Below are positions 1 through 64,000 of a stretch of 64,000 bases of DNA, one piece after another; the first letter of the stretch is position 1, and each line of letters begins with the position of its first letter. The stretch spans positions 248,001 through 312,000 of the forward strand of contig NZ_CP094528.1 in assembly GCF_022811705.1 (NCBI RefSeq), read 5' to 3'. A program made the position numbers and the translations under genes. The stretch is from Agromyces larvae. GTDB taxonomy: Bacteria; Actinomycetota; Actinomycetes; Actinomycetales; Microbacteriaceae. The notes below the pieces were generated by a model. It made no database searches. It saw only the letters and a program-made list of their open reading frames with translations, and had not been told where the DNA came from.

Positions 1-439
1 TGCGCTCGAGCACCGCGAACACGAGCGTCGTCCAGAACGCGAGGTGCACCGCGGTGGTGAGGGTGACCGACACCACGGTGCCGATGGCTTCGCCGACGGT
101 CGCGCCCGTGAGCAACTGCACGAACACCATGACGGCGGCGATGATCGGCAGCACGATCGCGGCGAGCAGCTTCAGCAGCCGCCACCAGACGAGGTAGTAG
201 CGCGGCCCGATGAGGAAGAACGGTCGGTCGACGTACGCGGCGGCGAGCGCGCCCGGGTCGCCGAGGTCGGTGAGCGCGGCGCGCTCGGCGTCGGTTGCGT
301 CGTGGCCCTGATCGACGAGCGCGTCGACGGCGTCGCCGATGCGCTCGCGCAGTTCGCGTTGCAGGTCGGCTCGCTGGGCCTCGGGGACGTTGCGTGCGGC
401 GGCCCACACGTAGCGGTCGGTGAGGGATGCGGCGGTCAT
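1..439 (-). CDS. Membrane protein with permease-prefix (HAAS-like) region, C-terminus cut by window edge
   Basis: The 146 visible residues start at ATG 439, which overlaps the stop of the upstream PadR gene as ATGA. The first ~75 residues are soluble and helical, with a conserved-looking block of the kind found in HAAS/permease-prefix proteins (ends in GDPGALAAAYVDRPF). Two hydrophobic spans follow at about residues 86-108 and 118-143. Proteins of this type are normally encoded directly after PadR-family regulators and are thought to be membrane partners or effectors of them; the translational coupling here supports that pairing. No enzymatic motif is visible. The gene runs off the left edge, so its full length and any permease domain are unknown. 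Confidence 0.7.
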   Translation of the reverse strand, partial: MTAASLTDRYVWAAARNVPEAQRADLQRELRERIGDAVDALVDQGHDATDAERAALTDLGDPGALAAAYVDRPFFLIGPRYYLVWWRLLKLLAAIVLPIIAAVMVFVQLLTGATVGEAIGTVVSVTLTTAVHLAFWTTLVFAVLER

Positions 440-789
440 GATTCGTCTCCATCGGTGGGGTCGGTGAGGCGCGAGATCGCTCGATCGATCAGGTGCCATT
501 CGTCGGTGAGTGCGGCGGCGAGCTGCTCGCCGTCGGGGCTGGTGCGGTAGAACTTGCGGGGCCTGGCCTCATCGGTGTTCCACTCGCTGGTGAGCAGGCC
601 CTGCTTCTCGAGTCGGCGCAGCAGCGGGTACAGCGTGTTCGCGTCGACCGCGATGCCGATCGCGTCGAGCGACTCGAGCAGTGCGTACCCGTAGTCGGGC
701 GTGCGCAGTCGGATGAGGCACGCGAGCACGACCGTGCCGCGGCGCAGCTCCTGCACGTGGCCCGCGGTCGTCTCGTCTCGGAGGTTCAT
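436..789 (-). CDS. PadR-family transcriptional regulator
   Basis: 117 residues, a typical length for small PadR regulators. The winged-helix region (about residues 14-90) contains the family pattern: a start helix ([13 protein letters not shown]), 'YGYALLESL', '[16 protein letters not shown]' as recognition helix, and wing residues '[19 protein letters not shown]'. PadR proteins are usually repressors of the adjacent membrane-protein gene and of themselves. Here the gene is translationally coupled to the downstream membrane gene (ATGA), and an imperfect 21-bp palindrome lies 11 bp upstream of the start. The ligand is unknown. Confidence 0.9.
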
Positions 790-799
790 GACTCACACG

Positions 800-820
800 A
801 TACTGTGCGACACACACTAT
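800..820. promoter_or_regulatory. Candidate PadR operator palindrome
   Basis: Imperfect inverted repeat with outer ATA...TAT and inner TGTG...CACA blocks (16 of 21 positions symmetric). It lies 11 bp upstream of the padR start codon. PadR proteins typically bind such AT-edged palindromes at their own promoters. Assignment to this regulator is by position only. Confidence 0.45.
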
Positions 821-841
821 TGCAAGAGAAACATCACAGTA

Positions 842-869
842 ACGGATGTCGCGGGCTCGCGACATCCGT
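842..869 (-). terminator. Hairpin terminator downstream of ramB
   Basis: A perfect 12-bp inverted repeat (842-853 and 858-869) with a 4-base loop starts 13 bp after the ramB stop on the minus strand. It is followed by only a short T-containing stretch, as is common for actinobacterial terminators. It would separate ramB transcription from the downstream padR unit. Confidence 0.65.
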
Positions 870-882
870 CCGCGTCGAGCCG

Positions 883-2325
883 TTACTGCTCGGCGTGGGC
901 CTCGAGGAAGGCGTAGACCTCGGCGTCGTCGACCCCCGGGAAGGTGCCCGACGGCAGCGGCGACAGCACGTGCGCGTGCAGGCGCGCACTCGGCCACGCC
1001 TGCCCGGCCCAGCGTTCGGCGAGCGTGTCGGGAGCCCGCCGGCAGCACGACTCGTCGGGGCAGTGCGACTCGGCACGCACCGTCGTCTCGCGCCCGCGGA
1101 ACCACTTCGCCTGGTTGAACGGCACGCCGACGGTGATCGAGAACTCCGTGGCATCCGTGCGCCCGGTCTGCGTGGCGCACCAGAACGTGCCCGCCGGGGT
1201 GTCGGTGTACTGGTAGTTCTCGGTGGTGCGGTTGGTGTGCTCGATCGCGCGGCGCGCGCTCCACCGCTTGCACACCCACTGCCCCTCGATCGAGCCGGTC
1301 ACGTCGGTCGGCAACGGGATCCCGTCGTTCTCGTACCCCTTCAGCAGCGCGCCGTCGCCGTTCACCCGCAGGAAGTGCAGCGTCATGTCGAGGTGCACCG
1401 TCGCGAGATTCGAGAACCGCAGCGCGGCCGCCTCGTGGGTCACGCCGAACGCGTCCCGGAAATCCTCGATCGCGAGCCGCTTCTCCTTCTTGGCCTGCGA
1501 CAGGAACGCGACGGATGCCTCCTGCGGCATGAGGCACGCGGCCGCGAAGTAGTTGATCTGCAGCCGCTGCCAGAGGAACTCGTCGTAGCTCGCGGGCGGC
1601 TGGTGGCCGAGCAGCCGGTGCGCCATCGCCTGCAGCGCCATCGAGCGCAGACCGTGGCCGCCGGGGATCGACGCCGGCGGCAGGTAGATGCGCCCGTTCG
1701 CGAGGTCGGTGATGGACCGCGTCGAGCCGGGCAGGTCGTCGACGTAGATGAGCTTGAAGCCGAGCCGCTCGGCCATCACGCTCACCTCGCGGTGGGTCAG
1801 GGCACCCGAGCGGTGCCCCGAGGCGCGCACCTGCTCCTCGGCGAGCTCCTCGATGTCGGGCAGGTGGTTGTCGCGGGCGCGCATGCGCTCGCGCAGCTCG
1901 GTGTTGGCGCGGCGCGCCTCCTCGGGCGTGGCGATCGCCTCGCTCGCGCGGCGCTGCAGTTCGCGGTGCAGGCCGACGATCGCCGCGAGCGTCTCGTCGC
2001 TGATGCCGCGGCCGGGCCGCACGGGCGGCAGGCCGAGGCTCTGGTACAGCGGCGACGCCTGTGCTCGCCCGAGTTCGAGCTCGAGCGCCGCGCGCGGGCT
2101 CGGGGCTTCGCGCGCGAGCAGGTCGGCGAGCTGCACGTCGAGGGCGGCCGCGAGGGCGTCGAGCGTCGACAGCTTCGGCTCGCGCTTGCCGTTCTCGATG
2201 AGCGAGAGCTGGCTGCCGGCGAGCCCGACCAGTTCGCCGAGCTGGTCGAGGGTGAGTCCGCGCTCGCCGCGGAAGTGGCGGATGCGGTGGCCGAGCGTCG
2301 CGAGGTCGGGGGTGCCTGCCTTCAT
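883..2325 (-). CDS. ramB: RamB-like transcriptional regulator (HTH + IrrE-like + short-chain fatty acyl regulator domain)
   Basis: 480 residues, as expected for RamB. Residues ~8-65 form a Cro/CI-type HTH ('[30 protein letters not shown]'). The middle (~165-300) resembles an IrrE/M78 module without a clear HExxH ('[20 protein letters not shown]'). The C-terminal ~160 residues hold the Cys-containing short-chain fatty acyl regulator region, with paired cysteines near '[10 protein letters not shown]'. In corynebacteria and mycobacteria RamB controls acetate, glyoxylate and gluconeogenic genes. Its divergent position to pckG fits that role. ATG 2325 is chosen; the shared 126-bp spacer holds a perfect palindrome. 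Confidence 0.88.
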
Positions 2326-2338
2326 GGCTTAACGGTAT

Positions 2339-2360
2339 CGAAAGATCACCAGATCTTTCG
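2339..2360. promoter_or_regulatory. Perfect 22-bp palindrome in the ramB-pckG divergent spacer
   Basis: Arms CGAAAGATC and GATCTTTCG are perfectly complementary around the 4-base spacer ACCA. The site begins 14 bp upstream of the ramB start codon and ~92 bp upstream of pckG. It is AT-richer than the surroundings and placed to control both genes, so a RamB autoregulatory/pckG operator is the simplest reading. The corynebacterial RamB motif is different, so identity of the binding protein is inference. Confidence 0.6.
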
Positions 2361-2451
2361 AGCAGAATCGGCCTATCGGATGTCACGATCTGACGGATTC
2401 TGGATGCAACGAACCATCCCGGGGCATCCACCCGGTCGATCGAAGGGCTCG

Positions 2452-4410
2452 ATGATGACGATCTCCGACCTCAGCGCCGGCACCGGCGCATCCGAGTACG
2501 ACGGCCGCGAGGCATCCGCCCTTCGAGAGGCGGGCCTTCGAGAGGCGGGCCTTCGGGAGGCGGGCCTTCGACAGGCCGCCCTTCGACAGGCTCAGGGGGC
2601 GGCCGGCACCACCGACCGCGCGCTCGCCGCCTGGGTCGCCGAGATCGCCGCGCTCACCCAGCCCGACGAGATCGTCTGGTGCGACGGTTCGCTGCAGGAG
2701 GCCGACCGCCTGACCCGGCAGCAGGTCGCCGAGGGCAAGCTGATCAAGCTGAACCCCGAGTGGCGGCCCAACAGCTACCTCGCCCGCACGGACCCGGGCG
2801 ACGTCGCCCGCGTCGAGGACCGCACCTTCATCTGCTCGACCTACGAAGAGGATGCCGGCCCCACGAACAACTGGCGCGACCCGCGCGAGATGCGAGACGA
2901 GCTCCACGGCGTGTTCGCCGGCTCGATGAAGGGTCGCACGATGTACGTCGTGCCGTTCTCGATGGGCCCGCTCGGCGGCCCGATCTCGCAGCTCGGCGTC
3001 GAGATCACCGACTCGCCCTACGTGGTGCTGTCGATGGGCATCATGACGCGCATGGGCGAGCAGGTGGTCCGGCTCATCGAGCAGGGCGAGCCGTGGGTGC
3101 GCACCGTGCACTCGGTCGGGTACCCGCTCGTCGACGCCGTCGGGCACCGGCGCGCCGAGGTCGACTGGCCCTGCAACGAGACGAAGTACATCGTGCAGTT
3201 CCCCGACTCGCGTGAGATCTGGTCGTACGGCTCGGGGTACGGCGGCAACGCGCTGCTCGCGAAGAAGTGCTTCGCGCTGCGGATCGCCTCGGTCATGGCG
3301 CGCGACGAGGGGTGGCTGGCGGAGCACATGCTGCTCATCAAGATCACCTCGCCCGAGGGCAAGGCGTACCACGTGGCTGCGGCGTTCCCGTCGGCGTGCG
3401 GCAAGACGAACCTCGCGATGCTGCGCCCCACGATCCCCGGCTGGAAGGTCGAGACGATCGGCGACGACATCGCCTGGATGCGTCCCGGCGAGGACGGCCG
3501 GCTCTACGCGATCAACCCCGAAGCGGGGTTCTTCGGCGTCGCGCCCGGCACGGGGGAGTCGACGAACCCGACCGCGGTGCAGACGCTGTGGGGCAACACG
3601 ATCTTCACGAACGTCGCGCTGCGACCTGACGGCGACGTCTGGTGGGAGGGGCTGACGGATGCTCCGCCCGCCGAGCTGACGGACTGGGAGGGCCGCCCGT
3701 GGACGCCCGATTCGGGTCGCCCGGCGGCGCACCCGAACTCGCGGTTCACAGTGGCCGCGGCGCAGTGCCCGCAGATCTCCGACGACTGGGACGCACACGA
3801 CGGCGTGCCGATCGACGCGATCCTGTTCGGCGGGCGCCGGGCGACGAACGTGCCGCTCGTCGCCGAGGCCCGCAGCTGGAAGCACGGCGTGTTCATGGGC
3901 GCGACGATCTCGTCGGAGAAGACCGCCGCGGCCGAGGGCACGGTCGGCGAGCTGCGCCGCGACCCGTTCGCGATGCTGCCGTTCTGCGGATACAACATGG
4001 CCGACTACTGGGGTCACTGGGTGAAGATGGGTCGCATCCTGGGCGAGCAGGCGCCGAAGATCTTCCAGGTGAACTGGTTCCGCAAGGGTGCCGACGGGTC
4101 GTTCCTCTGGCCCGGGTTCGGTGAGAACTCGCGTGTGCTCGAGTGGATCGTCGGCCGCATCGAGGGCACGGCCGACGCCGTGGAGGAGCCCATCGGCCTG
4201 CTGCCCGCACCCGGCTCGCTCGACCTCGACGGTCTCGACCTGTCCGACGAGACGGTCGCGCACCTCTTCGACGTCGACCCCGCGTCGTGGCTCGCCGAGT
4301 GCGACCTCACCGACGAGTACTTCGCGCAGTTCGGCGACCGGGTGCCGGCGGCGCTGCGCGCCGAACTGGCGAGCCTGCGCTACCACCTCGAGCGGGCGAC
4401 GCAGTCGTAG
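2452..4410 (+). CDS. pckG: Phosphoenolpyruvate carboxykinase (GTP)
   Basis: 652 residues from ATG 2452 (family usually ~600-625). It converts oxaloacetate + GTP to PEP + CO2 + GDP, the first committed step of gluconeogenesis. The P-loop kinase-1a motif FPSACGKTN is at residues 312-320, followed by the kinase-2 metal-binding motif ([10 protein letters not shown]), '[14 protein letters not shown]', 'FGGRR' and 'NWFRKG', all typical of the GTP-dependent class. The reading frame is open far upstream, but the region before 2452 is antisense to ramB. Residues ~23-41 are encoded by five 15-bp tandem repeats and look like an in-frame insertion ahead of the normal start of homology ('[19 protein letters not shown]'). 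Transcribed divergently from ramB. Confidence 0.95.
2521..2595 (+). repeat. Five 15-bp tandem repeats inside the 5' end of pckG
   Basis: Units start at 2521, 2536, 2551, 2566 and 2581. The first two are identical (CTTCGAGAGGCGGGC), the third differs by one base, and the last two become CTTCGACAGG with different tails. In the pckG frame they encode the near-repeat LREAG x3 then [10 protein letters not shown]. The last unit, followed by GGGGC, matches the CTTCGACAGGCTCAGG-type palindromic word that is scattered in many GC-rich bacterial genomes. Confidence 0.85.
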
Positions 4411-4434
4411 CGTTCGACGGAGGCGCCGGGTCGC

Positions 4435-4523
4435 GGCGACTCCGGCACTGATGCGCCGGTGGCATGGGCAACCTGTGGACCGCCCACGAGATATGCCACA
4501 CGCGCATCAGTGCCGGAGTCGCC
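4435..4523. repeat. 89-bp nested palindromic element A (312-bp gap after pckG)
   Basis: Outer arms 4435-4455 and 4503-4523 are perfect 21-bp inverted repeats. Inside, after a symmetric 3+3 internal loop, GTGGCAT (4459-4465) pairs with ATGCCAC (4493-4499), and GGGC/GCCC can pair further in. It lies 25 bp after the pckG stop and could terminate pckG, but it is much larger than a normal terminator and has the same size and nested plan as the 87-bp repeats at 52378 and 62117, although its sequence is unrelated. The rest of the gap 4411-4722 is GC-rich with no coding signal seen. Confidence 0.8.
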
Positions 4524-4722
4524 CGGACCGAGGGTTCCCGGGTCGGTGATCGACTCCCGGCTGCGGGACGTGACGGATGCCCCGGTGGCGTGCACGGGAA
4601 GGCGCGCCCCGGGGCACCCGTGTCTTCGCCCGCCGACCGCGCACGCGCGCCGATGGCGGGGCGGCGGCGGTTCGCCGCCGCCGACGCGGGTCGCGCCGGT
4701 ACCGTGGCCCCGAGGGGGACGC

Positions 4723-5112
4723 ATGGAGTTCGGCGAGGCCATCCAGACGGTCGGCGAGATCATCGACGTCGCCGGCGTCGTCGCGATCGTGGTCGGCGTG
4801 CTGTACGCCTTCGGGGATGCCGCGGTGCGGGCGGTCGGCCGTCGCGGGCCCGTGTACGTGCGATTCCGGCGCGTGCTGGGGCGGGCGATCCTGCTCGGGC
4901 TCGAGCTGCTCGTCGCGGCCGACATCGTCAAGACCGTCGCCGTCACGCCCACGCTCGACTCGGTGATCGTGCTGGCGATCATCGTGCTCATCCGCACCTT
5001 CCTCAGTTGGTCGCTGGAGCTCGAGATCGCGGGTCGATGGCCGTGGCAGCGCCGCACCGCCGGCGACGAGGCCGAACCGTCAGTCGCACCGCGCGCGGCC
5101 GACCCCGCCTGA
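4723..5112 (+). CDS. DUF1622 family small membrane protein
   Basis: 129 residues from ATG 4723, preceded by a GAGGGGGA ribosome-binding site. Three hydrophobic segments (about residues 12-33, 49-70 and 76-96) with the pattern 'VGEIIDVAGVVAIVVGVLYAF' ... 'LGRAILLGLELLVAADIVKTV' ... 'LIRTFLSWSLELEI', characteristic of DUF1622. The C-terminal tail is polar and Pro/Ala-rich. Function unknown; some family members sit near ion-transport or stress genes. The frame is open further upstream, but that region includes palindrome A and has no start with a good ribosome-binding site. Confidence 0.85.
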   Translation: MEFGEAIQTVGEIIDVAGVVAIVVGVLYAFGDAAVRAVGRRGPVYVRFRRVLGRAILLGLELLVAADIVKTVAVTPTLDSVIVLAIIVLIRTFLSWSLELEIAGRWPWQRRTAGDEAEPSVAPRAADPA

Positions 5113-5124
5113 CCGCCCGCATCG

Positions 5125-5892
5125 TCACCACGGCACGGGCCCGGCGTCGTCGAAGAACCCGCCGGTCGGCCCGTCGGCGGGCAGGGTCGCGAGACGGATC
5201 GCGATGGCCGCACCCTGCTCCGGCGTGCGGTCCCCGCTGAAGCCGTTGAGGTCGGTGGCCGTGAAACCCGGGCAGCCGGTGTTGATCAGGATGCCCGTAT
5301 CGCCCAGTTCCTTCACGTACTGGATCGTGAGGGCGTTGAGGAAGGTCTTCGAGGCCAGGTACGCGGCGGGGACCGGCCCCAGGTCGACGCCGGATGCCGT
5401 CTGCAGCGCGAGCGAGCCGACGCTGCTGGACATGTTGACGATCCGCGGAGCGCCCGAGGCGCGCAGCATGGGCAGCATGGCGTTCGTGACCCGGACGACC
5501 CCGATCACGTTGGTCTCCACGACGGTGCGCACGGTCGCGGGGTCGACCGTGCTCGGGGTCTGCGGCATGCCGCCGACGATCGCGGCGTTGTTGACCAGGA
5601 CGTCGAGCCCGCCCGCGTGCCCGGCGATGAACTCGGCCGCCGCGGCCACGCTGGCGTCGTCGGTCACGTCGAGCGGCACGCCGAACGCGTCGGCCCCCGC
5701 CGCGCGCAGTTGCTGCACCGCGGTGTCGCGGCGTCGCCGATCCCGCGCGCCCACGCCGACCCGCCAGCCGAGCGCACCCAGGCCGGCCGCGATCTGGTAT
5801 CCGATTCCCTTGTTCGCGCCGGTCACCAGCGCGATCGTCGCCGTCGAGGTGATGCTCTGCGGGCCCGGTGAAGCCGAAAGCCTGCTCCGCAA
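5125..5892 (-). CDS. SDR-family NAD(P)-dependent oxidoreductase, 5' end rearranged
   Basis: Classical short-chain dehydrogenase core: cofactor motif TGANKGIG, 'NNAAIVGG', 'NMSSSVG' (catalytic Ser) and YLASK (catalytic Tyr/Lys), ending 'GFFDDAGPVPW'. All catalytic residues are present. The only in-frame start upstream of the Rossmann fold is TTG 5892, and codons 1-13 read antisense into the truncated LysR gene, so the native ATG seems to be lost. In many actinomycetes this SDR type lies divergent to a LysR regulator, whose remnant is found here immediately upstream. Substrate unknown. Expression after the deletion is uncertain. Confidence 0.75.
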   Translation of the reverse strand: MRSRLSASPGPQSITSTATIALVTGANKGIGYQIAAGLGALGWRVGVGARDRRRRDTAVQQLRAAGADAFGVPLDVTDDASVAAAAEFIAGHAGGLDVLVNNAAIVGGMPQTPSTVDPATVRTVVETNVIGVVRVTNAMLPMLRASGAPRIVNMSSSVGSLALQTASGVDLGPVPAAYLASKTFLNALTIQYVKELGDTGILINTGCPGFTATDLNGFSGDRTPEQGAAIAIRLATLPADGPTGGFFDDAGPVPW

Positions 5893-6322
5893 CGGGCGCG
5901 CCGACGTCGCGCTGCTCCAGCGGCCCTACGATCCGGCGGCCGGATTCGACACCGAGGAGCTGCGCACCGAGCCTCAGGTCGTGGTACTGCCGGCGGGGCA
6001 TCCGCTCGCCGGCCGGGACCGCGTGTCGGGGGCCGAGATCGACGCTCTGACGGACCTTCCCCTGCCGCGCTGGCCTCGAGTGGACGGCAGCTATCCCGAC
6101 GGCCCCGGCCCGAAAGTGCGCGACCTGACGCAGTTGACCCAGTCGGTCGCGCTCGGCCTGACGTGCGCGCTCGTGCCAGAGTCGCTCGGGGCCCGGCTCC
6201 GCGGCGATCACGCCGTCGTGCCCGTGCCCGACGCTCCGGCCGTCACCACCGTCATCGCCTGGCCGCCGCACCGCCGGACCAGGGCCGTCGCCGATCTGGT
6301 CGGTGCGGCGGTGCAGCTCTGA
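5852..6322 (+). pseudogene. LysR-family regulator, N-terminal half deleted
   Basis: 157 codons match only the C-terminal half of a LysR effector-binding domain: 'LLRNGRADVALLQRPYD', 'VVVLPAGHPLAGRD', 'TQLTQSVALGLTCALVPESLG'. The winged HTH (~first 60 residues) and the first effector subdomain are missing; normal length is ~290-300. The homology begins within a few bases of the point where the divergent SDR loses its start, so one deletion appears to have removed the intergenic promoter, the LysR 5' half and the SDR start. It ends 6 bp before the convergent TetR gene. Without its HTH it cannot regulate. Confidence 0.75.
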
Positions 6323-6328
6323 CCGGCC

Positions 6329-6952
6329 CTACACGTCCGGGCGCGCGCCGAGCTCGCGGTCGATCGTGCGCAGCACGATCTCGGCTCGGCCGGGGTCGTG
6401 CCGGTCGTGGACGACCGATTGGGCGTTCAACCCGTCGATGATGCCGACGAGCAGCCAGGCGATGGCGTCGGCGTCGACATCGGCGCCGAACTCGCCGTCG
6501 GCGATGCCGTCGCGCACGATCCGGGCGACCTGCGACTGCCAACCGTCGGCGACCGCGCGCACCGCGGCGGCGAGCGCGGGATTGCGGCGGCCGAGGCTCC
6601 ACGCGTCGACCCACACCGCGGTCACGTCGTCGCGGGCGGGGTCGAGGGCGGTCGCGACGAGCGCGCGCACTCGGGAACGGGCGGATGCCTCGCCGGCGCC
6701 GGTCACGAGCTCGACCACGTCGGCGAGCTCGTCCGTGGTGATCGCGCGGAAGGTCTGGGCGACGAGCTCGTCCATGCTCGGTTCGTAGTGGGCGACGAGC
6801 GCGGGGGCGACGCCGACGCGTGCCGCCACGGCGCGGAGCGTGACCGCGACGAGCCCGCCGTCGAGGGCGAGCGCGCGAGCGGCGTCGCGGATCTCGGCGG
6901 CGCGCTCGGCGGGGGATTTGCGTGCGGCTCGCGGCCTCGTGGCATCCGGCAC
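6329..6952 (-). CDS. TetR-family transcriptional regulator
   Basis: 207 residues from GTG 6952 (GAGGAG ribosome-binding site 6 bases upstream). Residues ~14-60 are a TetR HTH ('AAEIRDAARALALDGGLVAVTLRAVAARVGVAPALVAHYEPSMDEL' in pieces). The C-terminal region resembles the BetI/TetR_C_6-type ligand domain ('WVDAWSLGRRNPALAAAV', 'DADAIAWLLVGIIDGLNAQ'). It is divergent from the agmatine deiminase-amidase operon with a perfect operator palindrome between them, so it probably represses that operon and itself in response to a polyamine-related compound (inference). Confidence 0.9.
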   Translation of the reverse strand: MPDATRPRAARKSPAERAAEIRDAARALALDGGLVAVTLRAVAARVGVAPALVAHYEPSMDELVAQTFRAITTDELADVVELVTGAGEASARSRVRALVATALDPARDDVTAVWVDAWSLGRRNPALAAAVRAVADGWQSQVARIVRDGIADGEFGADVDADAIAWLLVGIIDGLNAQSVVHDRHDPGRAEIVLRTIDRELGARPDV

Positions 6953-6968
6953 TGCGACTCCTCGCCTG

Positions 6969-6998
6969 TTGACAAGCTGGAACGATCCCGCCTAGCCT
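6969..6998 (+). promoter_or_regulatory. Promoter for the agmatine deiminase operon
   Basis: TTGACA (6969-6974) and TAGCCT (6993-6998) are separated by 18 bp, a near-consensus primary sigma promoter. Transcription would begin near 7005, inside the palindrome at 7005-7024, so repressor binding there would block initiation. Confidence 0.6.
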
Positions 6999-7004
6999 GA
7001 CACG

Positions 7005-7024
7005 TATTGATCAAGTGATCAATA
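7005..7024. promoter_or_regulatory. TetR-type operator palindrome
   Basis: Perfect inverted repeat TATTGATCA-AG-TGATCAATA, AT-rich in a GC-rich setting, between divergent tetR (start 6952) and the agmatine deiminase gene (start 7042). It overlaps the expected +1 of the operon. Size, symmetry and position are those of a TetR-family operator. Confidence 0.75.
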
Positions 7025-7041
7025 GCGTGACGGGAGGAACC

Positions 7042-8094
7042 GTGACCGACGAGCCGATCGCCTCACCGGGCTGGCGCATGCCCGCCGAGGCGGCGCCGCA
7101 CGAGCGCATCTGGATGGCGTTCCCGCGGCCCAACCAGACCCTCGGCGGCACCGTGCTCGAAGCCGAAGCGGCGTACGCCGCCTGGACGGCGGTCGCACAC
7201 GCCGTGCTCGAGTTCGAACCCGTGACGATGGTCGTCGACCCCGTCGAACGCGATCGGGCGCGGCGCATGCTGAGCGCCGAGGTCGAACTCGTCGAAGCGC
7301 CGCTCGACGACTTCTGGATGCGCGACATCGGCCCGACCTTCGTCGTGAGCGACGGCGGCGAGCTCGGCGCCGTCGACTGGACGTTCAACGGCTGGGGCGC
7401 CCAGCCCACCGCCGCCTGGGAGCACGACGCGCTGATCGGCCGATTCGTCGGCGAACGCTCAGGCGCCGCGGTCATCGCGTCGCGGCTCGTCAACGAGGGC
7501 GGCGCGATCCACGTCGACGGCGAAGGCACCGTGCTCGTCACCGAGACCGTGCAGCTCGACCCGCACCGCAACCCCGGCGCGACCAGAGCCGATGTCGAGG
7601 CCGAGCTCGCCCGCGCGATCGGCGCGACCCACGTGGTCTGGCTCCCGCGCGGGCTCACCCGCGACTACGAGCCGTTCGGCACCCGCGGGCACGTCGACAT
7701 GGTCGCGGCGATCCCGAGCCCCGGCACGCTGCTGCTGCACGAGCAACCGAACCCCGAGCACCCGGACCACGCGGTCATGCGCGAGCTGCGCCGGTTCCTC
7801 GAAGGCGAGACGGATGCCTCGGGCCGCCCCTGGCGCATCGTCGACGTGCCGGCGCCCGAGACCCTGCGCGACGCCGAGGGATTCGTCGACTGGAACTACC
7901 TGAACCACCTGCCCGTGAACGGCGGCGTGATCGCCTGCGGCTACGACGAGCCGCGCGCCGATGCGCGGGCGCGCGAGATCCTCGGCGACGCGTACCCCGG
8001 CCGCACCGTCGTGACCGTCGACGCGCGCGAGATCCTCGCCCGCGGCGGCGGCATCCACTGCATCACCCAGCAGCAGCCGGCGGTCGGCGGGTGA
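7042..8094 (+). CDS. aguA: Agmatine deiminase family protein
   Basis: 350 residues from GTG 7042, chosen over the in-frame GTG 7015 because GGAGG lies 4-5 bases upstream and 7015 falls within the operator. Family landmarks: 'DDFWMRDIGPTFVV' near residue 90, 'EGGAIHVDGEGTVLVTE', 'GHVDMVAAI' and the C-terminal catalytic Cys in GGIHCITQQQP (Cys 340). The enzyme hydrolyses agmatine to N-carbamoylputrescine and ammonia, in the cytoplasm. The stop overlaps the GTG of the following amidase gene. Related peptidyl-arginine deiminases share the fold, so the substrate is not certain, but no signal peptide is present. Confidence 0.85.
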   Translation: MTDEPIASPGWRMPAEAAPHERIWMAFPRPNQTLGGTVLEAEAAYAAWTAVAHAVLEFEPVTMVVDPVERDRARRMLSAEVELVEAPLDDFWMRDIGPTFVVSDGGELGAVDWTFNGWGAQPTAAWEHDALIGRFVGERSGAAVIASRLVNEGGAIHVDGEGTVLVTETVQLDPHRNPGATRADVEAELARAIGATHVVWLPRGLTRDYEPFGTRGHVDMVAAIPSPGTLLLHEQPNPEHPDHAVMRELRRFLEGETDASGRPWRIVDVPAPETLRDAEGFVDWNYLNHLPVNGGVIACGYDEPRADARAREILGDAYPGRTVVTVDAREILARGGGIHCITQQQPAVGG

Positions 8095-10175
8095 GCGGGG
8101 CATCCGGGGCATCCGTCTCGCTCGTCGAGGCATCCCTCGCCGACCTGGCGGCCGCGCTCGAAGCCGGCCGCACCACGAGCGTCGAGCTCGTCGCCGGCTA
8201 CCTGAACCGCATCGGCCGGTACGACCGCCATGGGCTCGCGCTGAACGCCGTGCCGGTGCTCAACCCCGACGCGTTCGCCGAGGCGCGCGCGTCCGACGCT
8301 CGCCGTGCGCGCGGCGAGGCGCTCGGGCCGCTGGACGGCATCCCGTACACCGCGAAGGACAGCTACCAGGTGCGCGGGCTCACCGTCGCGGCCGGATCGC
8401 CCGCGTTCGAGCACCTCGTCGCGGGCGCCGACGCGTTCGCGATCGAACGGCTGCGCGCCGCCGGCGCGGTCTGCCTCGGGCTCACGAACATGCCCCCGAT
8501 GGCGAACGGCGGCATGCAGCGCGGCGTCTACGGGCGCGCCGAGAGCCCGTACAACCGCGACTTCCTCGCCGCCGCCTACCTGTCGGGCTCCTCGAACGGC
8601 TCGGGGGTGGCGACGGCCGCATCGCTCTGCGCGTTCGGACTCGGCGAGGAGACCTGGTCGAGCGGCCGCTCGCCCGCCTCGAACAACGCGCTCGTGGCCT
8701 ACACGCCCTCGCGCGGGGTCATCTCGGTGCGCGGCAACTGGCCGCTCACCCCCACGATGGACGTCGTCGTGCCGCACACCCGCACCGTCGACGACCTGCT
8801 CGCGCTGCTCGACGTCCTCGTCGTCGACGACCCCGACACCCGGGGCGACTTCTGGCGGTCGCAGCCGTGGGTCGAGCTGCCGCCGGCGTCGGCGATGCGG
8901 CCGGGGCCGCCCGGGGCATCCCGCTCGTTCTCGATCGCGGTGCCCGACCCCGCCGCGTTGCGGGGCCGCCGGTTCGGCGTGCCGCGGATGTTCCTCGGCC
9001 GCGATCATGAGATGGCGTGGCAGATCGTGCCGCGTCTGTCGATGCTCGAGTTGTTCCACCGCGCCCGCGCCGACCTCGAGGCGCAGGGCGCCGAGGTCGT
9101 CGAGGTCGACTTCCCGGCGCTGTCGAACTCCGAACGCGACCGGCCGGGCGCCCGCAACGGCGTCGACCGGGGCATCCTGCCCGCCCGGTTCTTCGACGCC
9201 GAGATGTGGGACCTCACGACCTGGGCGTGGAACGACTTCCTCGCCATGAACGGCGACCCCGCGCTCGATCGGCTCGCCGACGTCGACGGGTCGCTCATCT
9301 TCCCGACCCCGACCGGGGCGATCGCCGATCATGTGCGCGGCGCGTTCGACGAGTACAACCTCGACCTCGCCGAGTACCCGGTGCGCGCCGCCCGCCCGGG
9401 TGTCGAGGGCGGCCTCGTCGACCGCTTCGAGGACATCCCCGATCTCGCCGACGGGGTGCGCGGGCTCGAGGAGTTGCGCCGGCTCGACCTCGAGTCCTGG
9501 CTCGACGAGCAGGGGCTCGACGCGCTGGTCTTCCCGACCGCGGTCGACGTGGGCCGGGCCGACGCCGACGTGAACCCCGCTTCGCACGAGCGCGCGATGG
9601 CGAACGGCGTGTGGGTGTCGACCGGAAACACGATGATCCGCCACTACGGCGTGCCGACCGTGACCGTGACGATGGGGCTGCTCGCCGACCTGCGGATGCC
9701 CGTCGGCCTCACGTTCGCCGGCCGCGCCTACGACGATGTGGCGCTGCTGCGGTACGCCTGGGCGTACGAGCGCGTGAGCGTGCGGCGCGTGCCGCCGCCC
9801 TCGACCCCCGAGCTCGCCGGGCATGCCGGGTGCGACCGGGCCGGTCGCGCCCCCGGTTCGGGCGCGGCGCCGCGGCTGACGCTCACGGCATCGGTGTCGG
9901 ATGCGCCGGGCTCGGCGTCGGATCGGCCGGGTTCGCTGCGCGTGCGCATCACGGGCGAGACGGATGCCGCGAGCCTGCGCCTCTTCGTCGACGGCGTCGC
10001 CGTCCCCGTCGACCGCGACGGTGCTGCGTTCACCGCGTCCGTCGAGTCGCCCGCCGAGGAGTTCGCGCGCCGGCACAGCGAGTGGCGCGAGCCCTACGGG
10101 GCCCTCGTGGTCGCCGTCGCGACGGGCGCCTCCGGCGCGGCGACGGGCGCCTTCGCCGTCGCCGGCGGCGTGTGA
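8091..10175 (+). CDS. Amidase-signature family hydrolase with C-terminal extension
   Basis: 694 residues from GTG 8091, overlapping the deiminase stop by 4 bases. The Ser-Ser-Lys triad can be placed by eye: Lys 89 in IPYTAKDSY, cis-Ser about 167 in LSGSSNGSG, and nucleophile Ser about 191 in EETWSSGRSPAS. The last motif departs from the usual DTGGSIRIPA. After ~570 residues comes a Pro/Ala/Gly-rich linker and a ~100-residue tail with a beta-sandwich look ('LRVRITGETDAASLRLFVDGVAVPVD'). Being translationally coupled to agmatine deiminase, it may hydrolyse N-carbamoylputrescine or another amide from the same pathway. This is inference, since the usual enzyme for that step is nitrilase-like. Confidence 0.85.
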   Translation: MSGASGASVSLVEASLADLAAALEAGRTTSVELVAGYLNRIGRYDRHGLALNAVPVLNPDAFAEARASDARRARGEALGPLDGIPYTAKDSYQVRGLTVAAGSPAFEHLVAGADAFAIERLRAAGAVCLGLTNMPPMANGGMQRGVYGRAESPYNRDFLAAAYLSGSSNGSGVATAASLCAFGLGEETWSSGRSPASNNALVAYTPSRGVISVRGNWPLTPTMDVVVPHTRTVDDLLALLDVLVVDDPDTRGDFWRSQPWVELPPASAMRPGPPGASRSFSIAVPDPAALRGRRFGVPRMFLGRDHEMAWQIVPRLSMLELFHRARADLEAQGAEVVEVDFPALSNSERDRPGARNGVDRGILPARFFDAEMWDLTTWAWNDFLAMNGDPALDRLADVDGSLIFPTPTGAIADHVRGAFDEYNLDLAEYPVRAARPGVEGGLVDRFEDIPDLADGVRGLEELRRLDLESWLDEQGLDALVFPTAVDVGRADADVNPASHERAMANGVWVSTGNTMIRHYGVPTVTVTMGLLADLRMPVGLTFAGRAYDDVALLRYAWAYERVSVRRVPPPSTPELAGHAGCDRAGRAPGSGAAPRLTLTASVSDAPGSASDRPGSLRVRITGETDAASLRLFVDGVAVPVDRDGAAFTASVESPAEEFARRHSEWREPYGALVVAVATGASGAATGAFAVAGGV

Positions 10176-10254
10176 CCCGCGCTGCGGTGCTCCCGCGGGT
10201 GCTCCGCGCGGGCGTCGGGCGCGTCGCGCGCGGCGCGGATGCCTCGTCGGCGCA

Positions 10255-11040
10255 TCACCCGAACATCGCGAGCAGCGGAGCGGGGGTGAAGCGGGTCTCG
10301 ATCGTGCCGGTGGCGCCGGCGCCGGCCGGCCCGACCCAGGTCGACGACCCGTCGTGCACTCGGATCCATCCGCCGCGCATGAGCACGTCGACGCCGAGCA
10401 CGAACGCGAACGCGGGGGCGTCGCCGGCCTTCACGTCGAGCGACCCTTCGAACGACTGCGACGCGTCGGCGTCGGCGTCGTCGCGGGCCTGCACACCGAC
10501 GAGCGGCCGGGCGAGCGGGGTGCGGAACCCGGGTGCGTCGAACGGGCTCGCGACCCGCGCATCGGGCACCGCGCCGAAGTGCACGCTCGTCGAGACGAGG
10601 CTCACCTCGGCCTGTCCGTCGAGCACGAGCCGACTGCCGACCGCGAACCGGTAGTGCAGGCGTCCGTCCTCGATCGCCTCGGGCAGGCGCACGACGCTCG
10701 CCCAGCTGCGGCTCCACGACAGCGGCGCGTCGTCGCGGGCCGGCGGGTCGTACACGCTCGCGGTGAACCGGGCGGCGCCGTCGGCGCGCGTGGGCAGCGC
10801 GTTCAGCGAGCTGCGTCGCTCTTCGGCGGGATGCGTCTCGCGCACCGGCTCGAAGGCGGGCACCGGCACGGCGTCCCAGTGGCGCAGCCAGTCGCGGACG
10901 CGACCCTGCACGGCGTCGAATCCGTCGCCGAGCGCGTCGGCCGGCAGCAGGTCGGCGGCATCGATCGGGCCGGCGAGCGAGTCGAGCAGGTCGCGCGGCG
11001 GAGCGGCGAGTCGGGCGGGGGCGTGGTCGAGGAGGGTCAT
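10255..11040 (-). CDS. Hypothetical protein, 261 residues
   Basis: Starts at ATG 11040. Not recognised. The sequence has no transmembrane span or signal peptide. It opens with an acidic/hydrophobic helical part (residues 1-60) and continues as alternating beta-like segments ('RFTASVYDPPARDD', 'HYRFAVGSRLVLDGQAEVSLVSTSVHFGAV', 'FAFVLGVDVLMRGGWIRVHDG', 'TGTIETRFTPAPLLAMFG'), resembling a soluble beta-rich domain. The last residues carry two small hydrophobic runs. It is convergent to the amidase gene and separated from the ABC exporter by 136 bp, in which no signal is seen. Amino-acid composition and codon use match the neighbours. Confidence 0.7.
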   Translation of the reverse strand: MTLLDHAPARLAAPPRDLLDSLAGPIDAADLLPADALGDGFDAVQGRVRDWLRHWDAVPVPAFEPVRETHPAEERRSSLNALPTRADGAARFTASVYDPPARDDAPLSWSRSWASVVRLPEAIEDGRLHYRFAVGSRLVLDGQAEVSLVSTSVHFGAVPDARVASPFDAPGFRTPLARPLVGVQARDDADADASQSFEGSLDVKAGDAPAFAFVLGVDVLMRGGWIRVHDGSSTWVGPAGAGATGTIETRFTPAPLLAMFG

Positions 11041-11176
11041 GGGTCGTCTTCCGGTCGGCCGGGCGCGGTGCGGCCCGGGGATGCTGAGGATGACTCGAGC
11101 ATCGGATGCCCCGTGCTCCGCGACATCCGGATCGCCCCCGGTCGCGCCTGCGTGCCAGCCCTGAGCCCGGCTGACC

Positions 11177-13066
11177 TCAGACGAGCAGCTGGTGCTCGGC
11201 GAGCTCGCGGTACAGCGGCACCGTCTCGACGAGCTCGCCGTGCGTGCCTTCGCCGATCACGCGACCCTGGTCGAGCACCACGATGCGGTCGGAGTCGATG
11301 ACCGTCGAGAGCCGGTGGGCGATGACGAGCAGCGTGCGCCCGGCGGCCACCGCGTCGATCGCCTCGCGCATCATGCGCTCGTTCACGCCGTCGAGCGACG
11401 ACGTCGACTCGTCGAGCAGCAGGATCGGCGGGGCCGCGAGCAGCGCGCGAGCGATCGCGAGGCGCTGCCGTTCGCCGCCCGAGAGCATGATGCCGTCTTC
11501 GCCGACCTGGGCGTCGAGCCCGGCCGGGTCGCGCTCGAGCACGGCGCCCAGGTTCACGGCCCGCAGCACGTGCTCGCACTGGGCGTCGTCGGCGTTCGGG
11601 CTGCCGAGCAGCAGATTGTCGCGGATCGTGCCGGCCAGCACCGGGGCATCCTGTTCGACGTAGCCGATCTGCGCGCGCAGCTCGGCGCGGTCGAGCGAGC
11701 GCAGGTCGAGCCCGCCGAGCCGCACGCTGCCGACCGACGGGTCGTAGAACCGCTCGATGAGCGACAGGATCGTCGACTTGCCGGCGCCGGACGGGCCGAC
11801 GAGCGCGACCCGCTGCCCGCGGGGCACTCGGAACGACACGTCGCGCAGCACGTGCTGCCGGTCGGTCACGTCGGGCTCGGGCGCGAACGCGTCGGGGGAC
11901 GCGTTGCCGGGGTCGGCGGGGTCGTTCGGGCGCGTTCTGGCATACGCGAACGACACGTCGTCGAACTCGATGGCGGGCGCATGGGGCAGCACCGTCTCGT
12001 TCGCCGGCCCGACCATGATGGCGAGCGGGGCGAGCGCCCGGTCGCCGGCGTCTTCGTCGGGCAGGTCGAGGATCTCCTGGATGCGGCCGAGCGCGCCGAG
12101 CGCCTGGTTGATCGCCATGAACGCACCGAGCACCTGCCCGAGCGGCATGATCATCATGAACAGGAACAGGATGAACGCGACCAGGTTCGCGACCGTGATC
12201 GCGCCGCTCGCGACGCGGTAGCCGCCGACGCCGAGCACCACGAGGAACGACACCTGCATCGCGATGCCGGCCACGGGCACCACGAGTGCCGAGATCTTGG
12301 CGACCTTGACGCCCATCTTCCAGGCGCCCTCGGCCTCTTCGGTGGTCGCGGCGATCTCGCGCTCGGTGGCTCCGGCGGCGCGGATGGTGCGCACCGAGCT
12401 GATCGACCGCTCGACGGCGGCGGCGAGGGCGCCCACGCGCTCCTGCGCCTGACGCGACGCGTCGCGGATGCGCAGCGACAGCAGGCCGGCGGTGCCGAGC
12501 GCGACGGCGACGACGAGCACGGTGAGCCCGAGCAGCACGGGGTCGATGATCGCCATCGCGATGATCGCGCCGACGAAGGTGACGATGCCGCCGATCGCCT
12601 CGACGCCGCCCTGCGTGAGCACGGCCCGCAGCAGGGTGGTGTCGCTGCCGACCCGCGAGACGAGGTCGCCGGTGCGCCGGGTGTCGAACTCGGCGATCGG
12701 CAGGTGCAGGATGCGCGCGATGAGCTGGCGCCGGCTCGTGAGCACGACGCCCTCGCCGGTGCGCTGCAGCAGGTAGTGCTGGTAGCCGCTGAGGAGTCCC
12801 TGCGCGACGACCAGCCCGACGAGCAGCCAGACCAGCCCGCCGAGCGGTTCGCTCGCCTCGACGACCGAGATCACCCGGCTCACCACGAGCGGTTGCGCGA
12901 GGCTCGCGGCGGCCAGCAGCAGGCTGAGCACGATCACGACCGCGATGACGCCGCGGTGCTCGAGCAGGTACGGGATGAGCTGGCGCACCGTGGCGCGGGG
13001 GCCGCCGCGGTCGGCGCGACGTGTGAAGGGGGATCGACGAGTAGCGGGGGTCTCGCTCTGGGTCAT
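11177..13066 (-). CDS. ABC exporter, fused transmembrane and ATPase domains
   Basis: 629 residues, one half-transporter of the MsbA/MDR type that should work as a dimer or with a partner. Six membrane helices occupy residues ~35-330. The ATPase (~370-625) has Walker A GPSGAGKST, the Q-loop region, signature LSGGERQR, Walker B ILLLDEST, and H-loop IAHRLSTV. A 45-residue Pro/Asp-rich insert ('TRPNDPADPGNASPDAFAPEPD') sits at the start of the nucleotide domain, between its first strands, and is unusual. The substrate cannot be told; lipid or drug export are usual. Single-gene unit. Confidence 0.9.
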   Translation of the reverse strand: MTQSETPATRRSPFTRRADRGGPRATVRQLIPYLLEHRGVIAVVIVLSLLLAAASLAQPLVVSRVISVVEASEPLGGLVWLLVGLVVAQGLLSGYQHYLLQRTGEGVVLTSRRQLIARILHLPIAEFDTRRTGDLVSRVGSDTTLLRAVLTQGGVEAIGGIVTFVGAIIAMAIIDPVLLGLTVLVVAVALGTAGLLSLRIRDASRQAQERVGALAAAVERSISSVRTIRAAGATEREIAATTEEAEGAWKMGVKVAKISALVVPVAGIAMQVSFLVVLGVGGYRVASGAITVANLVAFILFLFMMIMPLGQVLGAFMAINQALGALGRIQEILDLPDEDAGDRALAPLAIMVGPANETVLPHAPAIEFDDVSFAYARTRPNDPADPGNASPDAFAPEPDVTDRQHVLRDVSFRVPRGQRVALVGPSGAGKSTILSLIERFYDPSVGSVRLGGLDLRSLDRAELRAQIGYVEQDAPVLAGTIRDNLLLGSPNADDAQCEHVLRAVNLGAVLERDPAGLDAQVGEDGIMLSGGERQRLAIARALLAAPPILLLDESTSSLDGVNERMMREAIDAVAAGRTLLVIAHRLSTVIDSDRIVVLDQGRVIGEGTHGELVETVPLYRELAEHQLLV

Positions 13067-13098
13067 GTCACCTGTTCCTGATCAACCCGGACGGGTCG

Positions 13099-13115
13099 CG
13101 TTCGGCCCCCGAACG
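13099..13115 (-). terminator. Hairpin terminator after the small HTH gene
   Basis: CGTTCGG-CCC-CCGAACG, a perfect 7-bp stem located 40 bp downstream of the HTH gene on the minus strand, ahead of the ABC exporter start. Short stem, so moderate confidence. Confidence 0.45.
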
Positions 13116-13154
13116 GGGCGGGCCGCCTTGCAGCATAGACGGATCGGCTGACAC

Positions 13155-13394
13155 TCAGCCGCGACCGTACCTCTTGTGGACGGCCTGCTTCGAGACCTCG
13201 AGCGCGAGCGCGATGAGCTGCCAGCTCGCGCCGGCGGCGCGGGCGCGGCGCACCGCGATCGCTTCGGCGCGGTCGAGTTCGCGGGTGAGCTCGATACGGG
13301 CGTGCCGGATGTCGCGGAGCGCGCGGTACGGGTCGTCGCCGTCGGCGGCGGCGATCGCGGTGCGGAGCGTGCGGTCGTCCATACCGTCAACCAT
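13155..13394 (-). CDS. Small helix-turn-helix protein
   Basis: 79 residues from ATG 13394; ATG 13382 (75 residues) is equally possible, and neither has a clear ribosome-binding site. The N-terminal half is a charged helix ('ALRDIRHARIELTRELDRAEAIAVRRA'). The C-terminal end is a clear HTH, 'GASWQLIALALEVSKQAVHKRYG', of the kind found in short actinobacterial DNA-binding proteins. Two palindromes with the same half-site lie at and just upstream of the start, which points to autoregulation. Target genes unknown. Confidence 0.75.
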   Translation of the reverse strand: MVDGMDDRTLRTAIAAADGDDPYRALRDIRHARIELTRELDRAEAIAVRRARAAGASWQLIALALEVSKQAVHKRYGRG

Positions 13395-13401
13395 AGTTGA
13401 C
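13386..13401. promoter_or_regulatory. Operator palindrome 1 of the small HTH gene
   Basis: GTCAAC-CATA-GTTGAC, a perfect inverted repeat that covers the ATG at 13392-13394. Its half-site recurs in a second palindrome 28 bp away. Confidence 0.55.
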
Positions 13402-13413
13402 GCCGGCAAAGTC

Positions 13414-13429
13414 GTCAACCTGCATTGAC
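13414..13429. promoter_or_regulatory. Operator palindrome 2 of the small HTH gene
   Basis: GTCAA-CCTGCA-TTGAC, the same half-site and the same overall 16-bp length as the palindrome at 13386. Centre-to-centre distance is 28 bp, close to an odd number of half turns past two helical turns plus, so the two sites face differently. Located in the 63-bp spacer upstream of the HTH gene. Confidence 0.5.
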
Positions 13430-13457
13430 GCCCAGTGTCGCGGCACCGCCCCGGCGA

Positions 13458-14345
13458 TCACATCGGGGTGGCGCCCGCCGTGGTGATGACCCGCGCCGCG
13501 AGCGCGTGACCGGCGAGCACCGCCTCGTGGGCCGCCGCACCGGCGAGCGTCGCGGCGAGGTAGCCGGCGGCGAACGCGTCGCCGGCCCCGGTCAGGTCGC
13601 GCACCACGTCGACCGGTTCGACCTCGACCCGCAGCGTCGGCCGGCCGCGCTCGAACACGGTGGTCGGGTCGGGGCCGTGCTTGACGACGACCGTTGCGGC
13701 GACCGCCGCTGCGGCCGGGCCGCCCGCCGCGAGGCCCAGTGCCTCGGCCTCGGTCTCGTTCGCGAACAGCACCTCGGGGGCGAGTTCGCGAAGCATCGCC
13801 GCCACCTCCTCGATGCCGAGGCTCGCGAGCAGCCCGGTCGAGGATGCGTCGACCGAGACGCCCGCCCCGCGCTCGCGCGCGAGCGCGAGCAGGCCCAGCA
13901 CACTCGACCGCGCGGGATCGCGCTCGAATCCGTAGAGCGGCACGTGCAACCACGACACGCCGTCGAGGTACGACGGGTCGATCGGCCCGAGCTCGGCCGA
14001 GGCCCCGCGATCGGGGAACATCGTGCGCTCGCCCTCGGGGTCGACGAGCAGCACCACGGCGCCGGTCGTGCCCCGGCGCTGCACCCGCACGTCGACGCCG
14101 TCGCGTTCGAGCGCGGCGACCAGGGCGTCGCCCGCGGCGTCGGGCCCGACGCATCCGATGAACCGAACCCGCGCGCTCGCCGCGCCCGAGGCCAGCGCCG
14201 CGACGTTCGCGGCGCTGCCCCCACGCGTGCGGAACACCCGCGCCGCCGTGTCGGTGCCGTGGCGCACAGGCTCGCTCGTCCACACCACGATGTCCTCGAC
14301 GAGGTCGCCGACGACGGCGAGCACCGGCTCAGCCGGCGATCGCAC
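13458..14345 (-). CDS. psuK: PfkB-family carbohydrate kinase, probable pseudouridine kinase
   Basis: 295 residues from GTG 14345, overlapping the end of psuG by 17 bases. Ribokinase-fold signature 1 is 'GGSAANVAALASG' near the N-terminus; signature 2 with the catalytic Asp is 'DLTGAGDAFAAGYLAA'. PsuK phosphorylates pseudouridine to pseudouridine 5'-phosphate, which PsuG then splits to uracil and ribose 5-phosphate. The assignment as PsuK rather than another sugar kinase rests on the coupled psuG. Confidence 0.82.
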   Translation of the reverse strand: MRSPAEPVLAVVGDLVEDIVVWTSEPVRHGTDTAARVFRTRGGSAANVAALASGAASARVRFIGCVGPDAAGDALVAALERDGVDVRVQRRGTTGAVVLLVDPEGERTMFPDRGASAELGPIDPSYLDGVSWLHVPLYGFERDPARSSVLGLLALARERGAGVSVDASSTGLLASLGIEEVAAMLRELAPEVLFANETEAEALGLAAGGPAAAAVAATVVVKHGPDPTTVFERGRPTLRVEVEPVDVVRDLTGAGDAFAAGYLAATLAGAAAHEAVLAGHALAARVITTAGATPM

Positions 14346-15255
14346 GGGCGATCTCCGCGCCGAGCGCGACGTTGCCGCGGTACACCTCGAGGTTGACCGC
14401 GAGGCTGCGCCCGCCCGTCGCGCGCTGCACCCAGTCGAGCAGGAACGGCGTCGAGTCGTGCCCGGTGACGCCCGCCTCGGCGGCCGCCGCGAGCGCCGCC
14501 GCCAGGATCCGGTCGTGCTCGGCCGGGTCGAGCTGCGCCTCGGCGGCGACGGGGTTCGCCACGAGCACGGCGGCCCGCTGCCCGAGTTCGTCGCGGGCGC
14601 GGGCGAGCGCCGCGACCTCGTCGGGGGAGTCGACCCGGTAGTCGAGCTCGAACCCCGAGTCGGTGACGTAGAAGGCGGGGTACCGATTCGTGCGGTACCC
14701 GACGACCGGGATGTTCAGCGTCTCGAGCCGCTCGAGCGTCGCGCCGATGTCGAGGATCGACTTCACACCGGCGCTCACCAGCGTGATCGGGGTATCGGCC
14801 AGCACCGGCAGGTCGGCCGACTCGTCGAAGGTCTCGGATGCCCCGCGGTGCACGCCGCCCAGCCCGCCGGTCGACATCGTGCGGATGCCGGCCCGGTGCG
14901 CGAGCCACGCCGTCGCCGCGACGGTCGTGCCCGCGTCCAACCGCTTCGCCCGCGCGATGGGCAGGTCGCGCACGCTCGCCTTCACGACCCCGTCGACGGT
15001 GCAGAGGCGTTCGAGCTCTCCGGCGGAGCATCCGACCACCGCCTCACCGCCGATCACCCCGATCGTCGCCGGAACCACGCCCGCATCGCGCACCTGCCGC
15101 TCGGCCGCGAGGCCGACCTCGAGATTGCGCGGGCGCGGGAGCCCGTGGCTCAGGATCGTCGACTCGAGGGCGAGCACGGGCCGCCCCTCGGCGAGCGCGG
15201 TGCGCACCTCGGCGGAGACGCGGATGGCGGGGGAGGGGCTCACGGCGTCGGGCAT
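14329..15255 (-). CDS. psuG: Pseudouridine-5'-phosphate glycosidase
   Basis: 308 residues, the usual length. Opening 'VLALESTILSHGLPRPRNLEVGLAAE' is diagnostic for the family. The conserved Lys of the ribose-5-P adduct lies in the 'DGVVKASVRDLPIA' block, and 'STGGLGGVHRGA' and 'SAGVKSILDIGATLE' bind phosphate and metal. It breaks the C-glycosidic bond of pseudouridine 5'-phosphate. It is the first gene of the psuG-psuK pair. A transporter for pseudouridine is not adjacent. Confidence 0.95.
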   Translation of the reverse strand: MPDAVSPSPAIRVSAEVRTALAEGRPVLALESTILSHGLPRPRNLEVGLAAERQVRDAGVVPATIGVIGGEAVVGCSAGELERLCTVDGVVKASVRDLPIARAKRLDAGTTVAATAWLAHRAGIRTMSTGGLGGVHRGASETFDESADLPVLADTPITLVSAGVKSILDIGATLERLETLNIPVVGYRTNRYPAFYVTDSGFELDYRVDSPDEVAALARARDELGQRAAVLVANPVAAEAQLDPAEHDRILAAALAAAAEAGVTGHDSTPFLLDWVQRATGGRSLAVNLEVYRGNVALGAEIARAIAG

Positions 15256-15306
15256 GCGGCCATGCTAGGGCGGCGCGCCGACATTCGCGCGGGCACCGGC
15301 CCGATC

Positions 15307-15621
15307 TCAGATCTCTTCGGGGTTGCCGGGCATCGCGCCCACGTCGTCGAGCAGGATGCGCTCGACGGGCGCGGCCTCCCATTCGTCGAACGGATGGTCC
15401 GCCACCACGGCGAACACCTCCTCGACGTGCTCCTCCCAGTGCCGACGGGACTCCCAGATCGCGATGCCCACGACCCGCTCCCCGCCGTCGACCTCCCGCC
15501 AGGGGCCGATCTGCAGCAGGCCCTGCGTGCCGATGCCGCCGAGCCGCACGAGGTTCATCGAGGCGATGAGGTCGTCGACGTGCTCGGGCTTCGGCCGATG
15601 GATCGACATGTGGATGAACAT
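15307..15621 (-). CDS. Small ABM/dimeric alpha-beta barrel protein
   Basis: 104 residues. 'MFIHMSIHRPKPEHVDDLIASM' and 'GLLQIGPWREVDGGERVVGIAIWESRRHWEEHVEEV' have the strand-helix rhythm of the antibiotic-biosynthesis-monooxygenase-like ferredoxin fold, which usually forms dimers. Such proteins range from heme-degrading enzymes to small oxygenases; no specific active site is recognisable here, so no reaction is assigned. It stands alone between psuG and a divergent small gene. Confidence 0.65.
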   Translation of the reverse strand: MFIHMSIHRPKPEHVDDLIASMNLVRLGGIGTQGLLQIGPWREVDGGERVVGIAIWESRRHWEEHVEEVFAVVADHPFDEWEAAPVERILLDDVGAMPGNPEEI

Positions 15622-15723
15622 GACGCCACGCTATCGAGGATGTTTCACGATGTGACGAGGGCTCGCGACATCCGATCGATGCCCGCGTATCGTCGCCTGC
15701 ACCGCCGTCCGCAAGGAGTCATC

Positions 15724-16077
15724 ATGTCGCACCGCCAGTCGCACCCCGCCACCCAGCCGCTCGCCGGCCGGGCGATGGGCATGCGCGGCTGCGAGGCACA
15801 CGCCGAGTGCGCGAGCGACCGACCCGGCCACCGGCTGCACCGCATGCAGGCGCGCCTCGCCGAGGTCGCCGGGTCGAAGTGGGTCGACGCGATCGTCGTC
15901 GGCGCGCACGACGACGGGTTCGTCGAACTCGCCGCGCTCGACGGTCGCCGCATCGATCGGGTGTGGCACCACGCACCGCTCGGCGACGTGCTCGAGCCGG
16001 GCGAGCCGGTCGCGCTGCACTCGGTCTACGGCGTGCTCGACAGCGTCGCCGGCCGATTCAGCATCGCCGAGGCGTAG
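15724..16077 (+). CDS. Hypothetical protein, 117 residues
   Basis: ATG 15724 is preceded by AAGGAG 6 bases upstream. The first ~35 residues are His/Arg-rich with three Cys/Met-containing stretches ('GMRGCEAHAECASD'). The remainder reads as a small beta-rich module ('WVDAIVVGAHDDGFVELAALDGRRIDRVWHH', 'GDVLEPGEPVALHSVYGVLDSVAGRFSIAEA'). No membrane segment. Not recognised. It is convergent with the copper-storage-like gene. Confidence 0.65.
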   Translation: MSHRQSHPATQPLAGRAMGMRGCEAHAECASDRPGHRLHRMQARLAEVAGSKWVDAIVVGAHDDGFVELAALDGRRIDRVWHHAPLGDVLEPGEPVALHSVYGVLDSVAGRFSIAEA

Positions 16078-16121
16078 GCCGAGCCGAAGCGAACCCCGAG
16101 CCGAGCCGAGGCGAACCCCGG
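16078..16121. repeat. Two 22-bp tandem repeats
   Basis: Units 16078-16099 and 16100-16121 differ at two positions (GCCGAGCCGAAGCGAACCCC versus GCCGAGCCGAGGCGAACCCC). They start directly after a stop codon, in the spacer between convergent genes. Confidence 0.7.
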
Positions 16122-16127
16122 GCCGAC

Positions 16128-16145
16128 GCCCGGCCGGCGCCGGGC
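16128..16145. terminator. Bidirectional hairpin between convergent genes
   Basis: GCCCGGC-CGGC-GCCGGGC, a perfect GC-only stem in the 77-bp spacer between the 117-residue gene (+) and the copper-storage-like gene (-). Could end both transcripts. Confidence 0.5.
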
Positions 16146-16154
16146 GGGCCGGGC

Positions 16155-16580
16155 TCACATCGCGGGTGCCATCTCCCGCATCGACCCGAGCATCTTCTCG
16201 AGCGCCATCGCGGCCTGGTCGCACGCCATCGCGCACATCCGGCAGTGCTCGCTCATCTCGGCGTGCATCATGCACTCGGCCGAGCAGGCGCGGCACATGG
16301 CCATCGTGCTCTCCATCATCGACATCATGAGCGCCATGTCCCAGCCGTTCATGCGCAGCATCATCCGCATCATGGTGCCGCACATGTCGGCGCAGTTCGC
16401 GCACATCGCCGCGCACCGCCCCATGCCCTCGCCGGCGTCCGCGTCGGCGCACATCACGCACGCCTGCATGCACGCCGAGAGGGCCTCGAGACACTCCTCC
16501 ATCATCGACATGTCCATGCCCTTCGGCATGTCCGACGCCGACATCGCGCCCTTCATCATGTCCATCGTCATGTTCATCAC
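16155..16580 (-). CDS. Cys/Met-rich four-helix copper-storage-like protein
   Basis: 141 residues, with 14 Cys and about 39 Met. Cysteines occur in helix-spaced CxxxC/CxxC runs in three blocks: 'CLEALSACMQACVMC', 'CAAMCANCADMC' and 'CRACSAECMMHAEMSEHCRMCAMAC'. This is the plan of the Csp family, whose four-helix bundles hold many Cu(I) ions in their core. No signal peptide is seen, so a cytosolic (Csp3-like) store is likely. The start may also be the ATG 3 codons later. Two repeated TGTTACG...GTGA boxes are upstream (16653-16708) and could respond to metal, by inference. Confidence 0.85.
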   Translation of the reverse strand: MMNMTMDMMKGAMSASDMPKGMDMSMMEECLEALSACMQACVMCADADAGEGMGRCAAMCANCADMCGTMMRMMLRMNGWDMALMMSMMESTMAMCRACSAECMMHAEMSEHCRMCAMACDQAAMALEKMLGSMREMAPAM

Positions 16581-16652
16581 GGGAGACCGCCGTTCCCGGG
16601 CGACCGGCTACCGACGACGCCGGTGGATGGCCCGGTGGCCCTGCTGCGGGCC

Positions 16653-16708
16653 ATGTTACGTCGTGTGACATCCGCCCAGAAGGCCCGTCCTGTTACGCCC
16701 GCGTGAAC
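16653..16708 (-). promoter_or_regulatory. Two tandem TGTTACG-n4/5-GTGA boxes upstream of the copper-storage gene
   Basis: First box 16654-16670 is also an imperfect palindrome (ATGTTAC-n5-GTGACAT, 16653-16671). Second box 16691-16708 reads TGTTACG-n5-GTGAAC. Both are 70-130 bp upstream of the copper-storage start (16580) and downstream of the MFS terminator side, so they more likely serve the copper gene. Confidence 0.35.
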
Positions 16709-16784
16709 CTTTCCCGCTCCGCCGGCCGCGCGACGCCGGGATGTCCCGCACGGCATGCGCCCACCGTGGATCGTCCGCACACGG

Positions 16785-16816
16785 CGGATGCCCCGGGCGA
16801 AAGCCCGGGGCATCCG
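16785..16816 (-). terminator. Strong hairpin terminator after the MHS transporter
   Basis: Perfect 14-bp stem (16785-16798 / 16803-16816) with a GAAA tetraloop, starting 21 bp downstream of the transporter stop on the minus strand. The stem contains GGATGCC/GGCATCC, the word overused throughout the window. Confidence 0.8.
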
Positions 16817-16837
16817 ATCTGCGATGCGCGTACGCGC

Positions 16838-18280
16838 CTACAGCACGGCCGACGACGTGAAGCCCGCGTCCTCGTAGTCGACGTCCTTCGTCTCCTTGCC
16901 GAGCAGGAGCGAGATCAGGGTGAGCACACCCATCGCCGACAGGTAGACGCCGACCAGCCACGGCTCGCCCACCAACGCCCACAGGGCGAGGGCGATGAAC
17001 GGCGCCACGGCCGCGCCGAGGATCGACGACACGTTGTACGCCACGGCCGAGCCGGTGTAGCGCACGTTCGTCGGGAAGAGTTCGGGCAGCAGCGCCCCCA
17101 TCGGGCCGAACGTCGCGCCCATGAGCGTGAACCCGAAGATGAGGAACGCCTGCGCCAGCGCGCCCGCGAAGCGGGGGTCGGCGGCGGGCAGCAGGAACAC
17201 GTTGAACGTGAAGCCGAACACGATGATCGCCGCGGTGACCCAGATCAGCAGGCGCCGGCGGCCGACGGCGTCGGCGATCGGGCCCGACAGCAACGTGAAC
17301 ACGCCGAAGAACACCACGCCGATGATCTGCATCGTCACGAAGTCGGGGTAGGCGAAGCCGCCGCCCGGGTAGAACGCGGCCGGATCGAACGCGGCGCCCG
17401 CGGCGTCGGCCTTGGCCTGAGCGGTCTCGACGTCGGCGGGCTTCGTGCCCCACGCCAGGGTGTAGCTGGTCATCAGGTAGAAGAGCACGTAGGTCGCCAG
17501 CATGAAGAAGGTGCCCAGGATGAGCTCCTTCCAGTGGTACCGGAACACCGTGCCGAGCGGCACCTTGCGCACCGCGCCCTTGGTGGTGACCTTCTCGAAC
17601 GCGCTCGACTCGACGAGCTTCAGACGCACCCAGAGGCCGATGATGACCATGACCGCCGAGAACAGGAACGGCACGCGCCAGCCCCACTCGAGGAACCACT
17701 CGCTCGACGGCGCCAGGAAGTTGATCAGCAGGAACAAGCCGTTGGCGATGATGAAGCCGACCGGCGCGCCCATCTGCGGGAACGTGCCGTACCAGGCGCG
17801 CTTGCCCTCGGGGGCGTTCTCGGTGGCCACGAGCGCGGCGCCCGACCACTCGCCGCCGAGCGCGAAGCCCTGCGCGAGACGCAGCACGAGCAGCGCGAGC
17901 GCGGCGAACCAGCCGATCTGGCCGTACGTCGGCAGCAGGCCGATGATGAACGTCGCGATGCCCATCGTCAGCAGCGAGGCGACGAGCGTCGCCTTGCGGC
18001 CGTGCTTGTCGCCGAAGTGCCCGAACACGACCGCGCCGATCGGACGGGCGACCATGGCCGCACCGAAGACGGCGAACGACGCGAGCAGCGCCGTGGTGGC
18101 GTCGCCGGTCGGGAAGAAGAGGGTCGGGAAGACCAGCACCGCGGCCGTGGCGTAGGCGTAGAAGTCGTAGAACTCGATCGTCGTGCCGATGAGGCTCGCG
18201 AGGATGACCCGGCCGCGCGAGTTCTTCACGGTCGAGGGGGAGGGGGCGGCTGCGGCAGGGGCAGTCTGCGTTGCTGACAT
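16838..18280 (-). CDS. MFS transporter, metabolite:H+ symporter (MHS) type
   Basis: 480 residues from ATG 18280 ('MSATQTAPAAAAPS'). The reading frame is open further upstream but only from antisense-like sequence that lies across a terminator. Twelve membrane spans are visible. MHS hallmarks: 'LIGTTIEFYDFYAYATAA' at the first span, 'GHFGDKHGRKATL' in loop 2-3, 'RLAQGFALGGEWSGAALV', 'PVGFIIANG', and 'LPELFPTNVRYTGSAVAYN'. Family members carry shikimate, alpha-ketoglutarate, proline/betaine or citrate with protons; which one cannot be told. A ~35-residue insert with 'ADVETAQAKADAAGAAFDPA' lies in the loop between spans 7 and 8. Single-gene unit with its own terminator. Confidence 0.88.
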   Translation of the reverse strand: MSATQTAPAAAAPSPSTVKNSRGRVILASLIGTTIEFYDFYAYATAAVLVFPTLFFPTGDATTALLASFAVFGAAMVARPIGAVVFGHFGDKHGRKATLVASLLTMGIATFIIGLLPTYGQIGWFAALALLVLRLAQGFALGGEWSGAALVATENAPEGKRAWYGTFPQMGAPVGFIIANGLFLLINFLAPSSEWFLEWGWRVPFLFSAVMVIIGLWVRLKLVESSAFEKVTTKGAVRKVPLGTVFRYHWKELILGTFFMLATYVLFYLMTSYTLAWGTKPADVETAQAKADAAGAAFDPAAFYPGGGFAYPDFVTMQIIGVVFFGVFTLLSGPIADAVGRRRLLIWVTAAIIVFGFTFNVFLLPAADPRFAGALAQAFLIFGFTLMGATFGPMGALLPELFPTNVRYTGSAVAYNVSSILGAAVAPFIALALWALVGEPWLVGVYLSAMGVLTLISLLLGKETKDVDYEDAGFTSSAVL

Positions 18281-18472
18281 GGGTGACGGATGCTCCGGGG
18301 AAGAGTCGGAGCCGGCACGGAGGCGTCGGTCTGGCGTCGAACCGCGTACGGCGATGGAACGGGTCGCTTGTGGCAACCGCAATAGCCTACGTGAGGGTTC
18401 CGCGTCAATCGCTCGGATGGGGGGGCATCGGCGGCCTCGTGCGACGAGCGGTCGCTCCGGTGCGACGAACGG

Positions 18473-18510
18473 CGGATGCCTCGCGGCCGGCGTCGGCCGC
18501 GAGGCATCCG
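18473..18510 (-). terminator. Hairpin terminator after the four-span membrane protein
   Basis: Perfect 17-bp stem (18473-18489 / 18494-18510), loop GCGT, 16 bp past the stop of the minus-strand gene at 18527. Also carries the GGATGCC word. Confidence 0.8.
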
Positions 18511-18526
18511 TCTGCATCGTCGTCGG

Positions 18527-18880
18527 CTATCGCCAGATGACGCCGAGCCCCGCGTTCAGGAGCGTCAGCACGCCGATCGACCAGAAGATGACCGGCGGAA
18601 CCGAGTCGGTGCGACGCTGGCGCGCCGAACCGATGCCCAGCAGCGCGCCGATCACGATCAGCACGACCAGCTTCACACCGATCTTCACGTAGTTGAGGTC
18701 GTACGAGATGCCCCACGGCGCGGCGAGTGCGAGGCCGGCGACGCCCGCGATGAGCAGGCCCCAGTCCATCAGGCGGGTCACTTTGAACCGACGGCTCACC
18801 GCCTCGACCGCCCAGGCGCCGAACAGCACGGCGAAGCCGATGAGGTGGATGAACACGACGATGTGGCGGAGGGTCTCCAT
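18527..18880 (-). CDS. Four-span membrane protein, unknown function
   Basis: 117 residues with about four hydrophobic segments ('HIVVFIHLIGFAVLFGAWAVE', 'WGLLIAGVAGLALAAPWG', 'IGVKLVVLIVIGALLGIG', 'VIFWSIGVLTLLNAGLGVIW'). The His pair near residues 6 and 12 in span 1 and the overall pattern resemble small actinobacterial integral membrane proteins of unknown role. It lies 77 bp downstream of ribH on the same strand and could be the last gene of the riboflavin transcript, ended by the terminator at 18473. Confidence 0.75.
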   Translation of the reverse strand: METLRHIVVFIHLIGFAVLFGAWAVEAVSRRFKVTRLMDWGLLIAGVAGLALAAPWGISYDLNYVKIGVKLVVLIVIGALLGIGSARQRRTDSVPPVIFWSIGVLTLLNAGLGVIWR

Positions 18881-18957
18881 GCCGCCAGCCTATTTCTACG
18901 CCGTGTCGAGATGCCAATCCTCGATCGCCATCCGCCGGTCGAGAGCGCCGGCGGTCG

Positions 18958-19452
18958 CTACTCGCCCCGCGACAGCGCCCGCAGCGTCAGCGCGGTGACG
19001 ATCGCCGCCTCGGCGGCCTCGCGCCCCTTGTCCTCCTTCGAGCCGGGCAGACCGGCGCGGTCGAGGCCCTGCTGCTCGTCGTCGAGGGTGAGCACCCCGA
19101 ACCCGACCGGCTTGCCGGTGTCGAGCGCGACGCGGGTGAGCCCGTCGGTCGCCGCCGACGACACGTACTCGAAGTGCGGCGTGCCGCCGCGGATGATGAC
19201 CCCCAGCGCGACCACCGCGTCCGCGCCCGCCTCGAGCGCCGCCTTCGCGACGACCGGCAGCTCGAAGCTGCCCGGCACGCGCACGAGCGAGAACGAGGCG
19301 CCGGATGCCTCGAGGGTGCGGGTCGCCCCCGCGATGAGGCCGTCGGTGATCTCGTCGTGCCAGCTTCCGGCGACGATCACGACCTCGAGGCCGGTGCCGT
19401 CGACGTCGTCCTCCGACGGGCTCAGGAACCGGGGTGCACCTTTTCCGCTCAT
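18958..19452 (-). CDS. ribH: 6,7-dimethyl-8-ribityllumazine synthase
   Basis: 164 residues. Condenses 5-amino-6-ribitylaminouracil with 3,4-dihydroxy-2-butanone 4-phosphate. Characteristic segments: '[19 protein letters not shown]', '[17 protein letters not shown]', '[14 protein letters not shown]' (catalytic His in the HFEYV block) and '[20 protein letters not shown]'. The N-terminal ~20 residues are a variable extension. Overlaps the ribBA stop by 4 bases as the fourth gene of the rib operon. Confidence 0.96.
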
Positions 19453-20750
19453 GAAGCGTGTCCTTCCAACAGGGATTCGGCCGCGGCATCCGCCAGCTGA
19501 CCGTCATCGATCGAATGGCCCATCCGACGCCGCTTGGTGTCGAGGTAGCCCTGGTTGCCCGCGCCGACGCCGACGACGAGCGGCAGCCGCTCGGCCACGC
19601 GGATGCCGCGCTGCTCGAGCTGACGCACCTTCTCGGGATTGTTCGTGAGCAGCCGCACCCGCTCGATGCCGAGGTCGTCGAGGATGGCGCTGGCCGCCGT
19701 GTAGTCGCGGGCGTCGATCGGCAGACCGAGCGCGACGTTCGCATCGAGGGTGTCGAGGCCGTCCTCCTGCAGGCGGTACGCGCGCAGCTTGTTGATGAGT
19801 CCGATGCCCCGGCCCTCGTGGCCGCGCAGGTAGACGACGACCCCGCCGTCGGCGCGGATCGCCTCGAGCGCGGCGTCCAGCTGCGGGCCGCACTCGCACT
19901 TCAGCGACCCGAACGCCTCACCCGTCAGGCACTCGGAGTGCACGCGCACCACCGCACCGGCCGGGTCGGCGGCGGGGTCGCCCGCGATGATCGCCACATG
20001 GTCGGCACCGGTCGACCGATCACGGTAGGCGCGCACCCGGAACTCGCCGTGCACCGTCGGCAGCGTCGTCTCGACCTCGAACAGCACCCGCGACGTCTCG
20101 GCGACGACCTGCGGCACCGGCGCGTCGAGGTCGCGGCCCGCGTGCCACGTCTGCAGGTACTCGATGAGCGCGGCGATCGTCGTCACCGGCAGGCCCTCGC
20201 GGTCGCCGAGCTCGATGAGCTGCGGGAGCCGCATCATCTCGCCGTCGTCGGCGACGAGCTCGCCGATCACGCCCACCGGCGACAGGCCGGCGAGCCGCAT
20301 CAGGTCGACGGCGGCCTCGGTGTGCCCGGCGCGCTCGCGCACGCCGCCGTCGACGGCGCGCAGCGGCAGCACGTGCCCGGGCCGGATGAGCGCGTCGGGC
20401 GTCGACTCGGGGTCGGCGAGCACGCGCAGCGTGTGCGCGCGCTCGCCCGCCGAGATGCCGGTGGAGTTGCGGTTCGCCGCATCGACCGAGATCGTGTACG
20501 CGGTGCCGCGGGCGTCCTCGTTGCGCTCGACCATGGGCGGCAGCTCGAGCCGGTCGGCGAACGCCGCGGGCATCGGCGCGCAGAGGAATCCGCTGGTGTG
20601 CCGCACCATCCAGGCGATCCACTCCTGGGTGGCGAACTCGGCGGCCATGATCGCGTCGCCCTCGTTCTCGCGGGCTTCGTCGTCGGCGACGATCACGGGC
20701 TTGCCGGCGCGCAGCGCGTCGAGCACCTCGGGGATGGCGGCGAGGCTCAT
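19449..20750 (-). CDS. ribBA: Bifunctional 3,4-dihydroxy-2-butanone-4-phosphate synthase / GTP cyclohydrolase II
   Basis: 433 residues from ATG 20750, which overlaps the ribE stop by 4 bases. N-terminal domain (~1-205): '[21 protein letters not shown]' (acidic Mg site), '[11 protein letters not shown]', '[10 protein letters not shown]' and '[14 protein letters not shown]'. C-terminal domain (~210-433): Zn ligands in '[20 protein letters not shown]', '[18 protein letters not shown]' and 'LLTNNPEK'. It therefore supplies both precursors of the pathway, from ribulose 5-phosphate and from GTP. All active-site residues are intact. Confidence 0.96.
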
Positions 20751-21445
20751 GCGGGGCTCCCTTCGACGACGGACGGTTCGGGTGCCGGCGCGCCCGGGGC
20801 GGCCGGGGCGGCCGGCGCACCCGGGGCAGCTGGGGACGACGGCAGCGACCGGTGCGCGTCGAAGCGCAGCATCCGCTCGACCTGCCTGGCCAGGATGTCG
20901 GTCTCGATGTTCACCCGATCGCCGACCGCCCGCTCGCCCAGCGTGGTCGCCGCGAGCGTCTCGGGAATGAGCGAGACCTCGAACCAGTCGTCGCCGACGG
21001 CGCTCACGGTGAGCGAGGCGCCGTCGACCGCGATCGAGCCCTTGTCGACCACGAGCGGCGCGTGCGCGGGATCGAGCGAGAACCGGATGACCCGCCACGC
21101 CTCGCCCGGGCGGATCTCGAGCACCTCGGCGGTGCCGTCGATGTGGCCCTGCACGATGTGCCCGCCGATGCGGTCGCCCACCTTCGCCGCGCGCTCGAGA
21201 TTCACGGCGAGCCCCGCGCGCGCGTCGTCGAGGGTCGACATCGCGAGCGTCTGCGCCATCACATCGGCGGTGAAGGATGCGTCGTCGAAGTCGACGACCG
21301 TGAGGCACACGCCCGACACCGAGATCGAGTCGCCGTGCTTCACCCCCTCGACCGCGAGCGGGCCGCGCACGGTGAGGCGGGCCGCGTCGGCGGTGCGCTC
21401 GACGCGCGTGACCGAGCCTCGCTCTTCGATGATGCCGGTGAACAT
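20747..21445 (-). CDS. ribE: Riboflavin synthase alpha subunit
   Basis: 232 residues. Two tandem lumazine-binding barrels: 'MFTGIIEERGSV' start, 'SISVSGVCLTVV', 'GDRIGGHIVQGHIDGTAEV', then 'GSIAVDGASLTVSAVG' and 'NIETDILARQVERML'. It dismutates two 6,7-dimethyl-8-ribityllumazine molecules to riboflavin. The last ~30 residues are a Pro/Ala/Gly tail ('APGAPAAPAAPGAPAPE') beyond the usual ~200-residue end. It begins 1 bp after the ribD stop. Confidence 0.95.
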   Translation of the reverse strand: MFTGIIEERGSVTRVERTADAARLTVRGPLAVEGVKHGDSISVSGVCLTVVDFDDASFTADVMAQTLAMSTLDDARAGLAVNLERAAKVGDRIGGHIVQGHIDGTAEVLEIRPGEAWRVIRFSLDPAHAPLVVDKGSIAVDGASLTVSAVGDDWFEVSLIPETLAATTLGERAVGDRVNIETDILARQVERMLRFDAHRSLPSSPAAPGAPAAPAAPGAPAPEPSVVEGSPA

Positions 21446-21446
21446 G

Positions 21447-22517
21447 TCAGGTCCCTTCCGTGGGGCTGGCCGAGGGGCGCGGAGCGCGGCTCGGGTTCGG
21501 CCGGGCGACGACGAGCAGGTCGTCGCCGAGCCGGGTGACGTCGGTGAAGTCGTAGCGCCGGGCGTCGGCGATGGTCGCGATGCCGAGATCGGCGACCGCG
21601 AGTCGCGGCCCGCCGAGCAGGGCGGGCGCGAGGTAGACGAGCAGTTCGTCCGCGAGCCCGGCGGCGAGGAACGCGCTCGCGAGCGTCGGGCCGCCTTCGA
21701 CGAAGAGCGACCGGATGCCCCGCTCCGCGAGCAGGTGCAGGTCGGCGACCAGGTCGTGGCCCGAGAGGAGCACCGCGTCGCGCGGGTGCCGCAGCACGGC
21801 CGCGTCGGCGGGCACGGGACGGGTGCCGAACACGACCGGCACGGGCTGGGCGTCGAGGAGGCGCCCGGCGGCGTCGCGAGCGGTGAGGGCGGGGTCGTCG
21901 GCCAGCACGGTGCCGGTGCCGACCGCGATCGCGTCGGCCAGGGCGCGGCGACGATGCACGTCGGCGCGCGCGACCTCACCGGTGATCCACTGCGAACTGC
22001 CGTCGGCGGCCGCAGCCCGCCCGTCGAGGCTGGACGCCCACTTCACGGTCACGTGCGGGCGGCGGTGGCGGGCGGCGAACAGCCAGTCGTCGAGGAACGC
22101 CTCGGCCTCGGCCCCGAGCACCCCGCCGACCACTTCGACGCCGGCGTCGCGCAGGTGCTCGGCACCGCCGGCGGAGTGGTCGCCCGGGTCGCCGACCGCG
22201 TAGACGACGCGGCCGATGCCCGCGTCGAGCAGGGCCACCGCGCAGGGGCCGGTGCGGCCCGTGTGATTGCAGGGCTCGAGGGTGACGACGGCGGTCGCGC
22301 CGCGCGCCTGCCCCGACCGCAGATGCGAGAGCGCGTCGACCTCGGCGTGCGCCGTGCCGGCGCCGCGGTGCCACCCCTCGGCGAGCACGTCGCCCGCCGG
22401 CGAGAGGATGACGCATCCGACCCGCGGGTTGACACCCGCCGCGGGGCCGCGCTCGGCGAGCTCGAGCGCGCGGCGCATCGCCGCGATCTCGATCGCCGTG
22501 GCCTCGTGGGCGGTCAT
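21447..22517 (-). CDS. ribD: Bifunctional diaminohydroxyphosphoribosylaminopyrimidine deaminase / reductase
   Basis: 356 residues from ATG 22517. The deaminase domain has the zinc motif 'HAEVDALSH' and 'TLEPCNHTGRTGPCAVALL'. The reductase domain (~145-356) has 'VKWASSLDGRAA', 'SSQWITGEVARADVHRRRALADAIAVGTGTVLADDP' in pieces and 'FVEGGPTLASAFL'. First gene of ribD-ribE-ribBA-ribH, 83 nt downstream of the FMN riboswitch core. Confidence 0.95.
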   Translation of the reverse strand: MTAHEATAIEIAAMRRALELAERGPAAGVNPRVGCVILSPAGDVLAEGWHRGAGTAHAEVDALSHLRSGQARGATAVVTLEPCNHTGRTGPCAVALLDAGIGRVVYAVGDPGDHSAGGAEHLRDAGVEVVGGVLGAEAEAFLDDWLFAARHRRPHVTVKWASSLDGRAAAADGSSQWITGEVARADVHRRRALADAIAVGTGTVLADDPALTARDAAGRLLDAQPVPVVFGTRPVPADAAVLRHPRDAVLLSGHDLVADLHLLAERGIRSLFVEGGPTLASAFLAAGLADELLVYLAPALLGGPRLAVADLGIATIADARRYDFTDVTRLGDDLLVVARPNPSRAPRPSASPTEGT

Positions 22518-22532
22518 CCCGTCGTTTTCCGT

Positions 22533-22567
22533 TTCCGGCTCCGGGGGCGCCCGGCGTGAAGCCGGAA
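22533..22567 (-). promoter_or_regulatory. Expression-platform hairpin between FMN riboswitch and ribD
   Basis: TTCCGGCT (22533-22540) pairs with AGCCGGAA (22560-22567), continued inside by CCGGG/CCCGG around a GGCG loop with a 5-nt bulge. On the transcript it ends 15 nt before the ribD start codon, next to the GGAAAA that would serve as ribosome-binding site. It could be the terminator or the translation-blocking arm of the switch. Confidence 0.5.
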
Positions 22568-22599
22568 CCGACGGCCGCGCATGCGGTCGCCGACACGTG

Positions 22600-22737
22600 C
22601 GCCTCCCATCCGGACTTTCACCGTCGGTACCGGAATTCCACCGGTTCAACCCCGCACCCCCGGCCGGACGGCCGGACGTGCGACGCTCGCGGACTCTCAC
22701 CGCCGGTTCGGACTTGCACCGACCCCGGAGCACGTTG
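22600..22737 (-). ncRNA. FMN riboswitch (RFN element)
   Basis: Read on the minus strand, the leader contains the conserved RFN blocks in order: the 5' P1 strand and 'CCGGGGTCGGTGCAAGTCC', 'GAACCGGCGGTGAGAGTCCGCG', a variable GC-rich arm, 'GGTGGAATTCCGGTACCGACGGTGAAAGTCCGGATGGGAGG' in pieces. These paired internal-loop signatures are unmistakable for the FMN aptamer. It should lower ribDEBAH expression when FMN is abundant. A TAGAAT -10-like box on the minus strand (22752-22747) would start transcription about 5 nt before the aptamer. The rest of the gene-free stretch 22518-22878 is leader, the hairpin at 22533 and promoter DNA. Confidence 0.97.
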
Positions 22738-22878
22738 CTCGTGTCGATTCTAGGTCAACGCCCGGACGTCCTCGTTATTCCGCGTCATCTCGCCGACGCC
22801 GGGGCTTCTGCCGGGCGATTCCGTACGCGCGACGGTGCCGCGGGCGCCTCCCCCTGCGCTCCCGAACGAGGCGAGGGG

Positions 22879-24180
22879 TCAGCGGCAGGCGCTCGCGGCG
22901 GCGATCTGCGCGTCGGTGGGGCGGCCGTAGGCCTGGATCCCGGCGCCGGGCCGGTCGTACCCCATGCCGATCGCCCACGCGGTCGCCCACATCTCATGAT
23001 CGGTGCCTGCGAACTCGGGGCCGTCGAAGATCGCCCGGCACGCGTCGCGGGTCACCTGGGTGTGACCGACCTCGTGCACCACGACCGCCTCGGCGTCCGG
23101 GTCGCGCCACGCGTCCGCGATCGAGAACGAGAGCGTGATCAACGACCACTCGTCGCCGTCCATCGCGAAATCGGCGGTGCCGGCGAACCATCCGTCGCTC
23201 GGCTTGCCCGCGACCTCGTACGCCCACGCGAAGTCGAGCGCGACCCCGTTCGACAGCGACGCGGCGAACGCCTCGATCTCACCGCGGACGCCGTACGACG
23301 GATCGGCGCGGCGCGCCTGCTCCGCCTCGTGCGACACCCGCAGCGCCTCGACCATCTGCGCCAATTCGGTCAGCACCGGGGCGGTGCCATCGGGCGCACT
23401 GGTGAGGAAGTCGCCGTCGAGCCGGTACTGCAGGTCGAGCCGGGCGCGGTTCGTGGCCGCCGGGTACGCCGCGAGCTGCGCTTCGGCCTGCTCGAACGCG
23501 GTGTCGAAGATGCCGTCGGATGCCTCGTGCACGGCCGTGCGGACGTCTCCGAGTTCGCTCGCGGCCTCGTCGGCGCGGTCGGCCGCGGCGTGCCGGTCGG
23601 GCACGAGCTCGAACAGTCGGGCGATCTCGGCGTACCGCTCCCAGGGGAAGGCGAAGCGGTCGGTTCCGATCAGCCCGGTGTCGGATGCCACGGGCCCCGC
23701 GGGATCGGACGCGAGGGCGTCGCGCAACCGGTCGACGTCGTCGCCGAACGCCGCCGCGTCGGCATCGGGGATGAGCGCCGGCGTGAAGACGGCCTGGAGC
23801 GACTCGGCCCGAAGCAGGTCGGATCCGCCGCGATCGACCTGACGGGCGAAGGCCGCAGACGACTCGTCGAGCCGCCCGGCGGCGACCGACCAGCCCTGCC
23901 AGAACCGGGCGTGCAGCTCCGTCGCGACCACGTGCTGCACGAACCCGGCGAGCCCGAGACCGATGACGGCGGCCGCCACGACGAGCGCCGTGAGCGCGCC
24001 CCGGCGAGCGCGGGGTGCGTGACGCGGCTCGGCGACCGGGGTGCCGGATGCGGCCGCGTCGCCTGCAGGGGTGGCGCTGCCCGGCTGGGCCGCGGGGGTG
24101 CCGGCGGGCGGGGTGTCGGCGGGCGAGGTGTCGGCGGGCTCGGCGTCGAGCGAGCGCTCGACCTCGGTGGCGGGGTCCAT
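22879..24180 (-). CDS. Membrane-anchored protein with HExxH metalloprotease-like motif
   Basis: 433 residues. Residues 1-57 are Pro/Ala/Thr/Asp-rich and probably cytoplasmic; one hydrophobic span follows (~61-85, 'ALTALVVAAAVIGLGLAGFV'), so the bulk is outside the membrane. Near the C-terminus is HEVGH (369-373) with Glu 396 in 'DHEMWATAW' 22 residues later, the spacing used by gluzincin-type zinc sites. A Cys at 381 and another near the C-terminus may form a disulfide. No known family was recognised. The central part is a long helical region. Whether it cleaves peptides is unproven. It lies between the rib operon and a HAD gene, on the same strand, with its own gap. Confidence 0.7.
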   Translation of the reverse strand: MDPATEVERSLDAEPADTSPADTPPAGTPAAQPGSATPAGDAAASGTPVAEPRHAPRARRGALTALVVAAAVIGLGLAGFVQHVVATELHARFWQGWSVAAGRLDESSAAFARQVDRGGSDLLRAESLQAVFTPALIPDADAAAFGDDVDRLRDALASDPAGPVASDTGLIGTDRFAFPWERYAEIARLFELVPDRHAAADRADEAASELGDVRTAVHEASDGIFDTAFEQAEAQLAAYPAATNRARLDLQYRLDGDFLTSAPDGTAPVLTELAQMVEALRVSHEAEQARRADPSYGVRGEIEAFAASLSNGVALDFAWAYEVAGKPSDGWFAGTADFAMDGDEWSLITLSFSIADAWRDPDAEAVVVHEVGHTQVTRDACRAIFDGPEFAGTDHEMWATAWAIGMGYDRPGAGIQAYGRPTDAQIAAASACR

Positions 24181-24247
24181 CGGGTCCTCTCGAGGTGGGC
24201 TGTTCGGGCAGCCTGTCGATGCACGTTATCCGAGCGACGAGACCCGT

Positions 24248-24261
24248 GGGATCACGATCCC
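24248..24261. promoter_or_regulatory. Palindrome upstream of the HExxH protein gene
   Basis: GGGATC-AC-GATCCC, perfect inverted repeat 68 bp upstream of the start at 24180. Thirteen of its bases recur (opposite strand) at 43136-43148 upstream of the second BMP lipoprotein gene. Confidence 0.35.
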
Positions 24262-24374
24262 GTCACACTGTCGGAGCCGCCCCGAGGCCGCGTGCGATGC
24301 CCCTCGACGAGGAGGGCGGTGACCCCGTCTCGCCCCTGCCCTTGCGCCACTTCGGCGCCGTCCGCGCCAGCCGG

Positions 24375-24486
24375 GCTGGCGCACCGCGTGCGTACGTGGC
24401 GCAGCGCGAAGGGGGATCGCGTTGTGCGCCGCCCGTGCCGGCCGAGCTGGCGCACCGCGTGCGTACGTGGCGCAGCGCGAAGGGGG
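24375..24486 (+). repeat. 41-bp direct repeat, two copies (in 355-bp gene-free gap)
   Basis: Copies 24375-24415 and 24446-24486 are identical over 41 bp (beginning GCTGGCGCACCGCGTGCG, ending GCGCAGCGCGAAGGGGG), period 71 bp. Before the first copy, GCGCCAGCC/GGCTGGCGC form a 9-bp stem (24364-24382), and a partly inverted copy of the 3' end (CCCTTGCGCCAC) is at 24339-24350. The rest of the gap 24181-24535 shows no coding signal other than the palindrome at 24248. Confidence 0.9.
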
Positions 24487-24535
24487 GCATCGCGCTCGGC
24501 GCTGCGTCGGCAGGTGTGGTCGAGCGGGCCGGCGT

Positions 24536-25260
24536 TCAGCGGGCGAGCGCGGCCGGCAGCTCGGCGAGGCCGGTGATCTCGAGCACGCCGAGGTCGGCCG
24601 CGCGCGCTGCGTCGGCGGGCTCGACGACCGCGCCGACCCGGTTCAGCCAGACGCCGGTGAGCCCGGCCTCAGCGGCTCCGATGGCGTCGGTGCGCAGCCG
24701 GTCTCCGACGTACGCCGCATCAGCGGGTTCGATGCCGAGCAGCTCGCACGCGTGGTGGAAGATACGCGCGTCGGGCTTCACGATGCCCACCTCGCCGCTC
24801 GCGACGAGCAGGTCGACCAGCCGGTCGAGCCCGACCTGGGCGACCTTGCGCTGTTGGAACTCGAGGTCGCCGTTGGTGATGAGCCCGAACCGGATGTCGC
24901 CGCGCTTCGCGCGCAGGGCGTCGAGGCAGGCGAGTGCATCGTCGTGCAGCGTCCACGCCGCGCGATAGTGCTCGAAGTACGCGGTGAACCACTCGCCGGC
25001 TTCGTCGTCGGTCAGCTCGACCCCGTGCGACGCGGCGAATTCGCGGGCCCGCGCCCGCCGCTGGCCCTCGTAGGCGAGCTCGCCGGCGAGGTAGCGGTGG
25101 TAATGGAGCTCTTCGAGGCGATGCCAGTCGGCGATGGCGGCATCGGCGTCGGGGGTGACGATGCCGACCGCGTCGAGATGGGTCAGGATGCCTCGGGCGA
25201 CCGCGCCCCGGTGGGCGAACAGCGTGTCGTCGAGATCGAACAGCACCGCGGCCGGCAGGG

Positions 25261-25264
<4 letters not shown>
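24536..25264 (-). CDS. HAD-superfamily hydrolase
   Basis: 242 residues from ATG 25264 (overlaps the GNAT stop as ATGA). HAD motif I 'LFDLDDTL', motif II 'LITNGD', motif III Lys in 'VGIVKPDARIF', motif IV 'YVGDRLRTDAIGA'. A helical cap lies between motifs I and II, as in subfamily IA phosphatases (phosphoglycolate phosphatase/YjjG-like nucleotidases). Cytoplasmic; the substrate cannot be told. Coupled to gnat and trpS upstream. Confidence 0.9.
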
Positions 25265-26738
<1,474 letters not shown>

Positions 26739-27575
26739 TCAGATGGCGTAATCGACGACGACGGGCGCGTGATCGGACCATCGCTCGTCGTAGGCGGCCG
26801 CACGGTCGACGGTGTACGTCTCGACGGTGTCGGCGAGCGCCCGGGTCGCGAGGTGGTAGTCGATGCGCCAGCCGGTGTCGTTGTCGAACGCTTTGCCGCG
26901 CCACGACCACCAGGTGTACGGGCCGTCGACCTCGCCGGCGAACCGGCGGCCCACGTCGACCCAGCCGAGCCCGGCGCCGCGGTTGGCGAGCTCGTCGCCC
27001 TCGGCGCCGACGAATCGGTCGAAGTAGGCGCGCTCGTCGGGCAGGAACCCGGCGTTCTTGCGGTTGCCCCGCCAGTTCTTGATGTCGAGGGTGCGGTGGC
27101 CCACGTTGAGGTCGCCGAGCACGACGGCGAGCTCGGAGTGCGCGGCGAGCTCGGGCAGCCGCTGCTCCATCGCGTCGAGGAAGCGGTACTTCTCGACCTG
27201 CTTCGGGGTGTCGGCCTCGCCGGTGTGCACGTAGGCGCTGACGACGGTGACGACTCGGTCGCCCACCTCGTAGTCGGCCTCGAGCCAGCGCCCCGCGGTG
27301 TCGAAGTCGGGGCCGCCGAGTTCGACGCGGTGCAGGCTCGCGCGGTGCCGGCTCGCGATCGCGACGCCCGCGCGGCCCTTGGCGGTGGCGGGGTCGTGCA
27401 CGATGTCCCAGTCGTCGCCGAGGAGGCCGGTGAGGTCGTCGGTGGAGGCGCGCACCTCCTGCAGCGCGAGGATGTCGACGCCGCGGCCGGCGAGCCAGTC
27501 GCCCATGCCTCGGCGGTACGCCGCCCGGATGCCGTTGACGTTCACGGTCGCGATGCGCAGGGGCTTCGAGGGCAT
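26739..27575 (-). CDS. xth: Exodeoxyribonuclease III / AP endonuclease
   Basis: 278 residues from ATG 27575 ('MPSKPLRIATVNVNGIRAAYR'). Active-site pieces: 'NVNGIRA', 'LALQEVRAS' (metal Glu), 'VLGDLNVGHRTLDIKN', 'DTGWRIDYHLAT' and 'ERWSDHAPVVVDY' (catalytic Asp-His). It nicks DNA at abasic sites and removes 3'-blocking groups in base-excision repair. The longer upstream reading frame overlaps the YihY gene and is not used. Upstream neighbour on the same strand is YihY, 10 bp away. Confidence 0.95.
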   Translation of the reverse strand: MPSKPLRIATVNVNGIRAAYRRGMGDWLAGRGVDILALQEVRASTDDLTGLLGDDWDIVHDPATAKGRAGVAIASRHRASLHRVELGGPDFDTAGRWLEADYEVGDRVVTVVSAYVHTGEADTPKQVEKYRFLDAMEQRLPELAAHSELAVVLGDLNVGHRTLDIKNWRGNRKNAGFLPDERAYFDRFVGAEGDELANRGAGLGWVDVGRRFAGEVDGPYTWWSWRGKAFDNDTGWRIDYHLATRALADTVETYTVDRAAAYDERWSDHAPVVVDYAI

Positions 27576-27585
27576 GGGATCGATC

Positions 27586-28908
27586 CTATGGGAGCCCGCG
27601 GACATCCCTTCTCCCCGCGGGCGCCTCCTCCCCGTCGGCCCCGTCCGTGCCGGACGCGCGCACACGCTCGAGTTCCGCTTCGGCGCGTTCGAGGCGATGT
27701 CGTGCCGGGATCCGGCCGAGCCATCCGGTGGCTTCGAACTCGTCGCGCGCTTCGCGCACCCTGACCTCGGCGGCCGTGATGAGCGCTGCCCGCTCCCGAG
27801 CCGCGCGCTCGGCCGCGAGCTGGGCCGGGGTCACCAGACGCAGCGACTCGTGCGCGTCGGCGGCCTCGACCGCGACCCAGCTCGCGGCGACCAGGATCAC
27901 GATGCTCGTGACGCGGAACCACAGCAGCAGACCGATGAACACCGCGAAGGTCGCCAGCAGCGGGTTCGCGGTGGTGAACGCGAGCACCACCGAGCTGAAC
28001 AGCTGCAGCAGCGACAACCCCGCGGAGCCGAGCAGCGAGCCGGCCCACATCCGCCGCCACGGCATCGCCGCGCCGGAGAGGAAGCGGAACAGCGCCGCGA
28101 TCGCGAGCGTGTCGATCGTGAACACCACCAGCAGTGCGCCGCCCTGGAGGAAATAGGTCGACCACCGGGAGGCGAAGTCCCATCCGAGCAGGTCGAGCGT
28201 CCAGTCGATGAAGTTCACGGTGACGATCGACATCGCCGAGGCCAGCAGCAGCACGAGCCCGAAGGCCATGGCGGCGACCAGGTCGCGGGCCTTCAGCAGC
28301 AGGTAGGAGCGGGAGTCCTTCGGCAGGCCGAACATGCTGCGCACGCCGATGCGCGCGTAGGTGACGAATCCGATCGCCGTCCAGATGAAACCGGCGAGGG
28401 CGATCACACCCGTCCAGCCGAGGACGCCGCTCGAGGACTGGGCGATCTGCTCCAGCGCGGACTGGCTGATGACCGCGTTCTCGTCCCCGATGAGACCGGG
28501 CGCGTAGGTGTTCACGAGCGTCACGAACGCCGTCATCGCCGGGGCGGAGCCGGTGAGCCAGATGCCGGCGACGGCGAAGACGACGTAGATCCCCGCGAAC
28601 ACCGCGAACAGCGACTGATAGCTCATGCCGGCCGAGAGGATGAAGCCGTTCTGCGCGAGGAAGTGCCGCCACACGCGCACGGGGAACAGGGCCAGGGTCT
28701 TCTTCGTGATGGTGGTGACGGTGCGGATCTGCGGGTCGAAGCGTTCGCGCAGGGGCTGGCGCAGGTCTTCGATCCGGTCGCGCAGGTCGGGTCGGTCGTC
28801 GACGGGTTCGGATGCCTCGCCGGCGGGCCGCACCCGGTCGACGCCGCCGGCAGGGGAGTCGGGCGCAGGAGCGCCTCGTCTGCCGTTGGAACGTCGCCCG
28901 TCGCTCAC
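27586..28908 (-). CDS. YihY/BrkB-family inner membrane protein
   Basis: 440 residues from GTG 28908. After a ~75-residue polar N-terminus come six membrane segments with the family pattern: 'QNGFILSAGMSYQSLFAVFAGIYVVF', 'IGVRSMFGLPKDSRSYLLLKARDLVAAMAFG', 'PWRRMWAGSLLGSAGLSLLQLFSSVVLAF', 'FAVFIGLLLWFRVTSIVILVAASWVAVEA' (shown in pieces of the region). The last ~80 residues form an Arg/Glu/Ala-rich coiled-coil tail. Family function is unsettled; once thought to be RNase BN. Coupled to xth. Confidence 0.9.
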   Translation of the reverse strand: MSDGRRSNGRRGAPAPDSPAGGVDRVRPAGEASEPVDDRPDLRDRIEDLRQPLRERFDPQIRTVTTITKKTLALFPVRVWRHFLAQNGFILSAGMSYQSLFAVFAGIYVVFAVAGIWLTGSAPAMTAFVTLVNTYAPGLIGDENAVISQSALEQIAQSSSGVLGWTGVIALAGFIWTAIGFVTYARIGVRSMFGLPKDSRSYLLLKARDLVAAMAFGLVLLLASAMSIVTVNFIDWTLDLLGWDFASRWSTYFLQGGALLVVFTIDTLAIAALFRFLSGAAMPWRRMWAGSLLGSAGLSLLQLFSSVVLAFTTANPLLATFAVFIGLLLWFRVTSIVILVAASWVAVEAADAHESLRLVTPAQLAAERAARERAALITAAEVRVREARDEFEATGWLGRIPARHRLERAEAELERVRASGTDGADGEEAPAGRRDVRGLP

Positions 28909-29183
28909 GTTCTCACCCTAGCGACGGCCGTCGCCGGTGCTCGACGGCCCGCGAGCCGAGGTCGGAAAGCGCGGTCGCGGCGACCGTATGGCGGGATGAC
29001 CCCCGTTCTAGGGTCAGCTCTGTGTGAATCCCTGATCAAGTGGGAGATTTGCGACAGTGCTACCCCCCGTATTGGTTACCCTCCGAACCTGTCGGCGGGC
29101 GCGGCCGGATGCTTGACTCACCGAAGACGTGCGCATTCCTCACTTTTCTATGCGAATGTACCGACTCGACGGGGGAACCGACG

Positions 29184-32100
29184 ATGACCTTCCCGCAGCA
29201 CCTTCCGCAAGCCGCTCGCTCCCGGCGCGCACGACGCGAACAGGAACGCCGCCGCCGCCGAGGGCTCAGCGCCGCCGTCGCGAGTCTCACCGTCGGGGCG
29301 CTGCTGCTGCTCGGAGTGCCCACCACGGCGTTCGCCGAAGAGCCCGTGGGCGATGGCACCGCGGCCGTGGCGACCGCCGATGACGGCGCGCAGGACAGCG
29401 GAGCCTCCGCACCCGCGGCGCCGACCGAGGGCGCGGGCGATTCGACCCCGCCGGCCGAGGCGCCGAACGACGAGCCGCCGGCGGGGGAGCCCCCGGCCGG
29501 CACGCCCCCCGAGACACGCGACGGCGAGGAGCCGGGCGTCGATGATCCAGGCGCCTCGGAACCGGGCGCGGAGCAGGTCTCGTCCGACCCCGCGGATCCG
29601 CTCCCCGGACTCTCCGCCCCCGAGATCGGACCCACGGCGCTCGTCGTCACCCCCGACGGCACCGGCACCGGCACCGGGCCCGACCCCGGCGTGAACCAGG
29701 CGAAGGTGATCGCGAACGTGTCGGGCGACCGCAACGCGGCGGACACCGCGATCGTCGGCGTCGCGGGCGTCACCGTCGGCTTCTGGAACCAGAACCAGCC
29801 GGGCACGTGGGACGGCCCTCCGGTCGCGACCTGTCTCACCGACGCGAACGGGCAGTGCTGGGCGCTCAGCACCGGCACCACCGGAGCCGAGCGCGCAGTG
29901 CGCGCCGCCATCGTGGACGTGCCCGAGGGTTGGCGCATCAACACCTCCCTCGTCACCGGTCTCAACAACGGATCGTTCCAGCAGACCCCCTACTCGGTGG
30001 TGAACACGGGCAACCTGGGCTCGGGCCAGACGATCGAGGTCCCGCCCTCGGGGGCGGGTCGCACCACGTCGACGGGCGACTGGCTGCTCTCGCGCGCCAA
30101 CCCCGGACTCCCGCAGATCTGCGGCCTGAACATCGGGCTGCTCGTCGACCTGTCGGCGTCCGTCGACGCCGCAGGAGCCCAGCAGGACCTGCGCAACGCC
30201 GCTGCGGGGTTCGTCAACGCGCTCGCCGGAACCCCGTCGCAGGTCGCGATCCACACGTTCGGCACCCTCAGCCCGGCGGCCGGCAGCAACGCCACGGTGA
30301 ACGCGGCGAACAGCAGCATCGGGCTCACCCCGACGAGCGGCGCCGGGCTCACCACGCTGCTGAACAAGGCGAACGGGCTCATCACGGGTATCCAGCCCGC
30401 GCAGTACACCAACTGGGATCGGGGCCTCTGGAGCTACTTCCCCGACCGCGAGGCACTCGACGTCATCGTCGTGCTCACCGACGGCAACCCCACGCGGTAC
30501 GACAGCCCCGCCACCGGCGCGGGCATCGACACCCGGTTCATCGAGATGGAGCACTCGCTCGCCTCGGCCAACGCGCTGAAGGCGTCGGGGGTGGCCATGT
30601 ACTCCGTCGGCATCGGCGCGTTCGACGATCCCGACAACCTCATCGCCGTGAGCGGCCCGATCGAGGGTTCGGATTGGTCGACCGTCGATGACTACGCCGA
30701 GCTCGCGGCGCGTCTGCAGGCTCGTGCGAGCGAGGTCTGCGGCGGCACCGTCAACGTCACCAAGCAGATCGTCTCGTCCGACGGGCAGACCGTCACCGAC
30801 GGATTCGGCTGGCAGATCACCGCCGAGTCCACCGAGGGCGAACCGATCGTGAAGCTCGACCAGGTCGGCGAGGACTACGCCGTGTCCGCCGACGGCACGA
30901 CCAATCCGTCGGTCGGCTTCCGCATCGACTTCAGCGATGTCGCACCGAGCCATCGGCTGCGCATCACCGAGACCCCGCAGAACGACTTCGATCTGCTGCC
31001 GTTCGACAACGGCGACAACATGCGCTGCGACACCGCCAGTGCACCGGGAGAGTGGCTCGACGTCGAGAACATCGAGAACGGCGTGCTCGTCGATGCGCTG
31101 TTCGAGCAGACCGTGCGCTGCACGATCCGCAACCAGGCCGTCGAGCAGCAGGCCGACCTGCGCGTCGACAAGCTCTGGCGCATCGACGCAGACGGCGACG
31201 GCGTCTACGAGGAGTTCGCCGACGGCCAGACCCTGCCGATCGCCGCGAGCGCATCGCTGCAGTTGGCGGGCAACGACGACCTCCCGGCGGGAGACGGCAC
31301 GTACGCGTTCGGCGTGGTCGTGCCGAACCTCCGGGTCGATTCGACGGTGGAGATCTCCGAGACCGTCCAGGTGCCCCTGCTCTGCACGAACACGGCGAGC
31401 TACGCCCCGCAGCTCAATAACGGCGAGTTCACCCTGACGCAGCCGCAGCCGGCGGTCAACGTGGTGACCCTCACGAACACCGTGACCTGCGAGACGCGCC
31501 TCACGCTCGCGAAGAGCCCGCAGGGCGGCCCGGCCGAACCCGACGAGTGGTCGCTCGACGCGCTGCCGAACCCCGGCCCCACGCAGCCGCAGAACCCGCT
31601 CGAGTTCGCTGCGGGGGTGAACGGGGTGACCCATGAGATCACTCCGGCATCGGTGTACGCGCTCGCCGAGGACCCGACCACCGAGAACGCCGAGCTCTAC
31701 TTCCAGGAGTTCGCGCCGACCTTCGCGGAGGTCGTGGACGAACCCGGCGTCCTGCAGTGGGACTCGAACGCGGCGGCCGGGGCGACGGGAACCTGGTTCT
31801 GCGTCCTCGCGACCGGCGTCGACGGCCAGGGCGCCCCGATCTTCAGCACCACTCGATTCGACGGGCTGAACGGCGGGGTGAACGTGCCCGCCGGCAACTG
31901 GGCTCGCTGCACCGCCACCAACTTCCTGAAGCCGACCATCGAGCTCCAGAAGTGGATCGACCTGGACGGCGACGGCGAACCCGACACGCAGGACGGCGCC
32001 GACCAGTGGACGCTCACCGCCGGCGACTGGGTCGCCCCGACCGTCACGAACGGCGTGCAGACGCACACCATGCCGGGCGACCAGGCCGATGTCAGCGGGG

Positions 32101-35100
32101 CCGGCGGCTTCCCGGCCACCGCGGTCATGCCGGGCGGCTACACGCTGTCCGAGACGGACGCGCCCGACGGCTACGTGAACGGCACGGTGTGGGAGTGCTC
32201 CGAGGACGGCGGCGCGTTCGCCGCGATCGAGGGCGACGACGTCACGGTCGAATCCGGTCACGCGCTGGTCTGCCGCATCGTGAACTCCGCCGTGAGCCCG
32301 ACGATCGAGCTGCGCAAGCTCATCGACCCGAACTCGCCCGGCGGCGACGCGAACGACTGGGAGCTGAGCGCCGCCCAGGGCGGGACGGTGTTCGGCCCGG
32401 CGGCCGGCCATCTGCCGGTCACCGAGGTGGCGATCGGCGAACCGATCGTGCTGACCGAGGAGCCGGCGGCCGACTTCGAGCACGCCGACGAATGGGAGGC
32501 CGCGGGCCCGTGGGAGTGCTCGATCGACGGCGGCGACGACTTCGAGCTGCAGGACGGCGTGCTGCCGGCGCTCGGCGCGGGCGACGATGCATCCTGCACC
32601 ATCACGAACCGGCTGAAGCCGTTCACGCCGACCGTGCACAAGGACGTCGTGTCGCTCACCCCGCAGGACGACGGCTCGTGGGAGATCGTCTACGAGATCG
32701 TCGTGGAGAACCCGAGCAACTTCGCGTCGGTCGACTACGAGATCGACGACCAGCTCGACTTCGGCGGCGAGATCACGATCAGCCAGGCGACCTACCAGCC
32801 GCCGGGGAGCGTGACCGACACGCCCTTCGATCCCGACACCGGCTTCACCGCCGGCGGCACGGTCGCCCCGATCGGCTCCGATCCGAACCCGGCCGTCTGG
32901 ACGGTGACCGTCGATGCGATCGTCGATGCGGGCGCCTTCACACCGCAGAACGTGCAGTGCCAGCCCGGCGAGCAGCCCGGCGCGGGCGGTTTCCTCAACA
33001 CCGTCGACCTGCTGGTCGACGACGAGGTGGTCGACCACGACGACGCCTGCGCCGAACCCGTGCTGCCCGAGATCGAGAAGCTCGGCGGCACCGCGGTCGA
33101 CCACGGCGACGGCACCTTCACCCTGCCGTACACCATCACGGTGACGAACCCGTCGCCCGACACGGCCGTCGTCTACGACCTGGAGGACGCACTCGACCTG
33201 CCGGCCGACGTCGAGCAGGTGGGCGATGCCGTCGTCACGGCCGCGCCCGCGGGCGTGACCCCCGTCGACGGATGGACCGGCGTCGCGCCGAACACCCTGC
33301 TGGCCGAGGCGGTCGAGCTCGAGGGCGGTGCGGCAGCGCACGTCTACGAGATCGAGGTGGTCGTGCGGCTCGACTCCGCCGACGGCGCCTTCGGCTGCCC
33401 CGACGAGAACGGGCTGAACAACGTGGCGACGCTGCACTCGGGCAACCAGGAGCAGGATGCCACGGGCTGCGTCGAGATCGACGTGCCGGACATCGTGCAC
33501 GACAAGTCCGTCGTGGCGGACTCGGTGAGCCAGGCGTCCGACGGCACCTGGACGATCGCCTACGAGATCCTGGTCGAGAACCTCGACGACGAACTCGGCG
33601 GTCTCTACTCGCTCGCCGACGACCTGCACTTCGGCACGGGCAACGACGCATCGGGTGCGACGTTCACGGTCACCCGTGACGGGCTGCCGTACGCGACGTC
33701 GTGGGCGGGATCGGGCGACCTCGTCGTCGACGAGTACCTCGCCGGCGGAGCATCCGTGACCTGGGGCATCCTCGTCGAGGGCATCGTGGTCGAAGGGCCG
33801 CAGCTGACCCCCGCCCAGACCGCCTGCCCGCAGACCGACGTCGACGGCGCGTTCAACAACGCGGCGATCCTGACCGTGGGCGGCGACGACTCGGTCGACA
33901 CGGCCTGCTCGGAACCCAGCGCTCCCCAGGTGGCGAAGACGGGCGCCACGGCCGTGCAGCGCGACGACGCGACCTGGGACGTGAGCTACCTGCTCACGGT
34001 CACGAACACGTCGGCGGGCGCCAAGCCGGGCATCTACACGCTCGACGACGAGCCGGCGTTCCCGGGCTCGGTCACGGTCAACTCGTACACGATCGAGCGG
34101 ATCGATCCCGATCCCACGGTGCTGGCCGACGACGTGTCGCCGGTGCCCGACACCATCCCGGTGGTGCCGACGACCGAGATCGAGGCGGGCGGCGAGCATC
34201 AGTACCGCATCACGCTGAACGTGACCGTTCCGGCCGGCCTGCCCGCCGATGAGCGGCTCTGCGTGCCCGGCGAACCGGGCACCGGGTTCTTCAACGGGAC
34301 CACGCTCACGAGCGGCGAGATCGTCGACACCGACGACACCTGCACCGACATCGAAGAGGGCGGCGTTCCCACCGTGGTGAAGGACGACCCGACCGTGACG
34401 CAGGCCGGCGACGGCGTCTGGACGGTCGAGTACCAGGTCACGGTCACGGGCAACGAGGAGTTCGTCTCGACCTACACGCTGAGCGACACGCTGCGATTCG
34501 GGCCGTCGATCGAGATCCTGAGCGCCGCGTGGTCGGGCGAGGGCGAGAGCGGCAGCTGGGCGAACCCGACGGATGACCCGACGACGGTCATCGTCGCGAC
34601 CCCGACGCCGATCGGCATCGACGAGGTGCACACCTACACCGTCACGGTGACGGCTGCGGTGGACGCCGCCGCGTTCGAGGATCCGGACACGACGACCTGC
34701 GCCGCGTGGGAGGGCGCGCCGAACGTCGGCTTCCTGAACGTGATCCGGCTCGTCAGCGACGGCGCGGTGCAGACCGATGAGGGCTGCGGGGTGCCCGCCG
34801 CGCCCGAGATCCTGAAGACGACGGTCGGCGACGTCGTGAAGGTCGACGACGGTGCCGATGCCTACCACTGGGAGGCGACGTACGAGCTGACCGTCACGAA
34901 CAGCAGCGACACGCAGGCGCTCGTGTACGACCTGATCGACGCGCCGGACTTCGCCGACGGGGTGACGATCACCGATCGCGAGGCCACGAGCGCCGACGTC
35001 GCGGTCGACCCCGACTGGAATGGAGCCGAGCCGACGACCGACACGATCGTCGCCGACCAGGAGCTTCCCGCCGGTGCGACCCACACGGTGACGGTCACCG

Positions 35101-37046
35101 TCTCGTTCACGGTCGCCGACGTGCCCGATGACCCGTCGCTGCTGTGCGAGGGCGAGGGCGGGCAGGGCCTGCTGAACGGCGCGACCGTCGTGTCGGGCGG
35201 TGAATGGCGGTCGGAGGCCTGCTTCGACGTGCCGGTCGTCGTGGTGCTCGACAAGTTCTGGGTCATCGACGGCGGTGAGCCCATCCCGAACGGCGAGGTG
35301 CCCGGCTTCGACGCGCAGGCCGTGCTCGACGAGGACCAGGTCGACTGGGGGGTCGAGAACGGACCGTATGCGCTGGGCGACACGGTCGGCATCGCCGAGA
35401 CCGAGGTCGAGATCGACCCGACCTGCCTCTACGTCGGGGCCACCGGGCTGGGCCAGCAGACGCTCGACCGCACGGTCAACACCTACGACGTGATCAACGA
35501 GGCCGACTGCGACTACGACGTCGGCATCGAGAAGACGCACGAGCTCGACGAGGGCGAGACCGCCGTCGAGAGCGGCGACGCGTTCACGTGGGTGCTCACG
35601 GTCACCAACCTCGACCGCGATGTGACGGATCTCGAGGTCACCGACCTCATCGATCCGACCCTCGCGGTGACGGGCCCGGCCACGTTCGAGACCGACCCCG
35701 CGGTCCTGCCGGGGGTGTGGGCGCAGACGTCGGGCGACACCGACAGTGCGTTCGCGGCCTCGTACACCGGGCTGTATCCGTCGGGTGCGGTGACCACCAT
35801 CCGCATCCCGGTGCTCATGCTGCCCGAAGCGCCGATCGAGACGCCGCCCGCGGTCGACCCGAACGCGCCGCCGCCCGAGGTGCCGCCGCTGGACACCGCT
35901 CCGATCCCGAACACCGCGTGCGTGGCGGTCACCGGGGAAGACCCTGCGCGCGACCGTGATCCCGGTCCCGACTGCGCCGACGACGAGGTGCCGGTCAAGC
36001 GCATCCAGCCCGCCGCGTATGTGCGCTGCATCGCGGATGTCCCGTGGCTCTACTTCGACATCCAGACCACCGACAACGTGGATCCTGCGCCGATCACGGT
36101 GACCTGGACGTCGGCGGACGGCTCGCTCGTGAAGACGGAGCAGGTGCCGTGGGATGCGCGGAACGGCCGGCTGGTCTGGCCCGGGGCCGCGATCGCCGAG
36201 AACGGTGTACCGTTCGAGTTCCCGGGCTGGCGGCCGATCACCGAGGCGGATCTCGAGAATCCCGACTCGGTGGTGCCCGGCTACCGGTTCCTCGACCTGA
36301 TCCTGGACGAGACGAGCCCGACCTTCCCGTGGCGCGGCGAGACGTACACCCCGACCGGCGATCCGACCGACCCCTACACGGTCACGAAGGAACCGCTGTC
36401 GGTGACGTTCTCGATCAACCCGTCGCAGTCGGTGCTCGCGGTCTACCCGCAGGCGCTGCCCGCCTGCGCGCTCGACCGGCCGCCGGCCGTCGTCATCGAC
36501 AAGACGGCGAGCGTGGCCTCCACGACGCCCGACGCGGACTACTCGTACTCGCTGCAGGTGACCTCCACCGGCATCGGCGCGGCGCAGCCCGTGACGCTCA
36601 TCGATGAGATCCCGTCGCACCTGCGGGTGGATGCGATCACGACGGCCGGGGCGCCCGCGTTCCCGCGCTGGGAGAACTGCGACGTGACCGGCGAGGATTC
36701 GGCCGGCTACGGCGGCACGCTCCGATGCGATCTGTACGGCGTCCTGGGGCCGAGCTATCCCGAGGCGCCCGTGGTCGACCTCGCGGTGCACGTGAGGCCC
36801 GGCACCACGGTGTCGAGCATCGCGAACACCGGCGAGGTCTGCTGGAGCGAGGTGCAGGGCGACGGCACGATCGGCGCCGAGGTGATCTGCGGTGAGGACA
36901 CCGTGACGGTCAGCCTGCCGAAGCCGCTCGCGCGCACCGGCTTCCAGGGCGGCGTGCTCGGGTACGCCGGGCTGCTGGTCCTGCTGGGCGGGCTCGTGGT
37001 CGCGATCGCGGCGATCCGCCGCCGGAGGGAGGGCCCCGTCGGCTGA
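29184..37046 (+). CDS. Giant cell-wall-anchored protein: vWA domain, prealbumin-like modules, six ~143-residue repeats, LAxTG sorting signal
   Basis: 2620 residues from ATG 29184 (GGGGGAA upstream). Signal peptide ends near Ala 51 after an Arg-rich start. Residues 52-185 are a Pro/Asp/Gly-rich linker; a Cna-B-like module follows to ~300. A von Willebrand A domain (~313-518) has MIDAS 'DLSAS' and 'LTDGNP'. Cys-containing prealbumin/SpaA-like modules span ~520-1145. Six repeats begin near 1145, 1291, 1433, 1579, 1728 and 1872, each with 'W.V.Y.I.V.N', 'FxN' and two Cys. DUF11-like modules occupy ~2015-2580. The end is LARTG (2582-2586), a membrane span, then RRRREG. LAxTG is the class E sortase motif, so covalent attachment to peptidoglycan is expected. 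Probably an adhesin or surface stalk; ligand unknown. No sortase is in the window. Confidence 0.92.
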   Translation: MTFPQHLPQAARSRRARREQERRRRRGLSAAVASLTVGALLLLGVPTTAFAEEPVGDGTAAVATADDGAQDSGASAPAAPTEGAGDSTPPAEAPNDEPPAGEPPAGTPPETRDGEEPGVDDPGASEPGAEQVSSDPADPLPGLSAPEIGPTALVVTPDGTGTGTGPDPGVNQAKVIANVSGDRNAADTAIVGVAGVTVGFWNQNQPGTWDGPPVATCLTDANGQCWALSTGTTGAERAVRAAIVDVPEGWRINTSLVTGLNNGSFQQTPYSVVNTGNLGSGQTIEVPPSGAGRTTSTGDWLLSRANPGLPQICGLNIGLLVDLSASVDAAGAQQDLRNAAAGFVNALAGTPSQVAIHTFGTLSPAAGSNATVNAANSSIGLTPTSGAGLTTLLNKANGLITGIQPAQYTNWDRGLWSYFPDREALDVIVVLTDGNPTRYDSPATGAGIDTRFIEMEHSLASANALKASGVAMYSVGIGAFDDPDNLIAVSGPIEGSDWSTVDDYAELAARLQARASEVCGGTVNVTKQIVSSDGQTVTDGFGWQITAESTEGEPIVKLDQVGEDYAVSADGTTNPSVGFRIDFSDVAPSHRLRITETPQNDFDLLPFDNGDNMRCDTASAPGEWLDVENIENGVLVDALFEQTVRCTIRNQAVEQQADLRVDKLWRIDADGDGVYEEFADGQTLPIAASASLQLAGNDDLPAGDGTYAFGVVVPNLRVDSTVEISETVQVPLLCTNTASYAPQLNNGEFTLTQPQPAVNVVTLTNTVTCETRLTLAKSPQGGPAEPDEWSLDALPNPGPTQPQNPLEFAAGVNGVTHEITPASVYALAEDPTTENAELYFQEFAPTFAEVVDEPGVLQWDSNAAAGATGTWFCVLATGVDGQGAPIFSTTRFDGLNGGVNVPAGNWARCTATNFLKPTIELQKWIDLDGDGEPDTQDGADQWTLTAGDWVAPTVTNGVQTHTMPGDQADVSGAGGFPATAVMPGGYTLSETDAPDGYVNGTVWECSEDGGAFAAIEGDDVTVESGHALVCRIVNSAVSPTIELRKLIDPNSPGGDANDWELSAAQGGTVFGPAAGHLPVTEVAIGEPIVLTEEPAADFEHADEWEAAGPWECSIDGGDDFELQDGVLPALGAGDDASCTITNRLKPFTPTVHKDVVSLTPQDDGSWEIVYEIVVENPSNFASVDYEIDDQLDFGGEITISQATYQPPGSVTDTPFDPDTGFTAGGTVAPIGSDPNPAVWTVTVDAIVDAGAFTPQNVQCQPGEQPGAGGFLNTVDLLVDDEVVDHDDACAEPVLPEIEKLGGTAVDHGDGTFTLPYTITVTNPSPDTAVVYDLEDALDLPADVEQVGDAVVTAAPAGVTPVDGWTGVAPNTLLAEAVELEGGAAAHVYEIEVVVRLDSADGAFGCPDENGLNNVATLHSGNQEQDATGCVEIDVPDIVHDKSVVADSVSQASDGTWTIAYEILVENLDDELGGLYSLADDLHFGTGNDASGATFTVTRDGLPYATSWAGSGDLVVDEYLAGGASVTWGILVEGIVVEGPQLTPAQTACPQTDVDGAFNNAAILTVGGDDSVDTACSEPSAPQVAKTGATAVQRDDATWDVSYLLTVTNTSAGAKPGIYTLDDEPAFPGSVTVNSYTIERIDPDPTVLADDVSPVPDTIPVVPTTEIEAGGEHQYRITLNVTVPAGLPADERLCVPGEPGTGFFNGTTLTSGEIVDTDDTCTDIEEGGVPTVVKDDPTVTQAGDGVWTVEYQVTVTGNEEFVSTYTLSDTLRFGPSIEILSAAWSGEGESGSWANPTDDPTTVIVATPTPIGIDEVHTYTVTVTAAVDAAAFEDPDTTTCAAWEGAPNVGFLNVIRLVSDGAVQTDEGCGVPAAPEILKTTVGDVVKVDDGADAYHWEATYELTVTNSSDTQALVYDLIDAPDFADGVTITDREATSADVAVDPDWNGAEPTTDTIVADQELPAGATHTVTVTVSFTVADVPDDPSLLCEGEGGQGLLNGATVVSGGEWRSEACFDVPVVVVLDKFWVIDGGEPIPNGEVPGFDAQAVLDEDQVDWGVENGPYALGDTVGIAETEVEIDPTCLYVGATGLGQQTLDRTVNTYDVINEADCDYDVGIEKTHELDEGETAVESGDAFTWVLTVTNLDRDVTDLEVTDLIDPTLAVTGPATFETDPAVLPGVWAQTSGDTDSAFAASYTGLYPSGAVTTIRIPVLMLPEAPIETPPAVDPNAPPPEVPPLDTAPIPNTACVAVTGEDPARDRDPGPDCADDEVPVKRIQPAAYVRCIADVPWLYFDIQTTDNVDPAPITVTWTSADGSLVKTEQVPWDARNGRLVWPGAAIAENGVPFEFPGWRPITEADLENPDSVVPGYRFLDLILDETSPTFPWRGETYTPTGDPTDPYTVTKEPLSVTFSINPSQSVLAVYPQALPACALDRPPAVVIDKTASVASTTPDADYSYSLQVTSTGIGAAQPVTLIDEIPSHLRVDAITTAGAPAFPRWENCDVTGEDSAGYGGTLRCDLYGVLGPSYPEAPVVDLAVHVRPGTTVSSIANTGEVCWSEVQGDGTIGAEVICGEDTVTVSLPKPLARTGFQGGVLGYAGLLVLLGGLVVAIAAIRRRREGPVG

Positions 37047-37144
37047 CGGACGAGGGTTGCGGCGGGCTCGCCTTCGGGGGAACGGCGACCCGACCGCCAC
37101 CGAGGGGCCGGTCGGGGACCGGCCCCTCGCCCGTCGGCACTTGC

Positions 37145-37199
37145 CGGACGGCGAAGGGCCGGTGCGATCGCTGGGATCGCACCGGCCCTTCGGCGTCCG
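37145..37199. terminator. Bidirectional terminator between surface-protein gene and sdhB
   Basis: 25-bp inverted repeat (37145-37169 / 37175-37199) with one mismatch and a 5-base loop. It lies 99 bp after the + strand stop and 8 bp after the convergent sdhB stop, so it can end both transcripts. The spacer also has a smaller GGCCGGTC/GACCGGCC-type palindrome at about 37107-37124. Confidence 0.85.
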
Positions 37200-37206
37200 A
37201 CGGATG

Positions 37207-37968
37207 CTACGGGCGGCCGCGCAGCACGGCCTGCTTCACCTCGGCGATGGCCTTCGTGACCTCGATGCCGCGGGGGCACGCCTCGGTGCAGTTGAAGGTC
37301 GTGCGGCAGCGCCACACCCCCTCCTTGTCGTTCAGGATGTCGAGGCGCACCTTGGCCTCGTCGTCGCGCGAGTCGAAGATGAAGCGGTGCGCGTTCACGA
37401 TCGCGGCGGGGCCGAAGTACTGGCCGTCGGTCCAGAAGACGGGGCACGACGACGTGCACGCGGCGCAGAGGATGCACTTGGTGGTGTCGTCGAAGCGGGC
37501 GCGCTCGGCGACCGACTGCACGCGCTCCTTGCCGGGCTCGGGCGTCGTCGAGGCCTGGAGGAACGGCTGCACCTCGCGGTAGGACGCGAAGAACGGCTCC
37601 ATGTCGACCACGAGGTCCTTCTCGAGGGGCAGGCCCTTGATCGCCTCGACGTAGATCGGCTTCGAGATGTCGAGATCCTTGATCAGCGTCTTGCAGGCGA
37701 GCCGGTTGCGGCCGTTGATGCGCATCGCGTCGGACCCGCAGATGCCGTGCGCGCAGGAGCGGCGGAACGTCAGCGAGCCGTCCTGCTCCCACTTGATCTT
37801 GTGCAGCGCATCGAGCACCCGGTCGGTGGGGTACATCTGCACGTCGAAGTCCTGCCAGTGCGGCTCGGTGTCGACGTCGGGGTCGAACCGGCGGATCAGG
37901 AACGTGACGGTGAACGACTGCACCGGCGCTTCGGCGGCGGGCGGCTGCTCGAGGGTGGCGGTGCTCAC
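37207..37968 (-). CDS. sdhB: Succinate dehydrogenase iron-sulfur subunit
   Basis: 253 residues from GTG 37968. Ligands for three clusters are visible: [2Fe-2S] 'SCAHGICGSDAM ... LACKTLI' (Asp in the third position, as in other SdhB), [4Fe-4S] 'CILCAACTSSCP' and [3Fe-4S] 'CRTTFNCTEACPRGI'. Passes electrons from FAD in SdhA to the membrane anchor. Last gene of sdhC-sdhD-sdhA-sdhB. Confidence 0.97.
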   Translation of the reverse strand: MSTATLEQPPAAEAPVQSFTVTFLIRRFDPDVDTEPHWQDFDVQMYPTDRVLDALHKIKWEQDGSLTFRRSCAHGICGSDAMRINGRNRLACKTLIKDLDISKPIYVEAIKGLPLEKDLVVDMEPFFASYREVQPFLQASTTPEPGKERVQSVAERARFDDTTKCILCAACTSSCPVFWTDGQYFGPAAIVNAHRFIFDSRDDEAKVRLDILNDKEGVWRCRTTFNCTEACPRGIEVTKAIAEVKQAVLRGRP

Positions 37969-37969
37969 G

Positions 37970-39775
37970 TCAGTACTTCCTCTCCATCGGCTGGTAGCGC
38001 GTCACCGTGACCGGTTTCCAGTCGAGCCGGATGTGGTCGGACGCGTCGGACGAGTGCGCGTCGCCCGCCAGATACGCCATGGTGTGCTGCATGTAGTTCT
38101 CGTCGTCGCGGTTCGGGAAGTCGTCGCGCATGTGACCGCCGCGGCTCTCCTTGCGGTTGCGCGCCGAGTGCACGACGACCTCGGCGAGGTCGAGCAGGAA
38201 CCCGAGCTCGACCGCCTCGAGCAGGTCGGTGTTGAACCGCTTGCCCTTGTCCTGTACGGCGATGTGCTTGTACCGCTCGCGCAGCTCGCCGATCACGCCG
38301 GCGGCGTGCGCGAGCGACTCGTCGGTGCGGAACACCTGGGCGTTGCGATCCATCTCGTCCTGCAGCTCCTTGCGGATCGCGGCGATCCGCTCGGTGCCGG
38401 TCCCGTCGCGAAGGCCCTGCAGCAGCTCGCGGACCTCCTTCGCCGGGTCATCCGGCAGGGGAGGGAAGTCGGCCGTCTTGACGTACTCGACCGCGTTGCG
38501 GCCCGCCCGTTTGCCGAACACGTTGATGTCGAGCAGGGAATTGGTGCCGAGACGGTTCGAGCCGTGCACCGACACGCAGGCGCACTCGCCGGCGGCGTAC
38601 AGGCCCGGCACGACCGTGTCGTTGTCGCGCAGCACCTCGGCGGCGACGTTGGTCGGGATGCCGCCCATCGCGTAGTGCGCGGTCGGCATCACCGGCACGG
38701 GCTCGTACACCGGGTCGACGCCCAGGTAGGTGCGTGCGAACTCGGTGATGTCGGGCAGCTTCGTCTCGAGCACCTCGGCGCCGAGGTGCGTGCAGTCGAG
38801 CAGCACGTAGTCCTTGTGGGGGCCCGCGCCGCGACCCTCGGCCACCTCCTGCACCATGCAGCGGGCGACGATGTCGCGCGGCGCCAGGTCTTTGATGGTG
38901 GGGGCGTAGCGCTCCATGAAGCGCTCGCCGCTCGCGTTGCGCAGGATCGCGCCCTCGCCGCGGGCGCCCTCGGTGAGCAGGATGCCGAGCCCCGCGAGGC
39001 CGGTCGGGTGGAATTGGAAGAACTCCATGTCCTCGAGCGGCAGCTGCTTGCGCCAGATGATGCCGACACCGTCGCCCGTGAGGGTGTGCGCGTTCGAGGT
39101 GGTCTTGAAGATCTTGCCGAAGCCTCCGGTGGCGAAGATGATCGCCTTGGCCTGGAAGACGTGCAGTTCGCCGGTCGCGAGCTCGTACGCCACGACGCCC
39201 GACGGCTGGGGGACGCCGTCCACCTCGGTCATGATCAGGTCGAGCGCGTAGTACTCGTTGTAGAACTCGATGCCGAGCTTGACGCAGTTCTGGAACAGCG
39301 TCTGCAGGATCATGTGCCCGGTGCGGTCGGCCGCGTAGCAGGCGCGACGCACGGGTGCCTTGCCGTGGTCGCGGGTGTGCCCGCCGAAGCGGCGCTGGTC
39401 GATCTTGCCCTCGGGGGTGCGGTTGAACGGCAGACCCATGTTCTCGAGGTCGATGACCGCGTCGATCGCCTCTTTCGCGAGGATCTCGGCCGCGTCCTGG
39501 TCGACGAGGTAGTCGCCGCCCTTCACGGTGTCGAAGGTGTGCCACTCCCAGCTGTCTTCCTCGACGTTCGCGAGGGCGGCGGCCATGCCGCCCTGCGCGG
39601 CGCCCGTGTGCGAGCGCGTCGGGTAGAGCTTGGAGATGACGGCGGTCTTCGCGCCGGGGCCGGCCTCGATGGCCGCCCGCATGCCGGCGCCGCCGGCGCC
39701 GACGATGACGATGTCGTACTGGTGGTAGTGGACGCCGTCGACGACCTTGGTCTCGGCGTGGGTCTCGCTGGTCAC
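37970..39775 (-). CDS. sdhA: Succinate dehydrogenase flavoprotein subunit
   Basis: 601 residues from GTG 39775. FAD-binding '[18 protein letters not shown]'; '[15 protein letters not shown]' contains the His that carries covalent FAD; active-site '[20 protein letters not shown]' and '[22 protein letters not shown]' (in pieces). Oxidises succinate to fumarate at the inner face of the membrane. Begins 1 bp before the gap to sdhB and follows sdhD by 7 bp. Confidence 0.97.
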
Positions 39776-39782
39776 GGGTCTC

Positions 39783-40214
39783 CTATGCGGCGCAGAACGA
39801 GGGGAGGAGCTCGGCGGGCGAGCCGGCCGGGCACGGGTCGAAGGTGAAGATCACGAGGGTGCCGAGCGTGAGCAGCACGACGACGGCGACCAGCAGCGCG
39901 CCCTTCAGGATGCGCTGGACGGTGCCCGGGTTCGTGTAGTCGTTCACGAGCGTGCGCATGCCGTTCGCGCCGTGGATGAGCGCGAGCCAGAGCAGCAGGC
40001 AGTCCCACCACTTCCAGAAGGGCAGCGCCCACTTGCCGCCGACGAAGCCGAAGTCGATGGCCTTCACGCCCTCGCCGACCATCAGGTTCACGAAGAGGTG
40101 GCCGAACACGAGCACCACGAGCACGACGCCCGAGGCCCGCATGTAGATCCAGCCCCATTTCTCCCAGTTGGTGCGGCGGCGACGGGGTTCACCGGGGAAC
40201 GAGAGTGCAGTCAT
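39783..40214 (-). CDS. sdhD: Succinate dehydrogenase membrane anchor subunit
   Basis: 143 residues with three membrane helices ('[23 protein letters not shown]', '[21 protein letters not shown]', '[21 protein letters not shown]', each span listed in part). 'FGHLFVNLM' and 'LIHGANGMR' supply candidate heme/quinone His residues. Pairs with SdhC to form the quinone-reducing anchor. 10 bp after sdhC. Confidence 0.9.
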
Positions 40215-40224
40215 CCGATGGCTC

Positions 40225-40644
40225 CTAGTGGCTGAAGACGTTCATGAGGTGCCGCGGCGCGAACCCGAGCATGGTGACGACCCACAGGCCGATCACGATC
40301 CAGAAGAGCAGCTTCTGGTGGCGCGTGGCCCAGGACCAGAAGTCGACCAGGATGACTCGGATGCCGTTGAACGCGTGGAACACGATCGCCGCGACCAGCG
40401 CGACTTCGCCGAGGCCCATGATCGGCGTCTGGTACGTGCCGATGACCGCGTTGTACGCCTCGGGGCTGACCCGCACCAGCGCGGTGTCGAGGATGTGCAC
40501 GAGGAGGAAGAAGAAGATGGCGACGCCTGTGATGCGGTGCAGCACCCACGACCACATGCCCTCGCGGCCGCGGTAGAGCGTGCCGCCCGGCCGCTCCTTG
40601 GCCGGGGTGGGTGCGGTCAGGGTTCCTGCCTGTGTTCCTGGCAT
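40225..40644 (-). CDS. sdhC: Succinate dehydrogenase cytochrome b556 subunit
   Basis: 139 residues from ATG 40644, chosen over a TTG two codons upstream because GGAGGG lies 6-7 bases before it. 'MWSWVLHRITGVAIFFFLLVHILDT' is the classical SdhC helix with its heme-side Ser/His/Arg; two more spans follow ('VALVAAIVFHAFNGIRVILV', 'LLFWIVIGLWVVTMLG'). First gene of the sdh operon; the promoter must lie in 40645-40866. Confidence 0.93.
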   Translation of the reverse strand: MPGTQAGTLTAPTPAKERPGGTLYRGREGMWSWVLHRITGVAIFFFLLVHILDTALVRVSPEAYNAVIGTYQTPIMGLGEVALVAAIVFHAFNGIRVILVDFWSWATRHQKLLFWIVIGLWVVTMLGFAPRHLMNVFSH

Positions 40645-40744
40645 GAACAACCCTCCATGGCTGTGGTGATTCGCCCCGCGATCAGGAGCGCGACGGGCGC
40701 GACGGCCCGCACCCGAGTCTATCCCCGGGGGGATGCGCGCGCCG

Positions 40745-40776
40745 CTTAGGCCCGCCTAAGTCTCTCGATGTCGAGA
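40745..40776. promoter_or_regulatory. Two adjacent palindromes in the sdhC-manC divergent spacer
   Basis: CTTAGGC-CC-GCCTAAG (40745-40760) is followed two bases later by TCTCGA-TG-TCGAGA (40763-40776). Both are perfect. They sit ~100 bp from either start codon, in the position of divergent promoters. TTAGG/CCTAA halves recall DtxR/IdeR boxes but the spacing (4 rather than 9) is wrong for that family. Confidence 0.45.
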
Positions 40777-40866
40777 TATCCGGGCGGTGCGAGAACCGAT
40801 CGGCGGCTCGTCGGCGCCGCCGGCCAGGAGCGGCGGACCGCCACCCCGTCGGACTACGCTGGGCGG

Positions 40867-41985
40867 ATGCACGATGCACAGCTCGACCGCTTCTACAGCG
40901 TCATCCCCGCCGGCGGCGTGGGGTCGCGGCTGTGGCCGCTCTCGCGCGCCGACGCCCCCAAGTTCCTGCACGATCTCACCGGCTCGGGGCAGACCCTGCT
41001 GAAGGACACCTGGGACCGGCTGGCGCCGCTCTCGGGCGAGCAGCGCATCATGGTCGTCACCGGGCGCGCGCACCGCGCGGCCGTCGAGGCGCAGCTTCCC
41101 GCTCTGGCCGATGCGAACATCGTGCTCGAGAGCGAACCGCGCGACTCCACCGCGGCGATCGGACTGGCTGCGGCGATCCTGCACCGCCGCGAACCCGACG
41201 TCATCGTCGGCTCCTTCGCCGCCGACCACGTCATCTCGGGCGAGGCGCTGTTCCGCGCGGCCGTCGAGCAGGCGGTCGCCGCCGCCGACGCCGGCTACAT
41301 CGTCACCATCGGGATCACGCCCACCGAGCCGGCCGTCGGGTTCGGCTACATCGAGTGCGGCGACGACCTCGACGTGCCCGGCACCGAGCACGTCGAGGCG
41401 GTGTCGAGCTTCGTCGAGAAGCCCGACCTGGCGACCGCGCGCCGCTACCTCGCCGACGGCAAGCACCTCTGGAACGCCGGCATGTTCATCGCGCGCGCCG
41501 ACGTGCTGCTCGCCGAACTCGCCCGCACCAAGCCCGACCTGCACGCCGGCCTGGTCGAACTCGCCGCGGCGTGGGACGACCCCTCGACCCGAGGGCCGGC
41601 CGTCGACCGCATCTGGCCGAAGCTCGAGAAGATCGCGATCGACTACTCGGTCGCCGAGCCCGCGGCCGCGGCGGGCCGGCTCGCGGTCGTGCGAGGACAC
41701 TTCCAGTGGGACGACGTCGGCGATTTCGCCTCGCTCGCGAAGCTCAACACCGCGGGTCGCTCGGGCGAACTCGCCATCCTCGGCGAGAACGCGCGCGTGC
41801 TCGCCGACGCCTCGAGCGGCATCGTCGTGAGCCGGGCCAAGCGCGTCATCAGCCTCATCGGCGTGAAGGACATCGTGGTCGTCGACACCCCCGACGCGCT
41901 GCTGGTCACCACGAGCGAGCACGCCCAGCGGGTGAAGGCCGTCGTCGACGCGCTGCGTCTCGGCGGCTCGAGCGACGTGCTCTAG
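40867..41985 (+). CDS. manC: Mannose-1-phosphate guanylyltransferase
   Basis: 372 residues from ATG 40867. Nucleotidyltransferase motif 'PAGGVGSRLWPLSRADAPKF', 'GSFAADHVI', 'GYIECGDD', 'VEKPDLATARRYL', 'WNAGMFIARADVLL' and C-terminal 'WDDVGDFASL'. Makes GDP-mannose from GTP and mannose 1-phosphate for cell-wall glycans. No isomerase domain, so it is the single-function form. Only 15 bp precede the first BMP lipoprotein gene, so co-transcription with it is likely. Confidence 0.93.
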   Translation: MHDAQLDRFYSVIPAGGVGSRLWPLSRADAPKFLHDLTGSGQTLLKDTWDRLAPLSGEQRIMVVTGRAHRAAVEAQLPALADANIVLESEPRDSTAAIGLAAAILHRREPDVIVGSFAADHVISGEALFRAAVEQAVAAADAGYIVTIGITPTEPAVGFGYIECGDDLDVPGTEHVEAVSSFVEKPDLATARRYLADGKHLWNAGMFIARADVLLAELARTKPDLHAGLVELAAAWDDPSTRGPAVDRIWPKLEKIAIDYSVAEPAAAAGRLAVVRGHFQWDDVGDFASLAKLNTAGRSGELAILGENARVLADASSGIVVSRAKRVISLIGVKDIVVVDTPDALLVTTSEHAQRVKAVVDALRLGGSSDVL

Positions 41986-42000
41986 AGAAAGGACGAACGG

Positions 42001-43062
42001 ATGCCACGCTCCGCACACCGGCTCGCACCGCTGACGATCATCGCGGCATCCGTCGCCCTGCTCGCCGCCTGCTCGGCCCCGCCGCCGTCGGCCACCACCC
42101 GGCCCGGCGACGTCTGCGCCCGCATGGTGACCAACTCCGGCGGCCTCGAGGACCGCTCGTTCAACCAGTCGAGCTGGGAGGGGCTGAAGCAGGCCAAGGA
42201 CGAGCTCGGCGTCACCGTGCTCGCCCTGGTCTCGACCGGTGAGACCGACCTCGCGCCGAACGTGCAGCAGGCCGTCGATTCGGGGTGCCAACTCGTGGTC
42301 ACCGTCGGATGGGAGCTCGCCGAGGCGACCGCCGACCAGGCGACGAAGAACCCCGACGTCTCGTTCGCGATCGTCGACGAGGTGGTCGAGGCCGACAACG
42401 TCAAGCCGGTCGTCTTCGACACCGCGCAGGCCTCCTTCCTCGCCGGGTACCTCGCCGCCGGCGTCACGAAGACCGGCGTCGTGGCGACCTTCGGCGGCGG
42501 CAACCAGCCGCCGGTCACGCTCTTCATGGACGGCTTCGTCGACGGGGTCGCCGCCTACAACGCCGCGCACGGCACGCAGGTCATCGCGCTCGGCTGGGAC
42601 AAGGCCGCGCAGGACGGCGCGTTCACCGGCGACTTCGAGGACATCAACAAGGGCAAGGTCCTGACCGAGGGCTTCATCGACCAGGGTGCCGACGTGATCC
42701 TGCCCGTCGCGGGGCAGGTCGGCGAGGGCGCCGCGGCGGCCGCCGTGGAGCGGGGCGAGGTGTCGGTCATCTGGGTCGACAGCGACGGGTTCGAGACGCT
42801 GCCGGCCGAGTTCCGACCGGTGATCCTCACGAGCGTGCTGAAGAACACCCAGCAGGCGATGCTCGAGATCGTCGGCGACGTCCTCGACGACGAGTTCACG
42901 AACGAGCCGTACGTCGGCACGCTCGAGAACGGGGGCGTCGAGATCGCGCCGTTCCACGACCTCGCGTCGCTCGTCACGCCCGAGCTCGAGGCCGAGATCG
43001 AGGCGCTGCGCCAGCAGATCATCGCGGGCGAACTGGTCGTCGAGTCGCCGAGCAGACCGTGA
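42001..43062 (+). CDS. BMP-family nucleoside-binding lipoprotein 1
   Basis: 353 residues; AAAGGA ribosome-binding site. Lipobox 'LLAACS' puts the lipidated Cys at about residue 24. BMP/PnrA-type fold with 'FEDRSFNQ'-like 'LEDRSFNQSSWEGLKQA', 'VVFDTAQASFLAGYLAAGV', 'FGGGNQPPVTLFMDGFVDG' and 'GWDKAAQDGAF'. Such proteins deliver nucleosides to the BmpBCD/NupNOPQ-type ABC transporter. A close paralogue follows 145 bp downstream, and the ATPase and permease genes come after it. Confidence 0.9.
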   Translation: MPRSAHRLAPLTIIAASVALLAACSAPPPSATTRPGDVCARMVTNSGGLEDRSFNQSSWEGLKQAKDELGVTVLALVSTGETDLAPNVQQAVDSGCQLVVTVGWELAEATADQATKNPDVSFAIVDEVVEADNVKPVVFDTAQASFLAGYLAAGVTKTGVVATFGGGNQPPVTLFMDGFVDGVAAYNAAHGTQVIALGWDKAAQDGAFTGDFEDINKGKVLTEGFIDQGADVILPVAGQVGEGAAAAAVERGEVSVIWVDSDGFETLPAEFRPVILTSVLKNTQQAMLEIVGDVLDDEFTNEPYVGTLENGGVEIAPFHDLASLVTPELEAEIEALRQQIIAGELVVESPSRP

Positions 43063-43067
43063 GCTCG

Positions 43068-43083
43068 GTGCTCATATGAGCAC
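43068..43083. promoter_or_regulatory. 16-bp perfect palindrome upstream of BMP lipoprotein 2
   Basis: GTGCTCATATGAGCAC has full two-fold symmetry, is AT-centred and starts 5 bp after the BMP1 stop, 125 bp before the BMP2 start. Position suits an operator controlling the transporter-salvage genes. No regulator gene is adjacent. Confidence 0.5.
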
Positions 43084-43207
43084 AATGTCGCGACTTCGTA
43101 ACCATTGCCTTCCTCGTGTGCACGGAGTCTGAGCCGGGATCGTGATCCGCGGTAACGTGATCGCATTCCCGCCTCACCCTTCGGGGTCTCTGTCTTTGGA
43201 GGACACT

Positions 43208-44305
43208 GTGACGTTCACGACGAAGAAGACCGCGGTCAGCGGTCTCGCGCTGGTGGGCGCGGCCGCGCTGCTCGCCGGCTGTGCTGCGGCTCCCGATGAG
43301 TCGACCGACGGGGCCGGCGAAGGGCTCGACTTCCTGCCCTGCATGGTCTCCGACGCCGGCGGCTTCGAGGACCGGTCGTTCAACCAGCTGGGCTTCGAGG
43401 GCCTGCAGGCCGCAGCCGACGAGCTGGGCGTCGAGTACAAGGCGGTCGAGTCGGCGTCCGAGACCGACTACGCGTCGAACCTCTCCAGCCTCGTCGACCA
43501 GGGCTGCAACACGATCGTCACGGTCGGCTTCCTCCTCGCCCCGGCGGCGCTCGAGTCGGCGCTCGCGAACCCCGACATCGAGTACGTCTCGATCGACGAC
43601 CCGGTCGACCAGGACTTCGACGGCGTCACCGACGCCGAGAACATCAAGCCGATCATCTTCGACACCGCGCAGGCGGCGTTCCTCGCCGGCTACCTGTCGG
43701 CCGGGGTCAGCCAGACCGGCGTCGTCGGCACCTTCGGCGGCATGAACATCCCGACCGTGTCGATCTTCATGGACGGCTTCGCCCAGGGCGTCGACTTCTA
43801 CAACGAGGAGAACGGCACCGCGGTCAAGGTCCTCGGCTGGGACCGCGCGGCGGGCGACGGTTCGTTCACCGGCGGCTTCGAGGCCAACGACGGCGCTCGT
43901 CAGATCGCCCAGGGCCTGATCGACCAGAACGTCGACGTGCTGCTGCCCGTCGGCGGCCCGATCTACCAGTCGGCCGCTGCCGCGATCACCGACTCGGGTC
44001 GTGAGATCGCCCTCATCGGCGTCGACGCCGACGTCTTCGTGACCGACCCCTCGGTCGGCCCGCTGCTGCTCACCTCGATCCTGAAGGGCATCGACGTCGG
44101 TGTCCACGAGGCGATCGTCGAGGCCGGCAACGGCGAGTTCGACCCGACGCCGTTCGTCGGCACCCTCGAGAACGAGGGCGTGGGCATTGCGCCGTTCCAC
44201 GACTGGGAGGCGAAGGTCCCGGCCGAGCTCGCGTCGAAGCTCGACGACCTGAAGGCGCAGATCATCGCGGGCGACATCGAGGTGGAGTCCTACCTGGCCC
44301 AGTGA
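43208..44305 (+). CDS. BMP-family nucleoside-binding lipoprotein 2
   Basis: 365 residues from GTG 43208 (GGAGG at 43198-43202). Lipobox 'LLAGCAAAP'. Same BMP landmarks as the upstream paralogue: 'FEDRSFNQLGFEGLQAA', 'IIFDTAQAAFLAGYLSAGV', 'FGGMNIPTVSIFMDGFAQG', 'GWDRAAGDGSFTGGFE', 'GIAPFHDWEAKV'. It is followed by a hairpin, which may keep this binding protein more abundant than the membrane parts. Exported and anchored to the membrane; binds purine or pyrimidine nucleosides by family inference. Confidence 0.93.
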   Translation: MTFTTKKTAVSGLALVGAAALLAGCAAAPDESTDGAGEGLDFLPCMVSDAGGFEDRSFNQLGFEGLQAAADELGVEYKAVESASETDYASNLSSLVDQGCNTIVTVGFLLAPAALESALANPDIEYVSIDDPVDQDFDGVTDAENIKPIIFDTAQAAFLAGYLSAGVSQTGVVGTFGGMNIPTVSIFMDGFAQGVDFYNEENGTAVKVLGWDRAAGDGSFTGGFEANDGARQIAQGLIDQNVDVLLPVGGPIYQSAAAAITDSGREIALIGVDADVFVTDPSVGPLLLTSILKGIDVGVHEAIVEAGNGEFDPTPFVGTLENEGVGIAPFHDWEAKVPAELASKLDDLKAQIIAGDIEVESYLAQ

Positions 44306-44312
44306 TCCGGGC

Positions 44313-44352
44313 ACACGAGGGGAGGTCGGCGGCGCCGGCCTCCCCTTCGTGT
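44313..44352 (+). terminator. Attenuating hairpin between BMP lipoprotein 2 and the ATPase gene
   Basis: Arms 44313-44330 and 44334-44352 pair over ~17 bp with one bulge and one G-T pair, then TTTCCC. Placed 8 bp after the BMP2 stop. A second short palindrome (CGTCAG-A-CTGACG, 44360-44372) follows in the 178-bp spacer and may mark a separate promoter/operator for the ATPase gene. Confidence 0.55.
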
Positions 44353-44483
44353 TTCCCTCCGTCAGACTGACGATTTCTCAGCAGAAGAGTGCGGATCGCA
44401 ACATCTGAGCAGGCCGCTGCGGTCGCCGCCGACTTTCGCGCGCGACCTGCTGCATCCGCGCACCCCTCAGTAGGATCAGGAAC

Positions 44484-46004
44484 ATGAAGCTCGAACTCCG
44501 AGGCATCACGAAGAAGTTCGGTTCACTCGTGGCCAACGACCACATCGATCTCACCGTCGAGCCCGGTGAGATCCACGCGCTCCTCGGCGAGAACGGCGCC
44601 GGCAAGTCGACGCTCATGAACGTGCTCTACGGCCTGTACCAGGCCGACGAAGGCGAGATCCTCCTCGACGGCGAGGTGCAGCATTTCACCGGGCCGGGCG
44701 ACGCGATGAAGGCCGGTATCGGCATGGTGCACCAGCACTTCATGCTCATCCCCGTGTTCACGGTCGCCGAGAACGTGATGCTCGGTCACGAGTCGACCAA
44801 GGCGGGCGGCGTGCTCGACGTGGCGGACGCGCGGCGCAAGGTGCGCGAGATCTCCGACCGCTTCGGATTCGACGTCGACCCCGACGCGCTCGTCGACGAT
44901 CTGCCGGTCGGCGTGCAGCAGCGCGTCGAGATCATCAAGGCGCTGTCGCGCGACGCGAGGGTGCTCGTGTTCGACGAGCCCACCGCGGTGCTCACGCCGC
45001 AGGAGACCGATGAGCTGATGGAGATCATGCGTCAGCTCAAGCAGAACGGCACCGCGATCGTGTTCATCACGCACAAGCTACGCGAGGTGCGCGAGGTGGC
45101 CGACCGCATCACCGTGGTGCGCCTCGGCAAGGTCGTCGGCGAGGCCGCGCCCACCGCCACGAACGCCGAGCTCGCCTCGCTCATGGTGGGCCGTGCGGTC
45201 GAACTGACCGTGCACAAGGATGCACCGCGGCTCGGCGAGCCCGCGCTGCTGGTCGAGGGCCTCACGGTCATCGACCCCATCGGCCAGCTCGTGGTCAACG
45301 ACGTCAGCTTCCAGGTGCGCCGCGGCGAGGTGCTGTGCGTGGCGGGCGTGCAGGGCAACGGCCAGACCGAGCTCACCGAGGCGCTCGTCGGGCTGCAACC
45401 CCGCGTCGAGGGCCGCATCACGCTCGACGGCGAAGATCTCACGCGCGGCAGCGTCCGGCGCATCCTGAACGCGGGCGTCGGCTTCGTCCCCGAAGACCGC
45501 CAGGAGGACGGCCTGGTCGGCGAGTTCACCATCGCCGAGAACCTCATGCTCGACCGGGCCGACGGCCCGCCGTTCGTGAAGGCCGGCAACCTGCAGCTCG
45601 GGTACCTCGCCGAGTTCGCCGAAGACCGGGTGGAGGAGTTCGACGTGCGCACGCCGTCGATCGAGACGAAGGTCGGGCGGCTGTCCGGCGGCAACCAGCA
45701 GAAGGTCGTGCTCGCGCGCGAGCTCAGCCGCGACCTGCGCCTGCTCGTCGCGGCCCAGCCCACGCGCGGCGTCGACGTGGGCTCGATCGAGTTCATCCAC
45801 AAGCGCATCATCGAGACCCGCGACTCGGGCGTCCCGGTCGTCGTCGTGTCGACCGAACTCGACGAGGTCACCGCCCTCGCCGATCGCATCATGGTCATGT
45901 ACCGCGGCAAGGTCGTCGGCATCGTGCCCGGCGACACCCCGCGCGACGTGCTCGGCCTCATGATGGCCGGCGAGTCGCCGAACACCGAAGGAGCCGCCGC
46001 GTGA
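44484..46004 (+). CDS. ABC transporter ATPase, nucleoside uptake (duplicated nucleotide-binding domains)
   Basis: 506 residues with two fused ABC domains as in NupO/YufO. First: Walker A 'GENGAGKST', signature 'LPVGVQQRVEI', Walker B 'VLVFDEPTAVL'. Second: degenerate Walker A 'VAGVQGNGQTE', signature 'LSGGNQQKVVLAREL', 'LLVAAQPTRGVDVGS'. Powers the two permeases encoded next; its stop overlaps the first permease start (GTGA). Confidence 0.94.
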   Translation: MKLELRGITKKFGSLVANDHIDLTVEPGEIHALLGENGAGKSTLMNVLYGLYQADEGEILLDGEVQHFTGPGDAMKAGIGMVHQHFMLIPVFTVAENVMLGHESTKAGGVLDVADARRKVREISDRFGFDVDPDALVDDLPVGVQQRVEIIKALSRDARVLVFDEPTAVLTPQETDELMEIMRQLKQNGTAIVFITHKLREVREVADRITVVRLGKVVGEAAPTATNAELASLMVGRAVELTVHKDAPRLGEPALLVEGLTVIDPIGQLVVNDVSFQVRRGEVLCVAGVQGNGQTELTEALVGLQPRVEGRITLDGEDLTRGSVRRILNAGVGFVPEDRQEDGLVGEFTIAENLMLDRADGPPFVKAGNLQLGYLAEFAEDRVEEFDVRTPSIETKVGRLSGGNQQKVVLARELSRDLRLLVAAQPTRGVDVGSIEFIHKRIIETRDSGVPVVVVSTELDEVTALADRIMVMYRGKVVGIVPGDTPRDVLGLMMAGESPNTEGAAA

Positions 46005-47269
46005 GCGACCCCACCGAACCGCGCCGGGCAGACGAGACCGAGATCGAGCCGCCGAGCCGTTGGCACCAGATCCTGCGCGACATCACCACCGGCAACGCGA
46101 TCATCTCGGTGCTGGCGGTGGTGCTCGCCCTCATCGTCGGCGCGATCATGATCGCGTTCACCGACGAGCGGGTGCAGAGCACAGCGGGGTACTTCTTCGC
46201 GCGACCCGGCGACACGTTCGCGGCGATCTGGGACTCCGTCGCCGGCGCGTACTCGGCCTTCTTCCAGGGGTCGATCTACAACTTCCGCCGGCCCGACTTC
46301 GTGTCGGGCATCCGCCCCCTCACCGAGACCCTGACCTTCGCGACCCCGCTCATCGCGGCCGGCCTCGGCGTCGGCCTCGCGTTCCGGGTCGGCATGTTCA
46401 ACATCGGCGGCCGCGGCCAGATGCTCCTCGCGTCGGCCGCAGCCGGCTGGGTCGCGTTCTCGTTCGACCTGCCGTACGGCGTGCACATGGTCGTGGCCCT
46501 CCTCGCAGGTCTCGTCGCGGGCGCGCTCTGGGCCGGCATCGCGGGCCTGCTGAAGGCACGCACCGGCGCCCACGAGGTGATCGTCACGATCATGCTCAAC
46601 TATGTCGCCCTCTACCTGATCACCTGGATGCTGCGCACGCCGGGCCTGCTGCAGGCGCCCGGGTCGAACAACCCGAAGACGCCGCCCATGAAGGACACCG
46701 CGGTCTTCTTCCCGCTGCTCGACTGGTTGTCGCCGCAGTTCAACCTGCACTTCGGCTTCGTGCTGGCGATCGCGGCCGTCGTGCTGGTCTGGTGGATCCT
46801 CGACCGGTCGAGCCTCGGGTTCCAGTTCCGCGCGGTCGGCGAGAACCCGAACGCCGCCCGGGTCGCCGGCATCAACGTGAAGTCGATGTACCTGGTCGCG
46901 ATGCTCATCTCCGGTGCGCTCGTCGGGCTCGCGGGCGTGAGCCAGGTGCTCGGCACGGTGACGACCGGATTCTCGTCGGGCATCGACGCCGGCATCGGCT
47001 TCGACGCGATCACCGTCGCGCTGCTCGGGCGTTCGACGCCGTGGGGCATCCTCGCCGCCGGCATCCTGTTCGGCGCGTTCAAGGCGGGCGGATTCTCGAT
47101 GCAGGCCGCCGAGGGCGTGCCGATCGACATCGTGCTCGTCGTGCAGTCGCTCATCGTGCTGTTCATCGCGGCGCCGCCGCTCGTGCGGTCGATCTTCCGC
47201 CTGCCCGCGCCGGGCTCCGCCCCCCGCAGACCGCGGCCGATCGTCACGAAGGAGGTGGAGGCGAAGTGA
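46001..47269 (+). CDS. ABC transporter permease 1, nucleoside uptake
   Basis: 422 residues from GTG 46001. About nine membrane spans; BPD_transp_2 landmarks 'IRPLTETLTFATPLIAAGLGVGLAFRVGMFNIG' (in part), 'GAHEVIVTIMLNYVALYL', 'RAVGENPNAARVAGINV' and 'GFDAITVALLGRSTPWG'. NupP/BmpC type. Stop overlaps the second permease start. Confidence 0.93.
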   Translation: MSDPTEPRRADETEIEPPSRWHQILRDITTGNAIISVLAVVLALIVGAIMIAFTDERVQSTAGYFFARPGDTFAAIWDSVAGAYSAFFQGSIYNFRRPDFVSGIRPLTETLTFATPLIAAGLGVGLAFRVGMFNIGGRGQMLLASAAAGWVAFSFDLPYGVHMVVALLAGLVAGALWAGIAGLLKARTGAHEVIVTIMLNYVALYLITWMLRTPGLLQAPGSNNPKTPPMKDTAVFFPLLDWLSPQFNLHFGFVLAIAAVVLVWWILDRSSLGFQFRAVGENPNAARVAGINVKSMYLVAMLISGALVGLAGVSQVLGTVTTGFSSGIDAGIGFDAITVALLGRSTPWGILAAGILFGAFKAGGFSMQAAEGVPIDIVLVVQSLIVLFIAAPPLVRSIFRLPAPGSAPRRPRPIVTKEVEAK

Positions 47270-48573
47270 CCCTCGCACCGCAGCACAACGCCGCCGCGTC
47301 GGCTCCCGTCCTCGAATCCACCGTCGTCGTCAGCTGGAAGGCGCCGATCGCCTTCGCCATCGTCACCCTGCTCTCGATCGCGCTGTTCGTCTTCGCCCCG
47401 CACGGCGGTGAGGCGACCTTCCGGCTCTCGCCCGCCGGCGACGACTTCCAGTTGCCGCCGGTCGTGCTCGACTCGACCGTCACGGCGCTGATCACCGCGC
47501 TCGTCATGGCCGCCATCACCGTCGCGGCGGCGCTGCTCGTCCGGGCGCGCCGCAAGGTGTCGATCTGGCTGACGATCCTGTTCGCGGTGGTCTTCCTGAT
47601 CGGGTTCCTCACCTGGGCCGCATCGGGGTCGAGCACCCCGGTCATCCCGGTGCCGGGTCTGCTCCAGGGTGCGCTCAGCCTCTCGGTTCCGCTCATCTTC
47701 GGCGCGCTGTGCGGCGTCATCGGCGAGCGGGTCGGCGTCGTGAACATCGCGATCGAGGGGCAGTTGCTCGCGGGGGCGTTCACGTCGGCCGTCGTGGCCT
47801 CGGTGGTCGGTCAGGCGGTGCTCGGCCAGACCCTCGGCCTGATCGCCGCGGCGGTGGCCGGTGTGCTGGTGGCCTTCGTGCTGGCGGCGTTCTCGATCAA
47901 GTACCTCGTCGATCAGGTCATCGTCGGCGTCGTGCTGAACGTGCTCGTGCTCGGCCTCACGAGCTTCCTCTACACGCAGGTGCTCGCGCCCAACCAGGCC
48001 ACGCTGAACGCACCCCCGCGGCTCGAGCGCATCTCGATCCCGGTGCTCAGCGACATCCCCCTGCTCGGGCCGATGCTCTTCCGGCAGACGATCATCGTCT
48101 ACCTCATGTACCTGGCGGTCGCGCTGGTGTACGTGGGCCTGTTCCACACCCGGTGGGGCCTGCGCCTGCGCGCGGTCGGCGAGCACCCGCAGGCGGCCGA
48201 CACGGTCGGCATCAAGGTCAACACCACCCGGTTCTGGAACGTCTCGCTCGCCGGTGCGATCGCCGGAATCGGCGGTGCCTTCTTCACGCTCGGCGCGGTC
48301 GGCGCGTTCAACAAGGACATGACCGCGGGCGCGGGCTTCATCGCCCTGGCGGCGGTCATCTTCGGGCAGTGGGATCCGATCAAGGCGACGCTCGCGGCGC
48401 TGCTGTTCGGGTTCGCGTCGAACCTGCAGAACCAGTTGAGCGTCATCGGCTCGCCGGTGCCGAGCGAGTTCATGCTGATGCTGCCGTACGTCGTGACGAT
48501 CCTCGCGGTCGCCGGCTTCGTCGGCAAGGTGCGCGGGCCCGCAGCAGCCGGCAAGCCATACATCAAGTCCTGA
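47266..48573 (+). CDS. ABC transporter permease 2, nucleoside uptake
   Basis: 435 residues from GTG 47266. NupQ-type permease: 'GVIGERVGVVNIAIEGQLLAGAF', 'LVDQVIVGVVLNVLVLGLTSFL', 'RAVGEHPQAADTVGIKV', 'GAGFIALAAVIFGQWDP'. An extra ~110-residue N-terminal part carries three additional spans. Forms the pore with permease 1. cdd begins 15 bp later. Confidence 0.93.
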   Translation: MTLAPQHNAAASAPVLESTVVVSWKAPIAFAIVTLLSIALFVFAPHGGEATFRLSPAGDDFQLPPVVLDSTVTALITALVMAAITVAAALLVRARRKVSIWLTILFAVVFLIGFLTWAASGSSTPVIPVPGLLQGALSLSVPLIFGALCGVIGERVGVVNIAIEGQLLAGAFTSAVVASVVGQAVLGQTLGLIAAAVAGVLVAFVLAAFSIKYLVDQVIVGVVLNVLVLGLTSFLYTQVLAPNQATLNAPPRLERISIPVLSDIPLLGPMLFRQTIIVYLMYLAVALVYVGLFHTRWGLRLRAVGEHPQAADTVGIKVNTTRFWNVSLAGAIAGIGGAFFTLGAVGAFNKDMTAGAGFIALAAVIFGQWDPIKATLAALLFGFASNLQNQLSVIGSPVPSEFMLMLPYVVTILAVAGFVGKVRGPAAAGKPYIKS

Positions 48574-48587
48574 CTCCCGGAGGAACC

Positions 48588-49019
48588 ATGCCCGACACCG
48601 CATCGATCGACTGGGAGCACCTGCGCGAGATCGCCCGCGAGGCGATGGCGAAGGCGTACGTGCCCTATTCCGAGTTCCCGGTGGGTGCGGCCGCGATCGT
48701 CGACGACGGCCGGGTGGTGAGCGGATGCAACGTCGAGAACGCGTCCTACGGCGTCACGCTCTGCGCCGAATGCTCGCTCGTGTCGGCACTGGCGATGTCG
48801 GGCGGCGGCAAACTCGTCGCGTTCACCTGCGTCGACGGGCACGGCGGCACGCTGATGCCGTGCGGGCGCTGTCGGCAACTGCTGTACGAGCACTCGGCCG
48901 AGGGCATGGTGCTCGACACCGTGTCGGGCTTCAAGACCATCGACGAGGTGCTGCCCGACGCGTTCGGTCCGAGACAGCTCGCCGAGTACGCCGGCGGCAC
49001 GACGGAGGCGGGCGCATGA
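48588..49019 (+). CDS. cdd: Cytidine deaminase
   Basis: 143 residues, ATG 48588 with GGAGGA upstream. Zinc site CAE at 59-61 and 'PCGRC' at 91-95, with 'CNVENASYG' before it: the homotetrameric class. Converts (deoxy)cytidine to (deoxy)uridine for the thymidine/pyrimidine phosphorylase encoded next, with which it overlaps by ATGA. Confidence 0.96.
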   Translation: MPDTASIDWEHLREIAREAMAKAYVPYSEFPVGAAAIVDDGRVVSGCNVENASYGVTLCAECSLVSALAMSGGGKLVAFTCVDGHGGTLMPCGRCRQLLYEHSAEGMVLDTVSGFKTIDEVLPDAFGPRQLAEYAGGTTEAGA

Positions 49020-50317
49020 GCGCGGTCGAGGCGTTCGACGCGGTCGACCTGATCCGCACCAAGCGCGACGGCGGCGAGCTGTCGACGGCGCAGATCGACT
49101 GGCTGGTCGACGCGTACACGCGCGGCTACGTCGCCGACGAGCAGATGTCGGCGATGACGATGGCGATCTTCCTGAACGGCATGGGGCGGCGCGAGATCCG
49201 CGACCTCACGATGGCGATGATCGCGTCGGGTGAGCGCATGGACTTCTCGGGGCTCGGCAAGCCCACCGTCGACAAGCACTCGACGGGCGGGGTCGGCGAC
49301 AAGATCACGCTGCCGTTGATGCCGCTCGTCGCCTCCTTCGGGGTCGCCGTGCCGCAGCTGTCGGGCCGAGGCCTCGGGCACACGGGCGGCACGCTCGACA
49401 AGCTCGAGTCCATCCCGGGCTGGCGCGCCGACCTCACCAACGACGAGATGTTCGCCCAGCTGCGCGACCACGGCGGCGTCATCTGCGCCGCCGGCGCCGG
49501 GCTCGCCCCCGCCGACAAGAAGCTCTACGCGCTGCGCGACATCACCGGAACGGTCGAGGCGATCCCGCTCATCGCCTCGTCGATCATGTCGAAGAAGATC
49601 GCCGAGGGCACCGGCGCGCTCGTGCTCGACGTGAAGTTCGGGTCGGGCGCCTTCCTGCAGGACATCGAGCGCTCGCGCGAGCTCGCCCGCACGATGGTCG
49701 AGCTCGGCGAAGACGCCGGGGTGGCCACGAGCGCGCTGCTCACGAACATGAACGTGCCGCTCGGACACGCCATCGGCAACGCGAACGAGGTGCGCGAGTC
49801 GGTCGAGGTGCTGGCCGGCGGCGGCCCCGCCGACGTGCGCGAGCTCACCCTCGCGCTCGCGCGCGAGATGCTCGCGCTCGCGGGGCTGCCCGACGCCGAT
49901 GTCGAGGCCGCGCTCGACGACGGGCGCGCGATGGACGCCTGGCGCGCCACGATCCGCGCGCAGGGGGGCGATCCGGATGCTCCGCTGCCGGTCGCGCCCG
50001 AGCAGCACGTCGTGACGGCCGACCGCGACGGCGTGCTCGTCCGCCAGGAGGCGCTGCCGTTCGGCATCGCCGCGTGGCGGCTCGGCGCCGGCCGGGCCCG
50101 CAAGGAGGACCCGGTGCACCACGCCGCGGGCATCGACCTGCACGCCAAGCCCGGCGACGCCGTGCGGGCCGGCGAACCGCTGTTCACGCTGCACGCCGAC
50201 GACTCGGCGCGCTTCGCGCGTGCGCTCGAGGCCGTCGAGGGCGCGTGGGCGATCGGCGACGCCGGCGACCCCGTCGAGGACGGCGGCCCGCTCGTCGCCG
50301 AGCGCATCGGGCGCTGA
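49016..50317 (+). CDS. deoA: Thymidine / pyrimidine-nucleoside phosphorylase
   Basis: 433 residues. Family signature 'SGRGLGHTGGTLDKLESIPG'; phosphate/substrate residues in 'DKHSTGGVGDKITLPL' and 'SSIMSKKIAEG'. C-terminal 'AAGIDLHAKPGDAVRAGEPLFTLHA' closes the alpha/beta domain. Splits thymidine or uridine to base and (deoxy)ribose 1-phosphate. Confidence 0.95.
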   Translation: MSAVEAFDAVDLIRTKRDGGELSTAQIDWLVDAYTRGYVADEQMSAMTMAIFLNGMGRREIRDLTMAMIASGERMDFSGLGKPTVDKHSTGGVGDKITLPLMPLVASFGVAVPQLSGRGLGHTGGTLDKLESIPGWRADLTNDEMFAQLRDHGGVICAAGAGLAPADKKLYALRDITGTVEAIPLIASSIMSKKIAEGTGALVLDVKFGSGAFLQDIERSRELARTMVELGEDAGVATSALLTNMNVPLGHAIGNANEVRESVEVLAGGGPADVRELTLALAREMLALAGLPDADVEAALDDGRAMDAWRATIRAQGGDPDAPLPVAPEQHVVTADRDGVLVRQEALPFGIAAWRLGAGRARKEDPVHHAAGIDLHAKPGDAVRAGEPLFTLHADDSARFARALEAVEGAWAIGDAGDPVEDGGPLVAERIGR

Positions 50318-50431
50318 CCTCGCTCCGCACACCGGCGTAGCACACGTCGGCGAACGGAATGCGGCCCGACCGAGGCATCCTGCTTCGAATTCACCCAGAC
50401 GTTGCGCGAGGCCCGCCGGTATCGTTGAGTC

Positions 50432-51550
50432 GTGGAGAATCCGACGGAGTTCCGCCTCGAAGGCGACGGCATCGACCTCAGCACGCTGCCGAAGGTGTCG
50501 CTGCACGACCACCTCGACGGCGGCCTGCGGCCGCAGACTGTGCTCGAGCTCGCCGACGAGATCGGGCTCGAGGTGCCGGCCGACGACGCCGAATCGCTCG
50601 CGGCCTGGTTCGCCGAGCAGTCCGACTCGGGGTCCCTCGTCGAATACCTGAAGACGTTCGACCTCACCACCGCGGTGATGCAGACCCGTGAGGGGCTCAC
50701 CCGCGTCGCGCGCGAGTTCGTGCACGATCTCGCCGCGGACGGCGTCGTGTACGGCGAGGTGCGCTGGGCGCCCGAGCAGCACCTCACGGGCGGGCTCAGC
50801 CTCGACGAGGTCGTCGAGGCGGTGCAGGCCGGGCTCGACGAGGGTGCCGACGAGGTGCGCAGCCAGGGTCGTCGCATCCGCACGGGGCAGCTCATCACCG
50901 CGATGCGGCACGCCGACCGCGGCCTCGAGATCGCCGAGCTCGCGGTGCGGCACCGCGATCGCGGGGTCGTCGGGTTCGACATCGCCGGCGCCGAGGCGGG
51001 GTTCCTGCCCAGTCGGCACCGCACCGCGTTCGACTACCTCGCGAGCCGGTTCTTCCCGGTGACCGTGCACGCGGGCGAGGCCGACGGGCTCGAGTCCATC
51101 CGCAGCGCCCTCATCGACGGGCGTGCGCTGCGGCTCGGGCACGGCGTCCGGCTCGCCGAAGACCTCGTGATCGACCGACAGGACGACGAGCACACCTACG
51201 TCACGCTCGGCCCGATCGCCCAGTGGGTGCGCGACCGCGAGATCGCCCTCGAACTGAGCCCGTCATCGAACCTGCAGACCGGCGCGATCGCGGCCTGGGG
51301 CGACGAGCTCATCGACCACCCGTTCGACCTGCTGTACCAGCTCGGCTTCCGGGTCACGGTGAACACCGACAACCGGCTGCAGTCGGGCACCTCGCTCACC
51401 CGCGAACTGGCGCTGCTCGCCGACGTCTTCGGCTACGGCCTCGACGACCTCGAAGTGTTCCAGCTCAACGCGGCTGCCGCGGCGTTCCTGCCGATCGACG
51501 ATCGCGACGAACTCGTCGAGCAGATCGAAGACGGCTTCTCCGAAGCCTGA
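50432..51550 (+). CDS. add: Adenosine deaminase
   Basis: 372 residues from GTG 50432. Zinc ligands 'KVSLHDHLDGGLRP' (HxH), 'VTVHAGEADG' with catalytic Glu, 'RLGHGVRL', and 'NTDNRLQSGTSLTREL' (DN pair). Converts adenosine to inosine for the purine nucleoside phosphorylase encoded at 54244. In the 114 bp upstream nothing specific is visible, so it may have its own weak promoter. Confidence 0.95.
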   Translation: MENPTEFRLEGDGIDLSTLPKVSLHDHLDGGLRPQTVLELADEIGLEVPADDAESLAAWFAEQSDSGSLVEYLKTFDLTTAVMQTREGLTRVAREFVHDLAADGVVYGEVRWAPEQHLTGGLSLDEVVEAVQAGLDEGADEVRSQGRRIRTGQLITAMRHADRGLEIAELAVRHRDRGVVGFDIAGAEAGFLPSRHRTAFDYLASRFFPVTVHAGEADGLESIRSALIDGRALRLGHGVRLAEDLVIDRQDDEHTYVTLGPIAQWVRDREIALELSPSSNLQTGAIAAWGDELIDHPFDLLYQLGFRVTVNTDNRLQSGTSLTRELALLADVFGYGLDDLEVFQLNAAAAAFLPIDDRDELVEQIEDGFSEA

Positions 51551-51579
51551 GAAGGCACCCGCACCCCGAACGGAATCCG

Positions 51580-52062
51580 ATGCCCCTGCCACCCCTGCCC
51601 GATGAGGCCGTCGACATCAGCGCCGACGCCGGCGACTGGCGCGCCGCCGTGCGCGTCGCGGGTCGGGGGCTGGTGCGCTCGGGCGCCGCACGCGCCGAGT
51701 ACACCGACCGCATGATCGCCGTCATCGAGGAGTTCGGGGCGTACGTCGTGATCGCACCCGGACTGGCACTGGCGCACGCGCGGCCCGGTGCCGATGTGCG
51801 GCGCGCCGGCCTGTCAGTCGCGACGCTCGCGACGCCGGTCGCGTTCGGGCACCCGCACAACGACCCGGTGCGGGTCGTCATCGGTCTCGCGGTCGCGAGC
51901 GCCGACGAGCACGTCACGGGCGTGGCGAGCCTCGCGAACGTGTTCAACGACCCCGCCGCGATCGGCCGGCTCACGGCGGCGACCTCCGCCGACGAGGTGC
52001 GCGCGGTGCTGGGCGCATCGGCGACCGGCGACGACGCGGATGCCTCGGAGGTCGCCCCGTGA
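51580..52062 (+). CDS. PTS EIIA component (mannitol/fructose/ascorbate class)
   Basis: 160 residues. PTS_EIIA_2 fold with phosphorylation-site His 66 in 'GLALAHARPG', followed by 'VRRAGLSVATLATPVAFGHPHNDPVRVVIGLA'-type strands. It starts 29 bp after add and overlaps the EIIB start by 4 bases. An EIIC permease is missing from the neighbourhood. Either an unlinked EIIC is served or the pair has a regulatory role in nucleoside/pentose metabolism (inference). Confidence 0.88.
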   Translation: MPLPPLPDEAVDISADAGDWRAAVRVAGRGLVRSGAARAEYTDRMIAVIEEFGAYVVIAPGLALAHARPGADVRRAGLSVATLATPVAFGHPHNDPVRVVIGLAVASADEHVTGVASLANVFNDPAAIGRLTAATSADEVRAVLGASATGDDADASEVAP

Positions 52063-52343
52063 GGATCATCGCCGTGTGCGGCGCCGGCATCGGCACCTCG
52101 GCCATCCTGAAGGTGAACGCCGAACGCGCGCTCGAACGGCTGGGGTTGCGTGCCGACGTGACGGCGAGCGACCTGGCCGGGGTGCGCGATGCCGCCGCCG
52201 ATGCGCAGGTGGTGCTCACGTCCACCGAACTCGCCGCGGCGGTGCGCGAGGCGCTCGGCCGCAGCTACGCCGAGATCCTCGAGGTGACGAACTACTTCGA
52301 CGTCGCCGAGATCTCCCGTGCCCTCGAGAAGTCGCTGGGCTGA
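52059..52343 (+). CDS. PTS EIIB component (ascorbate/lactose class)
   Basis: 94 residues from GTG 52059. P-loop-like 'VCGAGIGTSAILK' with the phosphorylated Cys 7; length and fold of SgaB/UlaB-type EIIB ('AQVVLTSTELAAAV', 'VTNYFDVAEISRALE'). Receives phosphate from the coupled EIIA. The transcript then runs into the 87-bp palindromic repeat B. Confidence 0.88.
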   Translation: MRIIAVCGAGIGTSAILKVNAERALERLGLRADVTASDLAGVRDAAADAQVVLTSTELAAAVREALGRSYAEILEVTNYFDVAEISRALEKSLG

Positions 52344-52377
52344 CCGGCCCCGACACCCCCCCGGGTCGGCCTCACCC

Positions 52378-52464
52378 GTACGCAATTCAGGTTCGCACGC
52401 GGCGTGTCGGCGGTCGACACGGCGTGTCGCCGCCGCGACACACCTCCGAACCTGAATTGCGTAC
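52378..52464. repeat. 87-bp palindromic dispersed repeat, copy B
   Basis: Perfect 18-bp outer arms (52378-52395 / 52447-52464) beginning GTACGCAATTCAGG. Four GTGTCG/CGACAC words alternate inside (52404, 52415, 52424, 52436) and give nested stems. Its reverse complement matches copy C (62117-62203): 28 of 29 bases at one end, 30 of 35 at the other, same 87-bp length. It occupies most of the spacer between convergent EIIB and phosphosugar mutase genes, where it can also act as a terminator. Confidence 0.92.
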
Positions 52465-52478
52465 CGCGAAACGCGGGG

Positions 52479-54200
52479 TCAGGCCACCAGAGCGCGCATG
52501 CCGGCGTCGAGCGCCGCGAGTGCGGCGTGGGCGGCGGCGCGGCGCTCGGCGACGGTGCCCGCGGTCGACACCGTGTCGAGGTACACCTTCAGCTTCGGCT
52601 CGGTGCCGCTCGGTCGCACCATGACGCGCGCGCCGCCGTCGAGCACGATGCGCAGCACGTCCGAGGGGGGCAGATCGCCGTAGCCGTGGGCGAGGTCGTC
52701 GATGCGCTCCACGCGCACGCCGCCGATCTCGGCGGGCGGCGTGGCACGCAGGCGAGCCATCACCTCGGCGATCTTCGTGAGGTCGGTGACGCGAATCGAG
52801 ATCTGGCCCGAGGCGAAGCATCCGAACCGCTCGATGAATGTGTCGAGGTGGTCGGCGACGCTGCGGCCCTCGGCCTTCAACCGCGCCGCGAGCGAGAGGA
52901 ACGCGAGCCCAGCCGAGATGCCGTCCTTGTCGCGCAGCGTGCCCGGGTTGACGAGGTAGCCGAGCGCCTCCTCGTAGCCGAACACCAGCCCGGGGGCGCG
53001 GGAGATCCACTTGAAGCCGGTCAGGGTGCCGCGGAACTCGAGATCGTACGCGCGGGCGATCGCTTCGAGACCGGGGGAGGAGACGATCGAGCAGGCAAGC
53101 GTGCCCTCGGCGCCGCCCTCGCCGCGGGCCGACGCGGTCGCGCGCTCCGCAGCCTGCCACCCGAGGATGAGGCCGACCTCGTTGCCGGTGAGCCGGCGGA
53201 AGCCCTCGGGCGCCGACGGGTCGGGGATCGCGATCGCGAGCCGGTCGGCGTCGGGGTCGTTCGCGATCACCAGGTCGGCGCCGACCTCGCGGGCGCGGGC
53301 GAACGAGAGGTCCATCGCGCCGGGCTCTTCGGGGTTCGGGAACGACACCGTCGGAAACGCCGGGTCGGGCGCGATCTGCTCGTCGACGAGCGCGGGCGCC
53401 GTGAACCCGGCCGCCTCGAGCACGCGCGACATGGTCTGCCAGCCCACGCCGTGCATCGCCGTGTACACGACGCGCGGCTGCGCGCCCGCGGCGGGCGGGG
53501 CATCCGCCACCTGCGCCGTGGCCGTGACGTACGCGTCGACGACGTCCTCGCCGGCGGTCTCGAAGGGGGCGCGCGGCAGTGCGTCGACCGTCGTGGTCGA
53601 CGCCACCCGCAGGATGTGCGCGGCGATCTCGGCGTCGGCGGGCGACACGATCTGCGAGCCGTGGTCGTCACCGCCGAGGTAGACCTTGTAGCCGTTGTCG
53701 TTGGGCGGGTTGTGCGACGCCGTCACCATGACGCCCGCGCTCGCGCCGAGGTGGCGCACCGCGAACGCGAGCACCGGGGTCGGCAGCAGACGGGGCAGCA
53801 GCACGGCCCGCACGCCGGCTCCGGCCATCAGCTCGGCCGAGTCGCGTGCGAACACGTCGGAGTTCTTGCGGCCGTCGTAGCCGATGACGACCGACGGGGT
53901 CGCGCCGGGTTCGGCGCGCTCGAGGAGGTAGGCCGCCAGGCCCGCAGCGGCCTGCGACACGAGCACCCGGTTCATACGGTTCGGGCCCGCGGCGATCTCG
54001 CCGCGCAGACCCGCGGTGCCGAACGCGAGCCGGCCGTCGAAGCGGTCGGCGAGGTCGGCGGCGGCGGCCTGCGCGGCCGGGCCGTCGTCGCCGCGCGCCG
54101 CGTCGAGCAGCCCCTGCAGCTCGGCGCGGGTCTCGGGGTCGGGATCCTGCGCGAGCCACGCCTCGGCGCGGGCGGTGAGGTCGTCGTCGAGCCGGGTCAT
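52479..54200 (-). CDS. Phosphosugar mutase (phosphopentomutase/phosphoglucomutase type)
   Basis: 573 residues from ATG 54200 (AGAGAGGA upstream). alpha-D-phosphohexomutase family: 'FGTAGLRGEIAAGPNRMN', phosphoserine loop 'VMVTASHNPPNDNGYKVY', metal loop 'NDPDADRLAIAI', sugar-binding 'GYEEALGYLV', phosphate-binding 'RPSGTEPKLKVYL'. In this nucleoside-salvage block it most likely turns (deoxy)ribose 1-phosphate into the 5-phosphate, but glucose or mannose phosphates are also possible. Follows the PNP gene by 43 bp. Confidence 0.9.
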   Translation of the reverse strand: MTRLDDDLTARAEAWLAQDPDPETRAELQGLLDAARGDDGPAAQAAAADLADRFDGRLAFGTAGLRGEIAAGPNRMNRVLVSQAAAGLAAYLLERAEPGATPSVVIGYDGRKNSDVFARDSAELMAGAGVRAVLLPRLLPTPVLAFAVRHLGASAGVMVTASHNPPNDNGYKVYLGGDDHGSQIVSPADAEIAAHILRVASTTTVDALPRAPFETAGEDVVDAYVTATAQVADAPPAAGAQPRVVYTAMHGVGWQTMSRVLEAAGFTAPALVDEQIAPDPAFPTVSFPNPEEPGAMDLSFARAREVGADLVIANDPDADRLAIAIPDPSAPEGFRRLTGNEVGLILGWQAAERATASARGEGGAEGTLACSIVSSPGLEAIARAYDLEFRGTLTGFKWISRAPGLVFGYEEALGYLVNPGTLRDKDGISAGLAFLSLAARLKAEGRSVADHLDTFIERFGCFASGQISIRVTDLTKIAEVMARLRATPPAEIGGVRVERIDDLAHGYGDLPPSDVLRIVLDGGARVMVRPSGTEPKLKVYLDTVSTAGTVAERRAAAHAALAALDAGMRALVA

Positions 54201-54243
54201 CCGCTGGTCCTCTCTCAAGCTCGTGCGCTCGGGCCGCAGCCGC

Positions 54244-55071
54244 TCAGATCGCGGCCACGACGTCGGCGAGCAGCCGCGAGATCACCGGTTCGGCGGCGCG
54301 GCCGGCCTCGATGACCTCCTCGTGGCTGAGCGGCGTGGTCTGGATGCCCGCCGCGAGATTGGTGATCAGCGAGAAGCCGAGCACCTCCATGCCGGCCTGG
54401 CGGGCGGCGATCGCCTCGAGCGCGGTCGACATGCCGACGATGTGGCCGCCGATCGTCTTCGCCATCCGCACCTCGGCCGGGGTCTCGTAGTGCGGCCCGC
54501 GGAACTGCACGTACACGCCCTCGTCGAGCTCGGGCGCGAGACCCTTCGCGATCGCGCGCAGCCGCGACGAGTACAGGTCGGTGAGGTCGATGAAGGTCGC
54601 GCCCTCGAGCGGCGAATCGGCGGTGAGGTTGATGTGGTCGCTGATCAGCACCGGGGTGCCCGGCTTCCAGTGCGGCTTGATGCCGCCGGCCCCGTTGGTC
54701 AGGATCATCACGGATGCCCCGGTCGCCGCCGCCGTGCGCACCGAGTGCACCACCCGGCGCACGCCGTGGCCCTCGTAGTAGTGCGTGCGGGCGCCGATGA
54801 CGAGCGCCCGCTTGCCGTTCGGCAGCAGCACCGAGCGCAGCGTGCCGACGTGCCCCTCGAGCGCCGGCTTCGAGAACCCGGGCACCTCGGTGGCCGGGAT
54901 CGTGTGCGTCGTCTCGCCGATCAGCTCGGCGGCGCGGCCCCACCCCGAGCCGAGGGTCAGCGCGAGGTCGTGGTGCTCGACGCCGGTGAGCTCGGCGATG
55001 CGCGCCGCGGCGTCGCGAGCCACCTCGAACGGGTCGGCGGCGGGGTCGTCGAGCGGGTTCAGCTGAGGCAT
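54244..55071 (-). CDS. punA: Purine nucleoside phosphorylase (trimeric type)
   Basis: 275 residues from ATG 55071. 'ALTLGSGWGRAAELIG' (phosphate Ser), 'GRTHYYEGH'-type 'GARTHYYEGHGVRRVVHSVR', 'TNGAGGIKPHWKPGTPVLI', 'YVQFRGPHYETPAEVRM' and 'GMSTALEAIAARQAGMEVLGFSLITNLAAG' (parts) mark the class-1 trimeric enzyme. Splits inosine/guanosine to base and ribose 1-phosphate; functional partner of add and of the adjacent mutase. Confidence 0.95.
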   Translation of the reverse strand: MPQLNPLDDPAADPFEVARDAAARIAELTGVEHHDLALTLGSGWGRAAELIGETTHTIPATEVPGFSKPALEGHVGTLRSVLLPNGKRALVIGARTHYYEGHGVRRVVHSVRTAAATGASVMILTNGAGGIKPHWKPGTPVLISDHINLTADSPLEGATFIDLTDLYSSRLRAIAKGLAPELDEGVYVQFRGPHYETPAEVRMAKTIGGHIVGMSTALEAIAARQAGMEVLGFSLITNLAAGIQTTPLSHEEVIEAGRAAEPVISRLLADVVAAI

Positions 55072-55215
55072 CCCACCATGGTAGTGAGGCGAACCGGATG
55101 CCGCGCCTCGCGCGTGCCGCCCGCCCGAGCCTGCGCAGGCGAGCGGGGCGGGCGTGCGCATCCGAGCGCAGCGCGTGCTCGTATGCGGGGGAGCGCGGAT
55201 GAGAGAATCGAAGCC

Positions 55216-56646
55216 ATGGCCTACGAGTTCGAGCGCACGCAGAGAATCGCCGTCCTCGGAGGGGGGCCCGGCGGGTACGAAGCGGCCCTCGCCGGCGCGC
55301 AACTCGGTGCCGAGGTCACCCTCATCGAGCGGGCCGGCGTCGGCGGTTCGGCGGTGCTCACCGACGTGGTGCCGTCGAAGTCGCTCATCGCGACCGCCGA
55401 GGCGTCGAACGCCGTCAAAGAGGCGGCCGACCTCGGCGTGCAGTTCTACGCGAAGGGCGACCACGAGAAGGCGGTGAAGCCGAAGGTCGCGATCAACCTC
55501 GCCGCCGTCAACAAGCGGCTGCTCGGGCTCGCCGCCCAGCAGTCCGACGACATGCGGCACAACCTCATCGACGCGGGCGTGCACCTCGTGCAGGGCGAGG
55601 GCCGGCTCGACGGACCGAACGCCGTGATCGTGTCGACCGCGAAGGGCGGCACCGACTTCGACCGCATCGAGGCCGACACGCTCGTGATCTCGGTCGGCGC
55701 ATCGCCGCGCATCCTGCCGACCGCCGTGCCCGACGGCGAACGCATCCTCACGTGGACGCAGCTCTATCACCTGCAGCAGGTGCCCGAGCACCTCATCGTC
55801 GTCGGCTCGGGCGTGACGGGGGCCGAGTTCGCCTCCGCGTACCGGGCGCTCGGCGCGAAGGTCACGCTCATCTCGAGCCGAGACCAGGTGCTGCCCGGTG
55901 AGGATCAGGACGCGGCATCCGTCATCGAGAAGGTCTTCACCCGCAACGGGATGAAGGTGCTCAACCGGTCGCGTGCCGAGTCGGTCGTGCGCGACGGCGA
56001 CGAGGTCGTCGCGACCCTCACCGACGGGCGCGAGGTCCGCGGATCGCACTGCCTGATGGCGGTCGGCTCGGTGCCGAACACCGCCGACATCGGGCTCGAG
56101 CAGGCCGGTGTGCAGCTCGCCGAGTCGGGGCACATCCGCGTCAACCGGGTCGCGCGCACGTCCATCCCGAACATCTACGCCGCGGGCGACTGCACGACGT
56201 TCCTCCCGCTCGCCTCGGTCGCCTCGATGCAGGGGCGCACCGCCGTGTTCCACGCCATGGGCGACATCGTGAACCCGCCCGAGAACCGCAACATCACCTC
56301 GAACATCTTCACCCAGCCCGAGATCGCCACGATCGGCTGGACGCAGAAGGAGATCGAAGACGGCGTCGTGCCCGGCGTCGTCTACAAGCTGCCGCTCTCG
56401 TCGAACCCGCGCGCGAAGATGATGGGCATCCGCGAGGGGTTCGTGAAGCTCTTCGCCTCGAACGGGTCGGGGGCGATCATCGGCGGCGTCATCGTCGCGC
56501 CCAAGGCGTCCGAGCTGGTGTTCCCGCTCGCGCTCGCCGTCGAGCACCGGCTCACGGTCGACCAGTTCGCCGAGGCGTTCCCGGTGTACCCGTCGCTGTC
56601 GGGGTCGCTCACGGATGCGGCGCGGGCCATGCACGTGGTTCGATGA
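55216..56646 (+). CDS. NAD(P)H-quinone dehydrogenase, LpdA-like flavoprotein without redox disulfide
   Basis: 476 residues from ATG 55216. FAD motif 'VLGGGPGGYEAALAGAQLG', NAD(P) motif 'VVGSGVTGAEFASAYRALG', second FAD contact 'IYAAGDCT', and C-terminal dimer domain 'PIATVGWT'-like 'PEIATIGWTQ'. At residues 43-56, where dihydrolipoamide dehydrogenases have CxxxxC, the sequence is 'GGSAVLTDVVPSKS', so both redox cysteines are missing. Mycobacterial LpdA (Rv3303c) is a comparable quinone reductase. Divergent from punA; no partner genes. Confidence 0.88.
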   Translation: MAYEFERTQRIAVLGGGPGGYEAALAGAQLGAEVTLIERAGVGGSAVLTDVVPSKSLIATAEASNAVKEAADLGVQFYAKGDHEKAVKPKVAINLAAVNKRLLGLAAQQSDDMRHNLIDAGVHLVQGEGRLDGPNAVIVSTAKGGTDFDRIEADTLVISVGASPRILPTAVPDGERILTWTQLYHLQQVPEHLIVVGSGVTGAEFASAYRALGAKVTLISSRDQVLPGEDQDAASVIEKVFTRNGMKVLNRSRAESVVRDGDEVVATLTDGREVRGSHCLMAVGSVPNTADIGLEQAGVQLAESGHIRVNRVARTSIPNIYAAGDCTTFLPLASVASMQGRTAVFHAMGDIVNPPENRNITSNIFTQPEIATIGWTQKEIEDGVVPGVVYKLPLSSNPRAKMMGIREGFVKLFASNGSGAIIGGVIVAPKASELVFPLALAVEHRLTVDQFAEAFPVYPSLSGSLTDAARAMHVVR

Positions 56647-56654
56647 GGTGAGCG

Positions 56655-56673
56655 ACGCGGCTTCGCGCCGCGT
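56655..56673 (+). terminator. Small hairpin after the flavoprotein gene
   Basis: ACGCGGC-TTCGC-GCCGCGT, perfect 7-bp stem 8 bp after the stop. Weak by size. Confidence 0.4.
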
Positions 56674-56717
56674 ACAGCGGATGGCGCGGGGGCGCCGCAG
56701 TCCGTCAGGGGGATGCC

Positions 56718-58223
56718 ATGAATCTGCGAGTGAAGTCCGTCGAGGCATCCATCGCCGATGCCGCCGATGAGGAACGCAACCTGAAACGCTCCCTCGGCAC
56801 CTGGGATCTCGCCCTCATGGGCATCGCGGTCGCGGTCGGCGCCGGCATCTTCTCGGTCGGGGCGCAAGCGGCGGCGAACTTCGCGGGCCCCAGCGTGATC
56901 CTCTCGTTCATCCTCGCCGCGGTCACGTGCGGGCTCGCGATCATGTGCTACGCCGAATTCGCCTCGACGGTGCCCGTCGCGGGCAGCGCGTACACGTTCA
57001 CGTACGCGACCATGGGCGAACTGCTCGCCTGGATCATCGGGTGGGACCTCATCCTCGAACTGTTCACCGCCGCCGCGGTGCTCGCGAAGTACTGGGGCGT
57101 GTACCTGAGCGAGGCGCTGCTCGCGTTCGACGTGCCGTTGCCCGCGACGTTCGAGGTCGGCGGTGTGTCGATCAGCTGGCCCGCCTTCCTCATCGTCGCG
57201 ATCTTCACCGTGCTGCTGGTGGCCGGCACGAAGCTCACCGCCCGGGTCGGCGCGGTGTTCACGCTCATCAAGGTCGGCATCGTGCTGTTCGTGATCGTCG
57301 TCGGCTTCTTCTTCGTGAAGGCCGCGAACTTCACCCCGTTCATCCCCGAGGCGGTGCCGACCGAGGGCGGAGCATCCGATGCCTGGACCCAGTCCCTGTT
57401 CGCGTGGATGACCGGTGCGGCACCCGCGCAGTACGGGGTGTTCGGCATGCTGGCCGCGGCATCCCTCGTGTTCTTCGCCTTCATCGGCTTCGACGTGGTC
57501 GCGACCAGCGCCGAGGAGGTGCGCGACCCGCAGAAGCGACTGCCGCGCGGCATCTTCCTCGGCCTCGGTATCGTCACGCTGCTGTACGTGCTGGTGTCGA
57601 TCGTGATGACCGGCATGGTGTCGTACCGCGACCTCGCCGCCGAGGAGAGCCCGTCGCTGGCGACCGCGTTCCGGCTGCTCGATCAGGACTGGGCGTCCGC
57701 CGTGATCTCGTTCGGTGCGCTCGCGGGGCTCACGACCGTGATCATGGTGATCCTGCTCGGGCTCGCCCGCATCGTGTTCGCGCTCAGCCGCGACGGGCTG
57801 CTGCCGCGGTGGCTCTCCAAGACCACGGCGCACACCAAGACGCCGGCCCGCGTGCAGATCATCGCCGGCGCCCTCGTGGCCGTCGTGGCGGCGTTCACCG
57901 ACGTCGGCCTGCTCGAGGAGATGATCAACATCGGCACGCTGTCGGCGTTCGTGCTGGTGTCGCTCGGCATCATCGTGCTGCGGCGCACCCGACCCGACCT
58001 GCCCCGCGGATTCCGGGTGCCGTGGTCGCCGTTCCTGCCCATCCTGTCGGCGGTGCTCTGCGTCTGGCTGATGCTGAACCTCACGACCCTCACCTGGGTG
58101 CGGTTCGCGGTGTGGCTCGTGATCGGCATGGCGATCTACCTGCTCTACGGTCGTCGCCGGTCGCGACTGGCGGGCGAACAGGTGAGCGAGGTCGAGCTGC
58201 CGACCGCGCAGGGCGCCGAATAG
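56718..58223 (+). CDS. APC-superfamily amino acid permease (cationic amino acid transporter-like)
   Basis: 501 residues from ATG 56718 with an AGGGGG site upstream. About 12-14 membrane spans; hallmark 'LGTWDLALMGIAVAVGAGIFSVGAQAA' in span 1, 'CYAEFASTVPVAGSAYTFTY', 'FFAFIGFDVVATSAEEVRDPQKRLPRGI' and 'KTPARVQI' (regions given in part). Resembles YhdG/CAT-type permeases that import cationic or branched amino acids with protons. Substrate uncertain. Confidence 0.9.
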   Translation: MNLRVKSVEASIADAADEERNLKRSLGTWDLALMGIAVAVGAGIFSVGAQAAANFAGPSVILSFILAAVTCGLAIMCYAEFASTVPVAGSAYTFTYATMGELLAWIIGWDLILELFTAAAVLAKYWGVYLSEALLAFDVPLPATFEVGGVSISWPAFLIVAIFTVLLVAGTKLTARVGAVFTLIKVGIVLFVIVVGFFFVKAANFTPFIPEAVPTEGGASDAWTQSLFAWMTGAAPAQYGVFGMLAAASLVFFAFIGFDVVATSAEEVRDPQKRLPRGIFLGLGIVTLLYVLVSIVMTGMVSYRDLAAEESPSLATAFRLLDQDWASAVISFGALAGLTTVIMVILLGLARIVFALSRDGLLPRWLSKTTAHTKTPARVQIIAGALVAVVAAFTDVGLLEEMINIGTLSAFVLVSLGIIVLRRTRPDLPRGFRVPWSPFLPILSAVLCVWLMLNLTTLTWVRFAVWLVIGMAIYLLYGRRRSRLAGEQVSEVELPTAQGAE

Positions 58224-58224
58224 G

Positions 58225-58238
58225 GCATCCGGATGCCT
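58225..58238. promoter_or_regulatory. 14-bp palindrome GGCATCC-GGATGCC in intergenic spacer
   Basis: Two head-to-head copies of the window's overused word form a perfect 14-bp palindrome just after the permease stop. It may be a weak terminator or simply part of the word bias. Confidence 0.3.
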
Positions 58239-58308
58239 CGGGCGGACACTCGGCGTCACGCTCGGCAACATCCGCGCGGAGCCTCGAGCGCCTGCCTAGG
58301 CTCCAGCT

Positions 58309-59472
58309 GTGACCGTCACCGAACCGATCGTCCACACCGGCGGGCAACCCAGGCCCGGCGGGCAACCCGAGCTGCAGCGCATCATCCTCGACTGGTTCAT
58401 TCCGCTGACCGGCGATTCCCGCACCGACCTCAGCCAGGGTTCGGCGATGACCTACTCCGGCCAGTCCGCGGCGAGCCCGACGCGCGCACCCGACATCGGG
58501 TACCTCGCGCAGATCGCCCGCGCCGTCGAACACCTCGGTTACCACGCCGTGCTCATCCCGACCGGCGGGCGCAGCGAGGAGAGCTGGACGGTCACCTCGG
58601 CGCTCACCCAGCACACGCGCGAACTCGACTTCCTCGTCGCGTTCCGGCCGGGGCTCGTCTCGCCGACGCTGCAGGCCGAGATCGCCGCCACGTTCCAGCG
58701 CGTGAGCGGCGACCGGCTCCGGGTGAACGTGGTGGTCGGCGGCGACGACGCCGAACAGCGCAGCTACGGCGACCGCATCGGCAAGGACGACCGGTATCGG
58801 CGCGCCGCCGAGTACCTCTCCATCGTGCGCCGGCTGTGGAGCGGTGCGCGCGTCGACCACGCCGGCGAGTTCTACACGATCGAGGGCGCGCAGTTGCCGC
58901 GCCTCGACCGCGTGCCCGAGATCTACCTCGGCGGCTCGTCGGAGGCCGCGATCGAGGTCGCCGCCGAGCACGCCGACGTCTACCTGAGCTGGGGGGAGCC
59001 GCCGGCGCAGGCGGGCGCGAAGATCGACCGGGTGCGGGCGCGGGCCGCCGAGCTCGGGCGAACCCTGCGCTACGGCGTTCGGCTGCACGTCATCGCGCGA
59101 CCGACGAGCGAGGAGGCCTGGCGCATCGCCGATGAGCTCGTCGCCGGGCTCGATCCCGAGGTGGTCGCCGCGGCGCGGGCGTCGTTCCTGGCGTCGGCGT
59201 CGGTCGGCCAACGCCGCCAGGCCGAACTCGTCGGCGGGGGGCTGCGGCGCGAGGACCTCGAGATCGTGCCGGGGCTGTGGGCCGGCGTCGGGCTGGTGCG
59301 CGGCGGAGCGGGCACCGCGCTCGTCGGCAGCTTCGAGGAGGTGGCCCGGCTCATCCGCGAGTACCGCGCGGCGGGATTCGTCGAGTTCGTGCTCTCGGGC
59401 TACCCGCACCTCGAGGAGGCGTACTGGTTCGCCGAGGGTGTGGCGCCGCTGCTGGAGCTCGAGCCCCGCTGA
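58309..59472 (+). CDS. LLM-class flavin-dependent monooxygenase (alkanesulfonate monooxygenase-like)
   Basis: 387 residues from GTG 58309. Luciferase-like TIM barrel: 'WFIPLTGDSRTD' start, 'YHAVLIPTGGRSEESW', 'FLVAFRPGLVSPTLQAEIAATFQR', 'VNVVVGGDDAEQRSYGD', 'EFYTIEGAQL', 'PEIYLGGSSEAAIEVAAEHADVYLSWGE', 'FVEFVLSGYPHLEEAYWFAEGV' (segments in part). Closest to SsuD-type FMNH2-dependent enzymes that desulfonate organosulfonates. No transporter or flavin reductase is adjacent, so the substrate is open. Confidence 0.88.
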   Translation: MTVTEPIVHTGGQPRPGGQPELQRIILDWFIPLTGDSRTDLSQGSAMTYSGQSAASPTRAPDIGYLAQIARAVEHLGYHAVLIPTGGRSEESWTVTSALTQHTRELDFLVAFRPGLVSPTLQAEIAATFQRVSGDRLRVNVVVGGDDAEQRSYGDRIGKDDRYRRAAEYLSIVRRLWSGARVDHAGEFYTIEGAQLPRLDRVPEIYLGGSSEAAIEVAAEHADVYLSWGEPPAQAGAKIDRVRARAAELGRTLRYGVRLHVIARPTSEEAWRIADELVAGLDPEVVAAARASFLASASVGQRRQAELVGGGLRREDLEIVPGLWAGVGLVRGGAGTALVGSFEEVARLIREYRAAGFVEFVLSGYPHLEEAYWFAEGVAPLLELEPR

Positions 59473-59486
59473 GCGACGCGCCCGGG

Positions 59487-59543
59487 TGGGCGCGCGGTCG
59501 CGTGCGCGCGCGGTCGCGTGGGCGCGTGGTCGCGTGGGCGCGC
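59487..59543. repeat. 16-bp GC-rich tandem repeat, 3.5 copies
   Basis: Units start at 59487, 59503, 59519 and 59535, consensus TGGGCGCGCGGTCGCG with one or two changes. It fills nearly all of the 71-bp spacer between two convergent genes and reaches the first base of the carboxylase stop. Possibly a variable-number repeat. Confidence 0.85.
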
Positions 59544-61319
59544 TCAGGCGGCCGGCGCGTCCGCGATCGACAGCAGCAGGTGACCGCTCGAGACGGTGAG
59601 GCCGGTCTCGGCGTTGATCGTGCCGACCACGCCGTCCTTGTGGGCGGTGATGGGCTGCTCCATCTTCATCGCCTCGAGCACGAGGATGAGGTCGCCCTTG
59701 ACGACCTTGTCGCCCTCGGCGACGGCGACCTTCACGACCGTCGCCTGCATGGGCGCCGTGACGGCGTCGCCGGTCGCGGTGTCGACCGCGTGCGACGCGG
59801 CGCGGCGACGCGGGGCGGTGCCGAGGGTCACGGGACGCGGCCCGCCCGAGAGCTTCTTCGGCAGGCTCACCTCGATGCGCTTGCCGGCGACCTCGACCAC
59901 GACCGACTCGCGGGCCTGCGGCCCCTTGGTCTCTTCGAGCTCGCCCGTCCACGGCTCGATCGTGTTGTCGTACTCGGTCTCGATCCAACGGGTGTGCACC
60001 GAGAACGGCTCGTCGCCCTCGGGGGCGAACGCGGGCTGGTTCACGACATCGCGGTGGAACGGCAGCACCGTCGGCAGGCCGGCGACCTCGAACTCGTCGA
60101 GCGCGCGTCGGGCTCGGGCGAGCGCATCCTGACGGGACGACCCCGTGACGATGAGCTTGGCGAGCAGCGAGTCGAACGCGCCCGAGATCTCGTCGCCGGT
60201 GGTGACGCCCGAGTCGACGCGCACGCCGGGGCCGCCGGGGAACCGCAGCACGTGCACGGGGCCGGGGGAGGGCAGGAAGTTGCGGCCCGGGTCCTCCCCG
60301 TTGATGCGGAACTCGAACGAGTGCCCGCTGACGACGGGGTCGGGGTAGTCGAGCACGCCGCCCTCGGCGAGGCGGAACTGCTCGCGCACCAGGTCGAGCC
60401 CGGTGACCTCTTCGGAGACGGGGTGCTCGACCTGCAGGCGGGTGTTCACCTCGAGGAACGAGACCGTGCCGTCCTGCCCGATGAGGAACTCGCAGGTGCC
60501 GGCGCCGACGTACCCGACCTCGCGCAGGATCGCCTTCGACGACGTGTACAGCGCGTCGCGCTGGGCGTCGGTGAGGAACGGCGCGGGCGCCTCTTCGACG
60601 AGCTTCTGGTGGCGGCGCTGCAGCGAGCAGTCGCGGGTCGAGACGACGACGACGTTGCCGTGCGCGTCGGCGAGGCACTGGGTCTCGACGTGGCGCGGCT
60701 TGTCGAGGTACTTCTCGACGAAGCACTCGCCGCGGCCGAAGGCGGCGACGGCCTCACGGGTGGCGGAGTCGAAGAGCTCGGCGACCTCGTCGCGGGTACG
60801 GGCGACCTTGAGGCCTCGCCCGCCGCCGCCGAACGCGGCCTTGATCGCCACGGGCAGACCGTGCTCGTCGACGAACTCGAGCACCTCCGAGGCATCCGCG
60901 ACGGGATTGAGGGTGCCGGGCGCGAGCGGCGCACCCACCTTCTCGGCCACGTGCCGGGCCGAGACCTTGTCGCCGAGGCGTTCGATCGCCTCGGGCGACG
61001 GGCCGATCCAGATGAGGCCGGCGTCGATGATCGCGCGCGCGAAGTCGGCGTTCTCGGCGAGGAACCCGTAGCCGGGGTGCACGGCGTCGGCCCCCGAGCG
61101 GCGGGCGACCGAGAGCAGCTTGTCGATGACGAGGTAGGTCTCGGCGCTGGTCGAGCCGTCGAGGGCGTACGCCTCGTCGGCGAGCTTCGCGTGCCGGGCG
61201 TCGCGGTCCTGGTCGGCGTAGACGGCGACCGAGGAGATGCCGGCGTCCCGAGCGGCCCGGATGACACGAACGGCGATCTCGCCCCGGTTGGCGATCAGGA
61301 CCTTGGTGATGCGCGGCAT
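59544..61319 (-). CDS. accA3: Biotin-dependent acyl-CoA carboxylase alpha subunit (biotin carboxylase + BCCP)
   Basis: 591 residues. Biotin carboxylase part (1-~445): '[17 protein letters not shown]', ATP loop '[12 protein letters not shown]', '[16 protein letters not shown]'. The C-terminal biotinyl domain has '[10 protein letters not shown]' with the biotinylated Lys at ~552. Such actinobacterial alpha subunits serve acetyl- and propionyl-CoA carboxylases together with separate beta subunits, which are not in this window. Single gene here; 105 bp separate it from maf. Confidence 0.95.
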
Positions 61320-61424
61320 ATCTCAAGGCTATTCAGATGCGCGCAACCGCCTTTGGGTGACCTCCACAAAAAGACCTCCAGAACTCGTATCAGGGTCGAC
61401 AAGGGTTCGGATGCCCCGGATCGG

Positions 61425-62066
61425 TCAGCCGACCCGGTTCCAGAGGCTCGTCCACGTGCCGCCGAGCTCGCGCACCAGTTCGCGCAGCGTCGACAGGCTG
61501 AGGCCGACCACCGTCGACGGGTCGCCGTCGACGCGCCGGATGAACGGGCCGCCGAGGCTGTCGATCGTGAACGCGCCGGCCACCGCGAGCGGTTCCCCGG
61601 TCGCGATGTAGGCGTCGATCTCGGTGTCGTCGAGTTCGGCGAAGGTGACGGATGCCGCATCCGGCCGCCCGATCGCGGCACCGGGCCGCCCGCCCCGATG
61701 GTCGATCAGCCAGTGCCCGCTCCAGAGCAGCCCGGTGCGCCCGTGCTGCGCCGCCCACCGTTCGCGGGCGACCTCGGGGCGGTGCGGCTTGCCGTGCAGC
61801 GCGCCGTCGACGAGGAACGCCGAATCGCCGCCGAGCACGAACCCGTCGATCGGCTCGCCGCCTGGGCGGGATCCGAGGATCGCCTCGGCCTTCGCCCGGG
61901 CCAGCAGCTGCACGAGCGCCGGCGCGTCGAGCGGACCGTGCTCGGCCTCGTGCTCGGCGACGAGCGCCTCCTCGTCGACGCCGGGCGACACGGTCACCGG
62001 CTCGATGCCGGCCTGGCGCAGCAGCTGGAGGCGGGCGGGAGACGTCGAGGCGAGGTACAGGCGCAT
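61425..62066 (-). CDS. maf: Maf-type nucleoside triphosphate pyrophosphatase
   Basis: 213 residues from ATG 62066. 'YLASTSPARLQLLRQAGI' (start motif S-x-S-P-R), 'KAEAILGSRPGG', 'VLGGDSAFLVDGALHGKPH', 'YIATGEPLAVAGAFTIDSLGGPFI'. The catalytic acid is in 'GGDSAF' (Asp). Cleans up non-canonical nucleotides or restrains septum formation. In many actinomycetes maf stands beside acyl-CoA carboxylase genes, as here. Confidence 0.93.
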   Translation of the reverse strand: MRLYLASTSPARLQLLRQAGIEPVTVSPGVDEEALVAEHEAEHGPLDAPALVQLLARAKAEAILGSRPGGEPIDGFVLGGDSAFLVDGALHGKPHRPEVARERWAAQHGRTGLLWSGHWLIDHRGGRPGAAIGRPDAASVTFAELDDTEIDAYIATGEPLAVAGAFTIDSLGGPFIRRVDGDPSTVVGLSLSTLRELVRELGGTWTSLWNRVG

Positions 62067-62116
62067 GCCCCCATCCTGCCGCGCACCCGCCCGCCCCCGC
62101 CCGCCCCCTCCGCCAT

Positions 62117-62203
62117 GTACGCAATTCAGGTGCGGAGGTGTGTCGGCCGGCGTGTCGCGGCACTGAATGGCCGACACGCCGTGCGCGCTCCTGAATTGCG
62201 TAC
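62117..62203. repeat. 87-bp palindromic dispersed repeat, copy C
   Basis: Inverted copy of the element at 52378. Arms extend to 19 bp (62112-62130 / 62190-62208), the core termini again being GTACGCAATTCAGG and its complement. An inner stem GTGTCGGCC (62140-62148) pairs with GGCCGACAC (62169-62177). It lies between the divergent maf and TrmA-type genes, so it cannot be explained as a terminator alone. Confidence 0.92.
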
Positions 62204-62270
62204 ATGGCTGGACTGGGTACTTGACGGGGCGGAGGGGGCGGGGCGGGGTGCGAGCGGGCAGGATGGAAGG

Positions 62271-63608
62271 ATGGCCCGCCCCTCCCGCCACCGCACGTCC
62301 AGCCCCACGGGTGCCAAGCGCACCGCGCACCCGCGGCGCCGCACGCCCGCGGCCCCGGTCGCCGGCCCCGAGCTCGAGCTCGACGTCGAGCGCATCGCGC
62401 ACGGCGGCGTCGCGGTCGCCCGGCACGAGGGGCGCGTCGTGTTCGTCGCCGACGCGATCCCTGGCGAACGCGTCCGCGCGCAGGTGACCGACGCGAGCCG
62501 CGACCGGTTCTGGCGGGCCGAGACCCTCGAGGTGCTCGACGCGTCGCCCGACCGCCGCGAGCACGTGTGGGCCGAGGCATCCGTCGACCGCGCGCCCGAG
62601 CAGCGGGCGGGCGGGGCCGAGTTCGGCCACATCCGGATGCACCGCCAGCGCGCCCTGAAGGCGGAGGTGCTGCAGGACGCCCTCGCGCGCATGGCGGGCG
62701 AGCAGCGCGAGGTGGTGGTCGTGGCCGTCGACGACGCGCTCGCCCCCGGCGTCGACGTCGAGGCGGGCACCGGGTGGCGCACCCGGGTCCGCCTGCACGT
62801 CGACGACGAGGGCCGGGTCGGCCCGTACGCGGCGCGCAGCCACCGGGTCGTTCCGGTCGCTAGCCTGCCGCTCGCGGCGACCGCTCTGCAGGGCATCGCG
62901 CCGCTCGGCACCCGCTTCGACGGGGCGGTCGAGTCGGTCGAGCTCGTCGCGCCGACCGGGGGCGGAGCATCCGTCGTCGTGCGCCGGGCGGGCGATCCGC
63001 GCGAGGCCGCACCCGAGATCGTCGAACTGGTCGGCGATCGGCGATTCCGGCTCGCGCGCGATGGGTTCTGGCAGGTGCACCGCGGCGCCGCGGCGACCCT
63101 CACCCGGGCCGTGCAGCAGGCGATCGACCCCGACCGGTTCGACCTCGCCGCCGAGCACCTCGACCTCTACGGCGGCGTGGGCCTGCTCGCCGCCGCCGTC
63201 GGCGATCGGTTCGGGTCGACGCTGCGCATCACCTCCGTCGAGGCCGACGCGCGCGCGACCGAGCACGCCGGCGCGAACCTCGCCGACTTCGTGGGCGCCC
63301 GGGCGGTGACGGCGCGAGTCGACCGGTTCCTCACCGAACTCGGGCGATCGGATGCGTCGCGGAGCATCCGCGGCGGCACGATCGTGCTGGACCCGCCGCG
63401 CTCGGGCGCCGGACGCGACGTCGTCGCCGGGGTGGCCGCGCTGCACCCCGCGCAGGTGGTCTACGTCGCGTGCGATCCGGTTGCGCTCGCGCGCGACGTC
63501 GCGACCTTCCGCGATCTCGGCTACGGGCTCGAGGAACTGCGCGCATTCGACCTGTTCCCGAACACGCACCACGTCGAGGCCGTCGCGCGGCTGAGCGCTA
63601 TCGTGTGA
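62271..63608 (+). CDS. TrmA/RlmD-type class I SAM-dependent RNA methyltransferase
   Basis: 445 residues from ATG 62271 (GGAAGG upstream). N-terminal basic tail, TRAM-like domain ('ELELDVERIAHGGVAVARHEGRVVFVADAIPGERVRAQV' in part), then methyltransferase with 'DLYGGVGLLAAAVGDRFG', 'SVEADARATEHAGANLAD' and catalytic 'VYVACDPVALARDV' (Cys nucleophile), 'FDLFPNTHHVEAVARL' (base Glu). The Cys cluster for an Fe-S centre seen in RlmD/RumA is not obvious. Makes m5U in tRNA or rRNA. Confidence 0.92.
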   Translation: MARPSRHRTSSPTGAKRTAHPRRRTPAAPVAGPELELDVERIAHGGVAVARHEGRVVFVADAIPGERVRAQVTDASRDRFWRAETLEVLDASPDRREHVWAEASVDRAPEQRAGGAEFGHIRMHRQRALKAEVLQDALARMAGEQREVVVVAVDDALAPGVDVEAGTGWRTRVRLHVDDEGRVGPYAARSHRVVPVASLPLAATALQGIAPLGTRFDGAVESVELVAPTGGGASVVVRRAGDPREAAPEIVELVGDRRFRLARDGFWQVHRGAAATLTRAVQQAIDPDRFDLAAEHLDLYGGVGLLAAAVGDRFGSTLRITSVEADARATEHAGANLADFVGARAVTARVDRFLTELGRSDASRSIRGGTIVLDPPRSGAGRDVVAGVAALHPAQVVYVACDPVALARDVATFRDLGYGLEELRAFDLFPNTHHVEAVARLSAIV

Positions 63609-63628
63609 GGACAGCGGAGGGGGCGGCA

Positions 63629-64000
63629 GTGGGGCAGGCGCAGCACGACGGGCCGACGACGGTCGCGATCGTCGACGACCACGAAGCGGTGCGGCTCGGG
63701 TTGCGGGCCGCGTGCCGCGACGCGGGCTACGAGGTCGTCACCGAGGCTGCGGGGGTGCCCGAACTGCTCGACGCGCTGGGCCTGGACCGGGTCGACGTCG
63801 TGGTGCTCGACCTGTCGCTCGGCGACGGCCGCAGCGTCACCGACAACGTCCGCGCCGTGCTGGCCACGGGCAGCGGGGTGCTGGTGCACAGCATCGCCGA
63901 CCGGGTCGCCGCCGTGCGCGAGGCGTTGGCGGCGGGCGCCGCGGGCGTCATCCCGAAGTCGTCGCCGATGTCCGCCGTGATCGGCGCGATCGCGGTCGTG
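63629..64000 (+). CDS. Response regulator, receiver domain (C-terminus beyond window)
   Basis: GTG 63629 has GGAGG 8 bases upstream. The visible 124 residues are a full receiver domain: acidic pair in 'VAIVDDHEAVRLGLRAACRD', phospho-Asp in 'VVVLDLSLGDG', and Lys in 'GAAGVIPKSSP'. The 'DDHEAVRLGL' start is typical of NarL/LuxR-type regulators, so a C-terminal LuxR HTH is expected past the edge. A sensor kinase is not visible here. Confidence 0.82.
   Translation, partial: MGQAQHDGPTTVAIVDDHEAVRLGLRAACRDAGYEVVTEAAGVPELLDALGLDRVDVVVLDLSLGDGRSVTDNVRAVLATGSGVLVHSIADRVAAVREALAAGAAGVIPKSSPMSAVIGAIAVV

Follow-up and report, generated by a model that had tools for sequence, protein, structure and literature searches.

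A dispersed 87-bp palindrome of Agromyces appears tied to a dedicated AbiEi/DUF559 nuclease gene

Here we report that two palindromes in a 64,000-nt window of Agromyces larvae (GCF_022811705.1, NZ_CP094528.1 positions 248,001-312,000; the genome is called G000 below) are members of a small dispersed repeat family. This family seems to be linked to a single dedicated nuclease gene. We regard the 87-bp palindrome as a likely non-autonomous element of REPIN type, whose cognate enzyme, encoded at one locus, combines an AbiEi winged helix with a Vsr/EDxHD-like (DUF559) nuclease. Our best reading is a REPIN/RAYT-like system in which the enzyme is instead an unrelated nuclease of Vsr type. The link between gene and repeat is well supported, and we infer the way in which the nuclease would copy the repeats.

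The first-pass annotation of the window had described two 87-bp copies with conserved ends and a diverged middle, at coordinates that proved exact. Aligned as reverse complements, the copies agree at 28/29 positions at one end, 30/35 at the other and 3/23 in the middle (61/87 in total). The features are:

52378..52464, minus strand: copy 1 of the 87-bp palindrome, lying between convergent genes; its short-arm GGAGG end is the right-hand one
52378..52391, plus strand: end motif GTACGCAATTCAGG of copy 1, whose core GCAATTCAGG is 97-99% identical (n=43 copies)
52451..52464, minus strand: inverted end motif of copy 1
62117..62203, plus strand: copy 2 of the palindrome (87 bp), with divergent gene starts on its two sides
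62117..62130, plus strand: end motif of copy 2
62190..62203, minus strand: inverted end motif of copy 2

The flanking ORFs (gene names and starts are our own reading) agree with the convergent and divergent settings described earlier. Copy 1 lies between a plus-strand ORF ending at 52343 and a phosphoglucomutase-like minus-strand ORF (52479-54218), and copy 2 between the starts of a Maf-like minus-strand ORF (62066) and a methyltransferase-like plus-strand ORF (62271). The gene caller's longer Maf-like ORF, which overlaps copy 2, was taken for an artefact. An orthologous copy is present at the copy 1 site in genome G030 (locus L131). As the annotation had noted, there is no transposase in the window; we saw no partner gene there either, and the proposed partner is located at G000:C1:3755293-3756135.

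The suggested copy count revealed 43 copies in G000, not merely two, each of 86-88 bp (paired ends, genome stretches plus window). Arms with at most two mismatches occur 41 + 47 times in the genome, whereas the control, the same pattern reversed, occurs 3 + 2 times; these counts, together with the 43 paired copies, indicate that the palindrome matches are not due to chance. The consensus end is GTACGCAATTCAGG. Among the 43 copies, identity is 97-99% in the 10-bp ends and 38% in the central 23 bp. The element span is constant to about 1 bp; span and alignment were compared using copies with both GTGTCG words in place (39/43, 11/16 and 27/27), and two 88-bp G000 copies were trimmed by one base for alignment. 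Forty of the 43 copies are outside called genes.

Copies 91-94% identical to each other are found at loci more than 400 kb apart, with unrelated flanks. In a sister genome, where 19/43 copies were comparable and a site was scored as empty if even its best place had over 6 mismatches in the 20 end positions, 11/19 sites are without the repeat. Eight sites carry it, although one of these calls (3192198; 6 mismatches, 6.9-kb gap) is probably due to chance. Comparison of these loci indicates that copies spread as a bare element. The flanks revealed no complementarity specific to them above chance.

The proposed partner gene has a copy of the palindrome on either side. Its 280-aa product combines a DUF559 nuclease domain with a winged helix of AbiEi type. 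PADLOC matched the N-terminal part to AbiEi (best E 4e-10), while NCBIfam gave no AbiEi match for this part. The predicted fold of the DUF559 domain resembles Vsr (PDB 1cw0) and the homing endonuclease I-Bth0305I (PDB 3r3p). Residues E189, D216, H232 and D241 are invariant in 30/30 proteins, their assignment to an E/D/H/D motif being by order alone. No toxin gene was recognised beside the gene at the G000 locus, where the neighbours, read by eye, are sugar ABC permeases and an ABC exporter.

Close orthologues were found in 4/60 Agromyces genomes, which are the four with the most repeat matches (Infernal with stricter filters, both strands counted; counts of 74 are at the ceiling on scored candidates and so are lower bounds). 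Carriers of the gene include A. terreus and the species of genome G017. In 4/4 of them the gene occupies the same locus, with one close match per genome and repeat copies on both sides; it is apparently a single-copy, vertically inherited gene. Element number, as judged across these genomes, tracks the AbiEi/DUF559 gene. The element ends differ among genomes (core GCAATTCAGG versus GCAATGCAGG), with both arms altering together between species, and the comparison indicates that repeat end sequence and protein sequence co-vary. We also considered whether the copies cluster round the gene. They lie closer to it than expected at random (matched in 135 and 9 of 20000 simulations, using 66 of 67 positions in genome G017), yet 21% and 29% of other centres were closer still, and we therefore dropped this argument.

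In other lineages, such genes are often flanked by their own repeat. Related genes of Microbacteriaceae have their own flanking palindromes at 32/49 loci, compared with 0/276 shifted controls, the 49 of 61 loci tested being near full-length matches; a retest took 47 loci, leaving out L241 and also L182, which duplicates L136. At ten extra gene loci, matching palindromes were present on both sides in two cases, on one side in four (including L247, which is low-complexity) and on neither in four. A further locus test covered 30 loci, from the 67/197 genomes with a match. Two more dispersed families, of about 66 and about 92 bp, are built on the same plan.

Could these observations be explained otherwise? 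One possibility, which we regard as unlikely, is that the AbiEi/DUF559 protein acts chiefly as a regulator by binding DNA, and that the palindromes are its operators, scattered by duplication and retained for their regulatory role. AbiEi_4 is, by its Pfam name, a transcriptional-regulator domain, and the ends and span of the repeat resemble a protein-binding site. However, divergent promoters hold only 3/40 intergenic copies, where about 9 would be expected from background gaps (33/149), and copies are located on the downstream side of the gene, not only on the upstream side. Regulation alone also fits poorly with the invariant nuclease core kept in the proteins and with near-identical bare copies at distant loci. 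It is less probable still that the repeat is a terminator or structured RNA held by selection and without mobility. The palindrome is strong and intergenic, and 13/40 intergenic copies lie between convergent genes, but copy 2 lies between divergent starts, Rfam gave no match above the gathering score (positions 51000-63500 of the window) and the gene association would be left unexplained. Moreover, compensatory changes were found in 0/17 consensus pairs within G000, a result that speaks for recognition of the sequence rather than of structure alone.

The annotation had interpreted the repeat as a REP/MITE-type family, and the dispersed, mobile character and the lack of an Rfam match were upheld, but neither of the helpers that it suggested, a REP-associated tyrosine transposase or an insertion sequence with matching ends, was found in G000. 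If the repeat were a MITE whose parent, a DDE-type insertion sequence, had escaped detection, this would account for the inverted ends, small size and dispersed copies. Yet target duplications of at least 4 bp outside the element occur in 0/43 copies (0.3 expected by chance), and in 1/28 informative copies when the outer four bases are taken as the target. In addition, every G000 end with 0-1 mismatch is part of an ~87-bp pair, with no longer, autonomous element among them, and the gene that tracks the repeat is, by its domains, not a DDE transposase; we thus hold this origin to be improbable, to nearly the same degree as the terminator. A classical REPIN moved by a RAYT (Y1 tyrosine transposase) shares the layout of conserved inverted ends, variable spacer and a single-copy gene with repeats on its flanks, but we give it almost no credence: PF01797 was unmatched in G000 and 29 relatives (0/30 genomes), in a search whose control was positive in 5/14 genomes, and the conserved end GTACGCAATTCAGG differs from the GTAG tag described for such repeats in PMC3733652.

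Among the closest known systems is REPIN/RAYT of Pseudomonas and E. coli. Its copying unit is two conserved inverted ends plus a spacer, the first bases of the paired 16-mers lying 71 bp apart in the GI type (PMC3116915), and the repeats are commoner in genomes having the RAYT gene (PMC8049555). As in the Agromyces repeat, inverted end pairs with a variable spacer are dispersed in intergenic DNA, and the enzyme gene is single-copy and vertically inherited, apparently so in Agromyces; here it is flanked by the repeat, but encodes an AbiEi winged helix with a Vsr/EDxHD-like nuclease rather than a HUH tyrosine transposase. Moreover, the Agromyces repeat is actinobacterial, has no GTAG tag and holds its span to about 1 bp. 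In GTAG/CGTC REPs and TIRtrons, family-specific inverted repeats also flank the enzyme gene, some being dispersed as well, but the enzymes are tyrosine transposases, and CGTC repeats have no known partner (PMC3733652). The predicted catalytic fold of the Agromyces nuclease is Vsr-like, as in I-Bth0305I (3r3p) and Vsr (1cw0); the gene differs in being enclosed by a pair of copies of a dispersed palindrome, and its DNA-binding part is AbiEi-type. Unlike the AbiEi antitoxin (PDB 6y8q), the AbiEi domain here is fused to a nuclease, with no neighbouring toxin gene recognised at the G000 locus. MITEs are likewise short and non-autonomous with inverted ends, but the Agromyces repeat shows no target duplication beyond chance, and G000 revealed no insertion sequence that could be its parent.

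Our model for the REPIN-like element suggests that each conserved arm would be bound by one protein unit, and that the fixed span of 87 bp would be what a dimer covers. The element would then be nicked or cut by the nuclease, and new copies would arise in intergenic DNA, without a target duplication, as the cleaved DNA is repaired or replicated. Selection on binding would hold the ends and the span, while the unbound middle would drift. A broader hypothesis, for which we see the chances as evenly balanced, is that such repeats make up a class of their own among the mobile repeats of bacteria, categorically new and spread across much of the Actinomycetes. Its fixed-span palindromes would each be copied in trans by their own AbiEi-guided Vsr/EDxHD nuclease, with an origin independent of HUH/RAYT and with restriction- or homing-type cleavage rather than any transposase chemistry known so far; its enzymes would be encoded by many of the genes labelled "DUF559 / AbiEi antitoxin domain" in these genomes.

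In the papers cited here, wherever the enzyme of a REP/REPIN repeat is known, it belongs to a single class, the RAYT tyrosine transposases. Within the open PMC literature (preprints and most subscription journals lie outside this scope), including excerpts of PMC3733652, PMC3116915, PMC3943268, PMC3710099 and PMC8049555, we found no paper linking dispersed palindromes to DUF559, AbiEi or Vsr-type nucleases; the Vsr-type MTES_1575 domain is mentioned, in the part of PMC3710099 consulted, only in a large fusion protein. Since the span is fixed and the ends are species-specific, the protein-DNA code is directly testable, and the several families represent natural replicates. If our reading is true, a second, unrelated enzyme would have converged on the REPIN lifestyle, with one tame gene and dozens of small palindromes, both outlasting species splits. 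Within-genome repeat populations would then be a general outcome, and actinobacterial genes annotated merely as DUF559 or AbiEi-domain would gain a function.

The first-pass annotation had described two inverted palindromes in the window, at 52378-52464 and 62117-62203, and re-reading and comparing the sequence bore out both their position and their nature. In G000, the 4.0-Mb single-contig Agromyces genome whose bases 248001-312000 form the window, the arm of the element gave 41 + 47 matches with at most two mismatches, whereas a reversed control pattern gave 3 + 2. Reading the genome stretches retrieved around these matches, together with the window, yielded 43 paired copies, of 87 bp (n = 33), 86 bp (n = 8) or 88 bp (n = 2). 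A home-made gene caller placed 24 copies between same-direction genes, 13 between convergent genes and 3 between divergent ones, and assigned 87, 29 and 33 background gaps of the same stretches to these classes. Three copies overlap called genes, and the overlap of the second window copy is taken as a gene-caller artefact.

Pairwise identity among the 43 copies was 0.99 and 0.97 in the end zones (positions 5-14 and 74-83; GCAATTCAGG and its complement), 0.62 and 0.64 in the zones with the inner GTGTCG/CGACAC words, and 0.38 in the central 23 bp. In 37 of the 43 copies neither 10-bp end has a mismatch, while four copies have one mismatch and two have two, values to be read with caution as the copies were detected via their ends, tolerating up to four mismatches per 14-base arm. 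Since none of the 17 consensus pairs showed compensatory change within G000, it is the end sequence itself that is conserved. The distance from GTGTCG to the end is asymmetric, usually three bases shorter in one arm than in the other, and arm and middle lengths vary among copies while total length is nearly invariant. The summed variances of the three parts were 2.5 in G000, 4.0 in G005 and 4.3 in G017 (both other Agromyces genomes), versus total-length variances of 0.16, 0.00 and 0.19, respectively (39 of 43, 11 of 16 and 27 of 27 copies parsed). The quantity held constant in the element is its end-to-end span.

Near-identical copies occur far apart. G000 copies 3192198 and 3782113 are 94% identical at 590 kb round the circle, and copies 195319 and 3756308 are 91% identical at 444 kb, the 40-bp flanks of both pairs being only 20-50% identical. 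G017 holds 67 copies in which both 11-bp ends are perfect; at 15 loci examined there, copies sharing 96% and 95% identity are separated by 23 and 58 kb and have unrelated flanks, and an identical pair only 181 bp apart also differs in its flanks. As judged from these comparisons, near-identical copies within unrelated flanks mark the bare element as the unit that spreads. Empty sites in a relative, which the first-pass annotation had proposed seeking, do exist: the sister genome G004, roughly 85-98% identical to G000 in most of the gene stretches retrieved, lacks the copy at 11 of 19 comparable sites and has it at seven, an eighth being doubtful. The copies that G004 retains have decayed at their ends, 17 of 140 end positions being off consensus versus 4 of 140 in the corresponding G000 copies, a comparison that is supporting evidence only because end-based detection favours the G000 copies. 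Neither the suggested target duplications nor specific flank complementarity were found at the G000 copies (43 for the duplications).

At some sites where G000 has the 87-bp element, G004 instead carries other palindromes (GAAAACAGGATGAG, GGAACACATTCGAGG and TTTTCAGGAGGAATC; fetched loci L253 and L254, and sites matching G000 3169983, 3634157 and 3680264), of which GAAAACAGGATGAG and GGAACACATTCGAGG also adjoin DUF559 genes of G004.

The flanks of the 43 G000 copies are on average C-rich on both sides, reading inward (for example, window 52340-52377 and 62204-62260). Mean C-G skew in the first 20 bp is +0.39 and +0.33, fading by about 100 bp; in 48 control gaps it is near 0. C-rich flanks also accompany 27 G017 copies (skew 0.35) and 16 G005 copies (0.57). 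Tandem repeats of 14-22 bp stand at the edge of G000 copies 195319, 2527722, 3212860, 3334658, 3404233, 3631677 and 3756308, the unit, judged by eye, joining the final 8-14 bases of the element to 3-9 flank bases; repeated nicking or slippage may have left them. Two G017 loci hold tandem arrays whose units are each one element plus flank (L075 4250-4763, 2.9 units of 177 bp; L076 426-965, 2.5 units of 214 bp). A beta-glucosidase-like gene (L028 441-2996) has a tandem in-frame repeat in its translation (PELVEGESLRRAQRAGEF and variants), seemingly a further repeat family lying within a coding region.

One gene accompanies the repeat in Agromyces:

G000 3755293-3756135: partner gene, 280 aa, bracketed by two element copies

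The protein carries AbiEi_4 (PF13338) and DUF559 (PF04480) domains, and the gene in G005 is likewise bracketed by a copy pair. In a set of 60 Agromyces genomes, close orthologues (58-68% identity, >300 bits) are confined to G000, G015 (A. terreus), G017 and G005; the protein ranking next has 38% identity. A repeat model built from G000 copies, with counts summed over both strands, gave at least 74 matches in G000, 30 in G015, at least 74 in G017 and 49 in G005, and at most 18 in every other Agromyces genome. The four carriers are thus the four genomes with most matches and, with G000 excluded, G015, G017 and G005 keep the first three places among 59. All four carry the gene at the same chromosomal locus with element copies on both sides, the outermost bases being altered in G015. 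The best G004 match to the protein has 36% identity, and the G004 interval matching this locus holds neither gene nor element. G000 has a second AbiEi/DUF559 gene (G000:C1:624584-625411; L181, L256) with its own 72-bp palindrome (arms GCGTAGGAGAT) on one side.

The ends also vary with the genome. No element with the G000 end pair was found in G017, where 67 elements have GCAATGCAGG at both ends, as do the two copies flanking the gene. Single copies in genomes G010 and G002 end in ACGCAGG, and one end of a further G002 copy is GCAATTCAGG. Between genomes both arms change together, as would be expected were all copies within a genome read by one protein.

Flanking palindromes, though with different arms, also occur at other AbiEi/DUF559 genes. 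Flanking was scored as exact 10-bp arms on one side of the gene and arms with at most one mismatch each on the other, at similar spacing. Of 49 loci from a named-genome search, 32 were positive, and of 276 shifted positions none; among mismatched loci 24 of 294 scored positive, as is to be expected where subfamilies have arms in common. By the same rule 14 of 30 loci in Agromyces were positive, as were 31 of 47 other loci and 7 of 30 class-wide loci (five of the seven outside the window's family) versus 0 of 28 outer-flank controls. The closer two of the proteins are in sequence, the more alike are their palindrome arms (Mantel r 0.635; 975 pairs below 75% identity; 0 of 2000 permutations), a correlation to which shared ancestry contributes. 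Dispersal was checked for two further families. For the GCGGATATACGATCCG family, of about 66 bp, the number of arms per strand is 32 in G063, 13 in G002, 12 in G018 and 10 in G043 (at most two mismatches); the family's gene lies between two copies in six genomes, at a common locus, one being comparable on one side only. The CATAACTCCTGC family, with 89-91 bp between arms in the listed copies and 100 in one, occurs in 5 of 199 family genomes; G260 has 17 copies, including a pair that flanks the gene, and G337 has 10. Different families share an inner word, GGCGTGTCG/CGACACGCC, which is present in 29 of 90 elements where shuffling predicts 3.1. In genome G035, a nuclease gene match (C1:1176355-1177131) that carries an in-frame stop lies between two 66-bp repeat copies, and several such copies are still retained there.

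On the established ground of dispersed bare elements, gene-repeat co-occurrence, flanking, co-variation and a predicted nuclease fold, the most likely mechanism is that the winged helices of a dimer would hold the two element ends, the nuclease domains would act on the element, and copying would proceed via replication or repair of the cut DNA. Such a model would explain the constant ends and span, the drifting middle and the absent target duplication, as well as the species-specific ends and the decay that follows loss of the gene; alone, it leaves the C-rich flanks and edge tandem repeats unexplained. PMC8049555 describes RAYTs as single-copy and vertically inherited, and REPINs as commoner where the RAYT gene is present. 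Our system resembles REPIN/RAYT in the lifestyle of element and partner gene, but the REP-associated Y1 tyrosine transposase that the first-pass annotation had suggested looking for was not found in G000 or 29 relatives, and the element ends lack GTAG. There is a real chance that this element-nuclease system deserves a class of its own.
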